Shown here piece by piece: positions 1 to 61,176 of a DNA stretch of 61,176 nucleotides. Under the pieces are notes generated by a model that saw only the letters and a list, made by a program, of their open reading frames with translations, had not been told where the DNA came from and did no database searches. How positions within the stretch are numbered: position 1 is the stretch's first letter; every line of letters starts with the position of its first letter. The position numbers and the translations under genes are program-made. The DNA comes from an uncultured Ignavibacteria bacterium (GTDB taxonomy: Bacteria; Bacteroidota; Ignavibacteria; Ch128b), in NCBI GenBank assembly GCA_937944105.1, contig CALDZP010000078.1, forward strand, positions 1 through 61,176, given 5' to 3'.

Positions 1-8
1 CAGAGAAA

Positions 9-230
9 AGATTGCTTTCCCGATCTTCATCGGGACTCGCAATTACAGTTCCACTTGTCTGTCATTGCGAGAGACAGCCTCTAGCTGTCGCGAAGCAATC
101 CTTCACAAAAGAACAAAATGAAAATTGGTCATTCACCCAGAAAAGATTGCTTCGCTCGCAATGACAGTTCCACTTGGTCTGTCATTGCGAGAGACAGCCT
201 CTGGCTGTCGCGAAGCAATCCTTCACAAAA
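9..230. repeat. Two copies of a long hairpin-forming dispersed repeat
   Basis: Two related units lie about 120 bases apart; the stretch beginning GTCATTGCGAGAGACAGCC occurs at 61 and again at 181. In the second copy, GATTGCTTCGCTCGCAATG and its continuation (145-167) pair with CTGTCATTGCGAG (179-191) and GCGAAGCAATC (210-220). Between those right-arm pieces sits a separate small hairpin, GACAGCC-TCT-GGCTGTC (193-209), so the unit can fold as a three-way structure. In the first copy the left arm (from 9) instead carries an inserted hairpin, CCCGAT-CTTCAT-CGGG. A worn fragment may continue near 271-315. The rest of 241-482 is AT-rich and shows no gene. Confidence 0.8.
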
Positions 231-482
231 AAACGAAAATGTAAAATGTAAAACATTGGTTTAATATGAAAGAATTGCGAACCCGATGATTATCAGGACT
301 TGCAATGGCAGGTATGCGAGAAAATACTGTATATTCTCACCCTCAATGATCTTTTTACTTAACCATCATTTCGAGTATTTTCTATTAACAATCTAAATCA
401 ATTCTAATAAAGAGTGAACAAATTAAAATATTAGCGCACAAACTTCAAACTCTAATGAAATCATTAAAACTTTATTAATAGA

Positions 483-773
483 TCAAAGGAAATTACTTGC
501 TTCAATTTCGAAATATTTCAAATCGGGAATTTTTAGATGCTCTTTAATAAACTTTACTTCATTTCTTATCTGTTCAATTTTATTTTCCGTATCCTCAATA
601 ATTGTAATTGAATAATAACCTGGCCAGATTTCATTATCAAAAACTGGATCAGCAAATTCATTTTTCCCAATTGCTTTAGGTATTCGAGTAAAATTTTTAA
701 TCTCGAGCTTTTTAATTATTTCATTTATACTTTCAGTTTCTGAAACATTATGAATTATAAATGCAACTTTCAT
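483..773 (-). CDS. Small PII-like (ferredoxin-fold) protein of the RND operon
   Basis: This 96-residue soluble protein has no signal peptide. Its beta-alpha-beta pattern (KVAFIIHN at 2-9, GYYSITIIED near 52-61, a helix, then a closing strand) resembles small PII-like signalling proteins that are often encoded beside RND pumps. The start ATG lies three bases after the stop of the pump gene, so translation is probably coupled. It is the last gene of the five-gene marR-tolC-hlyD-RND operon. The sequence does not show whether it binds a nucleotide or a metal or whether it touches the pump. The family call rests on fold pattern and context only. Confidence 0.5.
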   Translation of the reverse strand: MKVAFIIHNVSETESINEIIKKLEIKNFTRIPKAIGKNEFADPVFDNEIWPGYYSITIIEDTENKIEQIRNEVKFIKEHLKIPDLKYFEIEASNFL

Positions 774-776
774 GAT

Positions 777-3700
777 TTACTCATTTTGTTTTTTTCGTTT
801 TTCAAAAATGCTATAAATAATTGGAACAATGACCAGGGTAATTAAAGTAGAGAAGGTCATTCCTCCAACCAAAGAAGCACCAAGGGGTTTCCAGGTTTCT
901 GAACCACTTCCGGTACTTAAGGCTAAAGGCAACAATCCAAAAATTGTTGTAAATGAAGTCATAAGAACTGGTCTCAATCTACTTCTGCCTCCATTCAATA
1001 TAGCTTCATAGAGTTTTTGTCCCCTGGCTCTTAAAATATTTATAAAACTAACCAGCACAATTGCATTATTTACTACAATTCCCACCAACGTTATTATACC
1101 AAGAAACGAAATAACATTAAGGGTTTGGCCGAAAACAAATAATCCTATTAATACACCCGCAAATGCAAATGGAATACTAAACATAATCACAAATGGATCA
1201 ATAAGACTTTCAAACTGTGCTGACATTACAATATAAACTAAAACAATGCTTAGTAATAGCAACATAAATAAATCACCGAATGCTTCCTGTTGCTGTTCAT
1301 AACTCCCACCAAACTCAATCCTTGTATTTGGTGGAAGTGGAATATCCTGCAATATGTTCTTAATTTCAAGAACAGCCTGTCCAAGACTTGTACCAGATAA
1401 TCCAGCTTCAACTTTAACTATTCTTTCCTGATTTTTTCGATCAATCTCAACTGGTGCAAATTCAGTTTTTATGGTCGCAAAATTTTTAAGTGGTATTGGT
1501 TTACCAAGAACATTTGTGACCTCAAGATTTTCAATATCCTCAATTTTTGTCCTGAAATTTTCTTCGAGTCTTAATCTTATATCATAAGTTGTCTTTGTTC
1601 CTCTGAATTGAGTAGGTACATTTCCAAAAATGTAATTTCTTAAAGTCGTACCAATAATCGCCGTATTTAATCCAAGTAAAGCAGCTTTATCTTTATCAAT
1701 CGAAATAGTTATTTCAAGTTTATTTTCTTGAAGAGAAATTTGTGGTTCCACAACACCTTTGATATTAGAAATTTGAGAGACTATTTTTTCTGCTACCTTT
1801 CGAGAAGCATTTAAATCAGGACCAAGAATCTCTATGGAGATTGGCTTACCTGCTCCAAATATTGCTGCCTGACCGCCTGCTTGAGTTAAAACATTTAATT
1901 TATCAATCTTTGGATATTGCTTTAAGAATTCTCTTAAATCATCTGCTATTACCTTATTTGATCTTTTTCTTTTTTCCACATCTACTAATCTTATGTTGAT
2001 CAGTCCAATATTTTCACCTTCCTTCGTACCAAATACTGATCCTAAACCCGATGCACTCTGACCAACCTGATAAAAAATATCTTTAATCTCAGGTGTTCTT
2101 TCTTTTATTTTATCATACATATACCTTGTGAATTTTTCTGTTTCGTAAACACTCGTTCCAACGGGTAATTCCATGATTACCTGAATTTGTCCGCTATCAC
2201 TTTCTGGGATAAAGTCCGATCCGATAAATGGTATAAGACCTAATGTTAAAAATAAAAAGACAATCCCGCTTATGAGTACAGTCTTTTTATGTTTTAAAGC
2301 CCAATTAAGTAAATTATAGTAGAATTGATCAATCCTGTTAAAGATTGTTTCAGACCAATTAAAAACTCGATTAAGGAACTTTTGTGAATTGACTCTTTCT
2401 TCTACTTTCTTTAATAATGTTGAAGTCAACATTGGAGTTAAAAAGAGAGAAACAAATAAAGACATAGATATAGTAATTGTTGTGATTGCTGCCAGTTGAG
2501 TGAAAAGAATTCCCGCAATGCCAGTTAAAAAGAATAATGGAGCAAATACAGCAATTGTAGTTAGTGTTGATGCCAGTAACGCCGAACCAACTTCGCTAGC
2601 ACCATACATAGATGCTTCTTGAACACGTTCACCTTTCTCCATATGCTTAATCACATTTTCTAATACTACAATTGAATTATCCACAACTAGACCCACTGCA
2701 ATTGCAATCGAAGAAAGTGAAAGAATATTTATTGTATAATTTGCAACATACATAAAGAAAAATGCAAGAATTAACGAAAACGGAATCGAAAGAACAATTA
2801 TAAAGCTTGCCCTTACTCTTCGAAGGAATATTAGCACAACAAGTGAAACAAGCACAAGACTTATAAAGAAAGTTCTTAATAGATTATTTATAGATTTTTT
2901 AATAAAGTCAGCACCATCAAAAACAATATTTATGTGAATCTTATATTCATCCTCAATTTTCTTTATTTCTTTCTTTAGTGCATCCGAAACTGTTACTGTA
3001 TTTGCACCAGAAAGTTTATTCATCAATACTACAACACCTTTTTCACCATTTATCAATGTTCTTCTTTCATCTTTTGTGACGGTATCAACAATTTGAGCAA
3101 CATCCTTGAGATATAAAATTTTACCACCACTTGAACCAATAACAACATTACCAATATCCAGTGGTGATGTAAATTCACCTTTAACCCTTAAAATATAACT
3201 GAGTTTTTTATCATCAATAGTCCCAGCCGGTAATGTTAAATTTTCCGATTTTACAATTTGTGAAATTTGACTGATTGATAAATTATAAGCTTTCAATTTG
3301 TATGGGTCAAAGTCCACTCTAATTTCTCTTGCAGGAGCACCAAAGGCTTGAACACCTCCCACACCAGGAATTCTTACAAGTCTATCAGCAATATTATCAT
3401 CAACAAAATCTTTAAATTCTCTATAATCAATATTACCTGGCGCAGTTACTCCGGCAACAATAACCGGGAATTGCTCTGTACTGAATTTGAAAATCTTTGG
3501 ATTCTCAACACCATCAGGTAATTGTACTTTTGCAAACTCCAGTGCCGAACGACAATCATTTGCAGCTTCATCAAGATCAGTACCCCAATCAAACTCAAGC
3601 GTTACTACCGATATATTTTCTTTAGAAATGGAAGTAATCTTTTTCAAGTTGGGAACAGATGCAAGAGATTTTTCAAGGATTCTTGTTACTTTTACTTCAA

Positions 3701-3875
3701 TATCATCAGCGCTCGAACCAGGATAAGTTGTTAAAACAGTAAGTATTGGTGCTTCAATTTTTGGTAATAGATCAATTGGAATTAAATTCAAAGAATACAA
3801 TCCAAAAACCAATGTGGCAACGAAAATCATTGCCGTTAAAACAGGTCTTTTTACTCCAATTTCAGGTAATTTCAT
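777..3875 (-). CDS. RND-family efflux pump, inner-membrane transporter (HAE1/AcrB-like)
   Basis: The 1032-residue length is normal for a proton-driven RND exporter. The protein shows the duplicated architecture: TM1 near residues 10-30, a large periplasmic loop, a bundle of membrane segments from about 335 to 540, a second periplasmic loop, and a closing bundle from about 850. The TM4 motif GLVVDNSIVVLEN near residue 400 carries a proton-relay aspartate, followed by Asn where AcrB has a second Asp. Its counterpart in the second half is GIVVNNAIVLVSF. The substrate is unknown; drugs, bile-type compounds or solvents are typical of HAE1 pumps, while the heavy-metal CusA-type motif is not seen. 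GGAGG lies about 11 bases before the ATG. Confidence 0.93.
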   Translation of the reverse strand: MKLPEIGVKRPVLTAMIFVATLVFGLYSLNLIPIDLLPKIEAPILTVLTTYPGSSADDIEVKVTRILEKSLASVPNLKKITSISKENISVVTLEFDWGTDLDEAANDCRSALEFAKVQLPDGVENPKIFKFSTEQFPVIVAGVTAPGNIDYREFKDFVDDNIADRLVRIPGVGGVQAFGAPAREIRVDFDPYKLKAYNLSISQISQIVKSENLTLPAGTIDDKKLSYILRVKGEFTSPLDIGNVVIGSSGGKILYLKDVAQIVDTVTKDERRTLINGEKGVVVLMNKLSGANTVTVSDALKKEIKKIEDEYKIHINIVFDGADFIKKSINNLLRTFFISLVLVSLVVLIFLRRVRASFIIVLSIPFSLILAFFFMYVANYTINILSLSSIAIAVGLVVDNSIVVLENVIKHMEKGERVQEASMYGASEVGSALLASTLTTIAVFAPLFFLTGIAGILFTQLAAITTITISMSLFVSLFLTPMLTSTLLKKVEERVNSQKFLNRVFNWSETIFNRIDQFYYNLLNWALKHKKTVLISGIVFLFLTLGLIPFIGSDFIPESDSGQIQVIMELPVGTSVYETEKFTRYMYDKIKERTPEIKDIFYQVGQSASGLGSVFGTKEGENIGLINIRLVDVEKRKRSNKVIADDLREFLKQYPKIDKLNVLTQAGGQAAIFGAGKPISIEILGPDLNASRKVAEKIVSQISNIKGVVEPQISLQENKLEITISIDKDKAALLGLNTAIIGTTLRNYIFGNVPTQFRGTKTTYDIRLRLEENFRTKIEDIENLEVTNVLGKPIPLKNFATIKTEFAPVEIDRKNQERIVKVEAGLSGTSLGQAVLEIKNILQDIPLPPNTRIEFGGSYEQQQEAFGDLFMLLLLSIVLVYIVMSAQFESLIDPFVIMFSIPFAFAGVLIGLFVFGQTLNVISFLGIITLVGIVVNNAIVLVSFINILRARGQKLYEAILNGGRSRLRPVLMTSFTTIFGLLPLALSTGSGSETWKPLGASLVGGMTFSTLITLVIVPIIYSIFEKRKKQNE

Positions 3876-3893
3876 ATAAACTAAATCCTCCGT

Positions 3894-4925
3894 TTATAAT
3901 CCTTTAAAAAGCTTTACTTTATCACCATCAACCAGATTAGACTGACCCTCAACTATAACTTCATCACCTTCTTTCAAACCTCCCTTTATCACATTCTCAT
4001 CATCTATTTGTTTACCTTTAATTATATATTTCTTTCTTGCTGTACCTTTATCGTATACATAAACAAAATTTTTGCCGGTTACTGGATCTGTTAAAATACT
4101 TGAAGCTGGAATTACTAATTCACTTGATTCACCAAGATCAATCTCAACACGAACAAACGAATTGGCTTTTAATTTATTCCCTTTATTAAAGACCCGAAGT
4201 TCTACTTCTACAGTTTTACTTACTGGATCAACTACTGGACTTATTCGTGTAACATAACCGATAAAAATTTCATCATTAATAAAATCACTTGTAATTTTAG
4301 CTCTCTGCCCTGGTTTAATTTTATATGAATCATATTCATTCATATAAATTTTTACTTTTAATTCATTCACATTCATCAGATGTAAAATTGCCGGAACAGT
4401 GCGACCCCCAGCTGGAGCCATTGTAAATAGTTCACCATCATTTAAATATTTTGCTGTAATTACTCCACTAAAAGGCGCACGAAGCTGTGTGTTTTCTAAA
4501 ATTTTCTCATAATTTGTTTTGAGTGTTTCAAAGGCGAGTTTAAATTTTTCATATTGCTGTTCAGAGATTGCACCTTCACTTTTCAATTTTTCCGCTCTTT
4601 CAAAATCTTTTTTTGCATCATTGAATTGAATTTCTATTTGAGTCAATTGCTGATCATCCATCTGTACAAGCAACTGACCCTGTTTAACATAATCACCTTC
4701 CTTTACATAAATCTTTTTTACTCGCGATGCCATTTGTGCAGCAAGTGCTGCTTCTTCCCAGGGATAAACTGTCCCTGTGAAAATCAAATTATTCTTGATA
4801 ACTTTTTTTTCTATTCTTTTAATAGAAACTGATTTTTCTTCAACTGATTGTTGTTCCTTTTCCTTTTTACCACAACCAGTTAATATCAATAATGCTGATA
4901 AAAAAACTAATGCTATGTTTTTCAT
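3894..4925 (-). CDS. RND efflux periplasmic adaptor (membrane fusion lipoprotein, HlyD/AcrA type)
   Basis: This is a periplasmic adaptor linking the RND pump to the TolC-like channel. The start is placed at the ATG giving MKNIALVFLSALLILTGC, with GGTGAG just upstream; an in-frame GTG three codons earlier looks less likely. The N-terminus is a lipoprotein signal with lipobox LTGC, so the mature protein is lipid-anchored. Next come a biotinyl-lipoyl half motif (VKKIYVKEGDYVKQGQLLV), an alpha-hairpin around residues 100-140, the second lipoyl half (LRAPFSGVITAKYLNDGE) and beta-barrel and membrane-proximal domains. It is 343 residues long. It sits 18 bases upstream of the pump gene and directly downstream of the tolC-like gene. 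Confidence 0.92.
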   Translation of the reverse strand: MKNIALVFLSALLILTGCGKKEKEQQSVEEKSVSIKRIEKKVIKNNLIFTGTVYPWEEAALAAQMASRVKKIYVKEGDYVKQGQLLVQMDDQQLTQIEIQFNDAKKDFERAEKLKSEGAISEQQYEKFKLAFETLKTNYEKILENTQLRAPFSGVITAKYLNDGELFTMAPAGGRTVPAILHLMNVNELKVKIYMNEYDSYKIKPGQRAKITSDFINDEIFIGYVTRISPVVDPVSKTVEVELRVFNKGNKLKANSFVRVEIDLGESSELVIPASSILTDPVTGKNFVYVYDKGTARKKYIIKGKQIDDENVIKGGLKEGDEVIVEGQSNLVDGDKVKLFKGL

Positions 4926-4936
4926 ACAACTCACCG

Positions 4937-6271
4937 TTATTTAGTTGATTGATTGAGGTAAAATTCAAGTTCTGCCTGGGCAACAAGATAATCATAGATC
5001 GCTTGAGCATATCCAAGCTCTGCCGATAATAAATTTAAATTTGCATTACTAACCTCAAGTTGAGTACTCATACCTTCACGAAATCTAATTTCGGCAATTT
5101 CATAACTCCTTCGAGCTTTTTCTTTGTTAAGTTTTTGCGCATCAATTTTTTCAAGTCCTGTTAAAATTCGATTCCTTGTGTTTGTAATTGCAATATCCAG
5201 TTGTTTCCTTGTGAAATTAATTGTTTCCTCTAATTGCTTTGATTGAATTTCAGCTTGTTCTACTTTGCTTTTAATACCAAAACCTGAAAATATTGGAACA
5301 CTTAAACTTAATCCAACGGCTGCACTCTTAACCCACTTATAATTATTAAAATTAAAATCCTCAGCTTGAGTTTGAACTTGGTAATTTCCAAATGCAACAA
5401 AGCTTGGGAAATGTCCCCATCGTTGAAGCATGATATTTTTATCGGCAATTTGTTTTTGAAGACTTAGTATTTTTAATGAAAAAGTATTTTCAACAACATA
5501 TTCATTAATCGATGGCATTGTACGATTCACAAATAATGATTGAATATTTCCATTAACTTCAATGCTATCTTCTGCTGATAAATTCAAAAGTGCCTTCAAA
5601 AAATTTAATGCTGTTTGATAGGTATACTCAGCTTGAAGAACATTTGGTTTAATTTTTTCGACTTCCACCTGTGCACTTAAATAATCAAAATCAGAGATTA
5701 ATCCAGCACTATTAAGTTTCCTGGCATTCTCAAGATTTCTGATTGCATTCTCATAACTTTCTTTGACAAATTTTTCTGTTTCTCTTGTCAACAAAACATC
5801 TAAAAACGCTTTAGTAACATTTAATCGTATCTGGGCAAGAGTTTCTTCATAAGAAATCTTGGTCAATTCAAGCCCTAACTTACTCATCACAATTCCAGTA
5901 TATACCTGACCAACAAAAATTGGTACACCGATTTTTAATTGAGCTGAATAAGAATTTCTTGAACCAATCTCAATTGGTCTAACCTGACCAGTCCCACCAA
6001 AAAAATCCGGCAAAAAGAAAACTGGTTTTTTAATGTTTCTGATATAAGAACCTTCTCCACTCAAATTCGGAATTAAAGATGAATAAGACTCAATTAATTT
6101 TGATTCAGATTTTTCAATCTCAAATTTTGCAATTTTAACTTGAGAATTTTCTTTCAAAGCTATCTCAATTGCTCTCTCTAAAGTAAGGTTTGTAATTATT
6201 TTTTTTGTTTCTCCTGCAATGGATAGAGTGTAAAAAAACTGTAACAGTATAATGAATATTATCTTCTTCAT
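4937..6271 (-). CDS. TolC-like outer-membrane efflux protein
   Basis: This 444-residue protein has an N-terminal signal peptide (MKKIIFIILLQFFYTLSIAG) and the two-fold coiled-coil/beta architecture of the outer membrane efflux (OEP) family. LTLERAIEIALKENSQVKIA opens the first repeat. The second half repeats the pattern with FREGMSTQLEVSNANLNLL, the family's typical closing helix motif. It forms the outer-membrane exit duct for the RND pump. Its ATG overlaps the TGA of the MarR gene (ATGA), so the regulator and channel are translationally coupled. The order regulator-channel-adaptor-pump is common in Bacteroidota. Confidence 0.92.
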   Translation of the reverse strand: MKKIIFIILLQFFYTLSIAGETKKIITNLTLERAIEIALKENSQVKIAKFEIEKSESKLIESYSSLIPNLSGEGSYIRNIKKPVFFLPDFFGGTGQVRPIEIGSRNSYSAQLKIGVPIFVGQVYTGIVMSKLGLELTKISYEETLAQIRLNVTKAFLDVLLTRETEKFVKESYENAIRNLENARKLNSAGLISDFDYLSAQVEVEKIKPNVLQAEYTYQTALNFLKALLNLSAEDSIEVNGNIQSLFVNRTMPSINEYVVENTFSLKILSLQKQIADKNIMLQRWGHFPSFVAFGNYQVQTQAEDFNFNNYKWVKSAAVGLSLSVPIFSGFGIKSKVEQAEIQSKQLEETINFTRKQLDIAITNTRNRILTGLEKIDAQKLNKEKARRSYEIAEIRFREGMSTQLEVSNANLNLLSAELGYAQAIYDYLVAQAELEFYLNQSTK

Positions 6272-6738
6272 TTTTCTTCCTTATCAATTTGATTTACTAA
6301 ATTCAAGGATATCTGATAAAATTTTCTCATTGATTGCAGATATTCTTTTTGCTCTTCAATAGAAATGTGTTTTAATAGTTTTTCAAAAAATGCTCTGTTT
6401 TCAGCAATATGTTGCTCAATAAATTTTTTGCCCTTGTTTGAAACATTCAAAATAATTTTTCGTCTATCATCTGCAGGTATTTTTCGTTCAATATATTTCA
6501 TTTTTACAAGTCGATCTATAAGCTCTGAAGCTGAACTCTGAGCGATTACCATTTTATTAGAAAGATCTTTCAATGTAATACTTGGGTTGTGATAGATATA
6601 TTGAATGGCTATGAGTTGAGTAATTGTTAATTCGGATCTAAGAATTGTAGGATTTAACTTAAACATCATCTCACGAAACTTATAACTAAGTTCCATTAAC
6701 TCATTAATTATAGACTCAGTTTCTTTATGTTTAATCAC
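6268..6738 (-). CDS. MarR-family transcriptional regulator of the RND operon
   Basis: This 156-residue winged-helix protein has the MarR fold: a dimerisation helix at the N-terminus, a recognition region around IAQSSASELIDRLVKMKYIER (residues about 65-86), and the wing signature ADDRRKIILNVSNKGKKF. Translation appears to start at a GTG preceded by GGAG six bases upstream. It is the first gene of the efflux operon and is followed by the tolC-like gene with a four-base overlap. MarR proteins usually repress their own operon until a small lipophilic ligand binds. A 17-bp near-palindrome at 6753-6769, just upstream, is the likely operator. Confidence 0.9.
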   Translation of the reverse strand: MIKHKETESIINELMELSYKFREMMFKLNPTILRSELTITQLIAIQYIYHNPSITLKDLSNKMVIAQSSASELIDRLVKMKYIERKIPADDRRKIILNVSNKGKKFIEQHIAENRAFFEKLLKHISIEEQKEYLQSMRKFYQISLNLVNQIDKEEK

Positions 6739-6752
6739 TTAGGACTCCGATT

Positions 6753-6769
6753 GATTCGATTATCTAATC
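6753..6769. promoter_or_regulatory. Candidate MarR operator
   Basis: GATTCGATTATCTAATC reads the same on both strands at 14 of 17 positions (GATT-n-GAT-n-ATC-n-AATC). It ends 15 bases before the GTG start of the marR gene. MarR dimers typically bind palindromes of this size overlapping their own promoter. A looser direct repeat, TCCGATTGATTCG (6746-6758) and TCCGATTAATTCG (6778-6790), is spaced 32 bases apart, about three helical turns, and overlaps it. The function is inferred from position and symmetry. Confidence 0.5.
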
Positions 6770-6914
6770 TTTAAACTTCCGATTAATTCGGGAATTGATA
6801 CAAAATTAGCACGGGATTTTAATATTATCAAGTACAGAAAAAGGATCTTATAATTATAAAATTTTTAATTCGGTAACTAAGAGGGAAAAACTAATAACTT
6901 ATGATAAATGAATT

Positions 6915-7880
6915 TTAGGAGGATTTATAAAGGGCAAAACCACCAAAAATAGCAGCTTCATCCTTTAATGTAGAGAGAATTATTTTCGTGTTCTTAAAAT
7001 TACTTTTTAATGCTGTTTCCTTTGCTTTCTTTTTAATAATTGGAAGCATAAAGTTACCAATAGCTTCCATTACTCCCCCTGCAAAAAAAACGCAATCAAA
7101 ATCAAAGGTATTTATTAAATTTCCAGTTATAACCCCAAGTTTTTCTGCTGCATATTTTACAGAATTTATTGCGACTTTATCTTTTTTCTTAATTGCTTCT
7201 TTTAAGATACTTGATTTAATTAATTTTGTATTATCTGTCAATTTTGTAATAATTGTTTTCTTCCCTTTTTTAATTTGCTCATTAACCATCCTCGTTATTG
7301 CAGTCCTTGAAGCCTCGCTCTCAAGACATCCATACTTTCCACAACCACACTTATAGCCATTCTCATTTATTTTTATATGCCCGATTTCACCGGCAGAAAA
7401 ATTTTTCCCACGATAAATTTTACTATCTATAATTATTCCCGCACCAATTCCTGTCCCAACAAATATGGCAATTAAATTTTTGCATTTCCCTTTAGTTTCA
7501 AAATGATAAATACCAAGTGTGCCAAGATTTGCATCATTTTCTATGATTATCTCTTTATTAAAATGTTTCTGTAAATTTTTTGTTATATCAAAGTTTTTCC
7601 AACCAAGGTTTGGAGCAAGATTAACAATTTTGGTTTCAGGATTTAATGAACCGGGAATGCCAAGAACAATTCCATCTATATCTTCTAAACTCAAATTAGC
7701 ACTTGAAATTGATTCTTCAATTACATCAGTAATTCTATTTGTAACCGGTTCATTTTTGTTTTTAGATCTGGTGGGTTTTTTCGCTATTGAAACAATTTGT
7801 GTTTGCTTATCCAAAACCGCAGAAAGAATTTTTGTACCTCCAAGATCAACAACAACAAGATATTTATTTATTGCTGGCAT
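6915..7880 (-). CDS. ROK-family sugar kinase (glucokinase-like)
   Basis: The 321-residue length is typical of ROK glucokinases. The N-terminal phosphate-binding motif is VVDLGGTKILSAVLD. The central motif IVIFVGTGIGAGII-like stretch (written here IAIFVGTGIGAGII) is followed by FSAGEIGHIKINENGYKCGCGKYGCLESEAS, holding the ROK zinc site (CGCGKYGC) with its conserved glutamate and histidine. Known members phosphorylate glucose, other hexoses or N-acetyl sugars using ATP; some ROK proteins are regulators, but this one lacks an N-terminal DNA-binding domain. It stands alone in its orientation between the marR operon and the peroxiredoxin gene. The exact sugar cannot be read from the sequence. Confidence 0.88.
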   Translation of the reverse strand: MPAINKYLVVVDLGGTKILSAVLDKQTQIVSIAKKPTRSKNKNEPVTNRITDVIEESISSANLSLEDIDGIVLGIPGSLNPETKIVNLAPNLGWKNFDITKNLQKHFNKEIIIENDANLGTLGIYHFETKGKCKNLIAIFVGTGIGAGIIIDSKIYRGKNFSAGEIGHIKINENGYKCGCGKYGCLESEASRTAITRMVNEQIKKGKKTIITKLTDNTKLIKSSILKEAIKKKDKVAINSVKYAAEKLGVITGNLINTFDFDCVFFAGGVMEAIGNFMLPIIKKKAKETALKSNFKNTKIILSTLKDEAAIFGGFALYKSS

Positions 7881-7939
7881 AATTTAATGTATCTTTTTTA
7901 ATAATATAAATTATAGTTAGCAAAAGAAAAACAACAAAT

Positions 7940-7976
7940 AAAAAAAGAGAAGGGAAGGATTTTGTCCTTCCCCTCT
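7940..7976 (-). terminator. Rho-independent terminator downstream of the peroxiredoxin gene
   Basis: On the minus strand a 12-bp stem (AGAGGGGAAGGA, loop CAAAA, TCCTTCCCTTCT) with one mismatch is followed at once by a run of T. It starts about 15 bases after the peroxiredoxin stop codon. Confidence 0.9.
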
Positions 7977-7990
7977 AATTCATTATTAAA

Positions 7991-8644
7991 TCACTGGAGA
8001 GACTTATAAGTAAACCACCAATCAAATCCTTCCCAGGATTTTCTTTTTTCAGCTTCAACAACATCTTTCGGAGGGGGAATAATGACTTTATCTTTGATAA
8101 GCTCATTGTTTGGCCAATTCTCTGGCATAGCTACTTTATTTGTATCAGAAATTTGTAATGCTTTTAATGCTCGTAAAATTTCATCGATTTGTCTTCCGAT
8201 CTCCTGTGGGTAATAAATCATTAATCTTATTCTCGCCTCAGGATCTATGATGAAAACTGCACGAACTGTATTTGTACCTTTACCAGGATGAACCATACCA
8301 AACGATTTGGCAACTTCTCCCATGTCATCCGCTATTATGGGGAATGGAATTTCTATCCCAAGTTTTTCTTTAATCCACTCAACCCACTTGATGTGGGAAA
8401 ATACCTGATCAATTGAAAGCCCTATTAATTCTGCATTTAATTTTTTGAATTCTTCATTTCTTTTTGCAAATGCTACAAATTCAGTAGTACAAACTGGTGT
8501 AAAATCAGCTGGATGACTGAATAAAACAATCCATTTGCCTTTATAATCATCCGGTATCTTTTTAATACCGTGAGTTGTTTGAACTTCCAATGTCGGTATT
8601 TTTTCACCTAATAAGGGTATTCCTGTTCTGATTTCGCTGTTCAT
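7991..8644 (-). CDS. 1-Cys peroxiredoxin (Prx6 / AhpC-TSA family)
   Basis: This thiol peroxidase reduces hydrogen peroxide and organic peroxides. The 217-residue protein carries the peroxidatic motif [13 protein letters not shown] with the only cysteine in the protein (near residue 49), so no resolving cysteine is present and it belongs to the 1-Cys Prx6 group. The C-terminal dimerisation extension ends with [16 protein letters not shown], typical of Prx6. I chose the ATG at 8644 because GGAGG lies six bases upstream; a longer reading would start eight codons earlier without a good ribosome site. The gene has its own terminator and probably forms a single-gene unit. It lies next to cytochrome bd, which often accompanies oxidative-stress genes. 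Confidence 0.92.
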
Positions 8645-8702
8645 TGTTTCCTCCACAATTTTTTCCACATTAGATGCAACAAAATATTAAGATGATTCAA
8701 TT

Positions 8703-8753
8703 AAATAAAAAATGGGCAAAGAAAATTTAGTCCTATTTAAATTTTCTTCACCC
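8703..8753 (-). terminator. Terminator of the cydAB operon
   Basis: The arms GGGCAAAGAAAATTTA (8714-8729) and TAAATTTTCTTCACCC (8738-8753) pair at 14 of 16 positions around an 8-base loop. On the minus strand the hairpin is followed by TTTTTTATTTAA. It begins about 10 bases after the cydB stop codon. Confidence 0.8.
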
Positions 8754-8762
8754 AGCAGAGCA

Positions 8763-9794
8763 TTAATAACTATCTTTTGTAATAATAACTTTTCCTTTGA
8801 ATACACGATAAATGTAAATTGTATAAGCTATCACAATGGGCATTCCAATCAAAGCTATAATTAGCATAGTTTGTAATGTATATTGAGAAGATGAAGCATT
8901 ATAAATTGTTAAACTGTAATTCTCAAGATCTATGCTTGAAGGGACTAATCTCGGATATAAACTTAAGGCAAAAAGACCAAGAACCGATGCTATTAAGACT
9001 GATGAAGCTAAAAATGTTCGACCAAACTTTCCAGATTTTAATCCCAATGGAATGTATATCAATGAAACTAATAACAATAAAAACACAACATAGAATAAAA
9101 CATTTTTCAAAATACCCTGAAAGAGATATGGAGCTTCAAACATAGTATAAATCGTTGAAATAAAATAAAGAACCACAAAAGCAATCCACCATCCATTAGC
9201 CCATTTAATCATTCTTTCTTGATGAGAGCCATTTGTCTTTAGAGTTAAATAAATTGCTCCATGCATTACAAGCATAGCAAAACCTGTCAAACCAATTAAA
9301 ATGGCGTACGGATTTAGTAAGCCTAAAAATGTAATATGTGAAACTATTTTACCATCTATTATTTCAATTGGTAAACCTCTCATTACATTTCCAATTGCAA
9401 CACCGTAAAGCAATGCAGGACCAAATGAACCTAAAGCAAAAGCTAAATCCCATTTTTTCTTTGCTTCAGAAGTTTCAGAAAATTTTCTGAATTCAAATGA
9501 AACTGCCCGGAAAATCAAAAAGAACAACAACAGCATAAATGCCAGATAAAATCCACTGAATACAGTGGCATAAACAATCGGAAACGATGCAAATAAGGCT
9601 CCACCACCAGTTAGTAACCAAACTTCATTTCCATCCCAAACTGGACCTACTGCATTTATATTGACTCTTCTTTCACCTTCATCCTTGGTGAAAAGCTGAA
9701 TAACTCCAACACCAAGGTCAAATCCATCTAAAATTGAATACCCGATAATCAGTACGCCAATTAAAATAAACCAGATTGTATTAAGATCTATCAT
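8763..9794 (-). CDS. cydB: Cytochrome bd quinol oxidase subunit II
   Basis: This 343-residue integral membrane protein has about eight to nine hydrophobic segments. It starts with MIDLNTIWFILIGVLIIGYS and carries the subunit II signature LDGFDLGVG followed by GPVWDGNEVWL. Together with CydA it forms the high-affinity terminal oxidase that reduces oxygen to water with electrons from quinol, without pumping protons. Its ATG overlaps the cydA stop (ATGA), and GGGGAGG sits upstream inside the end of cydA. No small CydX-type open reading frame was recognised downstream before the terminator. The organism therefore respires oxygen at low tension or uses bd to detoxify oxygen, nitric oxide or peroxide. 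Confidence 0.96.
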   Translation of the reverse strand: MIDLNTIWFILIGVLIIGYSILDGFDLGVGVIQLFTKDEGERRVNINAVGPVWDGNEVWLLTGGGALFASFPIVYATVFSGFYLAFMLLLFFLIFRAVSFEFRKFSETSEAKKKWDLAFALGSFGPALLYGVAIGNVMRGLPIEIIDGKIVSHITFLGLLNPYAILIGLTGFAMLVMHGAIYLTLKTNGSHQERMIKWANGWWIAFVVLYFISTIYTMFEAPYLFQGILKNVLFYVVFLLLLVSLIYIPLGLKSGKFGRTFLASSVLIASVLGLFALSLYPRLVPSSIDLENYSLTIYNASSSQYTLQTMLIIALIGMPIVIAYTIYIYRVFKGKVIITKDSY

Positions 9795-11122
9795 TGTGAA
9801 ACCTCCCCTGTTAATTGTGCTGGTCCTTTTTTAACCCATCTGAAAAGAAGATTCAAAAAGATTAATAACAAGAAAAAATAAATCAAAGCAAACAGTACTA
9901 TCGAAAAAACTAATTCACCTACACCTACAGTAATTGAAACTGCATCTTTTGTTTTCATTAATTTATAAACAACCCATGGTTGTCTGCCAACTTCAGCTGC
10001 AATCCATCCAAGTTGACATGCAATCAAAGGCAAGGGGGTCGACCATAATAAAACTTTGAGAAATTTCCTTTTTTCAAATAATTTCTTTTTCCATAAGAAA
10101 TATGTCCCAAGTGCTGTAATAAAAATAAAATATATTCCCAATACAACCATATTGTGATAAGAAACAAATGTTAACCAGAGTGGTGGGATTTCATCAGGTG
10201 GAAATTCATTTATACCTTTTATTTCGGCATTTATATCACCAAATGCTAACCAGCTTAAAAGCCCTGGAATTTCAACAGGAAAATGTAATTTCGGTGGTTT
10301 TGTACCAGGTATAGCAAAAATTGCAAGTGGTGCTCCTTCCTGTGTTTTATATAGTCCCTGAATTGCTGCAAACTTTTCTGGTTGAGTTCTTGCTACTTGC
10401 TTTGCATGTTCGTGTCCGAAAGGGAAAAGCTCAAGAATTGAAACAATTAATCCAAAAATAAGAGAGAAATTTATTGCTCTTTTAGCAATATCTACAAATT
10501 TATTTCTTATTAACCAGTAAGCAGCAACACCAGTCATTAAAAATGAACCACTAATAAGTGATGCCACGAAAGTATGGAAAAATCGTGGTAAAGTCGAGGG
10601 ATTAAAAACAGCAGCCCAGAAATCAACAAGTTCAGCACGGTTATTTTGAATTATATAACCTGCTGGAGTTTGTTGCCATGAATTGGCAACTAAAATCCAG
10701 AATGCTGAAATTGTTGAACCAACTGCAACCATTAAAATTGAAAACCAATGTACGCTTTTAGAAACTTTATCACGACCGAAAATATATAGCCCCAAAAAGG
10801 TTGATTCAAGGAAAAATGCAAACACACCTTCAGCAGCAAGTGGAGCTCCAAATACATCACCAACAAACTTAGAATATTCACTCCAGTTTGTTCCAAACTG
10901 AAATTCCATAACTATTCCACTTGCTACACCAACAGCAAATATTAATCCTAAAATTTTTCCAAAGAACTTACCAATCGTTGCATAAATTTCGTCTTTCTTT
11001 TTCCAACCAATTGCCTCAATAATAACAAGCATCCAGGCAAGGCCAATTGTTAGTGGTGGAAACAAGAAGTGAAAACCAACTGTGAGAGCAAATTGAAGAC
11101 GCGCTAAAAGTAATGGATCCAT
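9791..11122 (-). CDS. cydA: Cytochrome bd quinol oxidase subunit I
   Basis: This 443-residue membrane protein begins MDPLLLARLQFALTVGFHF, with the haem b595 ligand His in the first helix. The conserved GRQPW motif appears as EVGRQPWVVYKLMKT. The Glu pair used in proton delivery is in FGAPLAAEGVFAFFLESTF. The quinol-binding Q-loop region is of the short type, judged from the total length. I moved the start to the ATG at 11122 because GGGAGG lies just upstream; the four residues before it would be read from that ribosome site. It sits 12 bases downstream of the Rrf2 regulator gene and overlaps cydB by four bases, forming an rrf2-cydAB operon. Confidence 0.96.
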   Translation of the reverse strand: MDPLLLARLQFALTVGFHFLFPPLTIGLAWMLVIIEAIGWKKKDEIYATIGKFFGKILGLIFAVGVASGIVMEFQFGTNWSEYSKFVGDVFGAPLAAEGVFAFFLESTFLGLYIFGRDKVSKSVHWFSILMVAVGSTISAFWILVANSWQQTPAGYIIQNNRAELVDFWAAVFNPSTLPRFFHTFVASLISGSFLMTGVAAYWLIRNKFVDIAKRAINFSLIFGLIVSILELFPFGHEHAKQVARTQPEKFAAIQGLYKTQEGAPLAIFAIPGTKPPKLHFPVEIPGLLSWLAFGDINAEIKGINEFPPDEIPPLWLTFVSYHNMVVLGIYFIFITALGTYFLWKKKLFEKRKFLKVLLWSTPLPLIACQLGWIAAEVGRQPWVVYKLMKTKDAVSITVGVGELVFSIVLFALIYFFLLLIFLNLLFRWVKKGPAQLTGEVSQ

Positions 11123-11134
11123 AAATCCTCCCAA

Positions 11135-11572
11135 TTAGTTATTGTGTTTTAGTTTATTCCTTCTCTGAACAGATTCTATTGCAAGTTGTTTAATTGATTT
11201 ACTGGACAATCTTTCCCTCATTAAAATTAATAAATCACACCATAGAGTATGAACTGAGCACCACCTTGTATTTGAACAAAATGCCTTATCTATCAAACAC
11301 TTGTTTAATGCCAACGGTCCTTCTATTGCCTGAATAATTTCAAGTGGGGTAATTGTATTTGGATCCTTATTAAAAGTAATCCCACCCCCATTTCCTCGAT
11401 AGGTTTTTATTAATCCACTTTCACTAAGTTTTGGTATAATCTTTCTTAAAAACTTTTCCGGAATGTTTTGTTTTTCGGATATTTCTTGTATTGTTATAAC
11501 CTCACGCCCATCGTTTTCTGCAAGATGGATCATCGTCCGAATTGCATATTCGCCTGCAAGTGTAAGCTGCAT
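11135..11572 (-). CDS. Rrf2-family transcriptional regulator, probably iron-sulfur, of cydAB
   Basis: This 145-residue winged-helix protein starts MQLTLAGEYAIRTMIHLAEN, the standard Rrf2 opening. The recognition helix region IPEKFLRKIIPKLSESGLI and the wing TYRGNGGGITF follow. Three cysteines are spaced C-x6-C-x5-C around residues 91-104 (CLIDKAFC and FCSNTRWC), as in iron-sulfur sensing members such as IscR, NsrR and RsrR, and a fourth Cys follows in TLWC. It is the first gene of the cydAB operon. A likely job is sensing oxygen, nitric oxide or redox state and controlling its own operon through the palindrome at 11594-11618. The specific signal cannot be told from the sequence. Confidence 0.88.
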   Translation of the reverse strand: MQLTLAGEYAIRTMIHLAENDGREVITIQEISEKQNIPEKFLRKIIPKLSESGLIKTYRGNGGGITFNKDPNTITPLEIIQAIEGPLALNKCLIDKAFCSNTRWCSVHTLWCDLLILMRERLSSKSIKQLAIESVQRRNKLKHNN

Positions 11573-11593
11573 ATTATTTTATTATTTTTTTTC

Positions 11594-11618
11594 AAATATG
11601 ACAAAATTTGTCATATTT
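11594..11618. promoter_or_regulatory. Perfect 12-bp-arm palindrome, candidate Rrf2 operator
   Basis: The arms AAATATGACAAA and TTTGTCATATTT are perfect inverted repeats separated by a single A. The site lies 22 bases upstream of the rrf2 start codon, where the promoter and leader should be. It is the strongest operator-like palindrome in the window. Rrf2 proteins bind palindromes of about this length, so autoregulation of rrf2-cydAB is the natural inference. The remainder of the 494-base gap (11619-12066) is AT-rich; I saw no gene and no convincing terminator for nhaA. Confidence 0.7.
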
Positions 11619-12066
11619 AGCAAGTTAATGAAAATAACAATCAAATGATTTTGCGAATATTTAGAAACTTGATCAGTTAATTTAAATTTTTTGTGACCAT
11701 TGAAATTATTTTCCTCACTTATCAATGCTTAGTAAGAAATAAATTTTTTACGAAACACTAAAAACGAATTTAGTAGGAATGCAACTTTTTATTTATTGAA
11801 CAATAAATAAAATTTAAGGCTTTAGTAAATATTAGATTCTAATTCAATTTTAAAATTGAATATATGACTGAATGTACGATTTATAAATAATCATCGCAAA
11901 GGATAAAATCAAAATTGTGATTGAAGCGAAGTTATATATAAGAAAATTTTATCTTCCGATTGATACAACGAGTTTATTTTTGATATTCTATAAACATTTC
12001 TCAGTTAAAAAAGCATTTACAATTCTAACACAAGCCATACATAAATTAATTGAAATTAATTTGGAA

Positions 12067-13389
12067 TTAACTTAATCTTTTACCTAATCCAATTTTAGTA
12101 ATAATGAAACCGACTATTCCAGAAATTAACGATCCAGATAAGATACCGATTTTGGCAAGGTTAAGAAGCTCTGCTGAATCAAATGCCAAATTTGCAATAA
12201 ATAAAGACATTGTAAAACCAATCCCACAAAGAATACCGGCACCATACAATTTTATATAATTAACATTTTCAATTTTTGAAGCTATATTCAACTCGATCGC
12301 AAGATATGAAAATAAAAATATTCCTAACTGTTTACCTAAAAATAATCCAAGAAAAATACCAAGGCTGATGTTATTGAAAAAATTTTCTCCAAAGTCACCT
12401 GAAATAACAACCCCAGCATTTGAAAGAGCAAAAAGTGGAATAATTAAAAATGTTACCCATGGGTGTAGTGAATTTTCAATTCTTTGAAGTGGAGTTAAAA
12501 CTTTTTCACATCTTTTCTCTATTTCATAGATGATATTCAATTTTTCTTCGTCATTCAATATATGTTCATTTTGTCCCCCTTTTGAAAATTCATCAATCAA
12601 AACTTTCGTCTCTTTATAAAATTTATTCCTATCTAATCGTGTCCTTGCTGGTATAAAAAACGCGAGTAAAACTCCCGCCACAGTGGCATGAATTCCCGAT
12701 TTAAGTATTGTTAACCATAAAGCAAATCCAAGTATCCCATAAACTATTAAATTCCTTATATGTAATCTATTGGCAATAAAAAGAAGAACTAAAATTATAA
12801 ATGAAAACATCAATGCATTAAATGAAATTTCTTTAGTGTAAAAGATAGCTATAACCAAAACCGCACCAATATCATCGACAATTGCTAAAGCAAGAACAAA
12901 AATTTTAAGTGACAATGGGAAATTTTTTCCAAGTAAAGCCATTAATCCTACCACAAAAGCAATATCGGTTGCCATTGGAATTCCCCACCCTGGCATACCT
13001 TCCTTACCATAATTAAAAATCAAATAAATAGAAGCTGGAACCACCATTCCTCCAATTGCTCCTGCAATTGGCAAAGCAGATTTTTTTAATGAGGATAATT
13101 CTCCAGCAATTAATTCTCTTTTTATCTCTAAACCAACAACAAAGAAAAATATTACCATCAATCCATCGTTTATCCAGTGATGTAATGAATATTTTAAGTT
13201 GATAATTCCAAAATCGAATGAAATATATTGATGCCATAAATTAAAATATGAGTCAGAAAATTTCGAATTAGCCCAGAGCATTGCAAGAACTGTGCAAAAA
13301 ATCAAAACAATTCCCCCTGAACTTTCAGTGTGTAAAAACTTTTGAATCGGAGTAAGTATTTTTTCAAGTGTTGTTTTATTGTCTTCCAT
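12067..13389 (-). CDS. nhaA: Na+/H+ antiporter NhaA
   Basis: This 440-residue membrane protein exchanges cytoplasmic Na+ for external protons, controlling pH and salt. It opens with a short polar segment, then LHTESSGGIVLIFCTVLAMLW, typical of NhaA. The transport motif ALAIVDDIGAVLVIA carries the two adjacent aspartates that bind Na+ and protons. VGLEIKRELIAGEL and PMATDIAFVVG are further family signatures. A polar insertion of about 60 residues lies between helices VIII and IX (around 250-300), longer than in E. coli NhaA. It is the last gene of a long co-directional run and begins 27 bases after the small HExxH membrane protein. Confidence 0.95.
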   Translation of the reverse strand: MEDNKTTLEKILTPIQKFLHTESSGGIVLIFCTVLAMLWANSKFSDSYFNLWHQYISFDFGIINLKYSLHHWINDGLMVIFFFVVGLEIKRELIAGELSSLKKSALPIAGAIGGMVVPASIYLIFNYGKEGMPGWGIPMATDIAFVVGLMALLGKNFPLSLKIFVLALAIVDDIGAVLVIAIFYTKEISFNALMFSFIILVLLFIANRLHIRNLIVYGILGFALWLTILKSGIHATVAGVLLAFFIPARTRLDRNKFYKETKVLIDEFSKGGQNEHILNDEEKLNIIYEIEKRCEKVLTPLQRIENSLHPWVTFLIIPLFALSNAGVVISGDFGENFFNNISLGIFLGLFLGKQLGIFLFSYLAIELNIASKIENVNYIKLYGAGILCGIGFTMSLFIANLAFDSAELLNLAKIGILSGSLISGIVGFIITKIGLGKRLS

Positions 13390-13415
13390 TTTTAACTCTT
13401 ATTTATTTTTTGGAA

Positions 13416-13919
13416 TCATGTTAATGACTCATAATAATTATTTAAGAAATATGGAACAAAAAACATAACTAAAAATGAACATAATGCTAGAAAAACGAAA
13501 AATAAACTTATCTCTTCTGCATATTCGATCATATTGATTTTATTTAGAATCCAATTCCAGTCATGTGCTCCACCAATGATATTAAGTTTCATCTTATTTG
13601 CATCTTCAACATATACACTAATGTTAATGAAATTATGTCCTAACCAGAAAAGAAATATTTGAGTCCAGTATTTCTGCGTTCTAATAAAAAATAATATTGC
13701 CATTATTAAGGGTAATAAAATTTGCATCAAAGTTCCTCCCAGGAATTGCATGAATTCCCCAAAAATTCCAAAGAAAAAATGGCCTGGTTCGTGAATTAAT
13801 AAATCAAGAAAATCAAGGAAAGTATATGTTCCTTTATTAATAAGAAAGTAAATTGCAACGATTGATAGTAAGTAACTAAACCAATACTGTCTAATATGTT
13901 CTTTTAAATCAATATTCAA
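13416..13919 (-). CDS. Membrane protein with HExxH motif, possible M50-like zinc protease
   Basis: This 167-residue protein of unknown function has about four hydrophobic segments. A metalloprotease-type HExxH motif (HEPGHFFFGIFGEF, residues about 44-57) lies at the edge of a membrane segment, and a second polar motif, GGAHDWNWIL, follows near residues 117-126. M50 site-2 proteases place HExxH inside the membrane and a third metal ligand in a later helix; here an Asp or His in the GGAHDW motif could serve. The start codon appears to be TTG. It lies between the amidase gene (about 11 bases) and nhaA (26 bases), probably in one transcript. Proteolytic activity is an inference from the motif alone. 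Confidence 0.6.
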   Translation of the reverse strand: MNIDLKEHIRQYWFSYLLSIVAIYFLINKGTYTFLDFLDLLIHEPGHFFFGIFGEFMQFLGGTLMQILLPLIMAILFFIRTQKYWTQIFLFWLGHNFINISVYVEDANKMKLNIIGGAHDWNWILNKINMIEYAEEISLFFVFLALCSFLVMFFVPYFLNNYYESLT

Positions 13920-13930
13920 ATGAAAATCTT

Positions 13931-15565
13931 TTATTTATTTGCGAGTTGTTCGTAATAGTTTTTATATTCTACGATTGCCTTATAAAGTGCCTCAGCGATT
14001 TTTTGTTGCCCGGTTTCGCTTCTTAAAAACAGCTCATCTTCAGGATGATTTATGTAACCAGTTTCTATCAATACACTCGGCATAGATGCCCCAACAAGAA
14101 CATAAAATCCTGCCTGTTTTACACCGTTATTTTTTAATGGTAGATGTTTTTCAAATTTATTGGAGATTAATTCAGCAAATTTTTCACTGTGCTTAACATT
14201 TGCAGTTGATGCCATAGCAGTTAAAATGTAGTTCTCATCACTTAAAAATTTATACCTTTCCTGATAATTCTCTTCAAGTTTAATAACGCTATTTTCTTTT
14301 TCCGCAATTCTAATAGCATCCTCAGTTCTACCAGGTCGTAGCAAATAAACTTCTGAACCTTTTCGAGTCCCAGGTCTCTCTTCCGTTGAATTACAGTGAA
14401 TTGAAATAAATAATTTTCCATTATTTTCGTTAGCTATTTGACCTCTACGATATAATTCAACAAACCTATCGTCATCTCTGGTATAAATCACCTTAATATC
14501 TTTATGATTTTTCTCTATTAATTTACCAAGTTTTAATGCAATACCTAAGTTTACGTCTTTTTCTTTAGTTCCTCTAAAGCCAATTGCCCCTGGATCTCTT
14601 CCACCGTGACCAGCATCAATTACAATTATATCAAGAAGATTATTTTTGTTTTTTGAGATCTTATTTGCTTTCTTTTCTTCTTTTATTTTTTTCATAACTT
14701 CAGTTGAAACATGAAGTAATAACAAAATATCATTTGTTCTTTTTTCACGAACTATTTCGTGACTCTGAATTTTTTCCTTCAGAGAAATTTTTAAATCTGA
14801 ATTATTCCCATTCTGAATTGCAGATATCGACTCAATCAATCCATTTACAATTGTCGTATTAAACTTTTCTGTATTTACCGAAGCCTCTGGAATTCTTAAA
14901 TAAAGAAAACTACCTGATAAATTTTTAGACACACTTTTTATTGGTTTATTAGATTTAATTCTAAAAATATATCCGTTTGCTTTTTCTTCTATTGAGAAAT
15001 CATACAAATCAAATTTTACTAACTCAGATTTTTCCTTTATAGTTTGTTTTTGCTCTGATGTCTTATCAATTGGCTGGGGAGTTAAATCTGAACTTTTTTG
15101 AATGTGAGTTATAGTTTTGTCCGGTGATTTATCATAAGAGATGTTTATTAAAAAAGATTTTTCATTAAAATTTATTTTTATGTTTGTGTATTTATTTAGA
15201 AATTCTGAAAAACTTTTTAGAGGAATAAAAATTTTACCGTATCTATAATCAGTATTCTGAAGCATCTGGTATGAAATATTCTTCCCCTCTTTTTTTACTA
15301 AAAATAAAAATGGATTATAGGCTGTAACATAAAGAGTTCCTTCATCGAGAAAAATTTCTTCTCTCAATGTTTCACTATTAAGTTTTGATTTAATCCCAAT
15401 TCCTTCTAAAAGATCATCCAACAATATAAATGTTGAATTTGTTTGATAAGATCTCACCATTACACTTGATAGCTTACCATTGATATTAACCGAGTAAGAA
15501 TAAATCTGTCCTTTCAAATATTCACCAAAAATTAAAATCAAAAGAATAATAATTTTTAATTTCAT
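13931..15565 (-). CDS. N-acetylmuramoyl-L-alanine amidase (Amidase_3, AmiC-like)
   Basis: This exported peptidoglycan hydrolase cleaves the bond between MurNAc and the stem peptide. It has 544 residues: a signal peptide (MKLKIIILLILIFGEYLKGQ), a copper-amine-oxidase-N-like domain (about 20-140), a linker, an AMIN-like beta domain (about 185-290), and the zinc catalytic domain from about 308. IVIDAGHGGRDPGAIG gives the first His ligand, a glutamate follows, LFISIHCNS gives the second His, and VLIETGYINHPEDE the catalytic Glu. I start at the ATG at 15565, one base after the mfd stop; a TTG five codons upstream is less likely. It probably acts in septum splitting and cell-wall turnover, matching the nearby murQ recycling gene. 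Confidence 0.9.
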   Translation of the reverse strand: MKLKIIILLILIFGEYLKGQIYSYSVNINGKLSSVMVRSYQTNSTFILLDDLLEGIGIKSKLNSETLREEIFLDEGTLYVTAYNPFLFLVKKEGKNISYQMLQNTDYRYGKIFIPLKSFSEFLNKYTNIKINFNEKSFLINISYDKSPDKTITHIQKSSDLTPQPIDKTSEQKQTIKEKSELVKFDLYDFSIEEKANGYIFRIKSNKPIKSVSKNLSGSFLYLRIPEASVNTEKFNTTIVNGLIESISAIQNGNNSDLKISLKEKIQSHEIVREKRTNDILLLLHVSTEVMKKIKEEKKANKISKNKNNLLDIIVIDAGHGGRDPGAIGFRGTKEKDVNLGIALKLGKLIEKNHKDIKVIYTRDDDRFVELYRRGQIANENNGKLFISIHCNSTEERPGTRKGSEVYLLRPGRTEDAIRIAEKENSVIKLEENYQERYKFLSDENYILTAMASTANVKHSEKFAELISNKFEKHLPLKNNGVKQAGFYVLVGASMPSVLIETGYINHPEDELFLRSETGQQKIAEALYKAIVEYKNYYEQLANK

Positions 15566-15566
15566 A

Positions 15567-18500
15567 TCAAGATACTCCAAAATTTTGAATTAACTCCTTC
15601 ACATCTTTATTCTTTTCTCTTTCTATTATAACAATAATCTCACTTAAAAACCTTTTTAAGAATTCCATCACCTGATATGGATTTATTATATCAATCTTAA
15701 ATTCTATTTTAAGGGTATCTTTATGTTCTTTCAGCTGGATTACTTTGTCATATTTTTTAATGACAAAATTCAAAACAGCATTAAAGAAATTTTCATAATA
15801 ATATGTTTTATCTTTTTTAGGGAACGACAAAGCAATTATATTTTTCTGAATCTCGACTCTTTCAAAATAAGCTTTACTTGCAAGCATTCTGATTTTTGCA
15901 AGTTCAAAAAGATATGTTACACTTGGGGGTAATTCCCCAAATTGATCTCTCATTTCGTAATTTATCTCATCAATTTGTGTTAACTCTCTTGCTGAAAAAA
16001 TTCTGGAATAAAAATTTAGTCTGATCTCCTGATCAGAAATATAATTTTCCGGTATTGTATAATTAAAAAATACATCAAGAGTTGTTTCAATATCTTCATT
16101 ATTTATTGATGTAACTTTTAATATGTCTCGATAATTTTGCTCTTTAATTTCTTGAACAGCTTCTTCAAGAATTTTCATATACATGTCAAAACCAACTGCA
16201 TTAATAAAACCACTTTGTTCAGTACCAAGTAAATTTCCTGATCCACGTATTTCAAGATCTCTCATTGAAAGTGAAAAGCCACTCCCAAGCTCACTGAACT
16301 CTTCAAGCGCCTGAATTCTTTGAATAGCATCTTTTGAAATTGTCTTAAGTGATGGAACTAAAAGATATGCGTATGCTTGCCTGTTTGTTCTCCCAACTCT
16401 TCCTCGCAATTGGTAAAGTTCAGCAAGTCCAAATTTATCAGCTCTATTAATAATTATAGTATTGGCATTTGGTATATCAAGCCCCGACTCAATAATTTTT
16501 GTCGAAACAAGCACATCATATTTTTTAGCGAGAAATTGATGTAAAACTTCTTCGAGTTTAGAAGCTTTCATTTGACCATGAGCAACAATAAATCTTGCCT
16601 CTGGAATATTTGCCTGCAAATAGTCTGCTATTCTATTAATTGACTTAACTCTATCATGAACGAAAAAAACCTGACCACCTCTACTAACCTCAAATCTAAT
16701 TATTTCTCTAATTCTTTTTATATCAAAACGAGCAACTTCGGTGATAATTGGTAGTCGATTAGGTGGTGGAGTTACAATTAAAGAAATATCTCTTAATCCA
16801 CTTAATGCCATGTTTAATGTTCGTGGAATAGGTGTTGCCGTTAAATATAATGTATCAACATTACTTTTCATTTTTCTAATCTTTTCTTTAGCCATTACAC
16901 CAAATCTGTGTTCTTCATCGATAATTAGAAGTCCTAAATCTTTGAATTTCACATCATCGGATAATATTCTATGTGTACCAATTATAATATCAATTTCACC
17001 ATTTTTTAATTTTTCAATAATTTTAGATTGATCTGATTTTTTTATAAATCTTGAAAGCATTGCTATTTCTATAGGATATTTGGAAAGTCTATCTCTGAAA
17101 GTATTGAAATGTTGTTCTGCAAGAATTGTTGTAGGAACAAGTACCGCAACCTGTTTACTATCCATTACCGCTTTAAATGCAGCTCTTATAGCAACCTCTG
17201 TCTTTCCAAACCCCACATCTCCACATACCAATCTATCCATAGGAAAATCCGATTCCATATCTCTTTTGATTTCTTCGGTCACTCGAATCTGGTCTGGAGT
17301 ATCTTCATAATAAAAACTCGCCTCTAGCTCTTTCTGCCAGACAGTATCTGGTGAAAACTTAAAGCCTTTAGAACCTTTTCGCTCTGCATATAACTTAACC
17401 AGCTCCTGAACAGCATCTTTAATTTTTTCTTTAATTCTCTGTTTTGTGTTTCTCCATTCATTTGACCCCGGTTTTGATAACTTAGGGATTGCTCCTTCCC
17501 TGGATGAATATTTTTTGACTTTATTTAAGTAATTTATATTAACATAAACAATATCATTATCTGCAAAAGCTATTTTGATCGCTTCATGAATTGTATCGTT
17601 GAATTTTATTTGTTCAAGACCTAAGAATTTTCCAATTCCGAAGTCTGAGTGTACTACATAATCTCCTTTTTGAATAGTTTTAAGTAGTTGAGTGGATGAT
17701 ATTTTAGATTTTTTAATTACTTTCGATGAAATGTAAAATGGCCGTTCAAAGATTTGATGTTCTGGGAAAATTGCTATTTTTTGTTTTTCAAGAATAAATC
17801 CTTCTAAAACTGGTAGCACTTCAAATTTCAATGTGCCATCATCTATTTTCTCAAGAAGAAACTCAGAATATTCCATTAGCAGATCTTTTACTCTCATAAT
17901 ATGAGATTCTTGATCAGCTACAATAAAAATATTATATCCATTCTTTAAAAGTCTTTTCAATTCAAATTCAAGTATTTCGAGATTTTTATGAATTGATGGT
18001 AATGATTTAAACCCCAAATCAAATGTTTCCGATGAATGAAATTCCTTTTCTATAATTGTTTTTAATGTATTTAACCTAAAATCACTTTCAATTAGATCAC
18101 GTTCCCTAACAATTAATACGGGATTGTAAATGAAATCGAAAACAGTTGATTCATAAATATTATTTTCTTCTTTTTCTGTAGCATATATTGAATATTCTTC
18201 AACAACTCTAAAAGATCTTTGACTCTCAGCATCGAATAAACGAAGAGAAGTAATTTTATCTCCATCAAATTCAATTCTAATAGGTGTTGAATGAGAATAT
18301 GAATAAATATCTATTATAGATCCTCGTACTGCATATTCTCCTTTTACTTCAACAAACTTTTGCTTTCGATAACCAAATGTTTCAAGATATTCAATTAACT
18401 CATCATAACTTAAATTGGAAGATGAATTTAAAATAATTTGGTTTCTTTCAAATTTCTCTTTCGATAAAACTTTTCTATGAAGAGTTTGATTCGTTGTTAA

Positions 18501-18827
18501 AATGATATAATTTTTCTTCTGAACAGTAGATAAAAATTCTTCTACCGAAAGAGAATGAATATCATCCTGTTCGAAAGTAAATAAAATAGTATCATCAACA
18601 AAACCAAGTAACTCAAGTTCTGACTTTACCTGTCGAGCTTTAATAAAATTTTCGCAAATTAAAACGGGGGAAAACTCATGTTGCAAAAGTTCAATAGCAA
18701 GATAAGTTTTTATACTTTGCGAGGTTTTAGATATAGGTATAGAATAATACAATTCCAATCTTTGAAGGATTGGATCAAATAATTGATGGTATTTAATTAT
18801 CTTTTTAATCGAATCTAAGTACTTCAA
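15567..18827 (-). CDS. mfd: Transcription-repair coupling factor Mfd
   Basis: Mfd removes RNA polymerase stalled at DNA damage and recruits UvrA. The 1086-residue protein has the full domain order: a degenerate UvrB-like N-terminus (about 1-330), the RNA-polymerase interaction domain (QKGDYVVHSDFGIGKFLGLE, about 385), helicase domain 1 with Walker A GDVGFGKTEVAI and DEEHRFGV box, helicase domain 2 (QLRGRVGRTNRQAYAYLL), and the C-terminal D7 domain that masks UvrA binding (about 930-1070). Length is close to the family norm. It overlaps murQ by four bases upstream and abuts the amidase gene downstream. Confidence 0.97.
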   Translation of the reverse strand: MKYLDSIKKIIKYHQLFDPILQRLELYYSIPISKTSQSIKTYLAIELLQHEFSPVLICENFIKARQVKSELELLGFVDDTILFTFEQDDIHSLSVEEFLSTVQKKNYIILTTNQTLHRKVLSKEKFERNQIILNSSSNLSYDELIEYLETFGYRKQKFVEVKGEYAVRGSIIDIYSYSHSTPIRIEFDGDKITSLRLFDAESQRSFRVVEEYSIYATEKEENNIYESTVFDFIYNPVLIVRERDLIESDFRLNTLKTIIEKEFHSSETFDLGFKSLPSIHKNLEILEFELKRLLKNGYNIFIVADQESHIMRVKDLLMEYSEFLLEKIDDGTLKFEVLPVLEGFILEKQKIAIFPEHQIFERPFYISSKVIKKSKISSTQLLKTIQKGDYVVHSDFGIGKFLGLEQIKFNDTIHEAIKIAFADNDIVYVNINYLNKVKKYSSREGAIPKLSKPGSNEWRNTKQRIKEKIKDAVQELVKLYAERKGSKGFKFSPDTVWQKELEASFYYEDTPDQIRVTEEIKRDMESDFPMDRLVCGDVGFGKTEVAIRAAFKAVMDSKQVAVLVPTTILAEQHFNTFRDRLSKYPIEIAMLSRFIKKSDQSKIIEKLKNGEIDIIIGTHRILSDDVKFKDLGLLIIDEEHRFGVMAKEKIRKMKSNVDTLYLTATPIPRTLNMALSGLRDISLIVTPPPNRLPIITEVARFDIKRIREIIRFEVSRGGQVFFVHDRVKSINRIADYLQANIPEARFIVAHGQMKASKLEEVLHQFLAKKYDVLVSTKIIESGLDIPNANTIIINRADKFGLAELYQLRGRVGRTNRQAYAYLLVPSLKTISKDAIQRIQALEEFSELGSGFSLSMRDLEIRGSGNLLGTEQSGFINAVGFDMYMKILEEAVQEIKEQNYRDILKVTSINNEDIETTLDVFFNYTIPENYISDQEIRLNFYSRIFSARELTQIDEINYEMRDQFGELPPSVTYLFELAKIRMLASKAYFERVEIQKNIIALSFPKKDKTYYYENFFNAVLNFVIKKYDKVIQLKEHKDTLKIEFKIDIINPYQVMEFLKRFLSEIIVIIEREKNKDVKELIQNFGVS

Positions 18828-19759
18828 CTTTCAACAAAACTTCCTTCAATAGCTTTTCTTACAAATCCTTCACTTAATTTTAATCTTCTTACTGCTTCTT
18901 CATATGAAACTTTTGCCAATATCATCACAAGAGCTGTTTTAACATTACCCTTTGCTTCTCTCAAATACTTTTCAGCTTCATCATAAGAAACCCCAGTAAT
19001 AATCATAACAATTCGTTTTGATCTTTCAACAAGTTTTTGATTGGTCATTTGTAGATCAATCATCATATTTTCATATACTTTGCCAATTCTAATCATTGCA
19101 GTGGTTGTAATCATATTAAGAACTAATTTCTGAGCGGTTCCGCTTTTCATTCTTGTAGAGCCCATAATTACTTCAGGACCGACTTCTGGACAAATTGCTA
19201 CATCAACTTCTTTGATATTAAAATCCTTTCGAGGATTTGTAGTTAAAAAAACAGTTCTAGCTCCCAGCTCTTTTGCCTTTTTAATTGCTCCGACAACATA
19301 AGGGGTTCTACGGCTTGCAGCAATTCCCACGACAGTATCTTTAGAACATACATTAGCCTTAATGACATCATTTGCTCCATTTTCTTCTTTATCTTCTGCA
19401 CCTTCCTGGGCGACAAAAACGGCTTCTTTTCCACCTGCTATAAATCCCTGTACCATTTCAGGTGGCGTTCCAAATGTTGGTGGACATTCTGCAGCATCTA
19501 CTATCCCAAGTCTCCCGCTCGTTCCAGCACCAAAGTATAAAAGTCTGCCACCTTTTTTAAATGATTCAACAACAAACTCCACAGCTTGTGCAATGTAAGG
19601 GATCTCTTTTTCTACTGCATATGCAACTTTTTTATCCTCTTCATTAATTATTTTTAGAATTTCTATTGTACTTTTTGAATCGATATCCATGCTATTTGGA
19701 TTTCGTTGTTCTGTGAGAAGGTTTTTAATTTCTTCAAATACCTTCTTGTTTCCTTCCAT
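18824..19759 (-). CDS. murQ: N-acetylmuramic acid 6-phosphate etherase
   Basis: MurQ cleaves the lactyl ether of MurNAc-6-phosphate to give GlcNAc-6-phosphate and lactate, a step in recycling cell-wall sugars. The 311-residue protein starts with MEGNKKVFEEIKNLLTEQRN and carries the SIS-domain sugar phosphate motif LYFGAGTSGRLGIVDAAECP, with the catalytic Glu in DAAECPP. A second signature is STRMKSGTAQKLVLNM. The C-terminus has UBA-like helices. It overlaps rsmG by 26 bases and mfd by four. No MurNAc phosphotransferase or AnmK kinase is seen in the window, so the source of its substrate is not evident here. Confidence 0.96.
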   Translation of the reverse strand: MEGNKKVFEEIKNLLTEQRNPNSMDIDSKSTIEILKIINEEDKKVAYAVEKEIPYIAQAVEFVVESFKKGGRLLYFGAGTSGRLGIVDAAECPPTFGTPPEMVQGFIAGGKEAVFVAQEGAEDKEENGANDVIKANVCSKDTVVGIAASRRTPYVVGAIKKAKELGARTVFLTTNPRKDFNIKEVDVAICPEVGPEVIMGSTRMKSGTAQKLVLNMITTTAMIRIGKVYENMMIDLQMTNQKLVERSKRIVMIITGVSYDEAEKYLREAKGNVKTALVMILAKVSYEEAVRRLKLSEGFVRKAIEGSFVES

Positions 19760-20426
19760 TAATCCACTCCACGATTATGATGTATTTTTTATTGATGTTA
19801 TCTGGATTTTCTGGTAGATATATTAATGGGATTTTTTTTACTGCAATATAATCAAAAGATTTTTTTGCTTCTGCGATTTCATTCTCTAAATTATCGCCTC
19901 CCTTCATCGTTGCGAGTATTGAAAATTTATTCTTTAAAAGTGGCTTTGAATAAAAAATCAAAGTTTTTAAATCTGCAGTGGCACGTGAGATAATTAAATC
20001 AAATTTTTTCTTGTATTTTTTTACAAAATTTTTATCCTCAGCACGTGTCCATAAAAGTTCAACATTGTCCAATCCAACAAATTGGACAATTTCCTTCAAA
20101 GCATTGATTTTTTTCCCAATAGAATCAATCAGTGTAATGCGACTTTTTGAATTGATGATTGCAAATGGAATACCTGGGAGTCCACCCCCTGTTCCAATGT
20201 CCAAAACATCCCGTTCGATATTTTCGAACATTGTAGAAAAAATTAAACACGGTATAATATGCCTTTCAAGTATATTTTCTTCATCCTTTCGAGATATTAA
20301 ATTTAATTTTTTGTTAAATTTTAATAATTCTTGAGCGTAACTTAAAATTATATTAATTTCTCTATTTGCAAGAGACAAGCTATTAATCTTCAAAAGATGC
20401 GACAATTCTTGTTCTAAAATTTTCAC
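19734..20426 (-). CDS. rsmG: 16S rRNA (guanine-527-N7) methyltransferase RsmG (GidB)
   Basis: RsmG methylates G527 of 16S rRNA using S-adenosylmethionine; loss gives low-level streptomycin resistance in other bacteria. The 230-residue protein has the SAM-binding motif VLDIGTGGGLPGIPFAI (residues about 67-83) and the catalytic-region segment LIISRATADLKTL. The start codon is GTG, and this GTG is part of the CACGTG core of the palindrome at 20420-20433. It lies 10 bases after mnmG, the classic gidA-gidB pairing found near chromosome origins. It overlaps murQ downstream, where many bacteria have parA-parB instead. Confidence 0.96.
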   Translation of the reverse strand: MKILEQELSHLLKINSLSLANREINIILSYAQELLKFNKKLNLISRKDEENILERHIIPCLIFSTMFENIERDVLDIGTGGGLPGIPFAIINSKSRITLIDSIGKKINALKEIVQFVGLDNVELLWTRAEDKNFVKKYKKKFDLIISRATADLKTLIFYSKPLLKNKFSILATMKGGDNLENEIAEAKKSFDYIAVKKIPLIYLPENPDNINKKYIIIVEWINGRKQEGI

Positions 20427-20433
20427 GTGAAAA
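20420..20433. other. parS-like palindrome, copy 1 (rsmG/mnmG junction)
   Basis: TTTTCACGTGAAAA is a perfect 14-bp palindrome with the CACGTG core and AAA/TTT flanks of the ParB-binding site parS (consensus TGTTTCACGTGAAACA). The outer G/C of the consensus is replaced by T/A. It spans the GTG start of rsmG. An identical 14-mer lies at 22306-22319, on the other side of mnmG. Confidence 0.6.
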
Positions 20434-20436
20434 AAA

Positions 20437-22293
20437 TTATTTTAGATGAACTAAAAGAATTGACAGGTCAGTAATTCTTATACCTGAAATGCGACTCGCC
20501 TGTCCAAAAGATGTAGGCCTAATCTTTTCAAGTTTCTCTCTGCTTTCCATCGAAAGCGCTTTTATTTTAGAATAGTCAAAGTTCTTTGGGATTAAAATAT
20601 TTTCGTTCTCTAAAAATTTCTGGATATCCTCGTTCTGACGTTTAATGTAACCTTCATATTTTAATTCGATTTCAGCCTGGAAAATCGCTTCATCTTGTAA
20701 TTTTTTATCATCAATGAACTTGAATTCAGAAATTTTTAATAATTCATCCAGCTTTATATCTTTTCTTTTGATAAGCTTTGAGATCGATTCATTTTGATCT
20801 ATTTCAGATGTCTCATATTTCCGCAATAAGTGATTTACTTGCTCTGGTCTTAAGTAAGTTCTGTTTGACCATTCAATAATTCTCCTAATTTCACTTTCTT
20901 TATTTTGAACTCTTTCATAAGCCCATTTTGGAATTAAACCAAGTTCATAGCCATATTTCATCAATCTTCTATCGGCATTATCTTGTCTTAAATTTAATCT
21001 ATATTCTGCTCGAGATGTAAACATTCTATATGGTTCATCTGTACCTTTATTGACCAAATCATCAATTAAAACCCCAATATAAGCCTCGGAACGTTTAAGA
21101 ATAAGTGGATCTTTACCTAAAATTTTTAATGCAGCATTTATCCCAGCCATAATGCCTTGAGCTGCTGCTTCTTCGTAACCAGATGTTCCATTAATTTGAC
21201 CTGCAAAATATAATCCTTCAACAATTTTTGTTTCAAGTGTTAATTCAACTTGATATGGTGGGAAAAAATCATACTCTACAGCATAACCAGGTCTAACCAT
21301 CTCTACTTTTTCAAGTCCTGGTACAGTTCTTAACGCTTTTAATTGAATATCCGCAGGTAGACTCGAAGAAAAGCCATTTACATAAATTAAATCTGTGTTC
21401 AGTCCGTCTGGTTCAAGGAAAAGATGATGTCGTTCTTTATCGTTAAAACGATAGATCTTATCTTCAATTGACGGGCAATATCTTGGTCCAACACCTTTTA
21501 TAATACCTGTGAACAATGGGGAATCAACAAATCCCTGCCTTAAAATATCATGCGTTCTTTGATTTGTATATGTAATGTAACAGGAGACTTGAGGTAAAGA
21601 ATAAGATGTTGTTAAGTAGGAGAAGAAAGATGGAGGATCATCACCTTTTTGTTCTTCCATAACTGAAAAATCAATGGTGTTTTTATTTAATCTCGGAGGA
21701 GTACCTGTTTTTAATCTGCCACTAACAAATCCAATTTCTTGTAACATCTCAGTGAGTCCAGTAACTTTTGGCTCTCCGTATCTTCCCCCTTCTGTTTGAA
21801 CTTTGCCAGTAAACATTTTTGCATTAAGAAATGTCCCGGCAGCAATAATAACAGCTTTTGAATAAATATTAATACCATTAAATTCAATTCCCATAATTTT
21901 AAAATCTTTTATTAAAATTTTCGTAACAATTCCCTCAAGAATATCGAGATTTTGAATTTCGGACAAAAGTTCCAACGCCACTTTAGAATATAATTCTCTA
22001 TCATTTTGGGTTCTCGGTGACCAAACAGCCGGGCCTTTAGATCTATTAAGCATTTTAAATTGAATTGCTGTTCTATCGGCAATCTGCCCAATAAGTCCAC
22101 CTAATGAATCAATTTCTTTAACCAGGTGACCTTTTGCAGTTCCACCAACCGCCGGATTGCAGGACATTCGACCTATTGCGTTTTTATTCATAGTTACAAG
22201 AGCCACTTGCAATCCCATATTGGCAGCGGCAGCCGAAGCCTCAATCCCTGCATGGCCACCACCAATTACTATAACATCATATCTTTCTTTCAT
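20437..22293 (-). CDS. mnmG: tRNA uridine 5-carboxymethylaminomethyl modification enzyme MnmG (GidA)
   Basis: With MnmE this FAD protein installs the cmnm5 group on wobble U34 of several tRNAs. It has 618 residues. The FAD-binding motif is [19 protein letters not shown] at the N-terminus. Family signatures are [20 protein letters not shown] and [12 protein letters not shown], and [18 protein letters not shown] sits near residue 370. The C-terminal GidA-associated domain ends with [17 protein letters not shown]. It lies between mnmE (27 bases upstream) and rsmG (10 bases downstream). Identical CACGTG palindromes lie in both junctions. Confidence 0.97.
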
Positions 22294-22305
22294 ATTTACT
22301 CTAAT

Positions 22306-22319
22306 TTTTCACGTGAAAA
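22306..22319. other. parS-like palindrome, copy 2 (mnmG/mnmE junction)
   Basis: This is the same perfect 14-bp palindrome, TTTTCACGTGAAAA, as at 20420-20433. It fills the short gap between the mnmE stop and the mnmG start. Two identical sites 1.9 kb apart in the mnmE-mnmG-rsmG cluster fit origin-proximal parS sites; an operator or promoter role is the alternative. Confidence 0.6.
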
Positions 22320-22320
22320 T

Positions 22321-23676
22321 TTATTTACCTATGCAAAATCTTGAAAATATTGAATTTAAAATTTCTTCTGATGTTATCTCACCAGTTAATTCTTTCAATG
22401 AGTTAGCTGCTTTCCTAAGATCTAATGTAACAAATTCATTAGATTGATTTTGTTTAAGACTGATAATTGCATTTTCAAGGAATTCTTTAGCATTCTTCAA
22501 TGCATTAAAATGTCTTATGTTTGAAATGACCACTACATCCTCAGAATATAAATTATATTGATGTATGTAATTTCTAAACAATTCAAATAGTTTATCAATT
22601 CCTTCGCCAGTTTTGGCAGAAATTAAAATTAAATCTTCTTTAAGTGATAATTTATCTTTAAAATTTTCATCGATCGTATCAATTTTATTTACAACTTTAA
22701 AGACCTGTTTATTAGATGTATCGATATCGAAATGGTTCAAAGTTTCCTCGAAAAAATCAGGTTCAACAAGATGTATGATTATATCGGCTTTTTCAATTAA
22801 TTGAAGTGCTCTTTTAACACCTTCTTCTTCAATTACATCAGTTGACTTTCTTAATCCAGCTGTATCAAAAAATCTGAATAGAGTTCCATCGATAAAAATT
22901 TCCTCCTTAATTATATCTCTTGTTGTACCTGGAATATCACTTACTATTGCTCTATCGCTATTTAAGATTTTATTTAAAAGACTTGATTTACCAACATTGG
23001 GTTTACCAATTATCAAAACATTAATACCTTCATATATCATTCTTCCTGTTTGAAAAGTAGAAAGTAGTTGAGAAATTAAACTAATAATATTTTCTATTTT
23101 CTCTGTTAATAATTGCTTTTCAACAAATTCGATATCATCTTCTGCAAAATCCAATTCGAGTTCAAGTAGTCCAATGACTTCGACCAGGTAATCTTTTATT
23201 TCCTTGATTTTATCGGATAAAATACCGTCCAATTGTTTTCGAGCGCTTTGTACAGCAATGTCCGAACGAGATCGAATAATTTCGGACACTGCCTCAGCTT
23301 GTAATAGATCTATCTTACCATTTAAAAAAGCTCTTTTTGTGAATTCGCCTGGCTCTGCCAGTCTAACACCGTTATCAATTAAAATTTGTAGAATTTTTCT
23401 GGTTATCAAGAAATTTCCATGATGAGAGATTTCAATTGAATCCTCTCCTGTATATGAATGGGGCTTACGAAAAACAGAAACTAAAACATCATCTATATTA
23501 TTAACCAATCGACCATAATAAATTCTATGAGTTTGAGAATTTGAAATCTTATGCTTGCCTAAAAAAATTTTATCTCCTACTTCGAGTGCCTTCGGACCAG
23601 ACACTCTTATAATTGAAATTGCGCCTACCCCATAGGCAGTTATTGTTGCACAAATAGTATCTTCATTTTTTATCAT
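22321..23676 (-). CDS. mnmE: tRNA modification GTPase MnmE (TrmE)
   Basis: MnmE is the GTPase partner of MnmG in wobble uridine modification. The 451-residue protein has the N-terminal tetrahydrofolate-binding domain (DTICATITAYGVGAISIIRV), a helical domain, and an inserted G domain around 215-375 with G1 GKPNVGKSSLLN, G2 PGTTRD, G3 DTAG and G4 NKID. It ends with FCIGK, keeping the C-terminal cysteine motif C-[LIVMF]-GK required for activity. It is the first gene of the long leftward run and is divergent from the DUF3109 gene across 106 bases, which must hold both promoters. Confidence 0.97.
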   Translation of the reverse strand: MIKNEDTICATITAYGVGAISIIRVSGPKALEVGDKIFLGKHKISNSQTHRIYYGRLVNNIDDVLVSVFRKPHSYTGEDSIEISHHGNFLITRKILQILIDNGVRLAEPGEFTKRAFLNGKIDLLQAEAVSEIIRSRSDIAVQSARKQLDGILSDKIKEIKDYLVEVIGLLELELDFAEDDIEFVEKQLLTEKIENIISLISQLLSTFQTGRMIYEGINVLIIGKPNVGKSSLLNKILNSDRAIVSDIPGTTRDIIKEEIFIDGTLFRFFDTAGLRKSTDVIEEEGVKRALQLIEKADIIIHLVEPDFFEETLNHFDIDTSNKQVFKVVNKIDTIDENFKDKLSLKEDLILISAKTGEGIDKLFELFRNYIHQYNLYSEDVVVISNIRHFNALKNAKEFLENAIISLKQNQSNEFVTLDLRKAANSLKELTGEITSEEILNSIFSRFCIGK

Positions 23677-23782
23677 ACAAATTCAAATTTAATTGATTAA
23701 CAAACTTTTGACATCAAGATGTTTTACTTTAAATTGCATATTCAAGATTCAATGATAAATCAAATTTAAATAAAAACGAATT

Positions 23783-24367
23783 ATGACAGAAGGAAATGTT
23801 TATTTTATAAAAATAGAAAATGTTACAGTAAGCAGTACGATAATTGATGAATATTTTCAGTGTGATCTCCAAAAATGTAAAGGGGCATGTTGCACTATCG
23901 AAAATGCCTATGGTGCACCAATAACTATTGAAGAAGCAAACATTTTAGAGAGCATAAAAGAAATTTTATATAAATATTTACCAGAAAAACATGTTGAGTT
24001 ATTAAAAAAATATGGTTCATTTGAAGTTCATAAAGGTTCATATCATACTCGTACATTTGAAGACAGGGAATGCGTTTTTGTTTATTATGACAAAGATATT
24101 GCAAAATGTGCTATTGAAAAAGCTTATCTCGAGGGAGAAATTGATTTTAGAAAACCTATTTCCTGTCATTTATTCCCGATTAGAAAAATTAGTTTTGGTA
24201 ATGATGTTCTAAGAGCCGAATTTCTTTCTATTTGTGAAGATGCAATTAAAAGCGGACTTGATTCGAAAATCCCTGTTTATGAATTTTGTAAAGAGTCATT
24301 AATTAGATTATATGGTATTAAATGGTTTGAGAAATTAAAAAATGCAATAAATAGTTTGAGAAGGTGA
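23783..24367 (+). CDS. DUF3109 family cysteine-rich protein
   Basis: This 194-residue soluble protein has conserved cysteines arranged as in the DUF3109 / YkgJ-like zinc- or iron-sulfur-binding families: CDLQKCKGACC (residues about 27-37), further Cys in ECVFVYYDKDIAKCAIEKAY and PISCHLFPIR, then SICEDA and FCKESL. Such proteins are conserved in Bacteroidota, but their role is unknown. The gene opens the rightward run and is followed by rpoN, whose GTG/ATG start overlaps or abuts its stop. The linkage to sigma-54 is noted but gives no function by itself. Confidence 0.8.
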   Translation: MTEGNVYFIKIENVTVSSTIIDEYFQCDLQKCKGACCTIENAYGAPITIEEANILESIKEILYKYLPEKHVELLKKYGSFEVHKGSYHTRTFEDRECVFVYYDKDIAKCAIEKAYLEGEIDFRKPISCHLFPIRKISFGNDVLRAEFLSICEDAIKSGLDSKIPVYEFCKESLIRLYGIKWFEKLKNAINSLRR

Positions 24368-24369
24368 AT

Positions 24370-25833
24370 ATGTTAACCTTGAATCAAAAATTATCACAAC
24401 AACTTCAATTATTACCACAGCAAATCCTTTATCAAAAGCTTTTGCAATTGAATAATCTATCACTTGAACAAAGAATTAAAGAAGAACTTGATTTAAATCC
24501 CGTTCTCGAAGAAATTCCTGTTGATGAGACAACTCAATCACATGATGATGAACAGATTTCAACAGAGATTGAAAATTTAAAACCCGAAGAACATGAGAAT
24601 CAATTTGAAGAAATCGAAGCATTCTCTATTGAAGATTTTATGAACGATAATCCTGAAGCATTTTCACCAGACTATCAGGACGATGATACAGAAACAGCTG
24701 ACATTCCAACCCCGGTTAGAGAAAGCTTAAACGAGCAATTAATGAGTCAGCTACGTTTACTTAATCTTTCCCCAGAACTATATAGACTTGGTGAAGAAAT
24801 CATAGGCAATATAGATGAAGATGGATATTTAGCTGTAGAACTTAAAGATATTGTAAAAGATCTTGAGTTATTTGAGAATATAAAAATTTCACTTGATGAA
24901 GCAGAAAAATTACTCAAACAGATACAACATTTTGAACCACTTGGTATAGCCTCAAGAAATCTTCAAGAATGTTTACTTATTCAATTGGAAGCAAAAGACA
25001 TAAATCCTAAAATAAAAAACATCGCAAAAAAAATACTGATTGATTATTTCGACGATTTTACTTCTAAGAAGTATAAAAATCTCGAAAGTAACTTAAAAAT
25101 TACTCGTGATGAATTAAAAGAAGCAATAAATGTAATTCAACATTTGAATCCCAAACCAGGTGAAGGTACTTTATCAGATACACATGTTCAACAAATAACA
25201 CCTGACTTAATCGTTGAAAAAATTGATAATAAGTTTGTTGTTTATTTAAATGATAGAAATATACCGCAACTCCGCGTAAATCCAGAATATGAAATGATAG
25301 TAAAAAAGAAAATCAAAAAAATTAAATCTGGAGATGAAAAAGAACTTAAAAAATTTATAAAAGAGAAAATTGATGCTGCCCGATGGTTTATTGATGCTAT
25401 AAATCAAAGAAAGATAACATTATTAAGAGTAATGAACATAATTGTCGAAAAGCAAAAAGATTTTTTTGAGTACGGTGAAAAGCATTTAAAACCGATGATT
25501 TATAAAGATATAGCGGAACCATTAAATCTTGATATTTCAACAATTAGCAGAGTTGTTAATGGGAAATATGTTCAATCTCCCGTTGGTATTCACGAACTAA
25601 AGTACTTTTTCTCAGAGGGTCTTGAAACTGAGAATGGTGAAACAATTTCAAACAAAAATGTAAAATTGAAAATCAAAGAAATTATTGAAAAAGAAAACAA
25701 GGACAATCCTTTATCTGATGAAGAGATCGCAAAAATTTTAAATAAAGAAGGAATTAAAATTGCCCGCCGTACAGTTGCCAAATACAGGGAACAGCTTGGT
25801 ATACCTGTAGCAAAACTTAGGCGACAAATTTGA
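24370..25833 (+). CDS. rpoN: RNA polymerase sigma-54 factor
   Basis: RpoN directs RNA polymerase to -24/-12 promoters that need an ATP-driven activator. It has 487 residues from the ATG at 24370, chosen because AAGG precedes it by five bases; a GTG two codons earlier overlaps the previous stop. Region I is Gln/Leu-rich (LNQKLSQQLQLLPQQILYQ). Region II is acidic (about 50-110). The core-binding domain spans about 110-310. A helix-turn-helix lies near IAEPLNLDISTISRVVNGKY, and the C-terminal RpoN box is ARRTVAKYREQLGIP. No sigma-54 activator gene with a clear AAA+ GAFTGA motif was found in this window. Confidence 0.96.
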   Translation: MLTLNQKLSQQLQLLPQQILYQKLLQLNNLSLEQRIKEELDLNPVLEEIPVDETTQSHDDEQISTEIENLKPEEHENQFEEIEAFSIEDFMNDNPEAFSPDYQDDDTETADIPTPVRESLNEQLMSQLRLLNLSPELYRLGEEIIGNIDEDGYLAVELKDIVKDLELFENIKISLDEAEKLLKQIQHFEPLGIASRNLQECLLIQLEAKDINPKIKNIAKKILIDYFDDFTSKKYKNLESNLKITRDELKEAINVIQHLNPKPGEGTLSDTHVQQITPDLIVEKIDNKFVVYLNDRNIPQLRVNPEYEMIVKKKIKKIKSGDEKELKKFIKEKIDAARWFIDAINQRKITLLRVMNIIVEKQKDFFEYGEKHLKPMIYKDIAEPLNLDISTISRVVNGKYVQSPVGIHELKYFFSEGLETENGETISNKNVKLKIKEIIEKENKDNPLSDEEIAKILNKEGIKIARRTVAKYREQLGIPVAKLRRQI

Positions 25834-25839
25834 GTTGAA

Positions 25840-26469
25840 ATGGAATTTTTCCTGGATATCATCACTATAATTTTGCTTTTCACAGTTTTTGCTTTTTTTC
25901 ACTCCTTTTTAGCGAGTCTTAAATTCAAAACTTTTATAAAAGAGAAATTAGGGAATTTGATTGCTTTCTATAGATTAGTTTATAATCTTTTCAGTTTGTT
26001 TACATTTTCACTAGTTCTTTATTATATGCCCAGATTACATCATATTGTTTATGAAATACCATCTCCATTTGATTTATTTGTTTATGTTTTACAGATTATA
26101 TCGTTATTTTTTTTAATCTGGTCATTAAAATTTGTTGATCTCAAAGAATTTATCGGATTAAGTCAAATTATCAGATACTTTCAGAAAAAATTCAATGAAA
26201 CTTTTGATGAAAAATATATACTAAGAGTGGATGGCCCTTACAAAATTTCAAGACATCCTATTTATCTATTCACTATTTTGTTCTTAATTTTAAGACCATA
26301 CATGACGCTTTCTTACCTTATATTCATAACTTTAGTAATTATTTATTTTTATATTGGTTCATATTTCGAGGAGAAAAAATTAGAACAAATTTTTGGTCAA
26401 GAATACATTAAATACAAATCACAAGTCTCACGAATCTTTCCAATTAAATGGATAGTAAAAGCTCTATGA
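25840..26469 (+). CDS. Membrane methyltransferase of the isoprenylcysteine carboxyl methyltransferase / NnrU-like family
   Basis: This 209-residue protein has about five membrane segments. Near residue 130 it carries the ICMT/PEMT signature GPYKISRHPIYLFTI, followed by a C-terminal E-E pair (YFEEKKLEQIFGQEYIKYKS) that binds S-adenosylmethionine in known members. Bacterial relatives methylate lipids or unknown small molecules; the substrate is not known here. It begins six bases after rpoN and its stop overlaps the start of the PPIase gene. A second ICMT-like gene is found at 52667-53263; the two share the motif but are otherwise diverged. Confidence 0.75.
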   Translation: MEFFLDIITIILLFTVFAFFHSFLASLKFKTFIKEKLGNLIAFYRLVYNLFSLFTFSLVLYYMPRLHHIVYEIPSPFDLFVYVLQIISLFFLIWSLKFVDLKEFIGLSQIIRYFQKKFNETFDEKYILRVDGPYKISRHPIYLFTILFLILRPYMTLSYLIFITLVIIYFYIGSYFEEKKLEQIFGQEYIKYKSQVSRIFPIKWIVKAL

Positions 26470-28313
26470 TGAAAAAAATAATAATCCCCTTTTTATTAAT
26501 TTCTGCTTTACTTGAAAATGCATTTAGCCAACCTAAGGACTCAATTCTTGTTGACCTTGGAATAAAAAAAATTACAGTAGAGGAATTTGTAACTCGTTTT
26601 GAATTTACTCCATGGCCAAGAAGAAATATCAAATATATTGATGATGAATTAAAGTTTGAATTTCTCAAAACTTTAATTGCTGAAAAATTACTTTCGATTT
26701 ACGGAGATGAAATTAAAATTGATACCAATTACGAATTAAATCAGGCTTACAAGAATTTAGAAAAGATGATTGTAAGGGACGCTTTATACAGAAAAGAAAT
26801 AAAAGATAAAATTGAAATTGATGGACAAGAATTAAACAACGCAATTGCAAAAAGTTTAATAACAATTTATGCAAGATACATTTTCGATCCCGACTCTTCA
26901 ACAATATTCTCAATATATTTTTCTCTCATAAATGGTGCAAATTTTGATTCAATTTTAACTATTAATGCAAATAAATATAATATTGACCCTTCAATGGAAA
27001 TAACATACGGTACATTAGTAGAGGACTTTGAAACAATAGTTTATGTAACCGAAACAGGTGAATATACAATCCCACTTAAATCCAATACCGGATGGTATAT
27101 CTTTAAAGTTGATAGCACACGAATGAATGTTGCTTTGGGACCAAAAGAATTAAACGATGCCGCCCGTAAAGCAGAAAAAATTCTAAAACAACGAATAGAG
27201 GATAAACTCTACAATAATTACTTCAGAAAATTTTTCTCTAACAAAAGAGGGGAAGCCGATGGTGAAATATTCTGGAAATTTGTTCCACTCGTAACAAAAA
27301 GATTTAAATACAAATTCGAAAATCAAAGTCCTATAAGAAATAATGAATATATTTTAGATCCAGGAGATGTAATTCAAATTGAAAAAGATCTGGATAATCT
27401 AAAAGACTCAATCTTAATTATTACAGATAAAAGAAATATAACAGTGAGAGAATTTCTCAGATCACTCTTATTCAAAGGATTTAGCGTAGTTGATTCTTCT
27501 GAAAGATATATTGCAGCTAAACTTAATAAAGCTATAAAGAATTTTCTTGAAGATGAATATCTTGCTGAAGAAGGATATCGTCAAGGATTACATTTTAAAC
27601 CTGAAGTTAAAAAAGATATTGATATGTGGAAAGATTTTTATTATTCAACATGGTATTCTTTAAGCTTAAAAAACAAAATCGAAGTTACAGATGAAGAAAT
27701 CGAAAACTATATAAGAGACAGAAGTATAAAATCTGAGGAAGTAATTCTCGTAAACATTCAAGAAATTCTTGTTGATAGTTTAGATAAGGTTGAAATGATA
27801 TTAAACAAATTAAGTGATGGTGCCGATTTCGGTCAACTTGCAAGAGGATATTCAAAAAGAAAATGGGCTGCCGAAAAAAATGGAGAATTCGGGTTTTTCC
27901 CAACAACAATGTATGAAGAGATTGGTAAAACCGCAGAAAAATTAAAAGTGGGTGAAATTTTTGGTCCTATTGAAACAAAAGAAGGGTATTCAATAATTAA
28001 ACTCCTTGATAAAAAAATAGAAAGAGCAGATACTTCAAAAATTCAGGATATAAGTGAATTGAAAGAAAAAATTCGAAATGAATTAAAACAAAAAAAATTT
28101 GATCTAGAGAGAGATAAATTAGTTTCCACTCTTGCACAAAGGTATGTAAAGAATATAAACATAGGCTTATTGAAATCAATCAATGTTACTTCGTTGAATA
28201 TGTTTGTTTATCGTTATATGGGTTTTGGTGGAAAAATGACAGCGGTTCCGATAATTACACCTTACATTTCATGGTACGAAGAATGGAAAAAAATAAATAA
28301 AAGTTTACCTTAG
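26466..28313 (+). CDS. Exported parvulin-type peptidyl-prolyl isomerase (SurA/PpiC-like)
   Basis: This is a periplasmic folding factor of about 615 residues. I place the start at the ATGATG overlapping the previous stop, giving [22 protein letters not shown] as signal peptide. An N-terminal SurA-like chaperone segment comes first. A weak first parvulin-like domain lies near 150-220 ([15 protein letters not shown] and [10 protein letters not shown]). A clearer parvulin domain at about 415-515 contains [28 protein letters not shown] and [23 protein letters not shown]. Two PPIase domains match SurA. It probably assists outer-membrane protein assembly and is followed by hslVU after 13 bases. Confidence 0.85.
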
Positions 28314-28326
28314 GAGTAAAAAGATT

Positions 28327-28860
28327 ATGGAAAAAATTCATTCTACTACAATTATTGGAATTGTACACAAAGGTCAAGTTGCAATGGGGGGCGATGGTCA
28401 AGTAACACTTGGTCAGACAGTGATGAAACACAATGCAAGAAAAGTTAGAAAGTTATATAATAATTCTGTCCTTGCTGGTTTTGCTGGAGCCTCTGCAGAT
28501 GCTTTTACATTACTTGAAAGATTTGAAGACAAACTTGAACAGTACAAAGGGAATCTTTCAAGAGCCGCCGTTGAACTTGCTAAAGATTGGAGAACTGATA
28601 AATATTTACGAAGATTAGAAGCTTTACTTGCAGTTGCATCTAAAGAAAAAGCTCTGATAATTTCAGGGAATGGTGATGTTATTGAACCAGACGATAATAT
28701 TGTTGCTATTGGATCAGGTGGAAGTTATGCACTTGCAGCAGCTCGAATGCTACTTAAACACAGCAATCTTTCAGCAAGAGAAATTGTAGAAGAATCTTTG
28801 AAGGTTGCAGCAGAGATTTGTATTTACACGAACAGTCACATAATTATTGAGGAGCTTTGA
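28327..28860 (+). CDS. hslV: ATP-dependent protease peptidase subunit HslV
   Basis: HslV is the proteolytic dodecamer of the HslUV protease, which degrades misfolded and regulatory proteins in the cytoplasm. The 177-residue protein starts [16 protein letters not shown]; the N-terminal threonine nucleophile (Thr7) would be exposed by removal of the short propeptide, as in ClpQ-like members. [22 protein letters not shown] and [18 protein letters not shown] are family signatures. A good ribosome site (AGGAG) precedes the ATG. Its partner hslU follows with the reading frames almost touching. Confidence 0.97.
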
Positions 28861-28865
28861 AAATT

Positions 28866-30281
28866 ATGCGAAATAAAAAAAACCAAGACAATAAATATGT
28901 TATCAAAAGTTTAACCCCATCACAAATTGTTAAAGAGTTGAATAAATATATTGTTGGGCAGGACGCTGCTAAAAAAGCTGTAGCTATTGCTTTAAGAAAT
29001 AGATGGAGGAGACAGCAGGTAAAAGAAAATCTTCGAGAAGAAATATTACCAAACAATATCATTCTCATTGGCCCAACGGGAGTTGGTAAAACAGAAATTG
29101 CAAGGCGTTTAGCCAAACTTGCCAATGCTCCTTTCCTGAAAGTAGAAGCTTCAAAATATACTGAAGTTGGATATGTTGGTCGTGATGTTGAATCGATGAT
29201 AAGAGAAATTACTGACATTGCAGTTAATATGGTAAAAGCAGAAAAAATGGAGGAGGTAAGAGAGAAAGCTCAGAAATTAGCAGACGAAAGAATTCTTGAT
29301 ATAATACTTGAGCCAGTACGACGACCTGTTAAAGAAACATTTACTATTCCTACTAATATCGAGACTCAATCAGAAAATGATCTAAATTTACCAAAAAAAT
29401 CCGCTCGTGATTTATATAGAGAAAAGTTAATCAAAGGTGAACTCGACGATACAATAATTGAGTTTGAAGCTCAAGCTGATAGTGGAGGACCCGTCATGCA
29501 AATTCTTGGACCATTTGGTCCTGACGATCTTGGTATAAATATCCAAGAAATGCTTGGTAATATTTTGCCGAAAAAGACAAAGAAAAAAAAGATGACCGTA
29601 AAAGAAGCAAGGATTTACTTTAGAGAAGAAGAAGCAAAAAAATTGATAGATATGGATGCTATCATTAAAGAAGCTATTTTTAGAGTTGAAAACACTGGAA
29701 TAATCTTTATTGATGAAATTGATAAGATTGCTGGTCCTCCTTCAAAAGTTGGTCCAGATGTTTCGAGAGAAGGCGTACAGCGAGATTTACTTCCAATTGT
29801 TGAAGGATCAACAGTTAACACAAAATATGGACCCGTAAAAAGCGATCATATATTGTTTATTGCATCAGGTGCATTTCATGTATCGAAACCGTCCGATTTA
29901 ATACCTGAACTTCAAGGTAGATTTCCTATTCGAGTTGAGCTTCATAGCTTATCTGAAGAAGATTTTGTAAAAATTTTAACACTTCCAGAAAATGCGCTTA
30001 TAAAACAGTATTCAGCTTTGCTTAAAAGCGAAGGTGTTGAAATTGAATTTGAAGAAGAAGCAATTAGAGAAATTGCACGAACTGCTGCAGAGGTTAATGA
30101 ACAGGTTGAAAATATTGGTGCCCGAAGGCTCCACACAATTTTAACAACTTTGCTTGAGGATATTCTTTATGGCGTTCCTGATTTACTAAAAGAAAAGAAA
30201 ATTCGAATTACAAAAGATATGGTAAACGAAAAACTTAGCACGATTGTAAAGAACAGAGATTTAAGCAGATATATTTTATAA
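28866..30281 (+). CDS. hslU: ATP-dependent protease ATPase subunit HslU
   Basis: HslU is the AAA+ unfoldase that feeds HslV. The 471-residue protein, counted from the ATG at 28866, has an N-terminal segment [21 protein letters not shown], Walker [15 protein letters not shown], Walker [12 protein letters not shown], the pore motif in the N-domain ([18 protein letters not shown]) and an I-domain between about 115 and 240. The C-terminal sensor region ends RDLSRYIL, the tail that docks into HslV. A TTG three codons earlier overlaps the hslV stop but would sit too close to the GGAG site. It ends the rightward operon, 157 bases before the convergent TPR gene. Confidence 0.97.
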
Positions 30282-30438
30282 TTAATATCCAATGTTTTGT
30301 TAATTGCGTTAAAAAAATTAAAAGTAAACTAAATTTATCTTCTTTGAAGTATTAAAAAAGTAGATATAAAATCGAAATCAAAAAAAATATAATTTCGTTA
30401 TATCTATCAATGATAATTAATCGAGTAAAATCTAATTC

Positions 30439-31215
30439 TTATTTATTCTTAATTTCATTCAATAATTTTTTAGCTTCTGTTCTATATTCATCGTCATCTT
30501 CATCTAACTTTGGAAGATTTTGAATAGCGGTTAAATGTTCTTTTGCCTTCTGATAATTTTCCATCTCAATATAATTTTTTGCTGCTTCAAGACGATACAT
30601 TATAAAATTCGGTCTCATTTTAATTGCTCGTTCAAATAGCTTTGCTGCCTCTTCACGATCGCCCCAACCAAGTCCAATGATAGTCCGAGCAAATTTCGGT
30701 TTCTCACATACTTTAGAATGAGCTCTTGCAAGAACATACAAAGCCACACTTTGTTGTACATCCCCACCGTTATTAAGATTAATAGCTTTCTCACAATCTG
30801 CTTTTACTGAATTAACAAGACTGATTGTTTTGAATACTCCCTTGAATAAGGCAATTTTTCCATTAGCGATCGCTCTTCTAATATAACCGATTGATGAATT
30901 TGGATTCACCTTAATTGCTTTTTCTGCATATTCTAGAGCTTTCTCGAACATTTTTAGTTGCTCTTCTTTTTCTTTGTCATTTCTTGCTGGTAAATGCTCT
31001 CCATAATCAACATAAGCTCGAGACATTCTCCATAATACTTCAAAATTGTTTGGTTCTAATTTGTATGCCTGTTCAATTGTTTTAAGTGCATTCACATTAT
31101 CAAATTTAACTTCAATAAATTCATCACATTTATTTATAAGTTCTTGAACTGATTGAGCTCTTATTAATGTGATAAATGAAAAAAATATAACCAGAAAGAA
31201 AATAATTTTCTTCAT
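30439..31215 (-). CDS. Exported TPR-repeat protein
   Basis: This 258-residue protein is secreted to the periplasm or membrane. I chose the ATG at 31215, preceded by AGGAG, because it gives a clean signal peptide (MKKIIFFLVIFFSFITLIRA). The mature part is helical with tetratricopeptide-like repeats: KTIEQAYKLEPNNFEVLWRM, ALEYAEKAIKVNPNSSIGYI and LFERAIKMRPNFIMYRLEAA. One segment, PKFARTIIGLGWGDREEAAK, resembles the TRAP-T/regulator-of-microtubule-dynamics-like TPR family. It is probably a protein-protein scaffold. It lies 19 bases downstream of the DUF2721 gene, suggesting cotranscription; partners are unknown. Confidence 0.75.
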   Translation of the reverse strand: MKKIIFFLVIFFSFITLIRAQSVQELINKCDEFIEVKFDNVNALKTIEQAYKLEPNNFEVLWRMSRAYVDYGEHLPARNDKEKEEQLKMFEKALEYAEKAIKVNPNSSIGYIRRAIANGKIALFKGVFKTISLVNSVKADCEKAINLNNGGDVQQSVALYVLARAHSKVCEKPKFARTIIGLGWGDREEAAKLFERAIKMRPNFIMYRLEAAKNYIEMENYQKAKEHLTAIQNLPKLDEDDDEYRTEAKKLLNEIKNK

Positions 31216-31234
31216 AAAATTGTCTCCTATTTTT

Positions 31235-31720
31235 TTATTCTTCTGCTTTAATTTCAATTTCTATAATTTTATGCCCTTTAATTATTTCTTTTAGAGCGAA
31301 AAGAATACCAGCCCCAACCGAAATCATCCCTGCTAAGAATGAAATCATCATTAAGACTGTTCCTGTTTTTATTTCAAAGATCAAATCAAGACCAATTAAA
31401 AATGAAGTGAGAACAAAAAGAAATATTCCTGTCGAATAAAGTACAACGCAATTTTTTACATAACCGAGTCGACTGAAAAGTTGTTCAAGTTGTTTCTTCA
31501 AACTTGCAATTCTGTTTGATTCAATAAAATCTAATTCTTTACCGTCTTTTATTTTTAAGATCAGCCTTCGTCGTTCATCGTTAAGTAATCTTATTCTATT
31601 AGCAATTGAAGAATATCTATTGTTAATTCCCAAAAGAAGCAATCCACACGCTGAAATCATAACAGCAGGAGCAAGCATAAATTGTATCATTTTTACGATA
31701 AATTCAGAATCGAATTGCAT
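31235..31720 (-). CDS. DUF2721 family membrane protein
   Basis: This 161-residue protein of unknown function starts at MQFDSEFIVKMIQFMLAPAV; an in-frame TTG 15 codons upstream is unlikely. It has the DUF2721 pattern: an N-terminal membrane helix (MLAPAVMISACGLLLLGINN), a basic amphipathic stretch (RYSSIANRIRLLNDERRRLI), a coiled coil, then two C-terminal membrane helices (about 90-145). The family is conserved in many bacteria without an assigned role. It is transcribed with the downstream TPR gene. Confidence 0.8.
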   Translation of the reverse strand: MQFDSEFIVKMIQFMLAPAVMISACGLLLLGINNRYSSIANRIRLLNDERRRLILKIKDGKELDFIESNRIASLKKQLEQLFSRLGYVKNCVVLYSTGIFLFVLTSFLIGLDLIFEIKTGTVLMMISFLAGMISVGAGILFALKEIIKGHKIIEIEIKAEE

Positions 31721-31824
31721 ACTATTATTAAAATTTTTTAGATAAAACAAAAATATGAAAATCAATTATTTTACAATAGAGAACATTGATCTTCAGGAAT
31801 TTAAAGTTTGAATCGATAAAATAT

Positions 31825-31854
31825 CAAAAAAAATCCCTGGCTTTTGACCAGGGA
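31825..31854 (-). terminator. Rho-independent terminator of the GAPDH operon
   Basis: TCCCTGG (31834-31840) and CCAGGGA (31848-31854) form a perfect 7-bp stem around a 7-base loop. On the minus strand it is followed by a run of eight T. It lies about 33 bases beyond the GAPDH stop codon. Confidence 0.9.
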
Positions 31855-31886
31855 CTTCAATTTATTAAATCAAGTAATTTCTTTTG

Positions 31887-32918
<1,032 letters not shown>

Positions 32919-32935
32919 TTAAATTTTATTTAAGA

Positions 32936-33733
32936 TTATTTAGCTGCGTATTTCCACCAGTAGAAATATTTTGTTTCTAACTCTTCAATTGAAGGCATTG
33001 GATAAAAAACCATTTCATCACCATCAACAAACCAGAATCCATGACGAATAAGAGCAAACGATATATCTTTTAGGACAGAACCAAGACTTATCGTTTTTGT
33101 AAGCTTTTCAGGATTTGCTTTGAGTTCTTCTATACATTCTTTAACTCTATATGGATTTACATTCGGAATAGCACATGTAATTATTGCTTTCCCTTTATTT
33201 TCTTCAAAAAATTTATCAATATTAAAATCAATTTGAGTAAAAAGAATTTTAGGTGCACCTTTTGATCTGGTTCCTCTTGTTATCCATTTTCCAAATTCTC
33301 TTTGATCAAGTGTGGAGGCAACAAGAGTTTCAAGTGGACAAATTTCCTGATATATTCTTATCAAACCAGGCTGATTTATAGCAGTGTATTCACCTTTTTC
33401 AAGAGGGAGAGCTTTTCCATTTGGATGTACCAGATACATATTTTTAAGAACATTCAAAGGTACATGTTCAAGTACAGCATAAGAACTTATAAATTTAGTT
33501 CTCTTTGGTCTTCCAGTAACAGGATCTGGTTTTGTTTCTTCAAGATATTTATCGATCTCAAAGTATGGATCTCTGAAATTTATGTCTAGCTCTACAAAAA
33601 TTACTTTTCCGCTATAATGTTTTGTACTTCCAACTGCATAGTGCAATCCAAAATCCTCTGGTTCTAATTGTGAAGCTACTAATGCATTAATTGGAAATAC
33701 AATCATATATAAATGTTTTGGATAGTCTTGCAT
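32936..33733 (-). CDS. Conserved protein with an internal duplication, upstream of gapA
   Basis: I do not recognise a named family for this 265-residue soluble protein. It contains two related halves: residues 12-50 (FPINALVASQLEPEDFG, then KVIFVELDINF) and about 130-175 (CPLETLVASTLDQREFG, then KILFTQIDFNI). Both share [P]-x-[LEN]-LVAS-x-L-x-x-x-[ED]-FG, a G-S/R-S/T-K segment and a beta strand ending in D-[IF]-N. A C-terminal segment, ALIRHGFWFVDGDEMVFYPMPS, is aromatic-rich. A good ribosome site (GAGGT) precedes the ATG. Its pairing with GAPDH hints at a role in central metabolism or its regulation, but the sequence does not say what. Confidence 0.65.
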   Translation of the reverse strand: MQDYPKHLYMIVFPINALVASQLEPEDFGLHYAVGSTKHYSGKVIFVELDINFRDPYFEIDKYLEETKPDPVTGRPKRTKFISSYAVLEHVPLNVLKNMYLVHPNGKALPLEKGEYTAINQPGLIRIYQEICPLETLVASTLDQREFGKWITRGTRSKGAPKILFTQIDFNIDKFFEENKGKAIITCAIPNVNPYRVKECIEELKANPEKLTKTISLGSVLKDISFALIRHGFWFVDGDEMVFYPMPSIEELETKYFYWWKYAAK

Positions 33734-34123
33734 AGTTTACCTCATCGTAAATATTATTAATTGTTTTACAAAGTTATTAATAATCTTTTGGTATATCAAT
33801 TTATATTTAGCACCTTTTTTCTATTATGTTATTCTTATATTTTTAAGTAGAATTTAAAAGAGTAGTAATAATAATTATGTGTATTTGTGGAAAAGTATTT
33901 TTATTTAAATATATCTTAACAAAAAGAAAAACTTTATTAACATTTAAATGTTAGATTATTGGACTAATCCACTTTTTTAAATTTTTAAGTTGTAAATTGA
34001 TTTTTTTTATTATTTATCAACATAAATTCACAAAATATCAACATGATTTTTAGGAGTTATCCACAGTTTATCTACTAAAATTATCTTTAGAGTTGTGAAA
34101 AAATTCTAAAATTTATTAAATGA
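33734..34123. other. AT-rich gap with DnaA-box cluster, candidate replication origin
   Basis: This 390-base gap separates the divergent-free minus-strand genes for the conserved 265-residue protein and the histidine kinase. It holds three sites matching TTWTNCACA: TTTTCCACA (33886-33894, minus), a perfect TTATCCACA (34057-34065, plus) and TTTTTCACA (34094-34102, minus). A one-mismatch site, TTATCAACA, lies at 34014-34022. Long A/T runs between them could serve as an unwinding region. By base composition such boxes should be rare in so short a stretch. No dnaA gene is adjacent, so this is a candidate only. Confidence 0.5.
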
Positions 34124-35548
34124 TCAGTTAAAAAATATTTGTACAGTAAAGTAACCTAATTCATCGCTATCAATTTTGATATCAAATTTGTGAAGATCAA
34201 TTAGTTGTTTTACAACAGCCAGACCTAAACCAACACCACCAAGACTTCTGTTATGTGATGTTTCTATTCTATAAAATCTTTCAAATAGTTTCGGGATTAA
34301 TTCTTTAGGAATAGGTTCGCTTTTGTTTTTTATGTAGATAGAAATTTTTCCATGGTAATCTTTTTGACAAAGAATTAATATATCACTACCATAATCACCA
34401 TATTTTATTGCATTATCAATTAGATTAATAAAAATTTGTTTTAAAATCATGGGATCTGCATCAATCAAAAAATTGGAATTAGAATAATTTGTAATAAGCT
34501 TTATATTTTTTTCGTTGGCAAAAAATTTAAAATCCTTTACGATTCCTTCAATTAAATCCACGAGATTAACTTTTTCAAGATTTATCTTTATGAGAGCATT
34601 ATCAAGTTTTGTAATAAAGAATAATCGTTCAATAATATTTATTAGTCTAAGAGTTTCTTCATAACTACTTTTAATTATTTCTAAACATTCTTCTCTTGAT
34701 TTGGGATATTTTATTGCGAGTTCCAATTCACCTCTGAGTATTGTTAATGGAGTTTTTAACTCATGAGAAGCATTGATTGTAAATTGGTTCATATAATCCA
34801 TAGAACTTTTAATTCTTCTTATCATTCTATTTAAAGTTTTTACAAGCCTTCCATATTCATCATCATATTCTTCTCCATCCAGTAAAGTATTCAGGTTGTT
34901 AGTGTCAATTTCATCAGTACGTTTAATTATTTTATCAATCCTATTTAGAGCTTTAAAGGAAAGGAAAAAACCTCCTATAAATGAAAGCAGAAGGAATAAA
35001 GGTGTAACTATGATATATAAATTTGTCAATTCATTTAAAGTTTTTGAAATATATTCTAAAGGGAAAGCCACAATAATTTTATAATTATCTTTGTCAAAAG
35101 AATAAGCACGAATTGGATATTTTGACAACTCTGGTATGTAATATTCAAAGAGAGTATTTGAGTTTTGAATTAAATCAGTTTTTAGAGTAATATTTCCGAG
35201 ATTAGTTGTACGAAAAACGATTTTGTTATTTATTGAAACCTGTACAAAAGTATTGTTAGGATTGAAAGCCAAGGCTTCGAAAATTATATCATAAATTAGT
35301 TCATCTGTTGTTGAATAGATTGAATCTGGTTCAAATTCAAAAAGATTAACTTTACTATCCTTAACAAAATTATAAATTGTTTTTGCTTGTTTTTTTAGAG
35401 AATAATCCAACTCTTTCCTCATAGTGTGGTCAATATAAACATAGATAACTGCCCCAAAAACAACTTCAAGGATAAAGAAAATGGCGGTATACCAGAGGGT
35501 TGTTTTAAATCGGGTGCTCTTTAAATATTTTTCTAAATTAAATAACAT
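34124..35548 (-). CDS. Two-component sensor histidine kinase
   Basis: This 474-residue inner-membrane kinase has a first membrane helix near 15-37 (TTLWYTAIFFILEVVFGAVI), a periplasmic sensor domain of about 130 residues, a second helix near 178-200 (YIIVTPLFLLLSFIGGFFLS), a HAMP linker, the phospho-acceptor motif NASHELKTPLTILRGEL, and the ATPase domain with N-box FINLIDNAIKYGDYG and G-box GGVGLGLAVVKQLIDLHKF. It would phosphorylate the response regulator encoded eight bases upstream. The layout matches CusS/QseC-like kinases that sense envelope or metal stress, but the ligand is not readable from the sequence. Confidence 0.92.
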   Translation of the reverse strand: MLFNLEKYLKSTRFKTTLWYTAIFFILEVVFGAVIYVYIDHTMRKELDYSLKKQAKTIYNFVKDSKVNLFEFEPDSIYSTTDELIYDIIFEALAFNPNNTFVQVSINNKIVFRTTNLGNITLKTDLIQNSNTLFEYYIPELSKYPIRAYSFDKDNYKIIVAFPLEYISKTLNELTNLYIIVTPLFLLLSFIGGFFLSFKALNRIDKIIKRTDEIDTNNLNTLLDGEEYDDEYGRLVKTLNRMIRRIKSSMDYMNQFTINASHELKTPLTILRGELELAIKYPKSREECLEIIKSSYEETLRLINIIERLFFITKLDNALIKINLEKVNLVDLIEGIVKDFKFFANEKNIKLITNYSNSNFLIDADPMILKQIFINLIDNAIKYGDYGSDILILCQKDYHGKISIYIKNKSEPIPKELIPKLFERFYRIETSHNRSLGGVGLGLAVVKQLIDLHKFDIKIDSDELGYFTVQIFFN

Positions 35549-35555
35549 TACTGGT

Positions 35556-36227
35556 TTAATAATCTTTTATCATATAACCGATGCTTCTAACTGTATAAAT
35601 TAACTGTTTATCAAAGCCTTTATCAATTTTATTTCGCAACTTGTTAATAAATACATCTATAACATTTGTTCCAGTATCAAAATTAAAGTCGTAAATATGT
35701 TCGGTTAATTTTGCTCTTGAAACGACTTTATTCTTATTTCGCATAAGATATTCGAGGATAGCATATTCTTTTGGGGTTAGAAAAATTTGTGTATTTTTTC
35801 TGAGGACTTTATGTGTTTGAGTGTCCAAAATTAAATCACCGGCTTTGAGGATATTATCCTCATCAACAGATTTTCGACGCAAAATAGCTCTGATTCTTGC
35901 CAATAATTCATCAAAAGAAAACGGTTTTGCAAGATAATCATCTGCTCCTGAATCAAGTCCAATAACTTTATCTTTAATTGAATCTTTTGCAGTAAGAATT
36001 AGAACTGGTGTTAAAATTTTTTCTTGTCGAATTTCTCTGAGGATAGAAAGACCATCTTTGTATGGTAACATTAAGTCCAAAATAATAAGATCATAATCTT
36101 CGTTTAAAGCAAAATGTAATCCTTCTTTTCCGTCGAATGCTAAATCAACAGAAAAATACTCTGCTTCAAGCCCCTTTTTTATAAAAGAAGCGACCTTTTT
36201 TTCGTCCTCAATAACTAAAATTCTCAT
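35556..36227 (-). CDS. OmpR/PhoB-family response regulator
   Basis: This 223-residue regulator has an N-terminal receiver domain starting MRILVIEDEKKVASFIKKGL with the acidic pair ED, the phospho-acceptor Asp in DLIILDLMLPYKDGL (near residue 51), a Thr in LILTAKD and Lys in YLAKPFSF. The C-terminal winged-helix domain includes ILDTQTHKVLRKNTQIFLTP and VIDVFINKLRNKID. It pairs with the histidine kinase gene downstream. Upstream is a gene for a small Lys-rich secreted protein, separated by a terminator-like hairpin, so the two-component genes may depend partly on read-through. Confidence 0.94.
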   Translation of the reverse strand: MRILVIEDEKKVASFIKKGLEAEYFSVDLAFDGKEGLHFALNEDYDLIILDLMLPYKDGLSILREIRQEKILTPVLILTAKDSIKDKVIGLDSGADDYLAKPFSFDELLARIRAILRRKSVDEDNILKAGDLILDTQTHKVLRKNTQIFLTPKEYAILEYLMRNKNKVVSRAKLTEHIYDFNFDTGTNVIDVFINKLRNKIDKGFDKQLIYTVRSIGYMIKDY

Positions 36228-36244
36228 ATTGTAAAAATAAAAAA

Positions 36245-36269
36245 AAGGAGAGATATAAAATCCCTCCTT
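36245..36269 (-). terminator. Terminator or attenuator between the basic secreted protein and the two-component genes
   Basis: AAGGAGAGAT (36245-36254) and ATCCCTCCTT (36260-36269) pair with one mismatch around a 5-base loop. On the minus strand the hairpin is followed by a T-rich tract (TCTCC then TTTTTTTATTTTT). It lies about 26 bases after the stop of the 106-residue gene and about 18 bases before the response regulator start. Confidence 0.75.
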
Positions 36270-36295
36270 CTTGTTTTCAAATTAAAGATAAACGC

Positions 36296-36616
36296 TTATT
36301 TTTTTTCGGCTTCCTTTTTTGACTCCTTTTCTACATGCTTTTTCATTGGCACCTTATTAACCGGCGTTGTTTTCTTTTCATTCTCTTTTGTGGACTTCAC
36401 TTCACTTTTTTTCGGACTCTCAACTTTTACATTTAGGTTTCCAGTATTAGTCTTTTCAGTAGTTTGAAGCGAACCTTGTTCGACTTTTTGCTCGGATTGT
36501 TTTAGATTCTTGTGAGTTGCTTTAACTGTTTCTTTATTTTGCGAATATAGAACAGTACTCACAGAAAAAGTTAGTACGATCATTATTGTTGCGAGTGAAA
36601 GAATAATGGATTTCAT
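36296..36616 (-). CDS. Small secreted lysine-rich protein
   Basis: This 106-residue protein matches no family I recognise. Residues 1-26 form a signal peptide (MKSIILSLATIMIVLTFSVS followed by TVLYSQ). The mature part is very polar: Lys, Glu, Thr, Ser and Gln rich, without cysteine, and probably disordered, ending KKHVEKESKKEAEKK. It is encoded immediately upstream of a response regulator and kinase on the same strand, separated by a terminator-like hairpin. It could be a periplasmic target or partner of that two-component system, as CpxP-like proteins are, but there is no sequence similarity to CpxP visible. A 724-base gap without recognisable genes lies upstream. Confidence 0.6.
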   Translation of the reverse strand: MKSIILSLATIMIVLTFSVSTVLYSQNKETVKATHKNLKQSEQKVEQGSLQTTEKTNTGNLNVKVESPKKSEVKSTKENEKKTTPVNKVPMKKHVEKESKKEAEKK

Positions 36617-37340
36617 AATAAGATCTCCTTTTTGTTTTGGTTGTTAATTAATTTATTAAAGAACTAAAGTTTACGATTCAAACTTATGACTGAATTATTA
36701 AAGTGAAATTAATTTTAGATTAAAAAAAATTAATAATTGAGACTTTGTTTTTATAAAATTTAATGGAATAAATTGAATGAGTTCGCATTTAAAGTTATTT
36801 CTGTTTAAATGAGGAAAATTAAATTCAAAAAAGCGAGATCTGTTTATTGTATACAGGAGGATTTGAAAATAAAATAGTTAGAAAAAAAATATTAATACAA
36901 TTGCGATTATATTCTACCATTACATAATATCTTTTAATCCAATAGTAGAATTCATAATAAGTCCTTTTGGATAGTTTAAAGATGAAGAAGCATATATAAG
37001 TTCATTGATGTTCAATACTATTATTATATCAATTTATAATTAACTCCCATTTTTAATTTTCATTACTGTTGTTTTATAAGAGTATATCAAATCATTAATA
37101 GTAATAAATGTGTGAATTTGTAAGTAATGTTTATCAGTATAAATAACAAAAAAATCATATTGGCAATTCCAGAATGAATTATTTTACCAATTCACATCAA
37201 TTTGATTTATTCACATATCATATAATTAAATCATTTAAATTTGTAAAGAGAAATTGATTCTTAAATGACTTTTAATAAAACTTTAAAATCACTTTTTAGT
37301 TATAGGGATAAAACATCAAAAAATAAAGTGAGAGGTAAAA
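36617..37340. other. Long AT-rich intergenic region without a recognised gene
   Basis: This 724-base stretch separates the divergent genes for the basic secreted protein and fumarase. It is highly AT-rich and has no open reading frame of useful size. It contains one DnaA-box-like TTATTCACA (37207-37215) and an orphan AGGAGG near 36856-36861 followed by only a few codons. Promoters for both flanking genes must lie here, and an undetected small RNA cannot be excluded. Confidence 0.5.
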
Positions 37341-38732
37341 ATGGATTACAGAATCGAAACCGACAGCATGGGCGAAATGAAAGTTCCAAACGATAAATAT
37401 TATGGTGCCCAGACTGCAAGATCTTTGATGAATTTCAAAATCGGTGGCGAAAAATTTCCACCAGAATTTATCAGAGCATTGGCAATTGTAAAAAAAGCTG
37501 CTGCACTTACAAACAAAGAGCTTGGAGTTTTATCTGCAGAAAAAGCTGATTTAATTGTAAAAGCTGCTGATGAAGTAATTGAAGGAAAACTTAATGATCA
37601 TTTCCCGCTCGTGATCTGGCAAACAGGTAGTGGAACACAGACAAATATGAATGTGAATGAAGTAATTGCAAATCGAGCAATTGAAATGGCTGGCGGTGTA
37701 TTGGGGAGTAAAAAGCCAATTCATCCGAATGATGATGTTAACAAATCTCAATCAACAAACGATGCATTTCCAACAGCAATGCATATCTCTGCTGTTGAAG
37801 AAATTCATAGAAGATTAATTCCAATGGTAACAAAGTTGAGAGATGCGCTACAGCAAAAAGCAGAGGAATTTAAAGATATAATCAAGATTGGTAGAACTCA
37901 TTTGATGGACGCAACACCACTTACTCTCGGTCAGGAATTTTCAGGATATGCTCAACAACTTACAAATGGGCTTGAACGGATAAACGGATGCTTAACAAGA
38001 CTTTACGAAATTCCTCTCGGTGGAACAGCTGTTGGCACTGGTTTGAATTCTCATCCAAAATATGCAGAAAAGGTTGCGGAAAAAATTTCTGAGATTACAG
38101 GAAAACCATTTAAGACAGCAAGAAACAAATTTGAGGCAATGGCAGGAAAAGATGCGATGGTTGAATTACATGGTGTACTTAAAACTCTTGCAGCTTCATT
38201 AATGAAAATTGCAAATGATATTAGATGGCTTGCATCTGGTCCAAGATGTGGAATTGGTGAAATTAATATTCCTGAAAATGAACCTGGTAGTTCGATAATG
38301 CCTGGAAAGGTCAATCCAACTCAATCAGAAGCTATGACAATGGTATGTGCTCAGGTATTTGGTAATGATGTAACAGTGAATTTTGCCGGAGCCAGTGGAA
38401 ATTTTGAACTGAATGTCTTCATGCCTGTAATAATTTTTAATGTTTTGCAATCGATCAGGTTACTTGCTGATGCTTGTGAAAGTTTTACTGTTAATTGTGT
38501 TGCTGGCATTACTCCAAATTATGATAGAATAAAAATGCATCTTAATAATTCGTTGATGCTGGTTACAGCACTTAATCCAGTAATAGGTTATGACAATGCT
38601 GCAAAAGTCGCAAAGAAAGCACATAAAGAAAATAAAACACTGAAAGAAGCCGCTGTTGAACTCGGACTTCTGACACCTGAAAAATTTGATGAAGTTGTTA
38701 GACCAGAAAAAATGATAGGACCAAATCTCTGA
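37341..38732 (+). CDS. fumC: Fumarate hydratase class II
   Basis: FumC interconverts fumarate and malate in the TCA cycle and needs no iron-sulfur cluster. The 463-residue protein opens [20 protein letters not shown] and has substrate-binding motifs [17 protein letters not shown] and [20 protein letters not shown], the catalytic histidine segment [20 protein letters not shown], and the superfamily signature [16 protein letters not shown]. The ATG follows GAGAGG. The gene stands alone and ends at a bidirectional terminator shared with the convergent tRNA-Lys. Confidence 0.97.
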
Positions 38733-38761
38733 AAATTTGAATGATTTTATAACATTAAATT

Positions 38762-38788
38762 AAAATCCCGGCTTTGCCGGGATTTTTT
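38762..38788. terminator. Bidirectional terminator between fumC and tRNA-Lys
   Basis: AAATCCCGGC-TTT-GCCGGGATTT is a near-perfect hairpin with T runs on one side and A runs on the other. It lies 30 bases after the fumC stop and directly adjoins the 3' end of the minus-strand tRNA, so it can serve both transcripts. Confidence 0.92.
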
Positions 38789-38789
38789 G

Positions 38790-38862
38790 TGCACCCTGCG
38801 AGACTCGAACTCGCGACCCACTGATTAAGAGTCAGTTGCTCTACCAACTGAGCTAAGGGTGC
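38790..38862 (-). tRNA. tRNA-Lys (anticodon CTT)
   Basis: The 73-base cloverleaf can be drawn on the minus strand: acceptor arms GCACCCT and AGGGTGC with discriminator A, D-arm AGCTCAGTTGGTAGAGC, anticodon arm ACTGA-CTCTTAA-TCAGT with CTT in the loop, and T-arm CGAGTTCGAGTCTCG. CTT reads the lysine codon AAG. The 3' CCA is not encoded; the next bases are CAA. It is followed directly by the bidirectional terminator. Confidence 0.95.
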
Positions 38863-39083
38863 AATGCAATTTAAAAAAATATCGGTTTTTAATGAAATCA
38901 CGGATTGAAAGGAAATTTTTTGATAAGAATTAATTATGGATTTAATACTTCATCTTATAATTATTAAGACGTAATCTTATTTATTCGAAGTTTCATATTT
39001 TATCTACATTATAGTTTTTTTCTCTATTACATTAAAAAACGATGGTTATGCTTAGATTGATTTAATATCTCTTCTTTTATAAT

Positions 39084-39115
39084 TTGGAAACGAAAAAAAC
39101 AATTATCGTTTCCAA
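39084..39115. promoter_or_regulatory. Perfect inverted repeat, candidate TetR operator
   Basis: TTGGAAACGA (39084-39093) and TCGTTTCCAA (39106-39115) are perfect 10-bp inverted arms separated by 12 bases. The right arm ends on the first base of the ATG proposed for the tetR gene. TetR-family dimers bind such repeats over their own promoter, so this is probably the operator of the whole efflux operon. The rest of 38863-39083 is AT-rich and should contain the promoters of the tRNA and of the operon. Confidence 0.7.
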
Positions 39116-39735
39116 TGATGCAAAAAGGGAATAATTTGTATAAAGAAAAAATTCTTGAGGTCGCCCAACAAAAATTTTTTTCAGATGGATTTGTCAAAAC
39201 ATCAATTGATGAAATTGCAAGAGAGTACCACATAAGTAAGAAAACAATTTACAAATACTTCAAATCAAAAGACGATTTATTATCAAATGTTGTTAAGAAT
39301 TTTGCTTCAAATGTTACGAATTCGGTCATAGAAATAATGTCTTCAAATAAAAATCCAATAGAAAAGTTATTAGATGTTTTAAATCTGGTGCAAAATTCAA
39401 TTAAACAATTAAGTATGAGATATATTGATGAAATTCAGAAACATAAACCGAGATTATGGAATTATATTCAAAAAATTAGAAAAGAAAATTTAGAAAAAGT
39501 TGTGTCTCAAACCATTGAGGAGGGTAAGGAGGAAGGACTTTTTGAGGATGTTGATCCTGAAATTGTTTTCAGAATTTTTTATGGGGCTGTTAGAAATGTT
39601 TTAAATCCAGAATTTCTAATAACAAATCCAATATCAAGTGAAGAGGCAATTAGAAAAACTTTTGACATTCTTTTAAATGGAATTTTAACTAAAGAGGGAA
39701 GAAAATTATACAAACGACAAAATAAAGGGTTGTGA
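39115..39735 (+). CDS. TetR/AcrR-family repressor of the ABC-2 efflux operon
   Basis: This 206-residue protein has an N-terminal helix-turn-helix (residues about 12-55: ILEVAQQKFFSDGFVKTSID, then ISKKTIYKYFKSKDDLL) and an all-helical ligand-binding C-terminus of the TetR_C type. The ATG at 39115 overlaps the operator arm; a TTG at 39136, preceded by AAAGGGA, is an alternative start that would leave the operator fully in the leader. It is the first gene of a seven-gene rightward operon and is followed after three bases by the adaptor gene. The inducer is unknown, likely a toxic organic compound exported by the pump. Confidence 0.9.
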   Translation: MMQKGNNLYKEKILEVAQQKFFSDGFVKTSIDEIAREYHISKKTIYKYFKSKDDLLSNVVKNFASNVTNSVIEIMSSNKNPIEKLLDVLNLVQNSIKQLSMRYIDEIQKHKPRLWNYIQKIRKENLEKVVSQTIEEGKEEGLFEDVDPEIVFRIFYGAVRNVLNPEFLITNPISSEEAIRKTFDILLNGILTKEGRKLYKRQNKGL

Positions 39736-39738
39736 GAA

Positions 39739-40695
39739 ATGAAATCGCTATTTGCAATTATACTTATAGTAATTTTTTATGGCTGTATTAAACACGATAA
39801 TAATGTTATCGAAACTTCAAGTTCCATAGAAGCGACTAATATAGAGATAAGATCAAAAATACCTGGTGATTTGCTGGAATGTTTTGTTAAAGAAGGGCAA
39901 TTTGTTCACAAAAATGATACTCTTTTTTTAATCGATACAAAGGAATTATCATTACAATATGAACAAGCAGTTGCTAATTACAATTCGGTATTAGCAAAAT
40001 ATCAAACAATAGTTCAAGGAGTTCGTCAAGAGGATAAGGCTCAATTAAGAGAACTTGTTAGACAGGCTCAGGTAAATTATGATAATGCTAAGAAAGATTT
40101 CGATAGAATTAAAAATCTTTTTGAAAATGAAAGTGTATCGCAAAAAGTTTTTGATGATACAAAGTTAAGATTTGAAGTAGCAGAAGCTCAACTTAGATCG
40201 GCAAAAGAAAACCTTTTGAAGGCAGAGCGAGGTCCGTTAAAATCAGAAATTGAAGCAATTAAATCGACAGTAGATGCCGCTAAATCACAGGTTGAAATTC
40301 TTAAAAAGAAAATAGACGATGCTGTGATTAAAGCTCCTTCCGATGGTTATATTGCCCTGATTAATTTTGATAAAGGAGAATTCGTTCTTGCGGGCTCTTT
40401 AATTACGAAGCTTATTAATCTCGATGAAGTATATTTAAAAATTTATGTGAGTTCGTTTGATCTAGGTAGAGTTTTTCTCGGACAAAAAGCAGAAATCAAA
40501 GCAGACTCTTATCCCGATAAAGTTTTTGAAGGTGAAGTAGTTTTTATTTCCAATGAAGCAGAATTCACACCGAAAAATATTCAGACAAAAGATGAGAGAG
40601 TAAAGCTCGTATACGCTGTTAAAATTAGAATCCCGAATAAAGAACATCTCCTCAAAGAAGGAATGTATTGTGATGTTACATTAAGAACTAACTAA
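39739..40695 (+). CDS. HlyD-family periplasmic adaptor lipoprotein (YbhG-like)
   Basis: This 318-residue protein begins with a lipoprotein signal (MKSLFAIILIVIFYGC; lipobox FYGC). The first lipoyl half motif is near LLECFVKEGQFVHKNDTLFL. A long alpha-hairpin at about 70-190 contains heptad repeats (DNAKKDFDRIKNLFENESVS, LRSAKENLLKAERGPLKSEI). The second lipoyl half is VIKAPSDGYIALINFDKGEF, and a beta-barrel domain follows. It would bridge the ABC-2 permeases in the inner membrane to the TolC-like protein. The closest known layout is the YbhGFSR exporter of Enterobacteria. Confidence 0.9.
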   Translation: MKSLFAIILIVIFYGCIKHDNNVIETSSSIEATNIEIRSKIPGDLLECFVKEGQFVHKNDTLFLIDTKELSLQYEQAVANYNSVLAKYQTIVQGVRQEDKAQLRELVRQAQVNYDNAKKDFDRIKNLFENESVSQKVFDDTKLRFEVAEAQLRSAKENLLKAERGPLKSEIEAIKSTVDAAKSQVEILKKKIDDAVIKAPSDGYIALINFDKGEFVLAGSLITKLINLDEVYLKIYVSSFDLGRVFLGQKAEIKADSYPDKVFEGEVVFISNEAEFTPKNIQTKDERVKLVYAVKIRIPNKEHLLKEGMYCDVTLRTN

Positions 40696-40776
40696 TAAAA
40701 TTAATCGTTGGTTAGATTAAAATCTATGAAAAAAAATCACAGGATGTTGTGTTTAGAAATTTTTACTGTGAATTAA

Positions 40777-41694
40777 ATGAATAACGAAATTATTATTCGA
40801 CTCCAAAAAGTTTCAAAAAAGTATTTTGAATCGGAAGCACTTATTGATATTAATTTTGAAGTTTACAAAGGAGAGATGTTTGGTCTTGTAGGTCCTGATG
40901 GTGCTGGTAAAACAACCCTTTTAAAGCTTTTATGCGGAATTGAGAAAAAAGACTCGGGAGAAATCAACATTTTTGACCTAGATGTAGATAAATATCGTCC
41001 GGTTATTAATCGAAAAATTGGATATCTTTCCCAGAAATATTCACTTTATGGGGATCTAACAATCGATGAAAATATAGAATTTTTTGCGAGAATTCACGGA
41101 GTAAAAAATTTTCAACTAAGGAGAGATGAGCTACTTGAATTTAGTCGATTGACAAAATTCAGGAACAGATTGGTTGATAAACTCTCAGGGGGGATGAAAC
41201 AAAAAACAGCGTTAGTTTGTGCATTAATTCATCAACCAAGTATTTTGTTTTTAGATGAACCTACGAATGGAGTAGATCCAGTTTCAAGAAGAGATTTCTG
41301 GTCAATACTGGCAGAATTACAAAAGCAAGGAATTACAATTCTAATCTCAACACCTTATCTTGAAGAAACCGAACGATGCAGCAGAATTGCAATTCTGAAT
41401 AAAGGGAAAATAATCGCAATCGATTCACCACAAAACTTAAAAAATAAAATCACTCAAAATGTTTTTGAAATAGTTTGTTCGCCGGTTAGAGAAGCTTACA
41501 AATTGATTTTAAAATATTATCCTGAGACAGAAGTTCAAATGTTTGGTGATAATGTTAATATCATATCAAATCAACCAGTTGGGTCATTTTCAAGTTTTTT
41601 AAAAGATAAGGGAATTCAGATCCACGATGTAAGAAAAAAAATTCCATCAATTGAAAATGTTTTTATTCATCTCTTAAGAGAGGGAGGGGATTAA
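40777..41694 (+). CDS. ABC-2 exporter ATP-binding protein, first ATPase (YbhF N-half-like)
   Basis: This 305-residue ATPase has Walker A GPDGAGKTTLLKLL (residues about 37-50), a Q-loop in IGYLSQKYSLYGDL, the canonical signature LSGGMKQKTALV, Walker B ILFLDEPTNGVDP and a switch region in TILISTPYLEETERC, where Pro-Tyr replaces the usual H-loop His. The missing His suggests reduced or altered hydrolysis at this site. It starts 81 bases after the adaptor gene and abuts the TolC-like gene. E. coli YbhF carries two such domains in one chain; here they are separate genes. Confidence 0.93.
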   Translation: MNNEIIIRLQKVSKKYFESEALIDINFEVYKGEMFGLVGPDGAGKTTLLKLLCGIEKKDSGEINIFDLDVDKYRPVINRKIGYLSQKYSLYGDLTIDENIEFFARIHGVKNFQLRRDELLEFSRLTKFRNRLVDKLSGGMKQKTALVCALIHQPSILFLDEPTNGVDPVSRRDFWSILAELQKQGITILISTPYLEETERCSRIAILNKGKIIAIDSPQNLKNKITQNVFEIVCSPVREAYKLILKYYPETEVQMFGDNVNIISNQPVGSFSSFLKDKGIQIHDVRKKIPSIENVFIHLLREGGD

Positions 41695-42999
41695 ATGATG
41701 TTAAAAACAATTTTGATTTTATTATTTGCTTTTCAAATTATTTTTTCGCAGGAATTATATCTTTCTCATGAGGAGGTAGTAAAGTTAACTCTTGAAAATA
41801 ATCTTACAATAAAAACTTATAAAAGTAAAGTTGATCAGGCTGAATTAAAAAAGAAAGAGATTTTTTTAGGAATGTTACCTCAGTTAAAGTTTGCAGGAAG
41901 ATATTCAAGATTGAGTGAGATAGAACCCTTTATTATTGAGCTCCCCTTTATTTCAGGCTCGCCAAAGATAAACGTTTATGAACCAGTAGAAGAGCAACTT
42001 TTCACAAGAATAAGTTTAGAATTCCCGTTATTCACTGGATTAAGACAGATAAATTCAATAAAAGCTCAGGAAAAATTTCTAAATGTTAGTCAAGAAGAGC
42101 TAAGACAGGTTATCAATGAAATAATTTACAAAGCAAAAGATATTTACTTAAAACTTTTTATTGCATATAAATCAATAGAGTTAATTGAAACTAACATTGA
42201 ATATCTTGAATCGCAAAAGAAAATAGCTCAAAATTTTTTTGATAATGGATTATTGCAAAAAAATGAAATCTTAAAGATTGATATTGCTCTCACTCAAGCC
42301 AGAATTAAATTTTTTGATCACCAGAATTTAATTGATAATCTAAACTCTTCTCTCTGTCAGATTTTAGATCTTAATGTTAATACTAAAATTATTCCTTCGT
42401 TGGAACTGGATAAATTATTAACTGAAAAAAATCTTGAAGATGAAAATTTTACAGTTCGACCAGATATTAAGGCAATTCAAAATTATATTTTGGGATATGA
42501 GTATCTAAAAAAAGTAAATATTGGTTCGTTATTTCCGAATCTCTATTTTAATGCTGGTTATGACTATGCGAAACCAAATCAAAAATATTTTCCAGTTAAA
42601 AATGAATGGAAATATAGCTGGGATTTAAATATAGTTTTACAATTTAACTTATGGGATTGGCTACTTCCAATTAATCGAGCCAGGCAAATCGATTTACAGA
42701 TTAAGCAGGCTGAATATCAATTAAATCAGCTTCTTAAAAAATACGAGATAGAACTTTCTGATTTAAAATCTCGATTGGATAATGAAACTCTAAAGAAAGA
42801 ATTGAACTTGATGGAATTAAAGTACGCCGAAGAAAATCTTAAAATTAATGAAAATAAGTTCAAAGAAGGTTTGGTTACGGTAACAGATTTACTGGATGCT
42901 AATCGTCAAAAAATAGAAGCGGAAATCAAACTACTTGATTCGAAAGTAAGAATTATTTTATTGAGGGAAGAATTAAAAAAATTATTTGGTTTGTATTAA
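41695..42999 (+). CDS. TolC-like outer-membrane factor embedded in the ABC-2 efflux operon
   Basis: This 434-residue OEP-family protein has a signal peptide (MMLKTILILLFAFQIIFSQ), a first repeat opening with LSHEEVVKLTLENNLTIKTY and a second half with FKEGLVTVTDLLDANRQKIE, the standard closing motif. It provides the outer-membrane duct for the ABC-2 exporter. It is inserted between the two ATPase genes, touching both (its stop overlaps the next start by one base), so stoichiometric expression is likely. It is distinct in sequence from the TolC-like protein at 4937-6271 that serves the RND pump. Confidence 0.9.
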   Translation: MMLKTILILLFAFQIIFSQELYLSHEEVVKLTLENNLTIKTYKSKVDQAELKKKEIFLGMLPQLKFAGRYSRLSEIEPFIIELPFISGSPKINVYEPVEEQLFTRISLEFPLFTGLRQINSIKAQEKFLNVSQEELRQVINEIIYKAKDIYLKLFIAYKSIELIETNIEYLESQKKIAQNFFDNGLLQKNEILKIDIALTQARIKFFDHQNLIDNLNSSLCQILDLNVNTKIIPSLELDKLLTEKNLEDENFTVRPDIKAIQNYILGYEYLKKVNIGSLFPNLYFNAGYDYAKPNQKYFPVKNEWKYSWDLNIVLQFNLWDWLLPINRARQIDLQIKQAEYQLNQLLKKYEIELSDLKSRLDNETLKKELNLMELKYAEENLKINENKFKEGLVTVTDLLDANRQKIEAEIKLLDSKVRIILLREELKKLFGLY

Positions 43000-43958
43000 T
43001 GAATTCGCACGTCATATGGACAAAAGATCTAACTAAAAAGTTTGGGGATTTCGTTTCAGTTGATAAAATATCAATTGAAGTGGAGAGGGGAGAAATTTAT
43101 GGGTTTATTGGTTCAAATGGTGCTGGAAAGACAACTACCATTAGAATGCTTTGTGGGATTCTTGATCCAACTTCAGGTCGGGGTATGGTTGCAGGTTACG
43201 ATATATTCAAAGAACAGGAAAAGATTAAGAAAAATATTGGTTATATGTCGCAAAAATTTTCATTATATAATGAACTAACAGTTGAAGAGAATATTGATTT
43301 CTTTTGCGGAGCGTATAAACTTTCTTATCAGCAAAGAAAAATTGCAAAAGCAAAAGCTTTTGAGATATCTCAACTGAAAAATTTTAAAGATACACTTACT
43401 AAAGATTTACCTGTTGGCTGGAAACAAAGATTAGCCTTAAGTTGTGCTTTACTTCATGAACCACAGATTGTTTTTCTTGATGAACCCACTGCTGGTGTTG
43501 ATCCAATCTCAAGAAGAAATTTCTGGGATTTAATTTATGATTTATCTACTGAGGGAATTACTGTTTTTGTGACGACTCATTTTCTCGATGAGGCAGAACA
43601 TTGTACAAAGATTGGATTAATAAATGAAGGAAAAATTGTTGCTCAGGATTCCCCATCAAATTTAAAAGCATATTTTGATTTCGAGCTTTATGAAATTATC
43701 TCATCTGATAATATCCAATTGTATGAATTACTCATGAAAGAAAATTTTGGAAGAAGTGTTTCTTTATTTGGGAATACAATTCATCTTGTATTAAATCGAA
43801 AATTAGGTATGGAGAGGGAGTTGAAAAATTTCGCAGAAAAGAATTCAATTTATCTTTATTCAATTTCAAAAATTCATCCAACTCTTGAAGATGTTTTTAT
43901 TAATTTAATTGAAGAAGAAAATTCAAAGATAAACGAGGAATTAAGGAGAGATTTTTAA
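42999..43958 (+). CDS. ABC-2 exporter ATP-binding protein, second ATPase (YbhF C-half-like)
   Basis: This 319-residue ATPase has Walker A GSNGAGKTTTIRML, a Q-loop region MSQKFSLYNELTVEENIDF, Walker B IVFLDEPTAGVDP and an H-loop His in VFVTTHFLDEAEHC. Its ABC signature is degenerate (LPVGWKQRLALSCALLHEP in place of LSGGQ). This pairs with the first ATPase, which has a good signature but lacks the H-loop His, so a heterodimer with one consensus and one altered site is likely, as known for YbhF-type proteins. It begins at the stop of the TolC-like gene and is followed by the permeases after 20 bases. Confidence 0.93.
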   Translation: MNSHVIWTKDLTKKFGDFVSVDKISIEVERGEIYGFIGSNGAGKTTTIRMLCGILDPTSGRGMVAGYDIFKEQEKIKKNIGYMSQKFSLYNELTVEENIDFFCGAYKLSYQQRKIAKAKAFEISQLKNFKDTLTKDLPVGWKQRLALSCALLHEPQIVFLDEPTAGVDPISRRNFWDLIYDLSTEGITVFVTTHFLDEAEHCTKIGLINEGKIVAQDSPSNLKAYFDFELYEIISSDNIQLYELLMKENFGRSVSLFGNTIHLVLNRKLGMERELKNFAEKNSIYLYSISKIHPTLEDVFINLIEEENSKINEELRRDF

Positions 43959-43978
43959 TAAAAATATATAAACTAAAG

Positions 43979-45115
43979 ATGGACAAACTGAAAGAAAGCA
44001 TTAATCGTATTTTGCCATTTATAAAAAAAGAATTTTTACAATTTCTGAGGGATAAAAGAAGTCTTGTAGTATTTTTATTTGTTCCATCTTTTATGCTGGT
44101 ACTTTTTGGCTATGCTTTAAATCTCGATGTCAAAAATGCGCCCTTTGTTGTTCTGGATAATAACAAATCATTTAATTCGAGAGAATTAATTTCCGCAATT
44201 TCTCACAATCAATATTTTAGCTTTAAAGGGTATGTTGAAAATTATCAAGAGATAGAAAAATTAATTGATGATGGGGAAGCTAAATTTGGAATAATAATAC
44301 CATTAGATTTTGAAAGGAATTTACTATTAGGTAAAGAGACAAAGATTCAAATTATTATCGATGGATCTCAATCAATGATAGCTTCTAATTTAATTGGTTA
44401 CCTTAAAGCTTATATCAATAATTATTCATTTAAGTATAACATTAAAAATACGGATATAAATTTTCCGCAAGTTATATTAATTCCGCGAATATGGTATAAT
44501 CCAGAATTAAAAACAGCCAATTTTTTTGTTCCTGGTTTAATTGCTTTTATAATGATGGTGATGGCTGTTGTTGCCACTTCATTAACGATTGTTCGAGAAA
44601 AGGAGAGAAATACAATAGAACAGTTAATTATATCCCCGTTAAGAATGTATGAATTAATAACTGCCAAACTCGTTGCCCCGCTATTAATTGCATTTATCGC
44701 AGCTATGTTAATTTTACTTACTGGTTATATATTATTTGGGATCCAGGTTAAAGGTAATTTGATTTTGCTATTAATTGCGACAATAATTTTTCTTTTAAAT
44801 TCGCTTGCCTTTGGTGTTTTCATTTCAGTGCTTGCCGATAGTCAGCAAGTTGCTTTTCTTGCTTCGATTCTTTCTACAATTATTCCAACTCTTGTTTTTT
44901 CAAATTTTATTTTTCCAATTAGTAGTATGCCCGAAATTTTACAGTACATAAGTTACATCATTCCTGCAAAATATTATTTAGTTATTTTAAGAGGCATAAT
45001 TTTAAAAGGAGTTGGGTTTTCAATTTTATGGGAGCAGTTTGCTTTTCTTTTAATTTTCTTAATTGGAATGTTCTTGATTTCTACAATTTTATTAAAAATC
45101 AAGGGATTAAAATGA
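43979..45115 (+). CDS. ABC-2 type permease, first (YbhS/YhhJ-like)
   Basis: This 378-residue membrane protein has the ABC-2 exporter fold: an N-terminal basic amphipathic helix and TM1 (KKEFLQFLRDKRSLVVFLFV, about 16-35), a periplasmic domain of about 140 residues, and five C-terminal membrane helices (about 180-375). The sequence REKERNTIEQLIISPLRMYE after TM2 is the family coupling motif. It is clearly homologous to the next gene and presumably forms a heterodimeric channel with it. The last bases overlap the start of the second permease (ATGA). Confidence 0.92.
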   Translation: MDKLKESINRILPFIKKEFLQFLRDKRSLVVFLFVPSFMLVLFGYALNLDVKNAPFVVLDNNKSFNSRELISAISHNQYFSFKGYVENYQEIEKLIDDGEAKFGIIIPLDFERNLLLGKETKIQIIIDGSQSMIASNLIGYLKAYINNYSFKYNIKNTDINFPQVILIPRIWYNPELKTANFFVPGLIAFIMMVMAVVATSLTIVREKERNTIEQLIISPLRMYELITAKLVAPLLIAFIAAMLILLTGYILFGIQVKGNLILLLIATIIFLLNSLAFGVFISVLADSQQVAFLASILSTIIPTLVFSNFIFPISSMPEILQYISYIIPAKYYLVILRGIILKGVGFSILWEQFAFLLIFLIGMFLISTILLKIKGLK

Positions 45116-46242
45116 TTACTCTGTTAGACTTTATTAAAAAAGAATTTCTTCAATTGAAAAGAGATAGGAGAATGCTCCCGTTGATATTTCTTGCTCCCGT
45201 GTTACAGTTAATTATAGTTGGCTATGCAATTACATTTGATATTAAAAATATAAATGTAGTTGTTTGTGATTTAAATCGTTCGGAAGAAAGTAAAAATTAC
45301 ATTGAAAGTATTAGATCAAGCGGATACTTTAAATTCATTGAATTTATAGTGAATCAAGAGGAAGTTGATTACTATCTTGATAAAAGTCTTGCCAGAATAG
45401 CAATAATAATTCCTAAAGATTTTTCATCGGATCTACAAAAAGGGACTTCCGCTGAAATTCAAATTATAGTTGATGGTTCAGATGCATATTCGGCAAATGT
45501 CAGTTTAAGTTACATCAGTGGGATTACATTTAATTTTAATAAAAATATTTTAATAAAGTACATGAATAATTACGGAAAGATTTTTTCGTTTGTTAGAATT
45601 GAGCCAGAAACTCGTATCTGGTTTAATCCAGAACTGAAGAGTTCAAATTATTTTATCCCTGGAATTATTGGGTTACTTCTTACGATAGTTACATTGCTTT
45701 TAACTTCGATGGCAATTGTTAAGGAAAAAGAATACGGAACAATGGAACAATTGATAGTTACGCCTATTCGAAAGGTTGAATTAATAATTGGTAAATTAAT
45801 TCCATTTACTATAATTGGTTTTGTAGAGGTTCTAATAGTACTTGCTGCAGCTTTTATCTTTTTTGATCTTCAATTAAAAGGTAGTTTATTATTGCTGTTA
45901 TTAAGTTGTGTCCCATTTTTGTTTTCAACTCTCGGTCTTGGAATGTTTGTTTCGACAATTTCTCGAACTCAACAGCAAGCAATGATGATATCAGTTTTTT
46001 TAATAATGCTTCCATTCATTTATTTATCCGGTTTTACTTTCCCTGTGGAGAATATGCCAGAAATTATCCAATTTGCATCTAATTTTATACCATTGAAATA
46101 TTTTTTGATAGTTCTACGCTCGCTTTTTTTGAAAGGTGTTGGTTTATCCGAAATATGGGATGAGATTCTGATTATGCTTATAATTGGTATTACGATTTTT
46201 TCGATGAGTGTATTGTTTTTCAGAAAACAATTAGAAGGTTAA
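45112..46242 (+). CDS. ABC-2 type permease, second (YbhR-like)
   Basis: This 376-residue membrane protein is homologous to the preceding permease: DFIKKEFLQLKRDRRMLPLI at the N-terminus, a periplasmic domain, then VKEKEYGTMEQLIVTPIRKV and five membrane segments. The start at 45112 overlaps the previous stop and follows AAGGGA; a longer reading from 45028 would run inside the first permease and is rejected. Two permeases with two ATPases, an adaptor and a TolC partner make a complete MacB-independent tripartite exporter. It ends the operon; no obvious terminator hairpin was seen in the 177-base gap that follows. Confidence 0.92.
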   Translation: MITLLDFIKKEFLQLKRDRRMLPLIFLAPVLQLIIVGYAITFDIKNINVVVCDLNRSEESKNYIESIRSSGYFKFIEFIVNQEEVDYYLDKSLARIAIIIPKDFSSDLQKGTSAEIQIIVDGSDAYSANVSLSYISGITFNFNKNILIKYMNNYGKIFSFVRIEPETRIWFNPELKSSNYFIPGIIGLLLTIVTLLLTSMAIVKEKEYGTMEQLIVTPIRKVELIIGKLIPFTIIGFVEVLIVLAAAFIFFDLQLKGSLLLLLLSCVPFLFSTLGLGMFVSTISRTQQQAMMISVFLIMLPFIYLSGFTFPVENMPEIIQFASNFIPLKYFLIVLRSLFLKGVGLSEIWDEILIMLIIGITIFSMSVLFFRKQLEG

Positions 46243-46419
46243 TGTTATTCTGGTGAAATTTATTGATTTAAATATCGTTAGTGATCTAAAATTGATAATT
46301 TTGATTAAATAAAAAATTAAAAAATACCGAAGAACCCTTCTCTCACCAATTCTCACTTAATATTATACCATAAAAAATTTTATTGTTCTGAAGATAAATC
46401 CTTAAAAAACTTTTCTATG

Positions 46420-46746
46420 CTATTTATTTTCATCTTCAACAATCACAGCAGTACCATACGCAATAATTTCAGCAACATTTTGCATTACATAAGATGTTCC
46501 AAATCTTACATCAATAACAGCATTTGCTCCTAAATCCTTTGCATTTTGAATCATTCTGTCAAGTGCTTGCTCTCGTGCTTCTGCTAAAAGTTTGGTGTAT
46601 TCTTGAATTTCACCACCTACAATATTTTTAAATGCAGCTAAAATATCTTTCCCGATGTGACGAGCTCGAACTGTATTCCCTCTAACAATACCAAGCAATC
46701 TTGTTACTTTTTTGCCGGGTATAAAATCTGTCGTCGAAATTATCAT
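46420..46746 (-). CDS. YbjQ / UPF0145 family protein
   Basis: This 108-residue soluble protein matches the YbjQ family (heavy-metal-binding-domain-like name in databases): IISTTDFIPGKKVTRLLGIV at the start, GNTVRARHIGKDILAAFKNI, GGEIQEYTKLLAEAREQAL and LGANAVIDVRFGTS. Family members form pentameric beta-rich rings, but their function is not established. It overlaps the upstream small membrane protein gene by four bases, so the two are expressed together and may work together at the membrane. Confidence 0.9.
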   Translation of the reverse strand: MIISTTDFIPGKKVTRLLGIVRGNTVRARHIGKDILAAFKNIVGGEIQEYTKLLAEAREQALDRMIQNAKDLGANAVIDVRFGTSYVMQNVAEIIAYGTAVIVEDENK

Positions 46747-47033
46747 TGTTTAACCTCCGTATACTTGTCTTTTTTTGATATAAACATTTTTTCTCTGATA
46801 ACTGATATAATGAGAATAACAAATCCAATTATTATAAAGATTAGACCAAATTTTAGAACAAGGTTCAGTTGAGTATCTCTAAAAAGAAGCAAAACAATTT
46901 CATAAAGAATATAAGAAACAAGTATTATTAATCCTGTGACAAAGAAGAACCAGCCCAAAGCTCTTTCAATTCGATTGAAGAGTTTATTCCAGTAAATATC
47001 AGTTTCAGTTTGCGAAGAATTTTTTTGATTCAT
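46743..47033 (-). CDS. Small two-helix membrane protein cotranscribed with YbjQ-like gene
   Basis: This 96-residue protein is of unknown function. It has a polar N-terminus, then two hydrophobic segments (ALGWFFFVTGLIILVSYILY, about 28-47, and LVLKFGLIFIIIGFVILIIS, about 57-76) and a short basic C-terminal tail. No signature is recognised. It is translationally coupled to the YbjQ-like gene through an ATGA overlap. The shape suggests a membrane anchor or partner for that protein. Confidence 0.6.
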   Translation of the reverse strand: MNQKNSSQTETDIYWNKLFNRIERALGWFFFVTGLIILVSYILYEIVLLLFRDTQLNLVLKFGLIFIIIGFVILIISVIREKMFISKKDKYTEVKQ

Positions 47034-47116
47034 TTTTCCCCCTTTAATTTGTGTTTAAAATTTTAGAATTCCACTTTTTGTCAAACTTTTACCAAACTTT
47101 GTTAAGCTTTAATTAA

Positions 47117-48982
47117 TTATTTAAGAATAATCATTTTTGATGTCATGTGAATGCCATCACTTGTAATTGAACAAAAATAAACTCCACTATTCAAATCAGT
47201 CGAATCAATTTTTATCATATTTTTACCGTTTAGATTTGAAATCCCATTTTCCGAATAAATCTTTTGACCAAGAGAATTAAAAAGTGAAAGATTATAAATT
47301 TTTTGTGGAGGAATAAAAAATTCAATTGTTGTGGATGAATTAAATGGATTTGGATAAATAAAAATCTTTTGATGTTTAAAGTTTTCATTCAAATTGGAAT
47401 TTTCTAGATCAACTTCAGTTGAAACATCTGCTGAAAGTATACGGTTGAGTTTAATGAAAGATGCATCAGCACGAACTTTTTTTCCTGGTTCAACTCCACG
47501 GTTACTTAAAATTAATACCAAGGTTCTACCTTTACTTAAATAAACGGTAGCTAATTTTTTCCATCTTTTATTCAAGAAGCTTGTTTGATCAATGAACACT
47601 GAATTTAAATTTCCTGCTGAATCTCTTACAAGATATTCGACATTACTGGACTGATCAGGCCCAGGTACTACAAAAGCGTAGACATCATAATAACCCGAAA
47701 CAGGAACATCGAAATAATAACTTACCGATGACGAATCTCCTCCGGTTGTGTAAATTGTTTGGTTTTCATAACCTGGGATTAGACTTGTGGTCCAGTTTCC
47801 ATATCGAACTGCATTTAATTGATCAGAGATTTTTGTGATACTTTTATATTCTCGCCAGTCAGGTGTAGAAAATGGCACAGCAGATTTTTGTTGGTATCGA
47901 TTTGCTCTTAATTCTTGAAAATAATTTCTCAAATCATTTGAATACCAGATTGAATTACCTTTGAATCCTTTTGTTCTTGTTACATCAATAAATTGAAAAA
48001 CCACCTGTGGTTGAAGTGAATTACTCCCAGGACTAACGGCAAACGATGGAAACACTTTTGATTTATCATTTACCAGTGTTTGAATATAATCAAGAATACT
48101 TGAAAATGCAGAGGGACTTTCGACATATGATTGAACTTGAACATTATCGATTTTGTTGTTATTTACCCACCAGACCCAATCCTGACAGAAATTATTGTAA
48201 GATGTGTATTGAGAAGCTGAGTATAGACTAGGGGCATTTGATAAATTAAATTTTGGTCTTACAGATTTTACGCTATCATAAACTCTTGCTTGAAATTCAT
48301 TTAATTTATCTGCTCGCCATCGAATCCACGATGGATCAGAATAATTAGTTGGGGGTGGATTTCCGTTATGCTCTAATCGATATAGGGAATCAGTGTAGCT
48401 GTCGTAACCATATTGAAGTGATGAATAACGAATTCTATCAAGTTCAAGACCATCTACATCATAATTCCTTACAATTTCCATTACAAGATCAATAAGAAAA
48501 TCCTGAACATCTTTTCTTGTTTGTACCATCCAGTAAAAATTAGAATTGTCTTTTTCACCTCCATCTAATCTTTTTGCAACCCAATCTGGATGTGAATCAA
48601 ATATTTTTCCTTTACCACTTGTTCCTGGATAATATGGTTCGTATCCCCCAACAAATCCGTACTCAAACCACGCCTCAACATGTAGACCATGTTTGTGAGC
48701 TTCGGCTATAGCTTCAGCTAAAATATCTCTTCCTTCATAAGTTGGATCTATATAAACTCCAGTGTGTTGATAAAAGACATTACTTTTCCAGAGAGGATAA
48801 CCTCTACTCCATACATTAATATAAATAACATTAAAATTTGCAGCTGCAATACTATCGATAGCATATGCAAGAGCTTCTTTTGTTCCCAATTGATCTCGAG
48901 CTATCCATGTTCCTCTGAGTTCTTGAGCTTTTAAGTTCTGTAAAGTTAGAATAATTAATATAAGTTTTAATAAGAGTTTCAT
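47117..48982 (-). CDS. Secreted GHL10-family glycosidase-like protein with a type IX secretion tail
   Basis: This 621-residue exported protein has a signal peptide (MKLLLKLILIILTLQNLKAQ). A glycosyl-hydrolase-like 10 (UPF0748/YngK-type) domain spans about 20-370: ELRGTWIARDQ, FNVIYINVWSRGYPLW, HVEAWFEYGFVGGYEPYYPG and VDGLELDRIRYSS. A CBM-like beta domain with YYFDVPVSGYYDVYAFVVPG and RTLVLILSNRGVEPG follows at about 395-515. The C-terminal 80 residues are a Por-type sorting domain with YPNPFNSSTTIEFF and DLNSGVYFCSI. It is probably delivered to the cell surface and acts on a polysaccharide or peptidoglycan-derived glycan. A 376-base gap upstream shows no gene. Confidence 0.85.
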   Translation of the reverse strand: MKLLLKLILIILTLQNLKAQELRGTWIARDQLGTKEALAYAIDSIAAANFNVIYINVWSRGYPLWKSNVFYQHTGVYIDPTYEGRDILAEAIAEAHKHGLHVEAWFEYGFVGGYEPYYPGTSGKGKIFDSHPDWVAKRLDGGEKDNSNFYWMVQTRKDVQDFLIDLVMEIVRNYDVDGLELDRIRYSSLQYGYDSYTDSLYRLEHNGNPPPTNYSDPSWIRWRADKLNEFQARVYDSVKSVRPKFNLSNAPSLYSASQYTSYNNFCQDWVWWVNNNKIDNVQVQSYVESPSAFSSILDYIQTLVNDKSKVFPSFAVSPGSNSLQPQVVFQFIDVTRTKGFKGNSIWYSNDLRNYFQELRANRYQQKSAVPFSTPDWREYKSITKISDQLNAVRYGNWTTSLIPGYENQTIYTTGGDSSSVSYYFDVPVSGYYDVYAFVVPGPDQSSNVEYLVRDSAGNLNSVFIDQTSFLNKRWKKLATVYLSKGRTLVLILSNRGVEPGKKVRADASFIKLNRILSADVSTEVDLENSNLNENFKHQKIFIYPNPFNSSTTIEFFIPPQKIYNLSLFNSLGQKIYSENGISNLNGKNMIKIDSTDLNSGVYFCSITSDGIHMTSKMIILK

Positions 48983-49358
48983 TTGAGTTTTTCCTTTTTA
49001 AATTTACAAAAGACTTTTATGAAGTAAATTAAGATAACAAAAAATCTTTTTATTGTGAAAGCAGCGAAAAAGTATTTAGTTCGCGTTAATTACATCCAGA
49101 TGATTTTTATTTATAGGATTTGATTTTCAAACTAGAAGAAGAAAATTCACAACAAAAGTTTAAAAGGAGTTGAGATAGTTTTTTATAATTTTTTGAGATG
49201 ACAGAAAAAATACAGCTCTTATAAAATTTCTGTTATTGATTAATTTTAAAGAATTTACTTCACTTAACTGATAAGGATTAAAAATTAAAATTGCAAAATG
49301 AAATTGGTTATAATTTTGCTGAATAAGTTTAAAAGTTTTTCTATTAATCTATGAATTT

Positions 49359-49859
49359 TCAGTAACTTAAATATTCAATTTGTTCTTCAGAGTTTTCAGA
49401 AGCTCCAAAGGTTTTTTTCAGTATTTCTTTACGATATTCGAAAATTTTCAGAACTCTATTTTTTATGAATAAATTGTTAACAATCTCACCTAAAAAACCA
49501 AAGGGCATAGTATAAGATACGATATCCTGTATTTGGACACTGTTATTCTGAATTTCTTTGAAAATATGTTCGTGGTGCCACATTCTATAAGGGCCAAATC
49601 TTTGTTCGTCTACAAAATAAAATGGCTCGTTAACATGAGTAATTTCTGTTACCCATCTTGTTGGTAGGTTTAGTATTGGCCTGATTTTGTATACAATTAT
49701 CATCCCGGCATACATTTTTCGGGGTAATTCGGTCAAAATTTCAAAATCCAACCATTCAGGGGTGATTTTAGAAAGATTCCTTGGATCTGAGAAGAATTCC
49801 CAGGCAGTTGACAAAGAAATTGGTAGAACCTGAGAGGTTTTAATTTGATATACTTTCAT
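49359..49859 (-). CDS. SRPBCC / START-like ligand-binding domain protein
   Basis: This 166-residue soluble protein has the Bet-v1-like (SRPBCC) helix-grip pattern: ISLSTAWEFFSDPRNLSKIT at the N-terminus, then strands including GMIIVYKIRP and WVTEITHVNEPFYFVDEQRF, the conserved YRMWHHEHIF, and a long C-terminal helix. Such proteins bind hydrophobic ligands; this group is often annotated as cyclase/dehydrase-like. The ligand is unknown. The gene is alone, with gaps of 376 bases downstream and 534 bases upstream. Confidence 0.8.
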   Translation of the reverse strand: MKVYQIKTSQVLPISLSTAWEFFSDPRNLSKITPEWLDFEILTELPRKMYAGMIIVYKIRPILNLPTRWVTEITHVNEPFYFVDEQRFGPYRMWHHEHIFKEIQNNSVQIQDIVSYTMPFGFLGEIVNNLFIKNRVLKIFEYRKEILKKTFGASENSEEQIEYLSY

Positions 49860-50393
49860 ACTTTTCGTCTAAAATTTTGTTAAAAACAAATTAAGTTCAA
49901 TAAAAATTCGATATAAATAAAGATAGGGAAATAAAACATTTCTGTTTTTAAAACAATATTTTAATATCTCACATCTTCATGTTAACGAATGGCATATGCA
50001 TAAGTTATTGTCGTTTCATCAATTGGACATGTATTTTCTTTCAATAGAAATTGAAAAAATTAAAGTTCGGTTTATAATTGGACAAATATTTTAGCTTTTC
50101 ATTTTTTTATAATATTAGCAATCGTGAAATAAAATTTTTTATGGATTATTAAGAATTAATTATGTTAAGAAGGTAAGAGAGTTTTTTGACTTTAAAATTT
50201 ATAAGCTTTAATCCAAAATTGTTGACCGTGTGAAATGATAAATCAATTTTGGTCGTTGTATTTTATAAACATTAGATAAAATTCAATTACGAATGATAAT
50301 ATTATTATTACATTCATAATTTTATCCAGGTAAAAATGGCCTGAAGGTAATGAATTTTATTTATCATTAATTTTGTAAAAATCTGGAGATTAA
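49860..50393. other. Intergenic region upstream of terC without a recognised gene
   Basis: This 534-base AT-rich gap between the divergent SRPBCC and terC genes shows no convincing open reading frame. A short direct repeat, AATTGGACA, occurs at 50021-50029 and 50076-50084, each followed by a TATTTT. I looked for a yybP-ykoY manganese riboswitch, common before terC genes, but saw no recognisable core. Confidence 0.4.
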
Positions 50394-51329
50394 ATGACAA
50401 CACAACTGTGGTACTGGATAATATTTACCATTCTTGTTTCTGTAATGCTCGCAATTGATTTATGGTTCACAGATCATAGAAAAACAAAACTTGGAATAAA
50501 GCGAGCTCTTATCTGGAGTGCAATCTGGATTGGGGTGGCTTTGCTATATAATATTTCAATTTACTTTAAGTTTCCAAATGGTCACGTCAAAGCAATGGAA
50601 TTTCTTGCTGCCTATTTGATTGAAAAATCTTTATCTGTTGATAATTTATTCGTGTTTATAATGATTTTTACTATTATGGGGATCGAAGATCGTGATCAGC
50701 CTCATATCCTCAAATGGGGTATAATTGGTGCAATTATATTTAGAATAATATTTATTCTCGCTGGAGTTGCGCTTATTCAAAAATTTGAATTCGTAATATA
50801 TTTATTCGGTATTATTCTTCTTTATACATCCTATAAAATGGCTTTTACAGAAGAGAAAAAAATTGAGCCAGAGAAAAATTTGTTTGTGAAATTAGCTTCA
50901 AAAATTTTCCCAATTAAAACTAATAATGTCCATAAGTTTTTTGTTAAAGAAAATAAAAAAGTTTATATAACGAATTTATTTCTTACTTTACTTTTAATTG
51001 AATCAACAGATATTGTATTTGCAATTGATTCAATTCCAGCGGTTATCGCAATTTCTCGCGATCCATTTATAGTCATAACGTCAAATATTTTTGCAATTCT
51101 TGGTTTAAGAGCACTTTATTTTGCACTTGCTGGAATAATGGGTCTTTTTAGATACTTAAAGTATGGAATTTCTTTTTTACTGTTTTTTGTTGGAATTAAA
51201 ATGTTAATATCAGAATTTTATCATGTTCCAATTTATGTATCTCTGACTGTAATTGCGGTAACAATTACAATATCTATACTTGCTTCGATTGTTATAAAAG
51301 AAAATAAAATTATTGAAAATAAAAATTAA
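50394..51329 (+). CDS. TerC/Alx family integral membrane protein
   Basis: This 311-residue protein has about eight to nine membrane segments. The family motif TDIVFAIDSIPAVIAISRDP (near residue 205) carries the conserved acidic residues. An earlier matching motif, EKSLSVDNLFVFIMIF, gives the pair of Asp residues thought to bind manganese or calcium. Family members (Alx, TerC, YkoY) export Mn2+ or help metalate secreted enzymes; others give tellurite resistance. The next gene is a convergent NicO-type transporter only three bases away, making a small metal-transport pair. GGAG precedes the ATG. Confidence 0.92.
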   Translation: MTTQLWYWIIFTILVSVMLAIDLWFTDHRKTKLGIKRALIWSAIWIGVALLYNISIYFKFPNGHVKAMEFLAAYLIEKSLSVDNLFVFIMIFTIMGIEDRDQPHILKWGIIGAIIFRIIFILAGVALIQKFEFVIYLFGIILLYTSYKMAFTEEKKIEPEKNLFVKLASKIFPIKTNNVHKFFVKENKKVYITNLFLTLLLIESTDIVFAIDSIPAVIAISRDPFIVITSNIFAILGLRALYFALAGIMGLFRYLKYGISFLLFFVGIKMLISEFYHVPIYVSLTVIAVTITISILASIVIKENKIIENKN

Positions 51330-51332
51330 GGG

Positions 51333-52040
51333 TTATAACCCAAAGAATTGAACACCGATACCACAGATTAGAATTGTTAATCCTGCTAATGTGTGAATAT
51401 GTTTTTCCAATTTTTTCTCTGGTAGTAATTTTATTCCATATAATCCAAATAAAACCATAATAACCATTGTAAGTATTGTGGTAATTCCGAAAATTAAAGT
51501 TACAAGCACAAGACCAGAAATACTATGATTTGCAGCTGGAAGCATCAAAACAGGGATTAAAGCTTCACATGGACCAAAAACAAAAATGATGAATAATGCC
51601 CATCCAGAAATTTTTTCAGGTTTATTATGAATATGTTTATGTTCTATACCTTTGTGATTATGTTCATGTGTATGATTTAAATTTTGTTCCGGGTGAAAAT
51701 GAGCATGAGAATGTTTCTTTTTCGCACTAAAAATTCCATAGATTGTGTAAGCAAGACCAAATGTTATTAACAACCATCCCGCAATTTCACCTCTGGTATT
51801 TTCAATTGATTCGAGTTTCGAAATAGAAAGACCAAGAGCGATTCCTATAACTCCAATGATAACAGTTGAAAGGACATGACCTATTCCACAAAGTGTAGTT
51901 ATTACTATAGTTTTTATTTTTGACCAGTTTAAAGATTTTGATAAAGCAATAAATGGAATATAATGATCCACTCCTAAAACAGTGTGAATAAATCCAAGTG
52001 ATGCCGATGTAACTAATAATATTGATAATTCGTTGTTCAT
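51333..52040 (-). CDS. NicO / UreH-type membrane transporter, probably for nickel or cobalt
   Basis: This 235-residue membrane protein has about six hydrophobic segments. The first helix contains the HX4DH signature of the NicO/RcnA family (HTVLGVDHYIPF). A second motif, GIGHVLSTVIIG, follows. A long cytoplasmic or periplasmic loop between residues about 107-145 is very histidine-rich (HSHAHFHPEQNLNHTHEHNH), as in RcnA-like and HupE-like metal proteins. After it, GPCEALIPVLMLPA is typical of the DsbD/UreH fold. It may export or import Ni2+ or Co2+. It converges with terC with only three bases between the stops. Confidence 0.85.
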   Translation of the reverse strand: MNNELSILLVTSASLGFIHTVLGVDHYIPFIALSKSLNWSKIKTIVITTLCGIGHVLSTVIIGVIGIALGLSISKLESIENTRGEIAGWLLITFGLAYTIYGIFSAKKKHSHAHFHPEQNLNHTHEHNHKGIEHKHIHNKPEKISGWALFIIFVFGPCEALIPVLMLPAANHSISGLVLVTLIFGITTILTMVIMVLFGLYGIKLLPEKKLEKHIHTLAGLTILICGIGVQFFGL

Positions 52041-52199
52041 TTTATAATTAATTTTTTTGGTAACATAAAGATTAAATATTTGCCAACAATATAAATTAAA
52101 TTATTTTTATGTTCAAGGTTAATGGAATTATTTGCATGGTTTTTTCGTGAGATTTTTGAAATAATTAACATTTAAAATAACGGATTTATGGAATCATTT

Positions 52200-52620
52200 T
52201 TATATTGGAGTTTAGCTTGATGTGTTGTCTTTCGTCAAACTCAGGATGATATCTTAGTAATGTTATGCTGAACTTGTGCTCAATTTGTTTCAGCGTTTCT
52301 TAGATCCTGAAATAAATTCAGGATGATTTTTTGACTGTAGATTTTGAAACAAGTTCAGAATTACATTGTGGTTTTTATATTCCGAAACAAGTTCGAGATC
52401 ACAGTTTTTTGTTATTCTGAATCTTGTGCCGAAATTATTTTAGCATTGTTTCCGCATCTTCGCCTGATTGTCATGCTGAACTTGTTTCAGCATCTATATC
52501 TTCGTCTGATTGTCATGCTGAACTTGTTTCAGCATCTATTTAAATTCTGAAACGAATTCAGAATGGCAATTTAAAGATTTAGATTTTGAAACAAGTTCAG
52601 AACGACATTTTTATCAAGCT
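52200..52620. repeat. Hairpin-repeat block (TGAACTTGTTTCA family)
   Basis: About nine copies or fragments of a short palindromic element lie here in both orientations, for example GTCATGCTGAACTTGTTTCA at 52470-52489 and 52512-52531 (42 bases apart), and TTCTGAAACGAATTCAGAA near 52546-52564. The core is a 7-bp stem around a 5-base loop (TGCTGAA-CTTGT-TTCAGCA). Stem bases vary in a paired way between copies. The last copy runs up to the upstream side of the ICMT-like gene. The remaining 52041-52199 is AT-rich with no gene seen. Confidence 0.85.
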
Positions 52621-52666
52621 GAACCTTGAGTCTCTATTTATTAATTTTGAAAAAAGCGAATGGATT

Positions 52667-53263
52667 ATGAATTACGATTATTTGATTAATTTGATTATTG
52701 TAATCAATATTGTACTTACATTTTCAGCAAACATTCCAATTGCTGGATATTCTTTTAAGAGAAAATTGCAACCTGTTTTATCAAGAGCAAATTCATATCT
52801 CCAAAGTGTACCAAAAACTATATCAACTTTAATTTTTCTGTTAATAATTGCAGGTTTATTTGGTATTGGCAGATTTGAGATTGATAATCAAATTGTTAAT
52901 GGCTTAAGAGTTGTCTCAGCTATTTTGTTTGTATTTTTTTCGTGGGTACAAATCTATGCGACTAAAAAGCTTGGTGAGTTTTATTCTCCTGATATAGTAG
53001 TGTTTAAAAATCACCAGGTTATTGATGATGGATTGTATAAAATTATCAGACACCCAATATATTTGAGTCAATTTCTACAGGATTTTTTTGCTGGAATAGC
53101 CCTTTTGAATTTACCCATTATTTTATTAACTACTTTTGTTGAATTACCACTTTATATAAAAAGAACAAATCTTGAAGAGAAAATACTCGAAAATAATGTT
53201 CCTGCTTATTCCGATTATTCAAAAAGAACTGGTAAATGGTTCCCTAAAATTTTTAATGGATGA
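52667..53263 (+). CDS. Isoprenylcysteine carboxyl methyltransferase-like membrane protein
   Basis: This 198-residue protein has four to five membrane helices and the ICMT/PEMT motif DGLYKIIRHPIYLSQFLQ, followed by EEKILENNVPAYSDYSKRTG. The start at 52667 (MNYDYLINLIIVINIVLTFS) is preferred. A longer reading from 52586 would be translated out of the palindromic repeat, so it is unlikely. The product probably methylates a lipid or small molecule in the membrane. It is followed by a small membrane protein gene 28 bases downstream. It belongs to the same broad family as the protein at 25840-26469. Confidence 0.75.
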   Translation: MNYDYLINLIIVINIVLTFSANIPIAGYSFKRKLQPVLSRANSYLQSVPKTISTLIFLLIIAGLFGIGRFEIDNQIVNGLRVVSAILFVFFSWVQIYATKKLGEFYSPDIVVFKNHQVIDDGLYKIIRHPIYLSQFLQDFFAGIALLNLPIILLTTFVELPLYIKRTNLEEKILENNVPAYSDYSKRTGKWFPKIFNG

Positions 53264-53291
53264 GATTAAAATTAATTAAGGTTGAGATAGA

Positions 53292-53762
53292 TTGGATTAT
53301 TTTTACATTTTTATTTTGGTTGTTTCAACATTTTCTCTTGGTTTCGATTTTTTTTACAATAATTCATTTAATAAGGGAATGATTTATAGTCTTTCCAGTC
53401 AAAAGCAAATTCCAATGAAGTTCGTTTTATCAGCTTCTTTGAAAACTTTCCTCTTTGTAAAAATATTGCTGATTGTGGCGCCATTAGCTTTTATTCTAAT
53501 TATTCTACTTTTACAATTGAGAATTGCAATTTTATACTGGATTTCTTTATTCGTGTGTATTTTCAATGGAATGTATTTTATTGGTTATCTTTACCCAAAA
53601 ATTAAAAGAATGATTCATTGGGATATTAAAAATCCAATTCATAAATGGGAAAGTCTGTATAAAAGCTATAATCAATCTTCTGAAATTCTTTTAATTATTT
53701 CATTGATAAACTTTATTTTAATTCTTATAGCATTTTTAAATGAATCACTTAAGATTATTTAA
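53292..53762 (+). CDS. Small hypothetical membrane protein
   Basis: This 156-residue protein has about four hydrophobic segments (near 5-20, 55-80, 82-102 and 135-155) and no recognised motif. The likely start is TTG; an internal ATG at about residue 30 would remove the first helix. It follows the ICMT-like gene closely, suggesting one transcript, and its 3' end overlaps the convergent TPR-membrane gene by 18 bases. Function is unknown. Confidence 0.5.
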   Translation: MDYFYIFILVVSTFSLGFDFFYNNSFNKGMIYSLSSQKQIPMKFVLSASLKTFLFVKILLIVAPLAFILIILLLQLRIAILYWISLFVCIFNGMYFIGYLYPKIKRMIHWDIKNPIHKWESLYKSYNQSSEILLIISLINFILILIAFLNESLKII

Positions 53763-55526
53763 TCTTTGAGATAGAATGTTGTTGGAAGGGAATCCTTTTT
53801 TAATTGCTTTTTCCAAATAAAATTTACTTGAGTCAATTTGATTTTTGTTAAAATAATACAATGCGAGATTAAAATATCCTTCCGAAAAATCAGGATTGAT
53901 TTGAGTTGACTTTAAAAATTGATTGAATGCTAAAGAGTTATTACCTCTTCGAGCATATAAAACTCCAAGATTATTTATCGCTTCAAAGTAATCTGGTTTT
54001 AGTTCAATTGCCTTCTTTAAATAATACTCAGCTTGAACCAAATGGTTTTTTTGAAGGTAAAGATTACCAAGACTATTATAAATTGAATAATGATTTGGAT
54101 TGAGTCTCAAAGCTTTTAAGAAATAGAACTCTGCGCTATCTATCTGTCCTTTTAATTTGAAGTTAGTTCCAACATTCATAAGAGTTTCAAATGAATTTGG
54201 ATTTAATTCAAGTGAAATGCGATAATGTTTTTCAGCTAAATCATATTTTCCCGATCTATGATAAACATTAGCAATTCCTCTTTGAATAAAAAAAGAATTC
54301 GATAAAGACTTAAGAGCTGATTCGTAAAACACAAGAGGGTTTTTAAAATTTCTGGTATGATAAATATTCAAAAAAGTGAAAAGTATGAATATAAAGATGT
54401 AAGATATGACAAAGTATTTTTCTTGAATCCTGTCAATTAGTTTAATCTGACTGAACGATAAAAAAATACCAAACATCGGAACATATAATCTATGATCCAA
54501 AAAATTTGTAAAACCAATTATACCAACAGATCCACTTACTAAAAATGCTAAAAACCACAAAATTCCGAATAAAAATATTTTATAGTTCTTTATTCCAGTG
54601 AAACACAAAGCAATAAATAAAACAAAAGAAATAATTCCATAGATTAAATTTATATTATCTGGTAGTGTAATTACGTTTAAATTGAAAGGCAAAAATATTT
54701 TACCGAAATAGTTTATAAATCCTTTAATGTAATCAGATGTTTTTAAAGTAATTTTATCAATTTCTGGAGTTTGAATTTGAGCGTAAGTTCTGAGAATTAA
54801 ATAAATAAAAATTGGAATTATGAAAGAAATTGAAACGAAAATTTTATCAATTCTTCTAAGTTTGGAGTTTTCAAATAAAATTTGAAATAATATGATAAAA
54901 AATAAAATAACCAATCCATTTTCTTTCGAAAGCAAGCTAAGGAGAAATGAAAGTCCCGTTAAAATTAAATATAGAAACCGTAAATGAATATTATCATTTT
55001 TAGCTTCAGCAAATTTTTTATAGCAAATGAAAGTTAAGCCAATAAAAATAAATAGTATTATATCGTTTCTTCCTGGTATCCATGCAACTGCCTGGCTTAA
55101 TGAAGGATGAATTGTAAAGATTAAAGTTAATAAAAGAGATCGTGTTCGTTTTTGAACGAAATGATTAATTAAGATAAAGAAAATAAAACTTGCGAATACA
55201 TGATAAATGACATTTGAAAGATGAAACATAAATGCATTTTTATTACCAATTATTGAATCGATCATAAAAGTTAATGAAATAATGGGTCGGTAATAAATTC
55301 CTGATTCAGAAATCATTAAATCTTTTTTGAAGAGCAAAGGTAAATTTTCAATTCGATTTAGGATGTGTGTTTTCTTTACAATTAAATCATAATCATCGAG
55401 TGCAGTGTAATCGAATGTTAATGTTTGAAAGTACAAAACAAGTGTAATGGTAAATAGTAAAATAAAAACTATAAAATTAGAATAACTGATTTTTTCAAAA
55501 TAATTTTTAATTTTTTCCAAATTCAT
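53745..55526 (-). CDS. TMTC-like membrane protein with C-terminal TPR repeats
   Basis: This protein of about 593 residues has some ten membrane helices in the first 400 residues, then four to five TPR units from about 410: IQRGIANVYHRSGKYDLAEK, HYRISLELNPNSFETLMNVG, IYNSLGNLYLQKNHLVQAEY and AINNLGVLYARRGNNSLAFN. The N-terminal loop motif TALDDYDLIV and the helical bundle resemble GT-C glycosyltransferases of the PMT/TMTC type, in which such an acidic pair binds the lipid-linked sugar. Bacterial homologues are common in Bacteroidota but uncharacterised. It may glycosylate secreted proteins or only act as a scaffold. Confidence 0.75.
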   Translation of the reverse strand: MNLEKIKNYFEKISYSNFIVFILLFTITLVLYFQTLTFDYTALDDYDLIVKKTHILNRIENLPLLFKKDLMISESGIYYRPIISLTFMIDSIIGNKNAFMFHLSNVIYHVFASFIFFILINHFVQKRTRSLLLTLIFTIHPSLSQAVAWIPGRNDIILFIFIGLTFICYKKFAEAKNDNIHLRFLYLILTGLSFLLSLLSKENGLVILFFIILFQILFENSKLRRIDKIFVSISFIIPIFIYLILRTYAQIQTPEIDKITLKTSDYIKGFINYFGKIFLPFNLNVITLPDNINLIYGIISFVLFIALCFTGIKNYKIFLFGILWFLAFLVSGSVGIIGFTNFLDHRLYVPMFGIFLSFSQIKLIDRIQEKYFVISYIFIFILFTFLNIYHTRNFKNPLVFYESALKSLSNSFFIQRGIANVYHRSGKYDLAEKHYRISLELNPNSFETLMNVGTNFKLKGQIDSAEFYFLKALRLNPNHYSIYNSLGNLYLQKNHLVQAEYYLKKAIELKPDYFEAINNLGVLYARRGNNSLAFNQFLKSTQINPDFSEGYFNLALYYFNKNQIDSSKFYLEKAIKKGFPSNNILSQRLNNLK

Positions 55527-55557
55527 TCGCACTCAAATTAAAGATTTAAATACGACA

Positions 55558-55585
55558 AGCGATGAAGATTATTTACTTCATCGCT
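55558..55585 (-). terminator. Perfect 10-bp hairpin downstream of the M1 peptidase gene
   Basis: AGCGATGAAG (55558-55567) and CTTCATCGCT (55576-55585) pair perfectly around an 8-base loop, 8 bases beyond the peptidase stop. The downstream tract on the minus strand (GTCGTATTTAAATC) has only a modest T content, so it may be a weak terminator or a processing hairpin before the TPR gene. Confidence 0.6.
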
Positions 55586-55592
55586 AAATGAA

Positions 55593-57509
55593 TTATTTTG
55601 AAAAATAAAATTCGTTTTGTGTTCTGTTGGCATCTGGGATTTTTCTTGAATTTAATTCAATTGAAACAGGTTTTTTATTAACTTTTAATTTATAATTAAT
55701 GGCTGTTTTTCCGTCCTTCCAGACTTTTACTGTTTCGTAGATATCTTGAGTGGAATTGTCATCAAAAGTAATTTTAATTGAGACAGGGACTGGAATAATT
55801 CCATTTCTTTTTACTTCAAAAGTCAACTCACCTTTTTTATATTTTACATTTGCAAGGTCAAGATCAGGCACTCCTTTTTCAAAGAACCATGGTATAAAAT
55901 ACCAATCGAGATTTTCACCAGCGTATTTATTAAATGTAAAGAAAAAGTCATAAGGTGTTGGATGTTTTCCATTCCATAATTTGACATATTCTTTTAATAC
56001 GGAAATAAATTTTTCTTTTCCAAGGAGATCTCTTAAAAATTCATAGGCACAGGCAGGTCTTCTGTAAGAAGCAACTCTGTAAGAATTTCCACTTAATAAA
56101 AATGATGGAGTAATTGGAGGCATCTCTTCTTCATGACCGGCAAAATTTTCATAAGAAGTTGAATTAGTATGCCTTGGTCCAAAATTTTCTGAATATCTTT
56201 CCTGCAAATCAAAAGGTAACATTACAGCAAAACCTTCATCCATCCAGGCAAATCTTTTTTCGTTAATTCCCATATAAAATGGAAAATAAGTATGAGCAAT
56301 TTCGTGCGATGTAAGTCCAACAGCTGCATTATAAGAAGAAGTTGAACCATCGTTTACCATCATTGGGAACTCCATCCCACCCTGTCCATTAAATACTGTC
56401 ATAGATGGATAAGGATATGGTATTTGTGGAAATTCAAATGAGAAAAAGGAAATTACATCACGAGCAATCTTTGCAACATCATAAAAGTCTTTTGATTCCT
56501 TTTTATAAACAGCAGAAATAAAAGTTTTTCTACCTGAATTTTTATCTACAACAAGAGTTGAGGCATCCCATAAATAATGATCACTTAGAGCAAAAGCAAA
56601 ATCTGGAACATACTCAGCTTTGTAATGATAAGTGAGTAAATCTTTATCTTTTGTATTTAATCTATTCTCTAAAATATCTTCCAGAGTCACAATATTAATT
56701 ATTGAATCACTTGTTTGTGCTAATTGAAATCTTTCCAAAACGCGTTCTGAATAAACTTCTTCAGGATTTTGAATTATGCCTGTAGCCCAAACTAAGAAAT
56801 TCTTTGGAACAGATATTTTTACATCGAAATTGTTGAAATCGTTATATTGTTCAACAGTTCCTGTATATGGAATTTCATCCCAGCCATAAATATCATCATA
56901 AACTGCAATTTGTGGGTACCAATAGGCAATAAAAAAAGATGTAGAATCGTAAGTTCCCATTCTTATATTTGAAAATTTTGGTATTGTTACTTCCCAATCA
57001 ATCTCCAGACTAACATTTGATTTTGGAGATATAAAATCATTTGAATCTAACTTTATATTGAGATTAGTGGCAGATAGTGTTGTCTTGCTCCTATCATTTA
57101 CGTCATAATTATTATTATTAATTAGTAGTTTAGTAATTATCATACCATCATGGACATCATCTGGATTTACCTGAAATTCTCTTGCTCCACCTTTTTTGAA
57201 GACATTCTGAAGCAAGCGAATTACAATTCTTTCTAAAGTATCTGGACTGTTATTGTAATAAATAATTTTTTCAGTAGCGATAATTTTTCTTTCAGATGGA
57301 ATAAATCGAGCATCAATAAAATAGTCCGATGAGTTTTGCCAGTAATTTTGACCTGGTGAACCATCAAACGAACGAGTGCCCTTTTTATATGCATCAAGCA
57401 AATTTTTTGGAATATTAATTTGATTTTGTGCATATAGATTTGTTAGAAGAAGAAAAACAAAAAGAAAAGCAGGAAGATTTATTAATTTTCTGTACATCAT
57501 TTTCACCAT
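55593..57509 (-). CDS. Secreted M1-family zinc aminopeptidase
   Basis: This 638-residue metallopeptidase has a signal peptide (about residues 5-28, LINLPAFLFVFLLLTNLYAQ). The M1 zinc site HEIAHTYFPFYMGINEKRFA begins near residue 402 with HExxH, followed 18 residues later by WMDEGFAVML, which supplies the third ligand Glu. The exopeptidase-type GAMEN motif appears as GGMEFPMM. An N-terminal beta domain (about 40-260) precedes the catalytic domain, and a small C-terminal beta domain follows. The ATG at 57509 overlaps the esterase stop (TAATG); ATGs at 57500 and 57497 behind GGTGA are alternatives. It probably digests peptides in the periplasm or outside the cell. Confidence 0.9.
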   Translation of the reverse strand: MVKMMYRKLINLPAFLFVFLLLTNLYAQNQINIPKNLLDAYKKGTRSFDGSPGQNYWQNSSDYFIDARFIPSERKIIATEKIIYYNNSPDTLERIVIRLLQNVFKKGGAREFQVNPDDVHDGMIITKLLINNNNYDVNDRSKTTLSATNLNIKLDSNDFISPKSNVSLEIDWEVTIPKFSNIRMGTYDSTSFFIAYWYPQIAVYDDIYGWDEIPYTGTVEQYNDFNNFDVKISVPKNFLVWATGIIQNPEEVYSERVLERFQLAQTSDSIINIVTLEDILENRLNTKDKDLLTYHYKAEYVPDFAFALSDHYLWDASTLVVDKNSGRKTFISAVYKKESKDFYDVAKIARDVISFFSFEFPQIPYPYPSMTVFNGQGGMEFPMMVNDGSTSSYNAAVGLTSHEIAHTYFPFYMGINEKRFAWMDEGFAVMLPFDLQERYSENFGPRHTNSTSYENFAGHEEEMPPITPSFLLSGNSYRVASYRRPACAYEFLRDLLGKEKFISVLKEYVKLWNGKHPTPYDFFFTFNKYAGENLDWYFIPWFFEKGVPDLDLANVKYKKGELTFEVKRNGIIPVPVSIKITFDDNSTQDIYETVKVWKDGKTAINYKLKVNKKPVSIELNSRKIPDANRTQNEFYFSK

Positions 57510-58354
57510 TAATATTTTATTTTATATTCTGAAAGCTTTTTAAGAAAGTTGTTTATTTCAATATCCCAGAAAATCCAGTTATGTTCGCCTGGCAATTCAT
57601 GATACTCATACATTACACCATTCTTCTGAAGTTTTTCAACAAGTTTTCTGTTAGAATCAAGTAAACCTTCTAATGGGTCATTTTCCCCACATGATAAATA
57701 AAGATAAGGTAAGTTATTTGGTTTTACTGAATCAATTAATGTAAGAACATCATTTTTATCCCAGTGATCGGAGCGTTTTTCACCAAAGGCTTCTTTGAGG
57801 CTTTGAGTTAGAAGACTTCTATTTTTTTCAATTAATGATGGCCAGCGAAAAGCACCGCTAAAGGAACCGGCATAATAAAATAGATGCGGATATTTGAGAG
57901 CGAATTTAATTGCACCATAACCGCCCATAGAAAGTCCAGCTATTACTCTTCCATGTTTTGTTGTTATTACTCGATATTTTTTTTCTACAAATGGAATTAA
58001 CTCTTTTATTATGTAATCTTCATAATTACGATTTTTTACAAAAGGAGAATTTGTATACCAACTATTGTCCGCTTCGGGAGTAACTACTACAAACGAATAA
58101 TCATTTAAGTATTTAACTAAATTGGTTCGATTTATCCAGTCAGTATGATCACCTGAATAGCCATGCAGTAAAAAAATAACATTATATCTATTTTCTGTTT
58201 TGTAATAATCTTTTGGTAGGATGATATTAAAGTGTTTATATCCCCCAACTGAGTAAGAATAAACACTATCAAGTACAATTCTTACTTTATCTTGTGCATA
58301 GAGTGAATGAAATAAAAATATTATGAGAATGAGAAATTTTTTATTGTTCAGCAT
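57509..58354 (-). CDS. Secreted esterase of the esterase D / antigen 85 family
   Basis: This alpha/beta hydrolase of 281 residues has a signal peptide (LNNKKFLILIIFLFHSLYAQ). VIFLLHGYSGDHTDWINRTN near 65-85 is the oxyanion loop region. GLSMGGYGAIKFALKYPHLF carries the nucleophile Ser in GxSxGG, and the catalytic His is in GEHNWIFWD near the C-terminus. The ATG at 58354 is favoured because GGTGA precedes it. Family members deacylate xylan, feruloyl or siderophore esters. It is the first gene of the pair with the M1 peptidase; the 280 bases upstream show no gene. Confidence 0.85.
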   Translation of the reverse strand: MLNNKKFLILIIFLFHSLYAQDKVRIVLDSVYSYSVGGYKHFNIILPKDYYKTENRYNVIFLLHGYSGDHTDWINRTNLVKYLNDYSFVVVTPEADNSWYTNSPFVKNRNYEDYIIKELIPFVEKKYRVITTKHGRVIAGLSMGGYGAIKFALKYPHLFYYAGSFSGAFRWPSLIEKNRSLLTQSLKEAFGEKRSDHWDKNDVLTLIDSVKPNNLPYLYLSCGENDPLEGLLDSNRKLVEKLQKNGVMYEYHELPGEHNWIFWDIEINNFLKKLSEYKIKY

Positions 58355-58646
58355 ATTTTTCACCAATTATTTATTAATTAGACTTATTAAAATAAAAAAA
58401 ATAATACACATATAGTTTGTGTAATTTAATCTTAAGATTTGTTTACAAAAAAAGCATTGTAAAAATGTTACGCAAAATTCGAAAACGGGATTAAAAAGTA
58501 ATACTTCCGATACATATAATTTAATTGAATGGAAAACCTTAACTTACAAATACATGCCACATTTTGAAGTGAATTATATCAGATATTGATTGATATTGAA
58601 TAAACATAACAATAATAGCTAAAACATCAATCAGGTCAACCCTTAT

Positions 58647-60347
58647 CTACAAATCACTGGACTTTATGACTTTCCCGGGCAATGAACCTGTATGTTCAGA
58701 ATTAGCTATTACAATTTCACCGTTTACAATTACATAAGGAATACCATCAGGATATTGATGTGGTTCTGTAAAAGTTGCTTTGTCTTGAATTTTATTGAAG
58801 TCAAAAATAACAATATCGGCAAAATAACCTTCTGCAATTCTTCCACGTTCTTTAATACCAAGTTTATCTGCTGGCATTGAAGTCATTTTTTTAATCATTT
58901 CTTCAAGTGAACAAATTTTTCTTTCTCTCACATATTTTGAAATTGCTCTAGGAAATGTACCATAAGCTCTTGGATGAGCAATTTCTCTATTCATTGGTGG
59001 ATAAGGAGCGTGACTTCCAGCATCAGAGGAAATCATCACAGCTGGATGTGCAAGAATTTTCTCAGTCGAATTTTCTTCCATTCCAAATCCCATCATCATA
59101 ACTTGATTTTCATTATCCATAATTACTTTTACAGAGGTTTCGAAACCATCCATACCAAATTCTTCACTTAATTGTTGAATTGTTTTGCCCTGATAGTGTT
59201 TAAATTCTTCTTTTCCCACACTTGAAATTAAGACCCCATTCCAATCACCATCAAGATTTGATACTTTCTTTTCCACATATTCGCGGATATTTTTTTCAAG
59301 GTTTTTGTCTTTAAGGCGGTCTAGAAATTTTTCTGTTCCACCATCTCGAGCCCACAGTGGAAAAAGTGCTGAAAGATTTGTATGATATGCTACATAAGTA
59401 TATCTATCTGCGTGAAGATCTAATCCCGAATTAATTGCTTTATCAATTTTTTCGATTAATTGATCAACTTTACTCCAGTTACTTTTACCCGAAACTTTTA
59501 GGTGAGAAATCTGAAGTCGTGATTTTGATTTCAAAGCTATTTCTATAGCTTCATCAATTGCTTCGAGTACAAAGTTATCTTCGTTTCTAATGTGAGATGC
59601 ATAAATTCTAAATTTCTCTGGTGCAACTTTGCAAAGCTCAATCAGTTCTTCAGTTGATGCAAATGACCCAGGTGTATATTCAAGACCAGTAGAAATTCCA
59701 ATTGCTCCTTCTTCAATTGCTCGAATTACTTCATTTTGCATCTTCAAAATTTCTTCTGAAGTTGCTTTACGATCATCGAGTCCAATTATATATTCTCTTA
59801 TAGTTCCCAGTCCAATCATGGTTGCAATATTTACGGAAAATTTTCTTTTAGAAAAATCATTGAGAAAATCACCAAGTCTTATCCACTTTAATTCTTCACC
59901 ATATTGCTCTAAGAAATTCTTTCTTGTCAAATCAATTTCAGGACCACCCAGAGGACCCCACGAAAAACCATCCTGCCCGGTAATTTCAGTTGTGACTCCC
60001 TGACGGATTTTGCTTTCTGCTTTAGGATTAATAATTAAATCTGCATCAGTGTGTGAGTGTATATCAATAAAACCGGGAGAGATTTTTAATCCTTTTGCAT
60101 CAATTATATTTCGTGCATCCAATTCCGCTGACTTGCCAATTAGTACAATTCTTCCATCTTTAATTCCAATATCCGCGTGAAATTCATTTTTACCAGTTCC
60201 ATCGATAACGAAGCCATTTTTAATTAAAATATCAAGACTTCGTTCTTTAGTGAAAATTTTTGGGAAGGATGAATGAAAAGAAAAAACAAATCCTCCAGTT
60301 AAAAGGGTTGTCGATTTTACAAAATCTCGCCTTGAAAATTTTTTCAT
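58647..60347 (-). CDS. Exported N-acyl-D-amino-acid deacylase-like amidohydrolase
   Basis: This 566-residue amidohydrolase is related to D-aminoacylase. The N-terminus MKKFSRRDFVKSTTLLTGGF has a twin-arginine signal, so it is exported folded by Tat, fitting a metal enzyme. The metal motif GFIDIHSHTDADLI near residue 95 gives H-x-H. Further ligands appear in IYASHIRNED and LQISHLKVSG, and the Asp in MISSDAGSHAPYP. It would release D-amino acids from N-acyl-D-amino acids or process D-amino-acid peptides from cell walls. AGGAGGTGAC, an unusually strong ribosome site, lies two bases before the ATG. Confidence 0.88.
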   Translation of the reverse strand: MKKFSRRDFVKSTTLLTGGFVFSFHSSFPKIFTKERSLDILIKNGFVIDGTGKNEFHADIGIKDGRIVLIGKSAELDARNIIDAKGLKISPGFIDIHSHTDADLIINPKAESKIRQGVTTEITGQDGFSWGPLGGPEIDLTRKNFLEQYGEELKWIRLGDFLNDFSKRKFSVNIATMIGLGTIREYIIGLDDRKATSEEILKMQNEVIRAIEEGAIGISTGLEYTPGSFASTEELIELCKVAPEKFRIYASHIRNEDNFVLEAIDEAIEIALKSKSRLQISHLKVSGKSNWSKVDQLIEKIDKAINSGLDLHADRYTYVAYHTNLSALFPLWARDGGTEKFLDRLKDKNLEKNIREYVEKKVSNLDGDWNGVLISSVGKEEFKHYQGKTIQQLSEEFGMDGFETSVKVIMDNENQVMMMGFGMEENSTEKILAHPAVMISSDAGSHAPYPPMNREIAHPRAYGTFPRAISKYVRERKICSLEEMIKKMTSMPADKLGIKERGRIAEGYFADIVIFDFNKIQDKATFTEPHQYPDGIPYVIVNGEIVIANSEHTGSLPGKVIKSSDL

Positions 60348-60692
60348 TTGTCACCTCCTGTGAATTTATATATTATTTAATGATTCAAAAAATTTTGATA
60401 AATCATGACCTCAACTACAATGCAAATTAAAATTAAAATTCTCAAAATTTGAAACGAATATTTAATTTCGTAAATATTTCATTATTACGATTTCAATTCG
60501 AGTGGAAACAAATTAATAACAAAATTCAATATTCTCAATTTGAAGTGATTTAATTTAAAGTTTGATAAAGGAAAGTTGTTTTGATTTGTTTGTAATAAAA
60601 ATTAAAAACATTAATTATAGTTGACTTATCAAAAGTGTATTGCCTTTTAACCAGTGCCGATTTATCGAGCTTGATTTAAATTACTAAAAAAA

Positions 60693-61176
60693 GTTCTTGA
60701 AGTAAGTTCAGGATAACACTTTGAGGGGCTTTTAAGATACAGAAACAATTTCGGAATAATGTTCTGTTAAAATAAATTCTCATACATTAATAAGTCACCC
60801 TGAACTTGTTTCAGGGTCTCTTATCTAATAAAGAAGAATCCTGAAATAAATATAGGGTTACATTTTGAGGTTCTTTAGGTTCACAAACAAGTTCGGAATG
60901 ATTTTTCAACTTTAGATCCTGAAACAAGTTCAGAATGACACTTCGAGATATTTAAGATTCTGAAACAAGTTCAGGATGACAATTTGAGATATTTAAGATT
61001 CTGAAACAAGTTCAGAATGACGCTTCAGGATATTTAAGATTCTGAAACAAGTTCAGAATGACGCTTTGAGAATTTTTAGATTCTGAAACAAGTTTATGAT
61101 GACACTTCGAGATATTTAAGATCCTGAAACAAGTTCAGAATGACGCTTTGAGAATTTTTAGATTCTGAAACAAGTT
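60693..61176. repeat. Tandem array of the hairpin repeat with a 41-base period
   Basis: Units beginning GAT[TC]CTGAAACAAGTTCA start at 60915, 60956, 60997, 61038, 61079, 61120 and 61161, an exact 41-base spacing, and continue past the window edge. More worn units lie at about 60693, 60736, 60837 and 60878. One copy (60793-60819) is inverted (CCCTGAACTTGTTTCAGGG). Each unit has a short stem (TTCTGAA-ACAAG-TTCAGAA) and a conserved linker resembling GACGCTTCGAGATATTTAA. The 60348-60692 stretch before it is AT-rich, holds the deacylase promoter, and shows no gene. Confidence 0.9.

Follow-up and report, generated by a model that had tools for sequence, protein, structure and literature searches.

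In Melioribacter roseus, a member of the Ignavibacteria, the origin is a 303-bp gap between dnaA and dnaN, with DnaA boxes at a switch in GC skew (PMC3534657). In Bacillus subtilis and many other bacteria, oriC contains a basal unwinding system (BUS), that is, a DnaA box, a spacer whose length peaks at 10–13 bp, and at least three DnaA-trios, with AT-rich DNA beyond (PMC8287927). The locus described here, an AT-rich gap in the genome of an uncultured Ignavibacteria bacterium, shares features with both. Like the origin of M. roseus, which represents a related lineage of the Bacteroidetes/Chlorobi group, it has DnaA boxes at a GC-skew switch, and like the BUS, for which a spacer of up to 16 nt is accepted, it consists of a box, 11 nt, and four trios. 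Unlike the M. roseus origin, however, it is on a contig that carries neither dnaA nor dnaN, and unlike the B. subtilis BUS it is situated away from dnaA, just one weak sequence resembling a second box is present in its spacer, and it is known from sequence. Bacteria do not commonly have their origin far from dnaA, yet there is precedent. The oriC of Escherichia coli does not adjoin dnaA and lies near mnmG (gidA), and mnmE, mnmG, and rsmG are often close to bacterial origins. E. coli has a different box array, and its mnmG is immediately adjacent rather than 12 kb away as it is here.

We propose, with a probability of roughly 0.87, that the gap at 33734–34123 is the chromosomal replication origin and that it is located apart from both dnaA and dnaN. 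A preliminary description had put this gap forward as a candidate oriC, and the proposal is supported by a skew switch in a congener, by boxes retained in congeners, and by a motif that is unique in the genome.

The window, meaning the whole stretch of 61,176 nucleotides that was analysed, is contig C78 of a 2.74-Mb genome in 96 contigs that is 99% complete. Based on MnmG, the closest named relative is Ignavibacteria bacterium SKW60 (90%). The genus is represented by three genomes, the window's own (G000) and two congeners (G001 and G002); G003–G005 are family members and G044 is a class relative. All genes at 0–23.7 kb, including mfd, murQ, rsmG, mnmG, and mnmE, point leftward, as had been stated previously. 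They are followed by a rightward series (DUF3109, rpoN, PPIC, hslV, and hslU) and a leftward series (TPR, DUF2721, gapA, and orf265) that ends at the candidate gap. To its right are a histidine kinase, a response regulator, and a small ORF, all leftward, and then a second gap, beyond which fumC and an ABC export block point rightward. The acrB-cydA-rrf2 block (0.8–11.5 kb in the window) and the tetR-ABC block (39.1–46.2 kb) adjoin in G002, at 1.453–1.470 Mb; in the window the whole nhaA-fumC origin segment separates them. Feature positions are collected in table 1.

Table 1. Features of the window in and around the proposed origin
Feature	Position	Strand	Remarks
Proposed oriC, AT-rich intergenic gap	33734–34123		18% GC; kept in two congeners
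DnaA box TTTTCCACA	33886–33894	-	TTWTNCACA match
Likely fourth DnaA box TTATCAACA	34014–34022	+	Within 26 bp that match G001 at 92% identity
Perfect DnaA box TTATCCACA	34057–34065	+	TTWTNCACA match
DnaA box TTTTTCACA	34094–34102	-	TTWTNCACA match
Likely DNA unwinding element	33774–33923		Least stable 150-bp stretch of window; overlaps trios
Putative basal unwinding system, TTTTCCACA-N11-TTATTATTACTA	33863–33894	-	Box 33886–33894, spacer 33875–33885, trios 33863–33874
orf265, conserved left neighbour	32936–33733	-	Then gapA, 31887–32894
Histidine kinase, response regulator, 106-aa ORF	34124–36616	-	Absent from gap in G001 and G002
Second gap, decayed copy of origin DNA	36617–37340		37025–37121 73% identical to first gap
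fumC, right neighbour of origin gap in congeners	37341–38732	+	
parS-like site	20419–20434		3' side of mnmG; TTTTCACGTGAAAA
parS-like site	22305–22320		5' side of mnmG; TTTTCACGTGAAAA
mnmE-mnmG-rsmG	19734–23676	-	

DnaA boxes and the unwinding motif

The gap is 390 bp long, is bounded by ORFs at 32936–33733 and 34124–35548 (both on the minus strand), and has a GC fraction of 0.18 versus 0.24 for the intergenic DNA of the window. The preliminary description had reported three TTWTNCACA matches, one of them perfect, within 217 bases of this gap and had estimated that far fewer than one would be expected by composition. The boxes and their span of 217 bases are exact, and Markov simulations of matched composition give 0.08–0.19 strict boxes per 390 bp, with a probability of at most 7e-4 for three or more. 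The sequence TTATCAACA on the plus strand is a likely further box that had been missed. Across the whole window the box total is at chance level (12 versus 11.4 expected), and the signal is therefore the clustering of the boxes. The gap thus offers the intergenic DnaA-box cluster looked for in a bacterial oriC and also the AT-rich, easily melted element; by nearest-neighbour energy, no 150- or 300-bp stretch elsewhere in the window is less stable. The DnaA protein of this genome has GGRDHTTVIHA, the usual signature of the box-recognition helix. The presence of boxes is not by itself proof of an origin; dnaA has a denser cluster upstream.

Following an 11-nt spacer, the trios in the gap read TTA TTA TTA CTA (33874–33863, minus strand). 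When TTWTCCACA-N11-(YTR)4 was sought in 61 whole genomes, one mismatch at most being allowed, the only match in the 2.74 Mb of the window's genome was the one in the gap, TTTTCCACA AATACACATAA TTA TTA TTA CTA. The sole match in G001 falls in the orthologous gap (TTATCCACT ATTTCACACCC TTG TTG CTA CTA) and that in G005 between dnaA and dnaN (TTATCCACA AATCCACGTGC TTA TTA CTA TTA). G044 has a zero-mismatch match, which was located relative to dnaA and lies just downstream of it (TTATCCACA TATCCACACTA TTA TTG TTA TTA). Class-level genomes have six further matches with one mismatch each, and G044 accounts for one of these as well; no dnaA is nearby in L174 or L175, the two of the six that were examined. 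A reversed-pattern control gave two matches across the 61 genomes, and in a looser scan of 877 kb of DNA the matches were confined to the gap, the orthologous gap of G001, and the dnaA-dnaN gap of G005. Degenerate forms are found in G002, where the motif fails the strict pattern (ATTTCCACA ATTAAACCTCA TTA TAT TTA CTA), and downstream of dnaA in G003 (ATTTCAACA AATCAACATGC TTA TTA TTA TAC).

The motifs of G005 and G044 have the same box-N11-trio layout as that of the window, but theirs are beside dnaA whereas the window's is between orf265 and fumC. The G005 motif shares 67% identity with the gap across 48 bp, which is higher than in any of 2000 shuffles. This similarity fits common descent, although it could also reflect convergence on a functional motif.

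Conservation of the gap and strand asymmetry

Comparison of the gap in related genomes was among the checks suggested at the outset, and the boxes proved to be conserved in both congeners (2/2). There, orf265 and fumC point away from a single gap of 475 bp (G001) or 445 bp (G002) that carries the TTATCCACA and TTATCAACA boxes. The earlier description of a location between a GAPDH-linked gene and a two-component system calls for correction: what is conserved beside the gap is orf265/gapA on one side and fumC on the other, the two-component system having been inserted locally. No Pfam or NCBIfam match was found for orf265, and its identity within the family is 81–95%. In G003–G005 orf265 is kept and the boxes beside it are not, and the gap upstream of fumC contains no box cluster in G003 or G005. 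A search for an alternative origin in G004 found none; its TTATCCACA sites are scattered and the strict motif is absent.

Judging from gene order in the congeners, the two-component genes are a lineage-specific insertion, and the best relative of the kinase in G002 (57%) is encoded at 2.018 Mb. The second gap is 73% identical to the first over 99 bp (E 4e-8, score 7.6 sd above shuffles) and retains four trios and an 11-nt spacer (37096–37127, minus strand) while the primary box is lost. We read it as a decayed copy of the first, and therefore the kinase cassette lies between two copies of origin DNA.

GC skew, the other check that had been suggested, was read in the 2.65-Mb contig of G002, using tiles that cover ~1.0 Mb. 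Skew is mostly negative to the left and mostly positive to the right of ~1.4 Mb. Since raw GC skew alone places the minimum of the cumulative curve at ~1.43 Mb, ~28 kb beyond the gap on its right-hand side, we adopted a model of codon-3 skew that allows a single switch and includes gene strand as a covariate. The best switch is at 1.390 Mb with an interval of 1.390–1.445 Mb (55 kb), which includes the orthologous gap at 1.4004 Mb; a switch at the gap itself falls short of the best fit by 2.2 log-likelihood units. Omitting the switch is 72 units worse, and forcing it to dnaA (1.879 Mb) or dnaN (1.068 Mb), both far inside the arms, is 41 or 44 units worse. Thus, the negative-to-positive switch that characterizes an oriC falls at the orthologous gap in this congener and not at dnaA, and that gap is the only cluster of at least three boxes in ~260 kb around the switch. 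In the window's own genome, where skew covers this contig and most of C34 among the 96 contigs, the model puts the switch within the window at 32 kb, so that 1.7 kb separate it from the gap, a rough estimate from ~47 genes. Skew around the dnaA-side origin of G044 is too weak to read.

The pair of parS-like sites noted previously at a distance of 12 kb is real and conserved, lying 12–14 kb to the left of the gap, because TTTTCACGTGAAAA flanks mnmG on both sides in G000, G001, and G002, and TTTCACGTGAAA sites are present in many of the mnmG loci examined from other Bacteroidota, mostly beside mnmG. The parB gene of G002 (C1:218455) is near the opposite skew switch (~0.2 Mb), far from these sites. 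In Cytophagales and relatives, a large DnaA-box cluster is found ~2.5 kb downstream of mnmG (L101, 14372–14765), with similar clusters in L088, L093, L099, L089, L100, L070, and L080 (up to 11 boxes in 400 bp); these are likely the origins of those organisms. Chitinophaga sp. YR627 has seven DnaA boxes in ~450 bp upstream of mnmG (L095, 5382–5829).

Other candidate locations for the origin

As had been stated, dnaA is not near the gap: it is absent from C78 and is located on C34 (at 88292), ~60 kb from dnaN (at 148759). Neither gene, therefore, adjoins the gap in the manner of M. roseus. The two genes are 0.8 Mb apart on opposite strands in G002 and adjoin each other in G003 and G005. If the true origin were instead the box cluster upstream of dnaA, the gap would be a secondary DnaA-binding site. 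That cluster (C34:87584–87825; L001, 793–1026) comprises four TTATCCACA and one TTTTCCACA, extends into dnaA, and packs perfect TTATCCACA boxes more tightly than any other site in the genome. Similar clusters occur across the family, and each of the five f1 genomes where dnaA was located has one upstream of that gene. Box density as the sole criterion ranks the cluster first and was insufficient for choosing among the candidates. No trio motif is present at the cluster, no skew switch occurs on C34 within ~80 kb on either side of dnaA, where skew is mostly positive throughout, and dnaA of G002 is 479 kb inside the right arm, all of which make an origin at dnaA quite improbable. Because g2 genomes with a motif between dnaA and dnaN have the same cluster too, it is better read as something else: probably it serves autoregulation of dnaA or is the upstream half of an origin that used to be bipartite. 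A TTATCMACA-rich stretch elsewhere in the genome (C3:23143–24184) is spread over 1 kb and failed the density test.

We give similarly little weight to an origin in another gap nearby, such as one close to mnmE or, in G002, one at a distance of ~30 kb, with the boxes here serving DnaA-regulated transcription of orf265 or the kinase. The 55-kb width of the G002 skew interval and the position of its raw minimum would accommodate such an origin, but neither the window nor the ~260 kb around the G002 switch has another cluster of at least three boxes, the genome has no second motif match, and the congeners that keep the boxes have no kinase in the gap. That the boxes are a functionless chance cluster in AT-rich DNA, as their chance-level count over the whole window might suggest, is barely credible given that they hold their position in two congeners, that the motif is unique, and that a skew switch is present. 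Counting against the gap itself as oriC are the denser cluster upstream of dnaA, the degenerate motif of G002, the offset of the raw skew minimum, the 2.2-unit shortfall in log-likelihood, the small genus sample of three genomes, and the absence of the boxes beside orf265 in G003–G005.

Proposed initiation and separation from dnaA

Under the proposal that the gap is oriC, DnaA would bind the boxes at 34014–34102 as well as that at 33886–33894, and the latter would guide DnaA over the spacer onto the single-stranded trios. The AT-rich DNA on the orf265 side would then melt, the helicase would load, and replication would proceed bidirectionally, with the parS sites at mnmG serving segregation. 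Given that distant relatives have the motif just downstream of dnaA, we infer that the unwinding module has been separated from dnaA and dnaN in this genus; the simplest reading of the genomes compared is that the downstream unwinding half of an old origin is no longer with dnaA. A more elaborate history, which we regard as unlikely, is that in this genus the unwinding half of a bipartite dnaA origin relocated between orf265 and fumC while the upstream cluster stayed, and that in this species it was later duplicated around the two-component system. The regulator of that system may then influence initiation, and the origin would be split into a full copy and a weakened one.

The gap provides a concrete candidate origin for a genus of Ignavibacteria that is known here from genome assemblies only. 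A single family appears to include both an origin between dnaA and dnaN and one free of both genes, with the same unwinding motif, and a prediction method that depends on dnaA would put the origin here in the wrong place. This family may thus represent a natural case for understanding how bacterial origins leave dnaA and which parts must travel.
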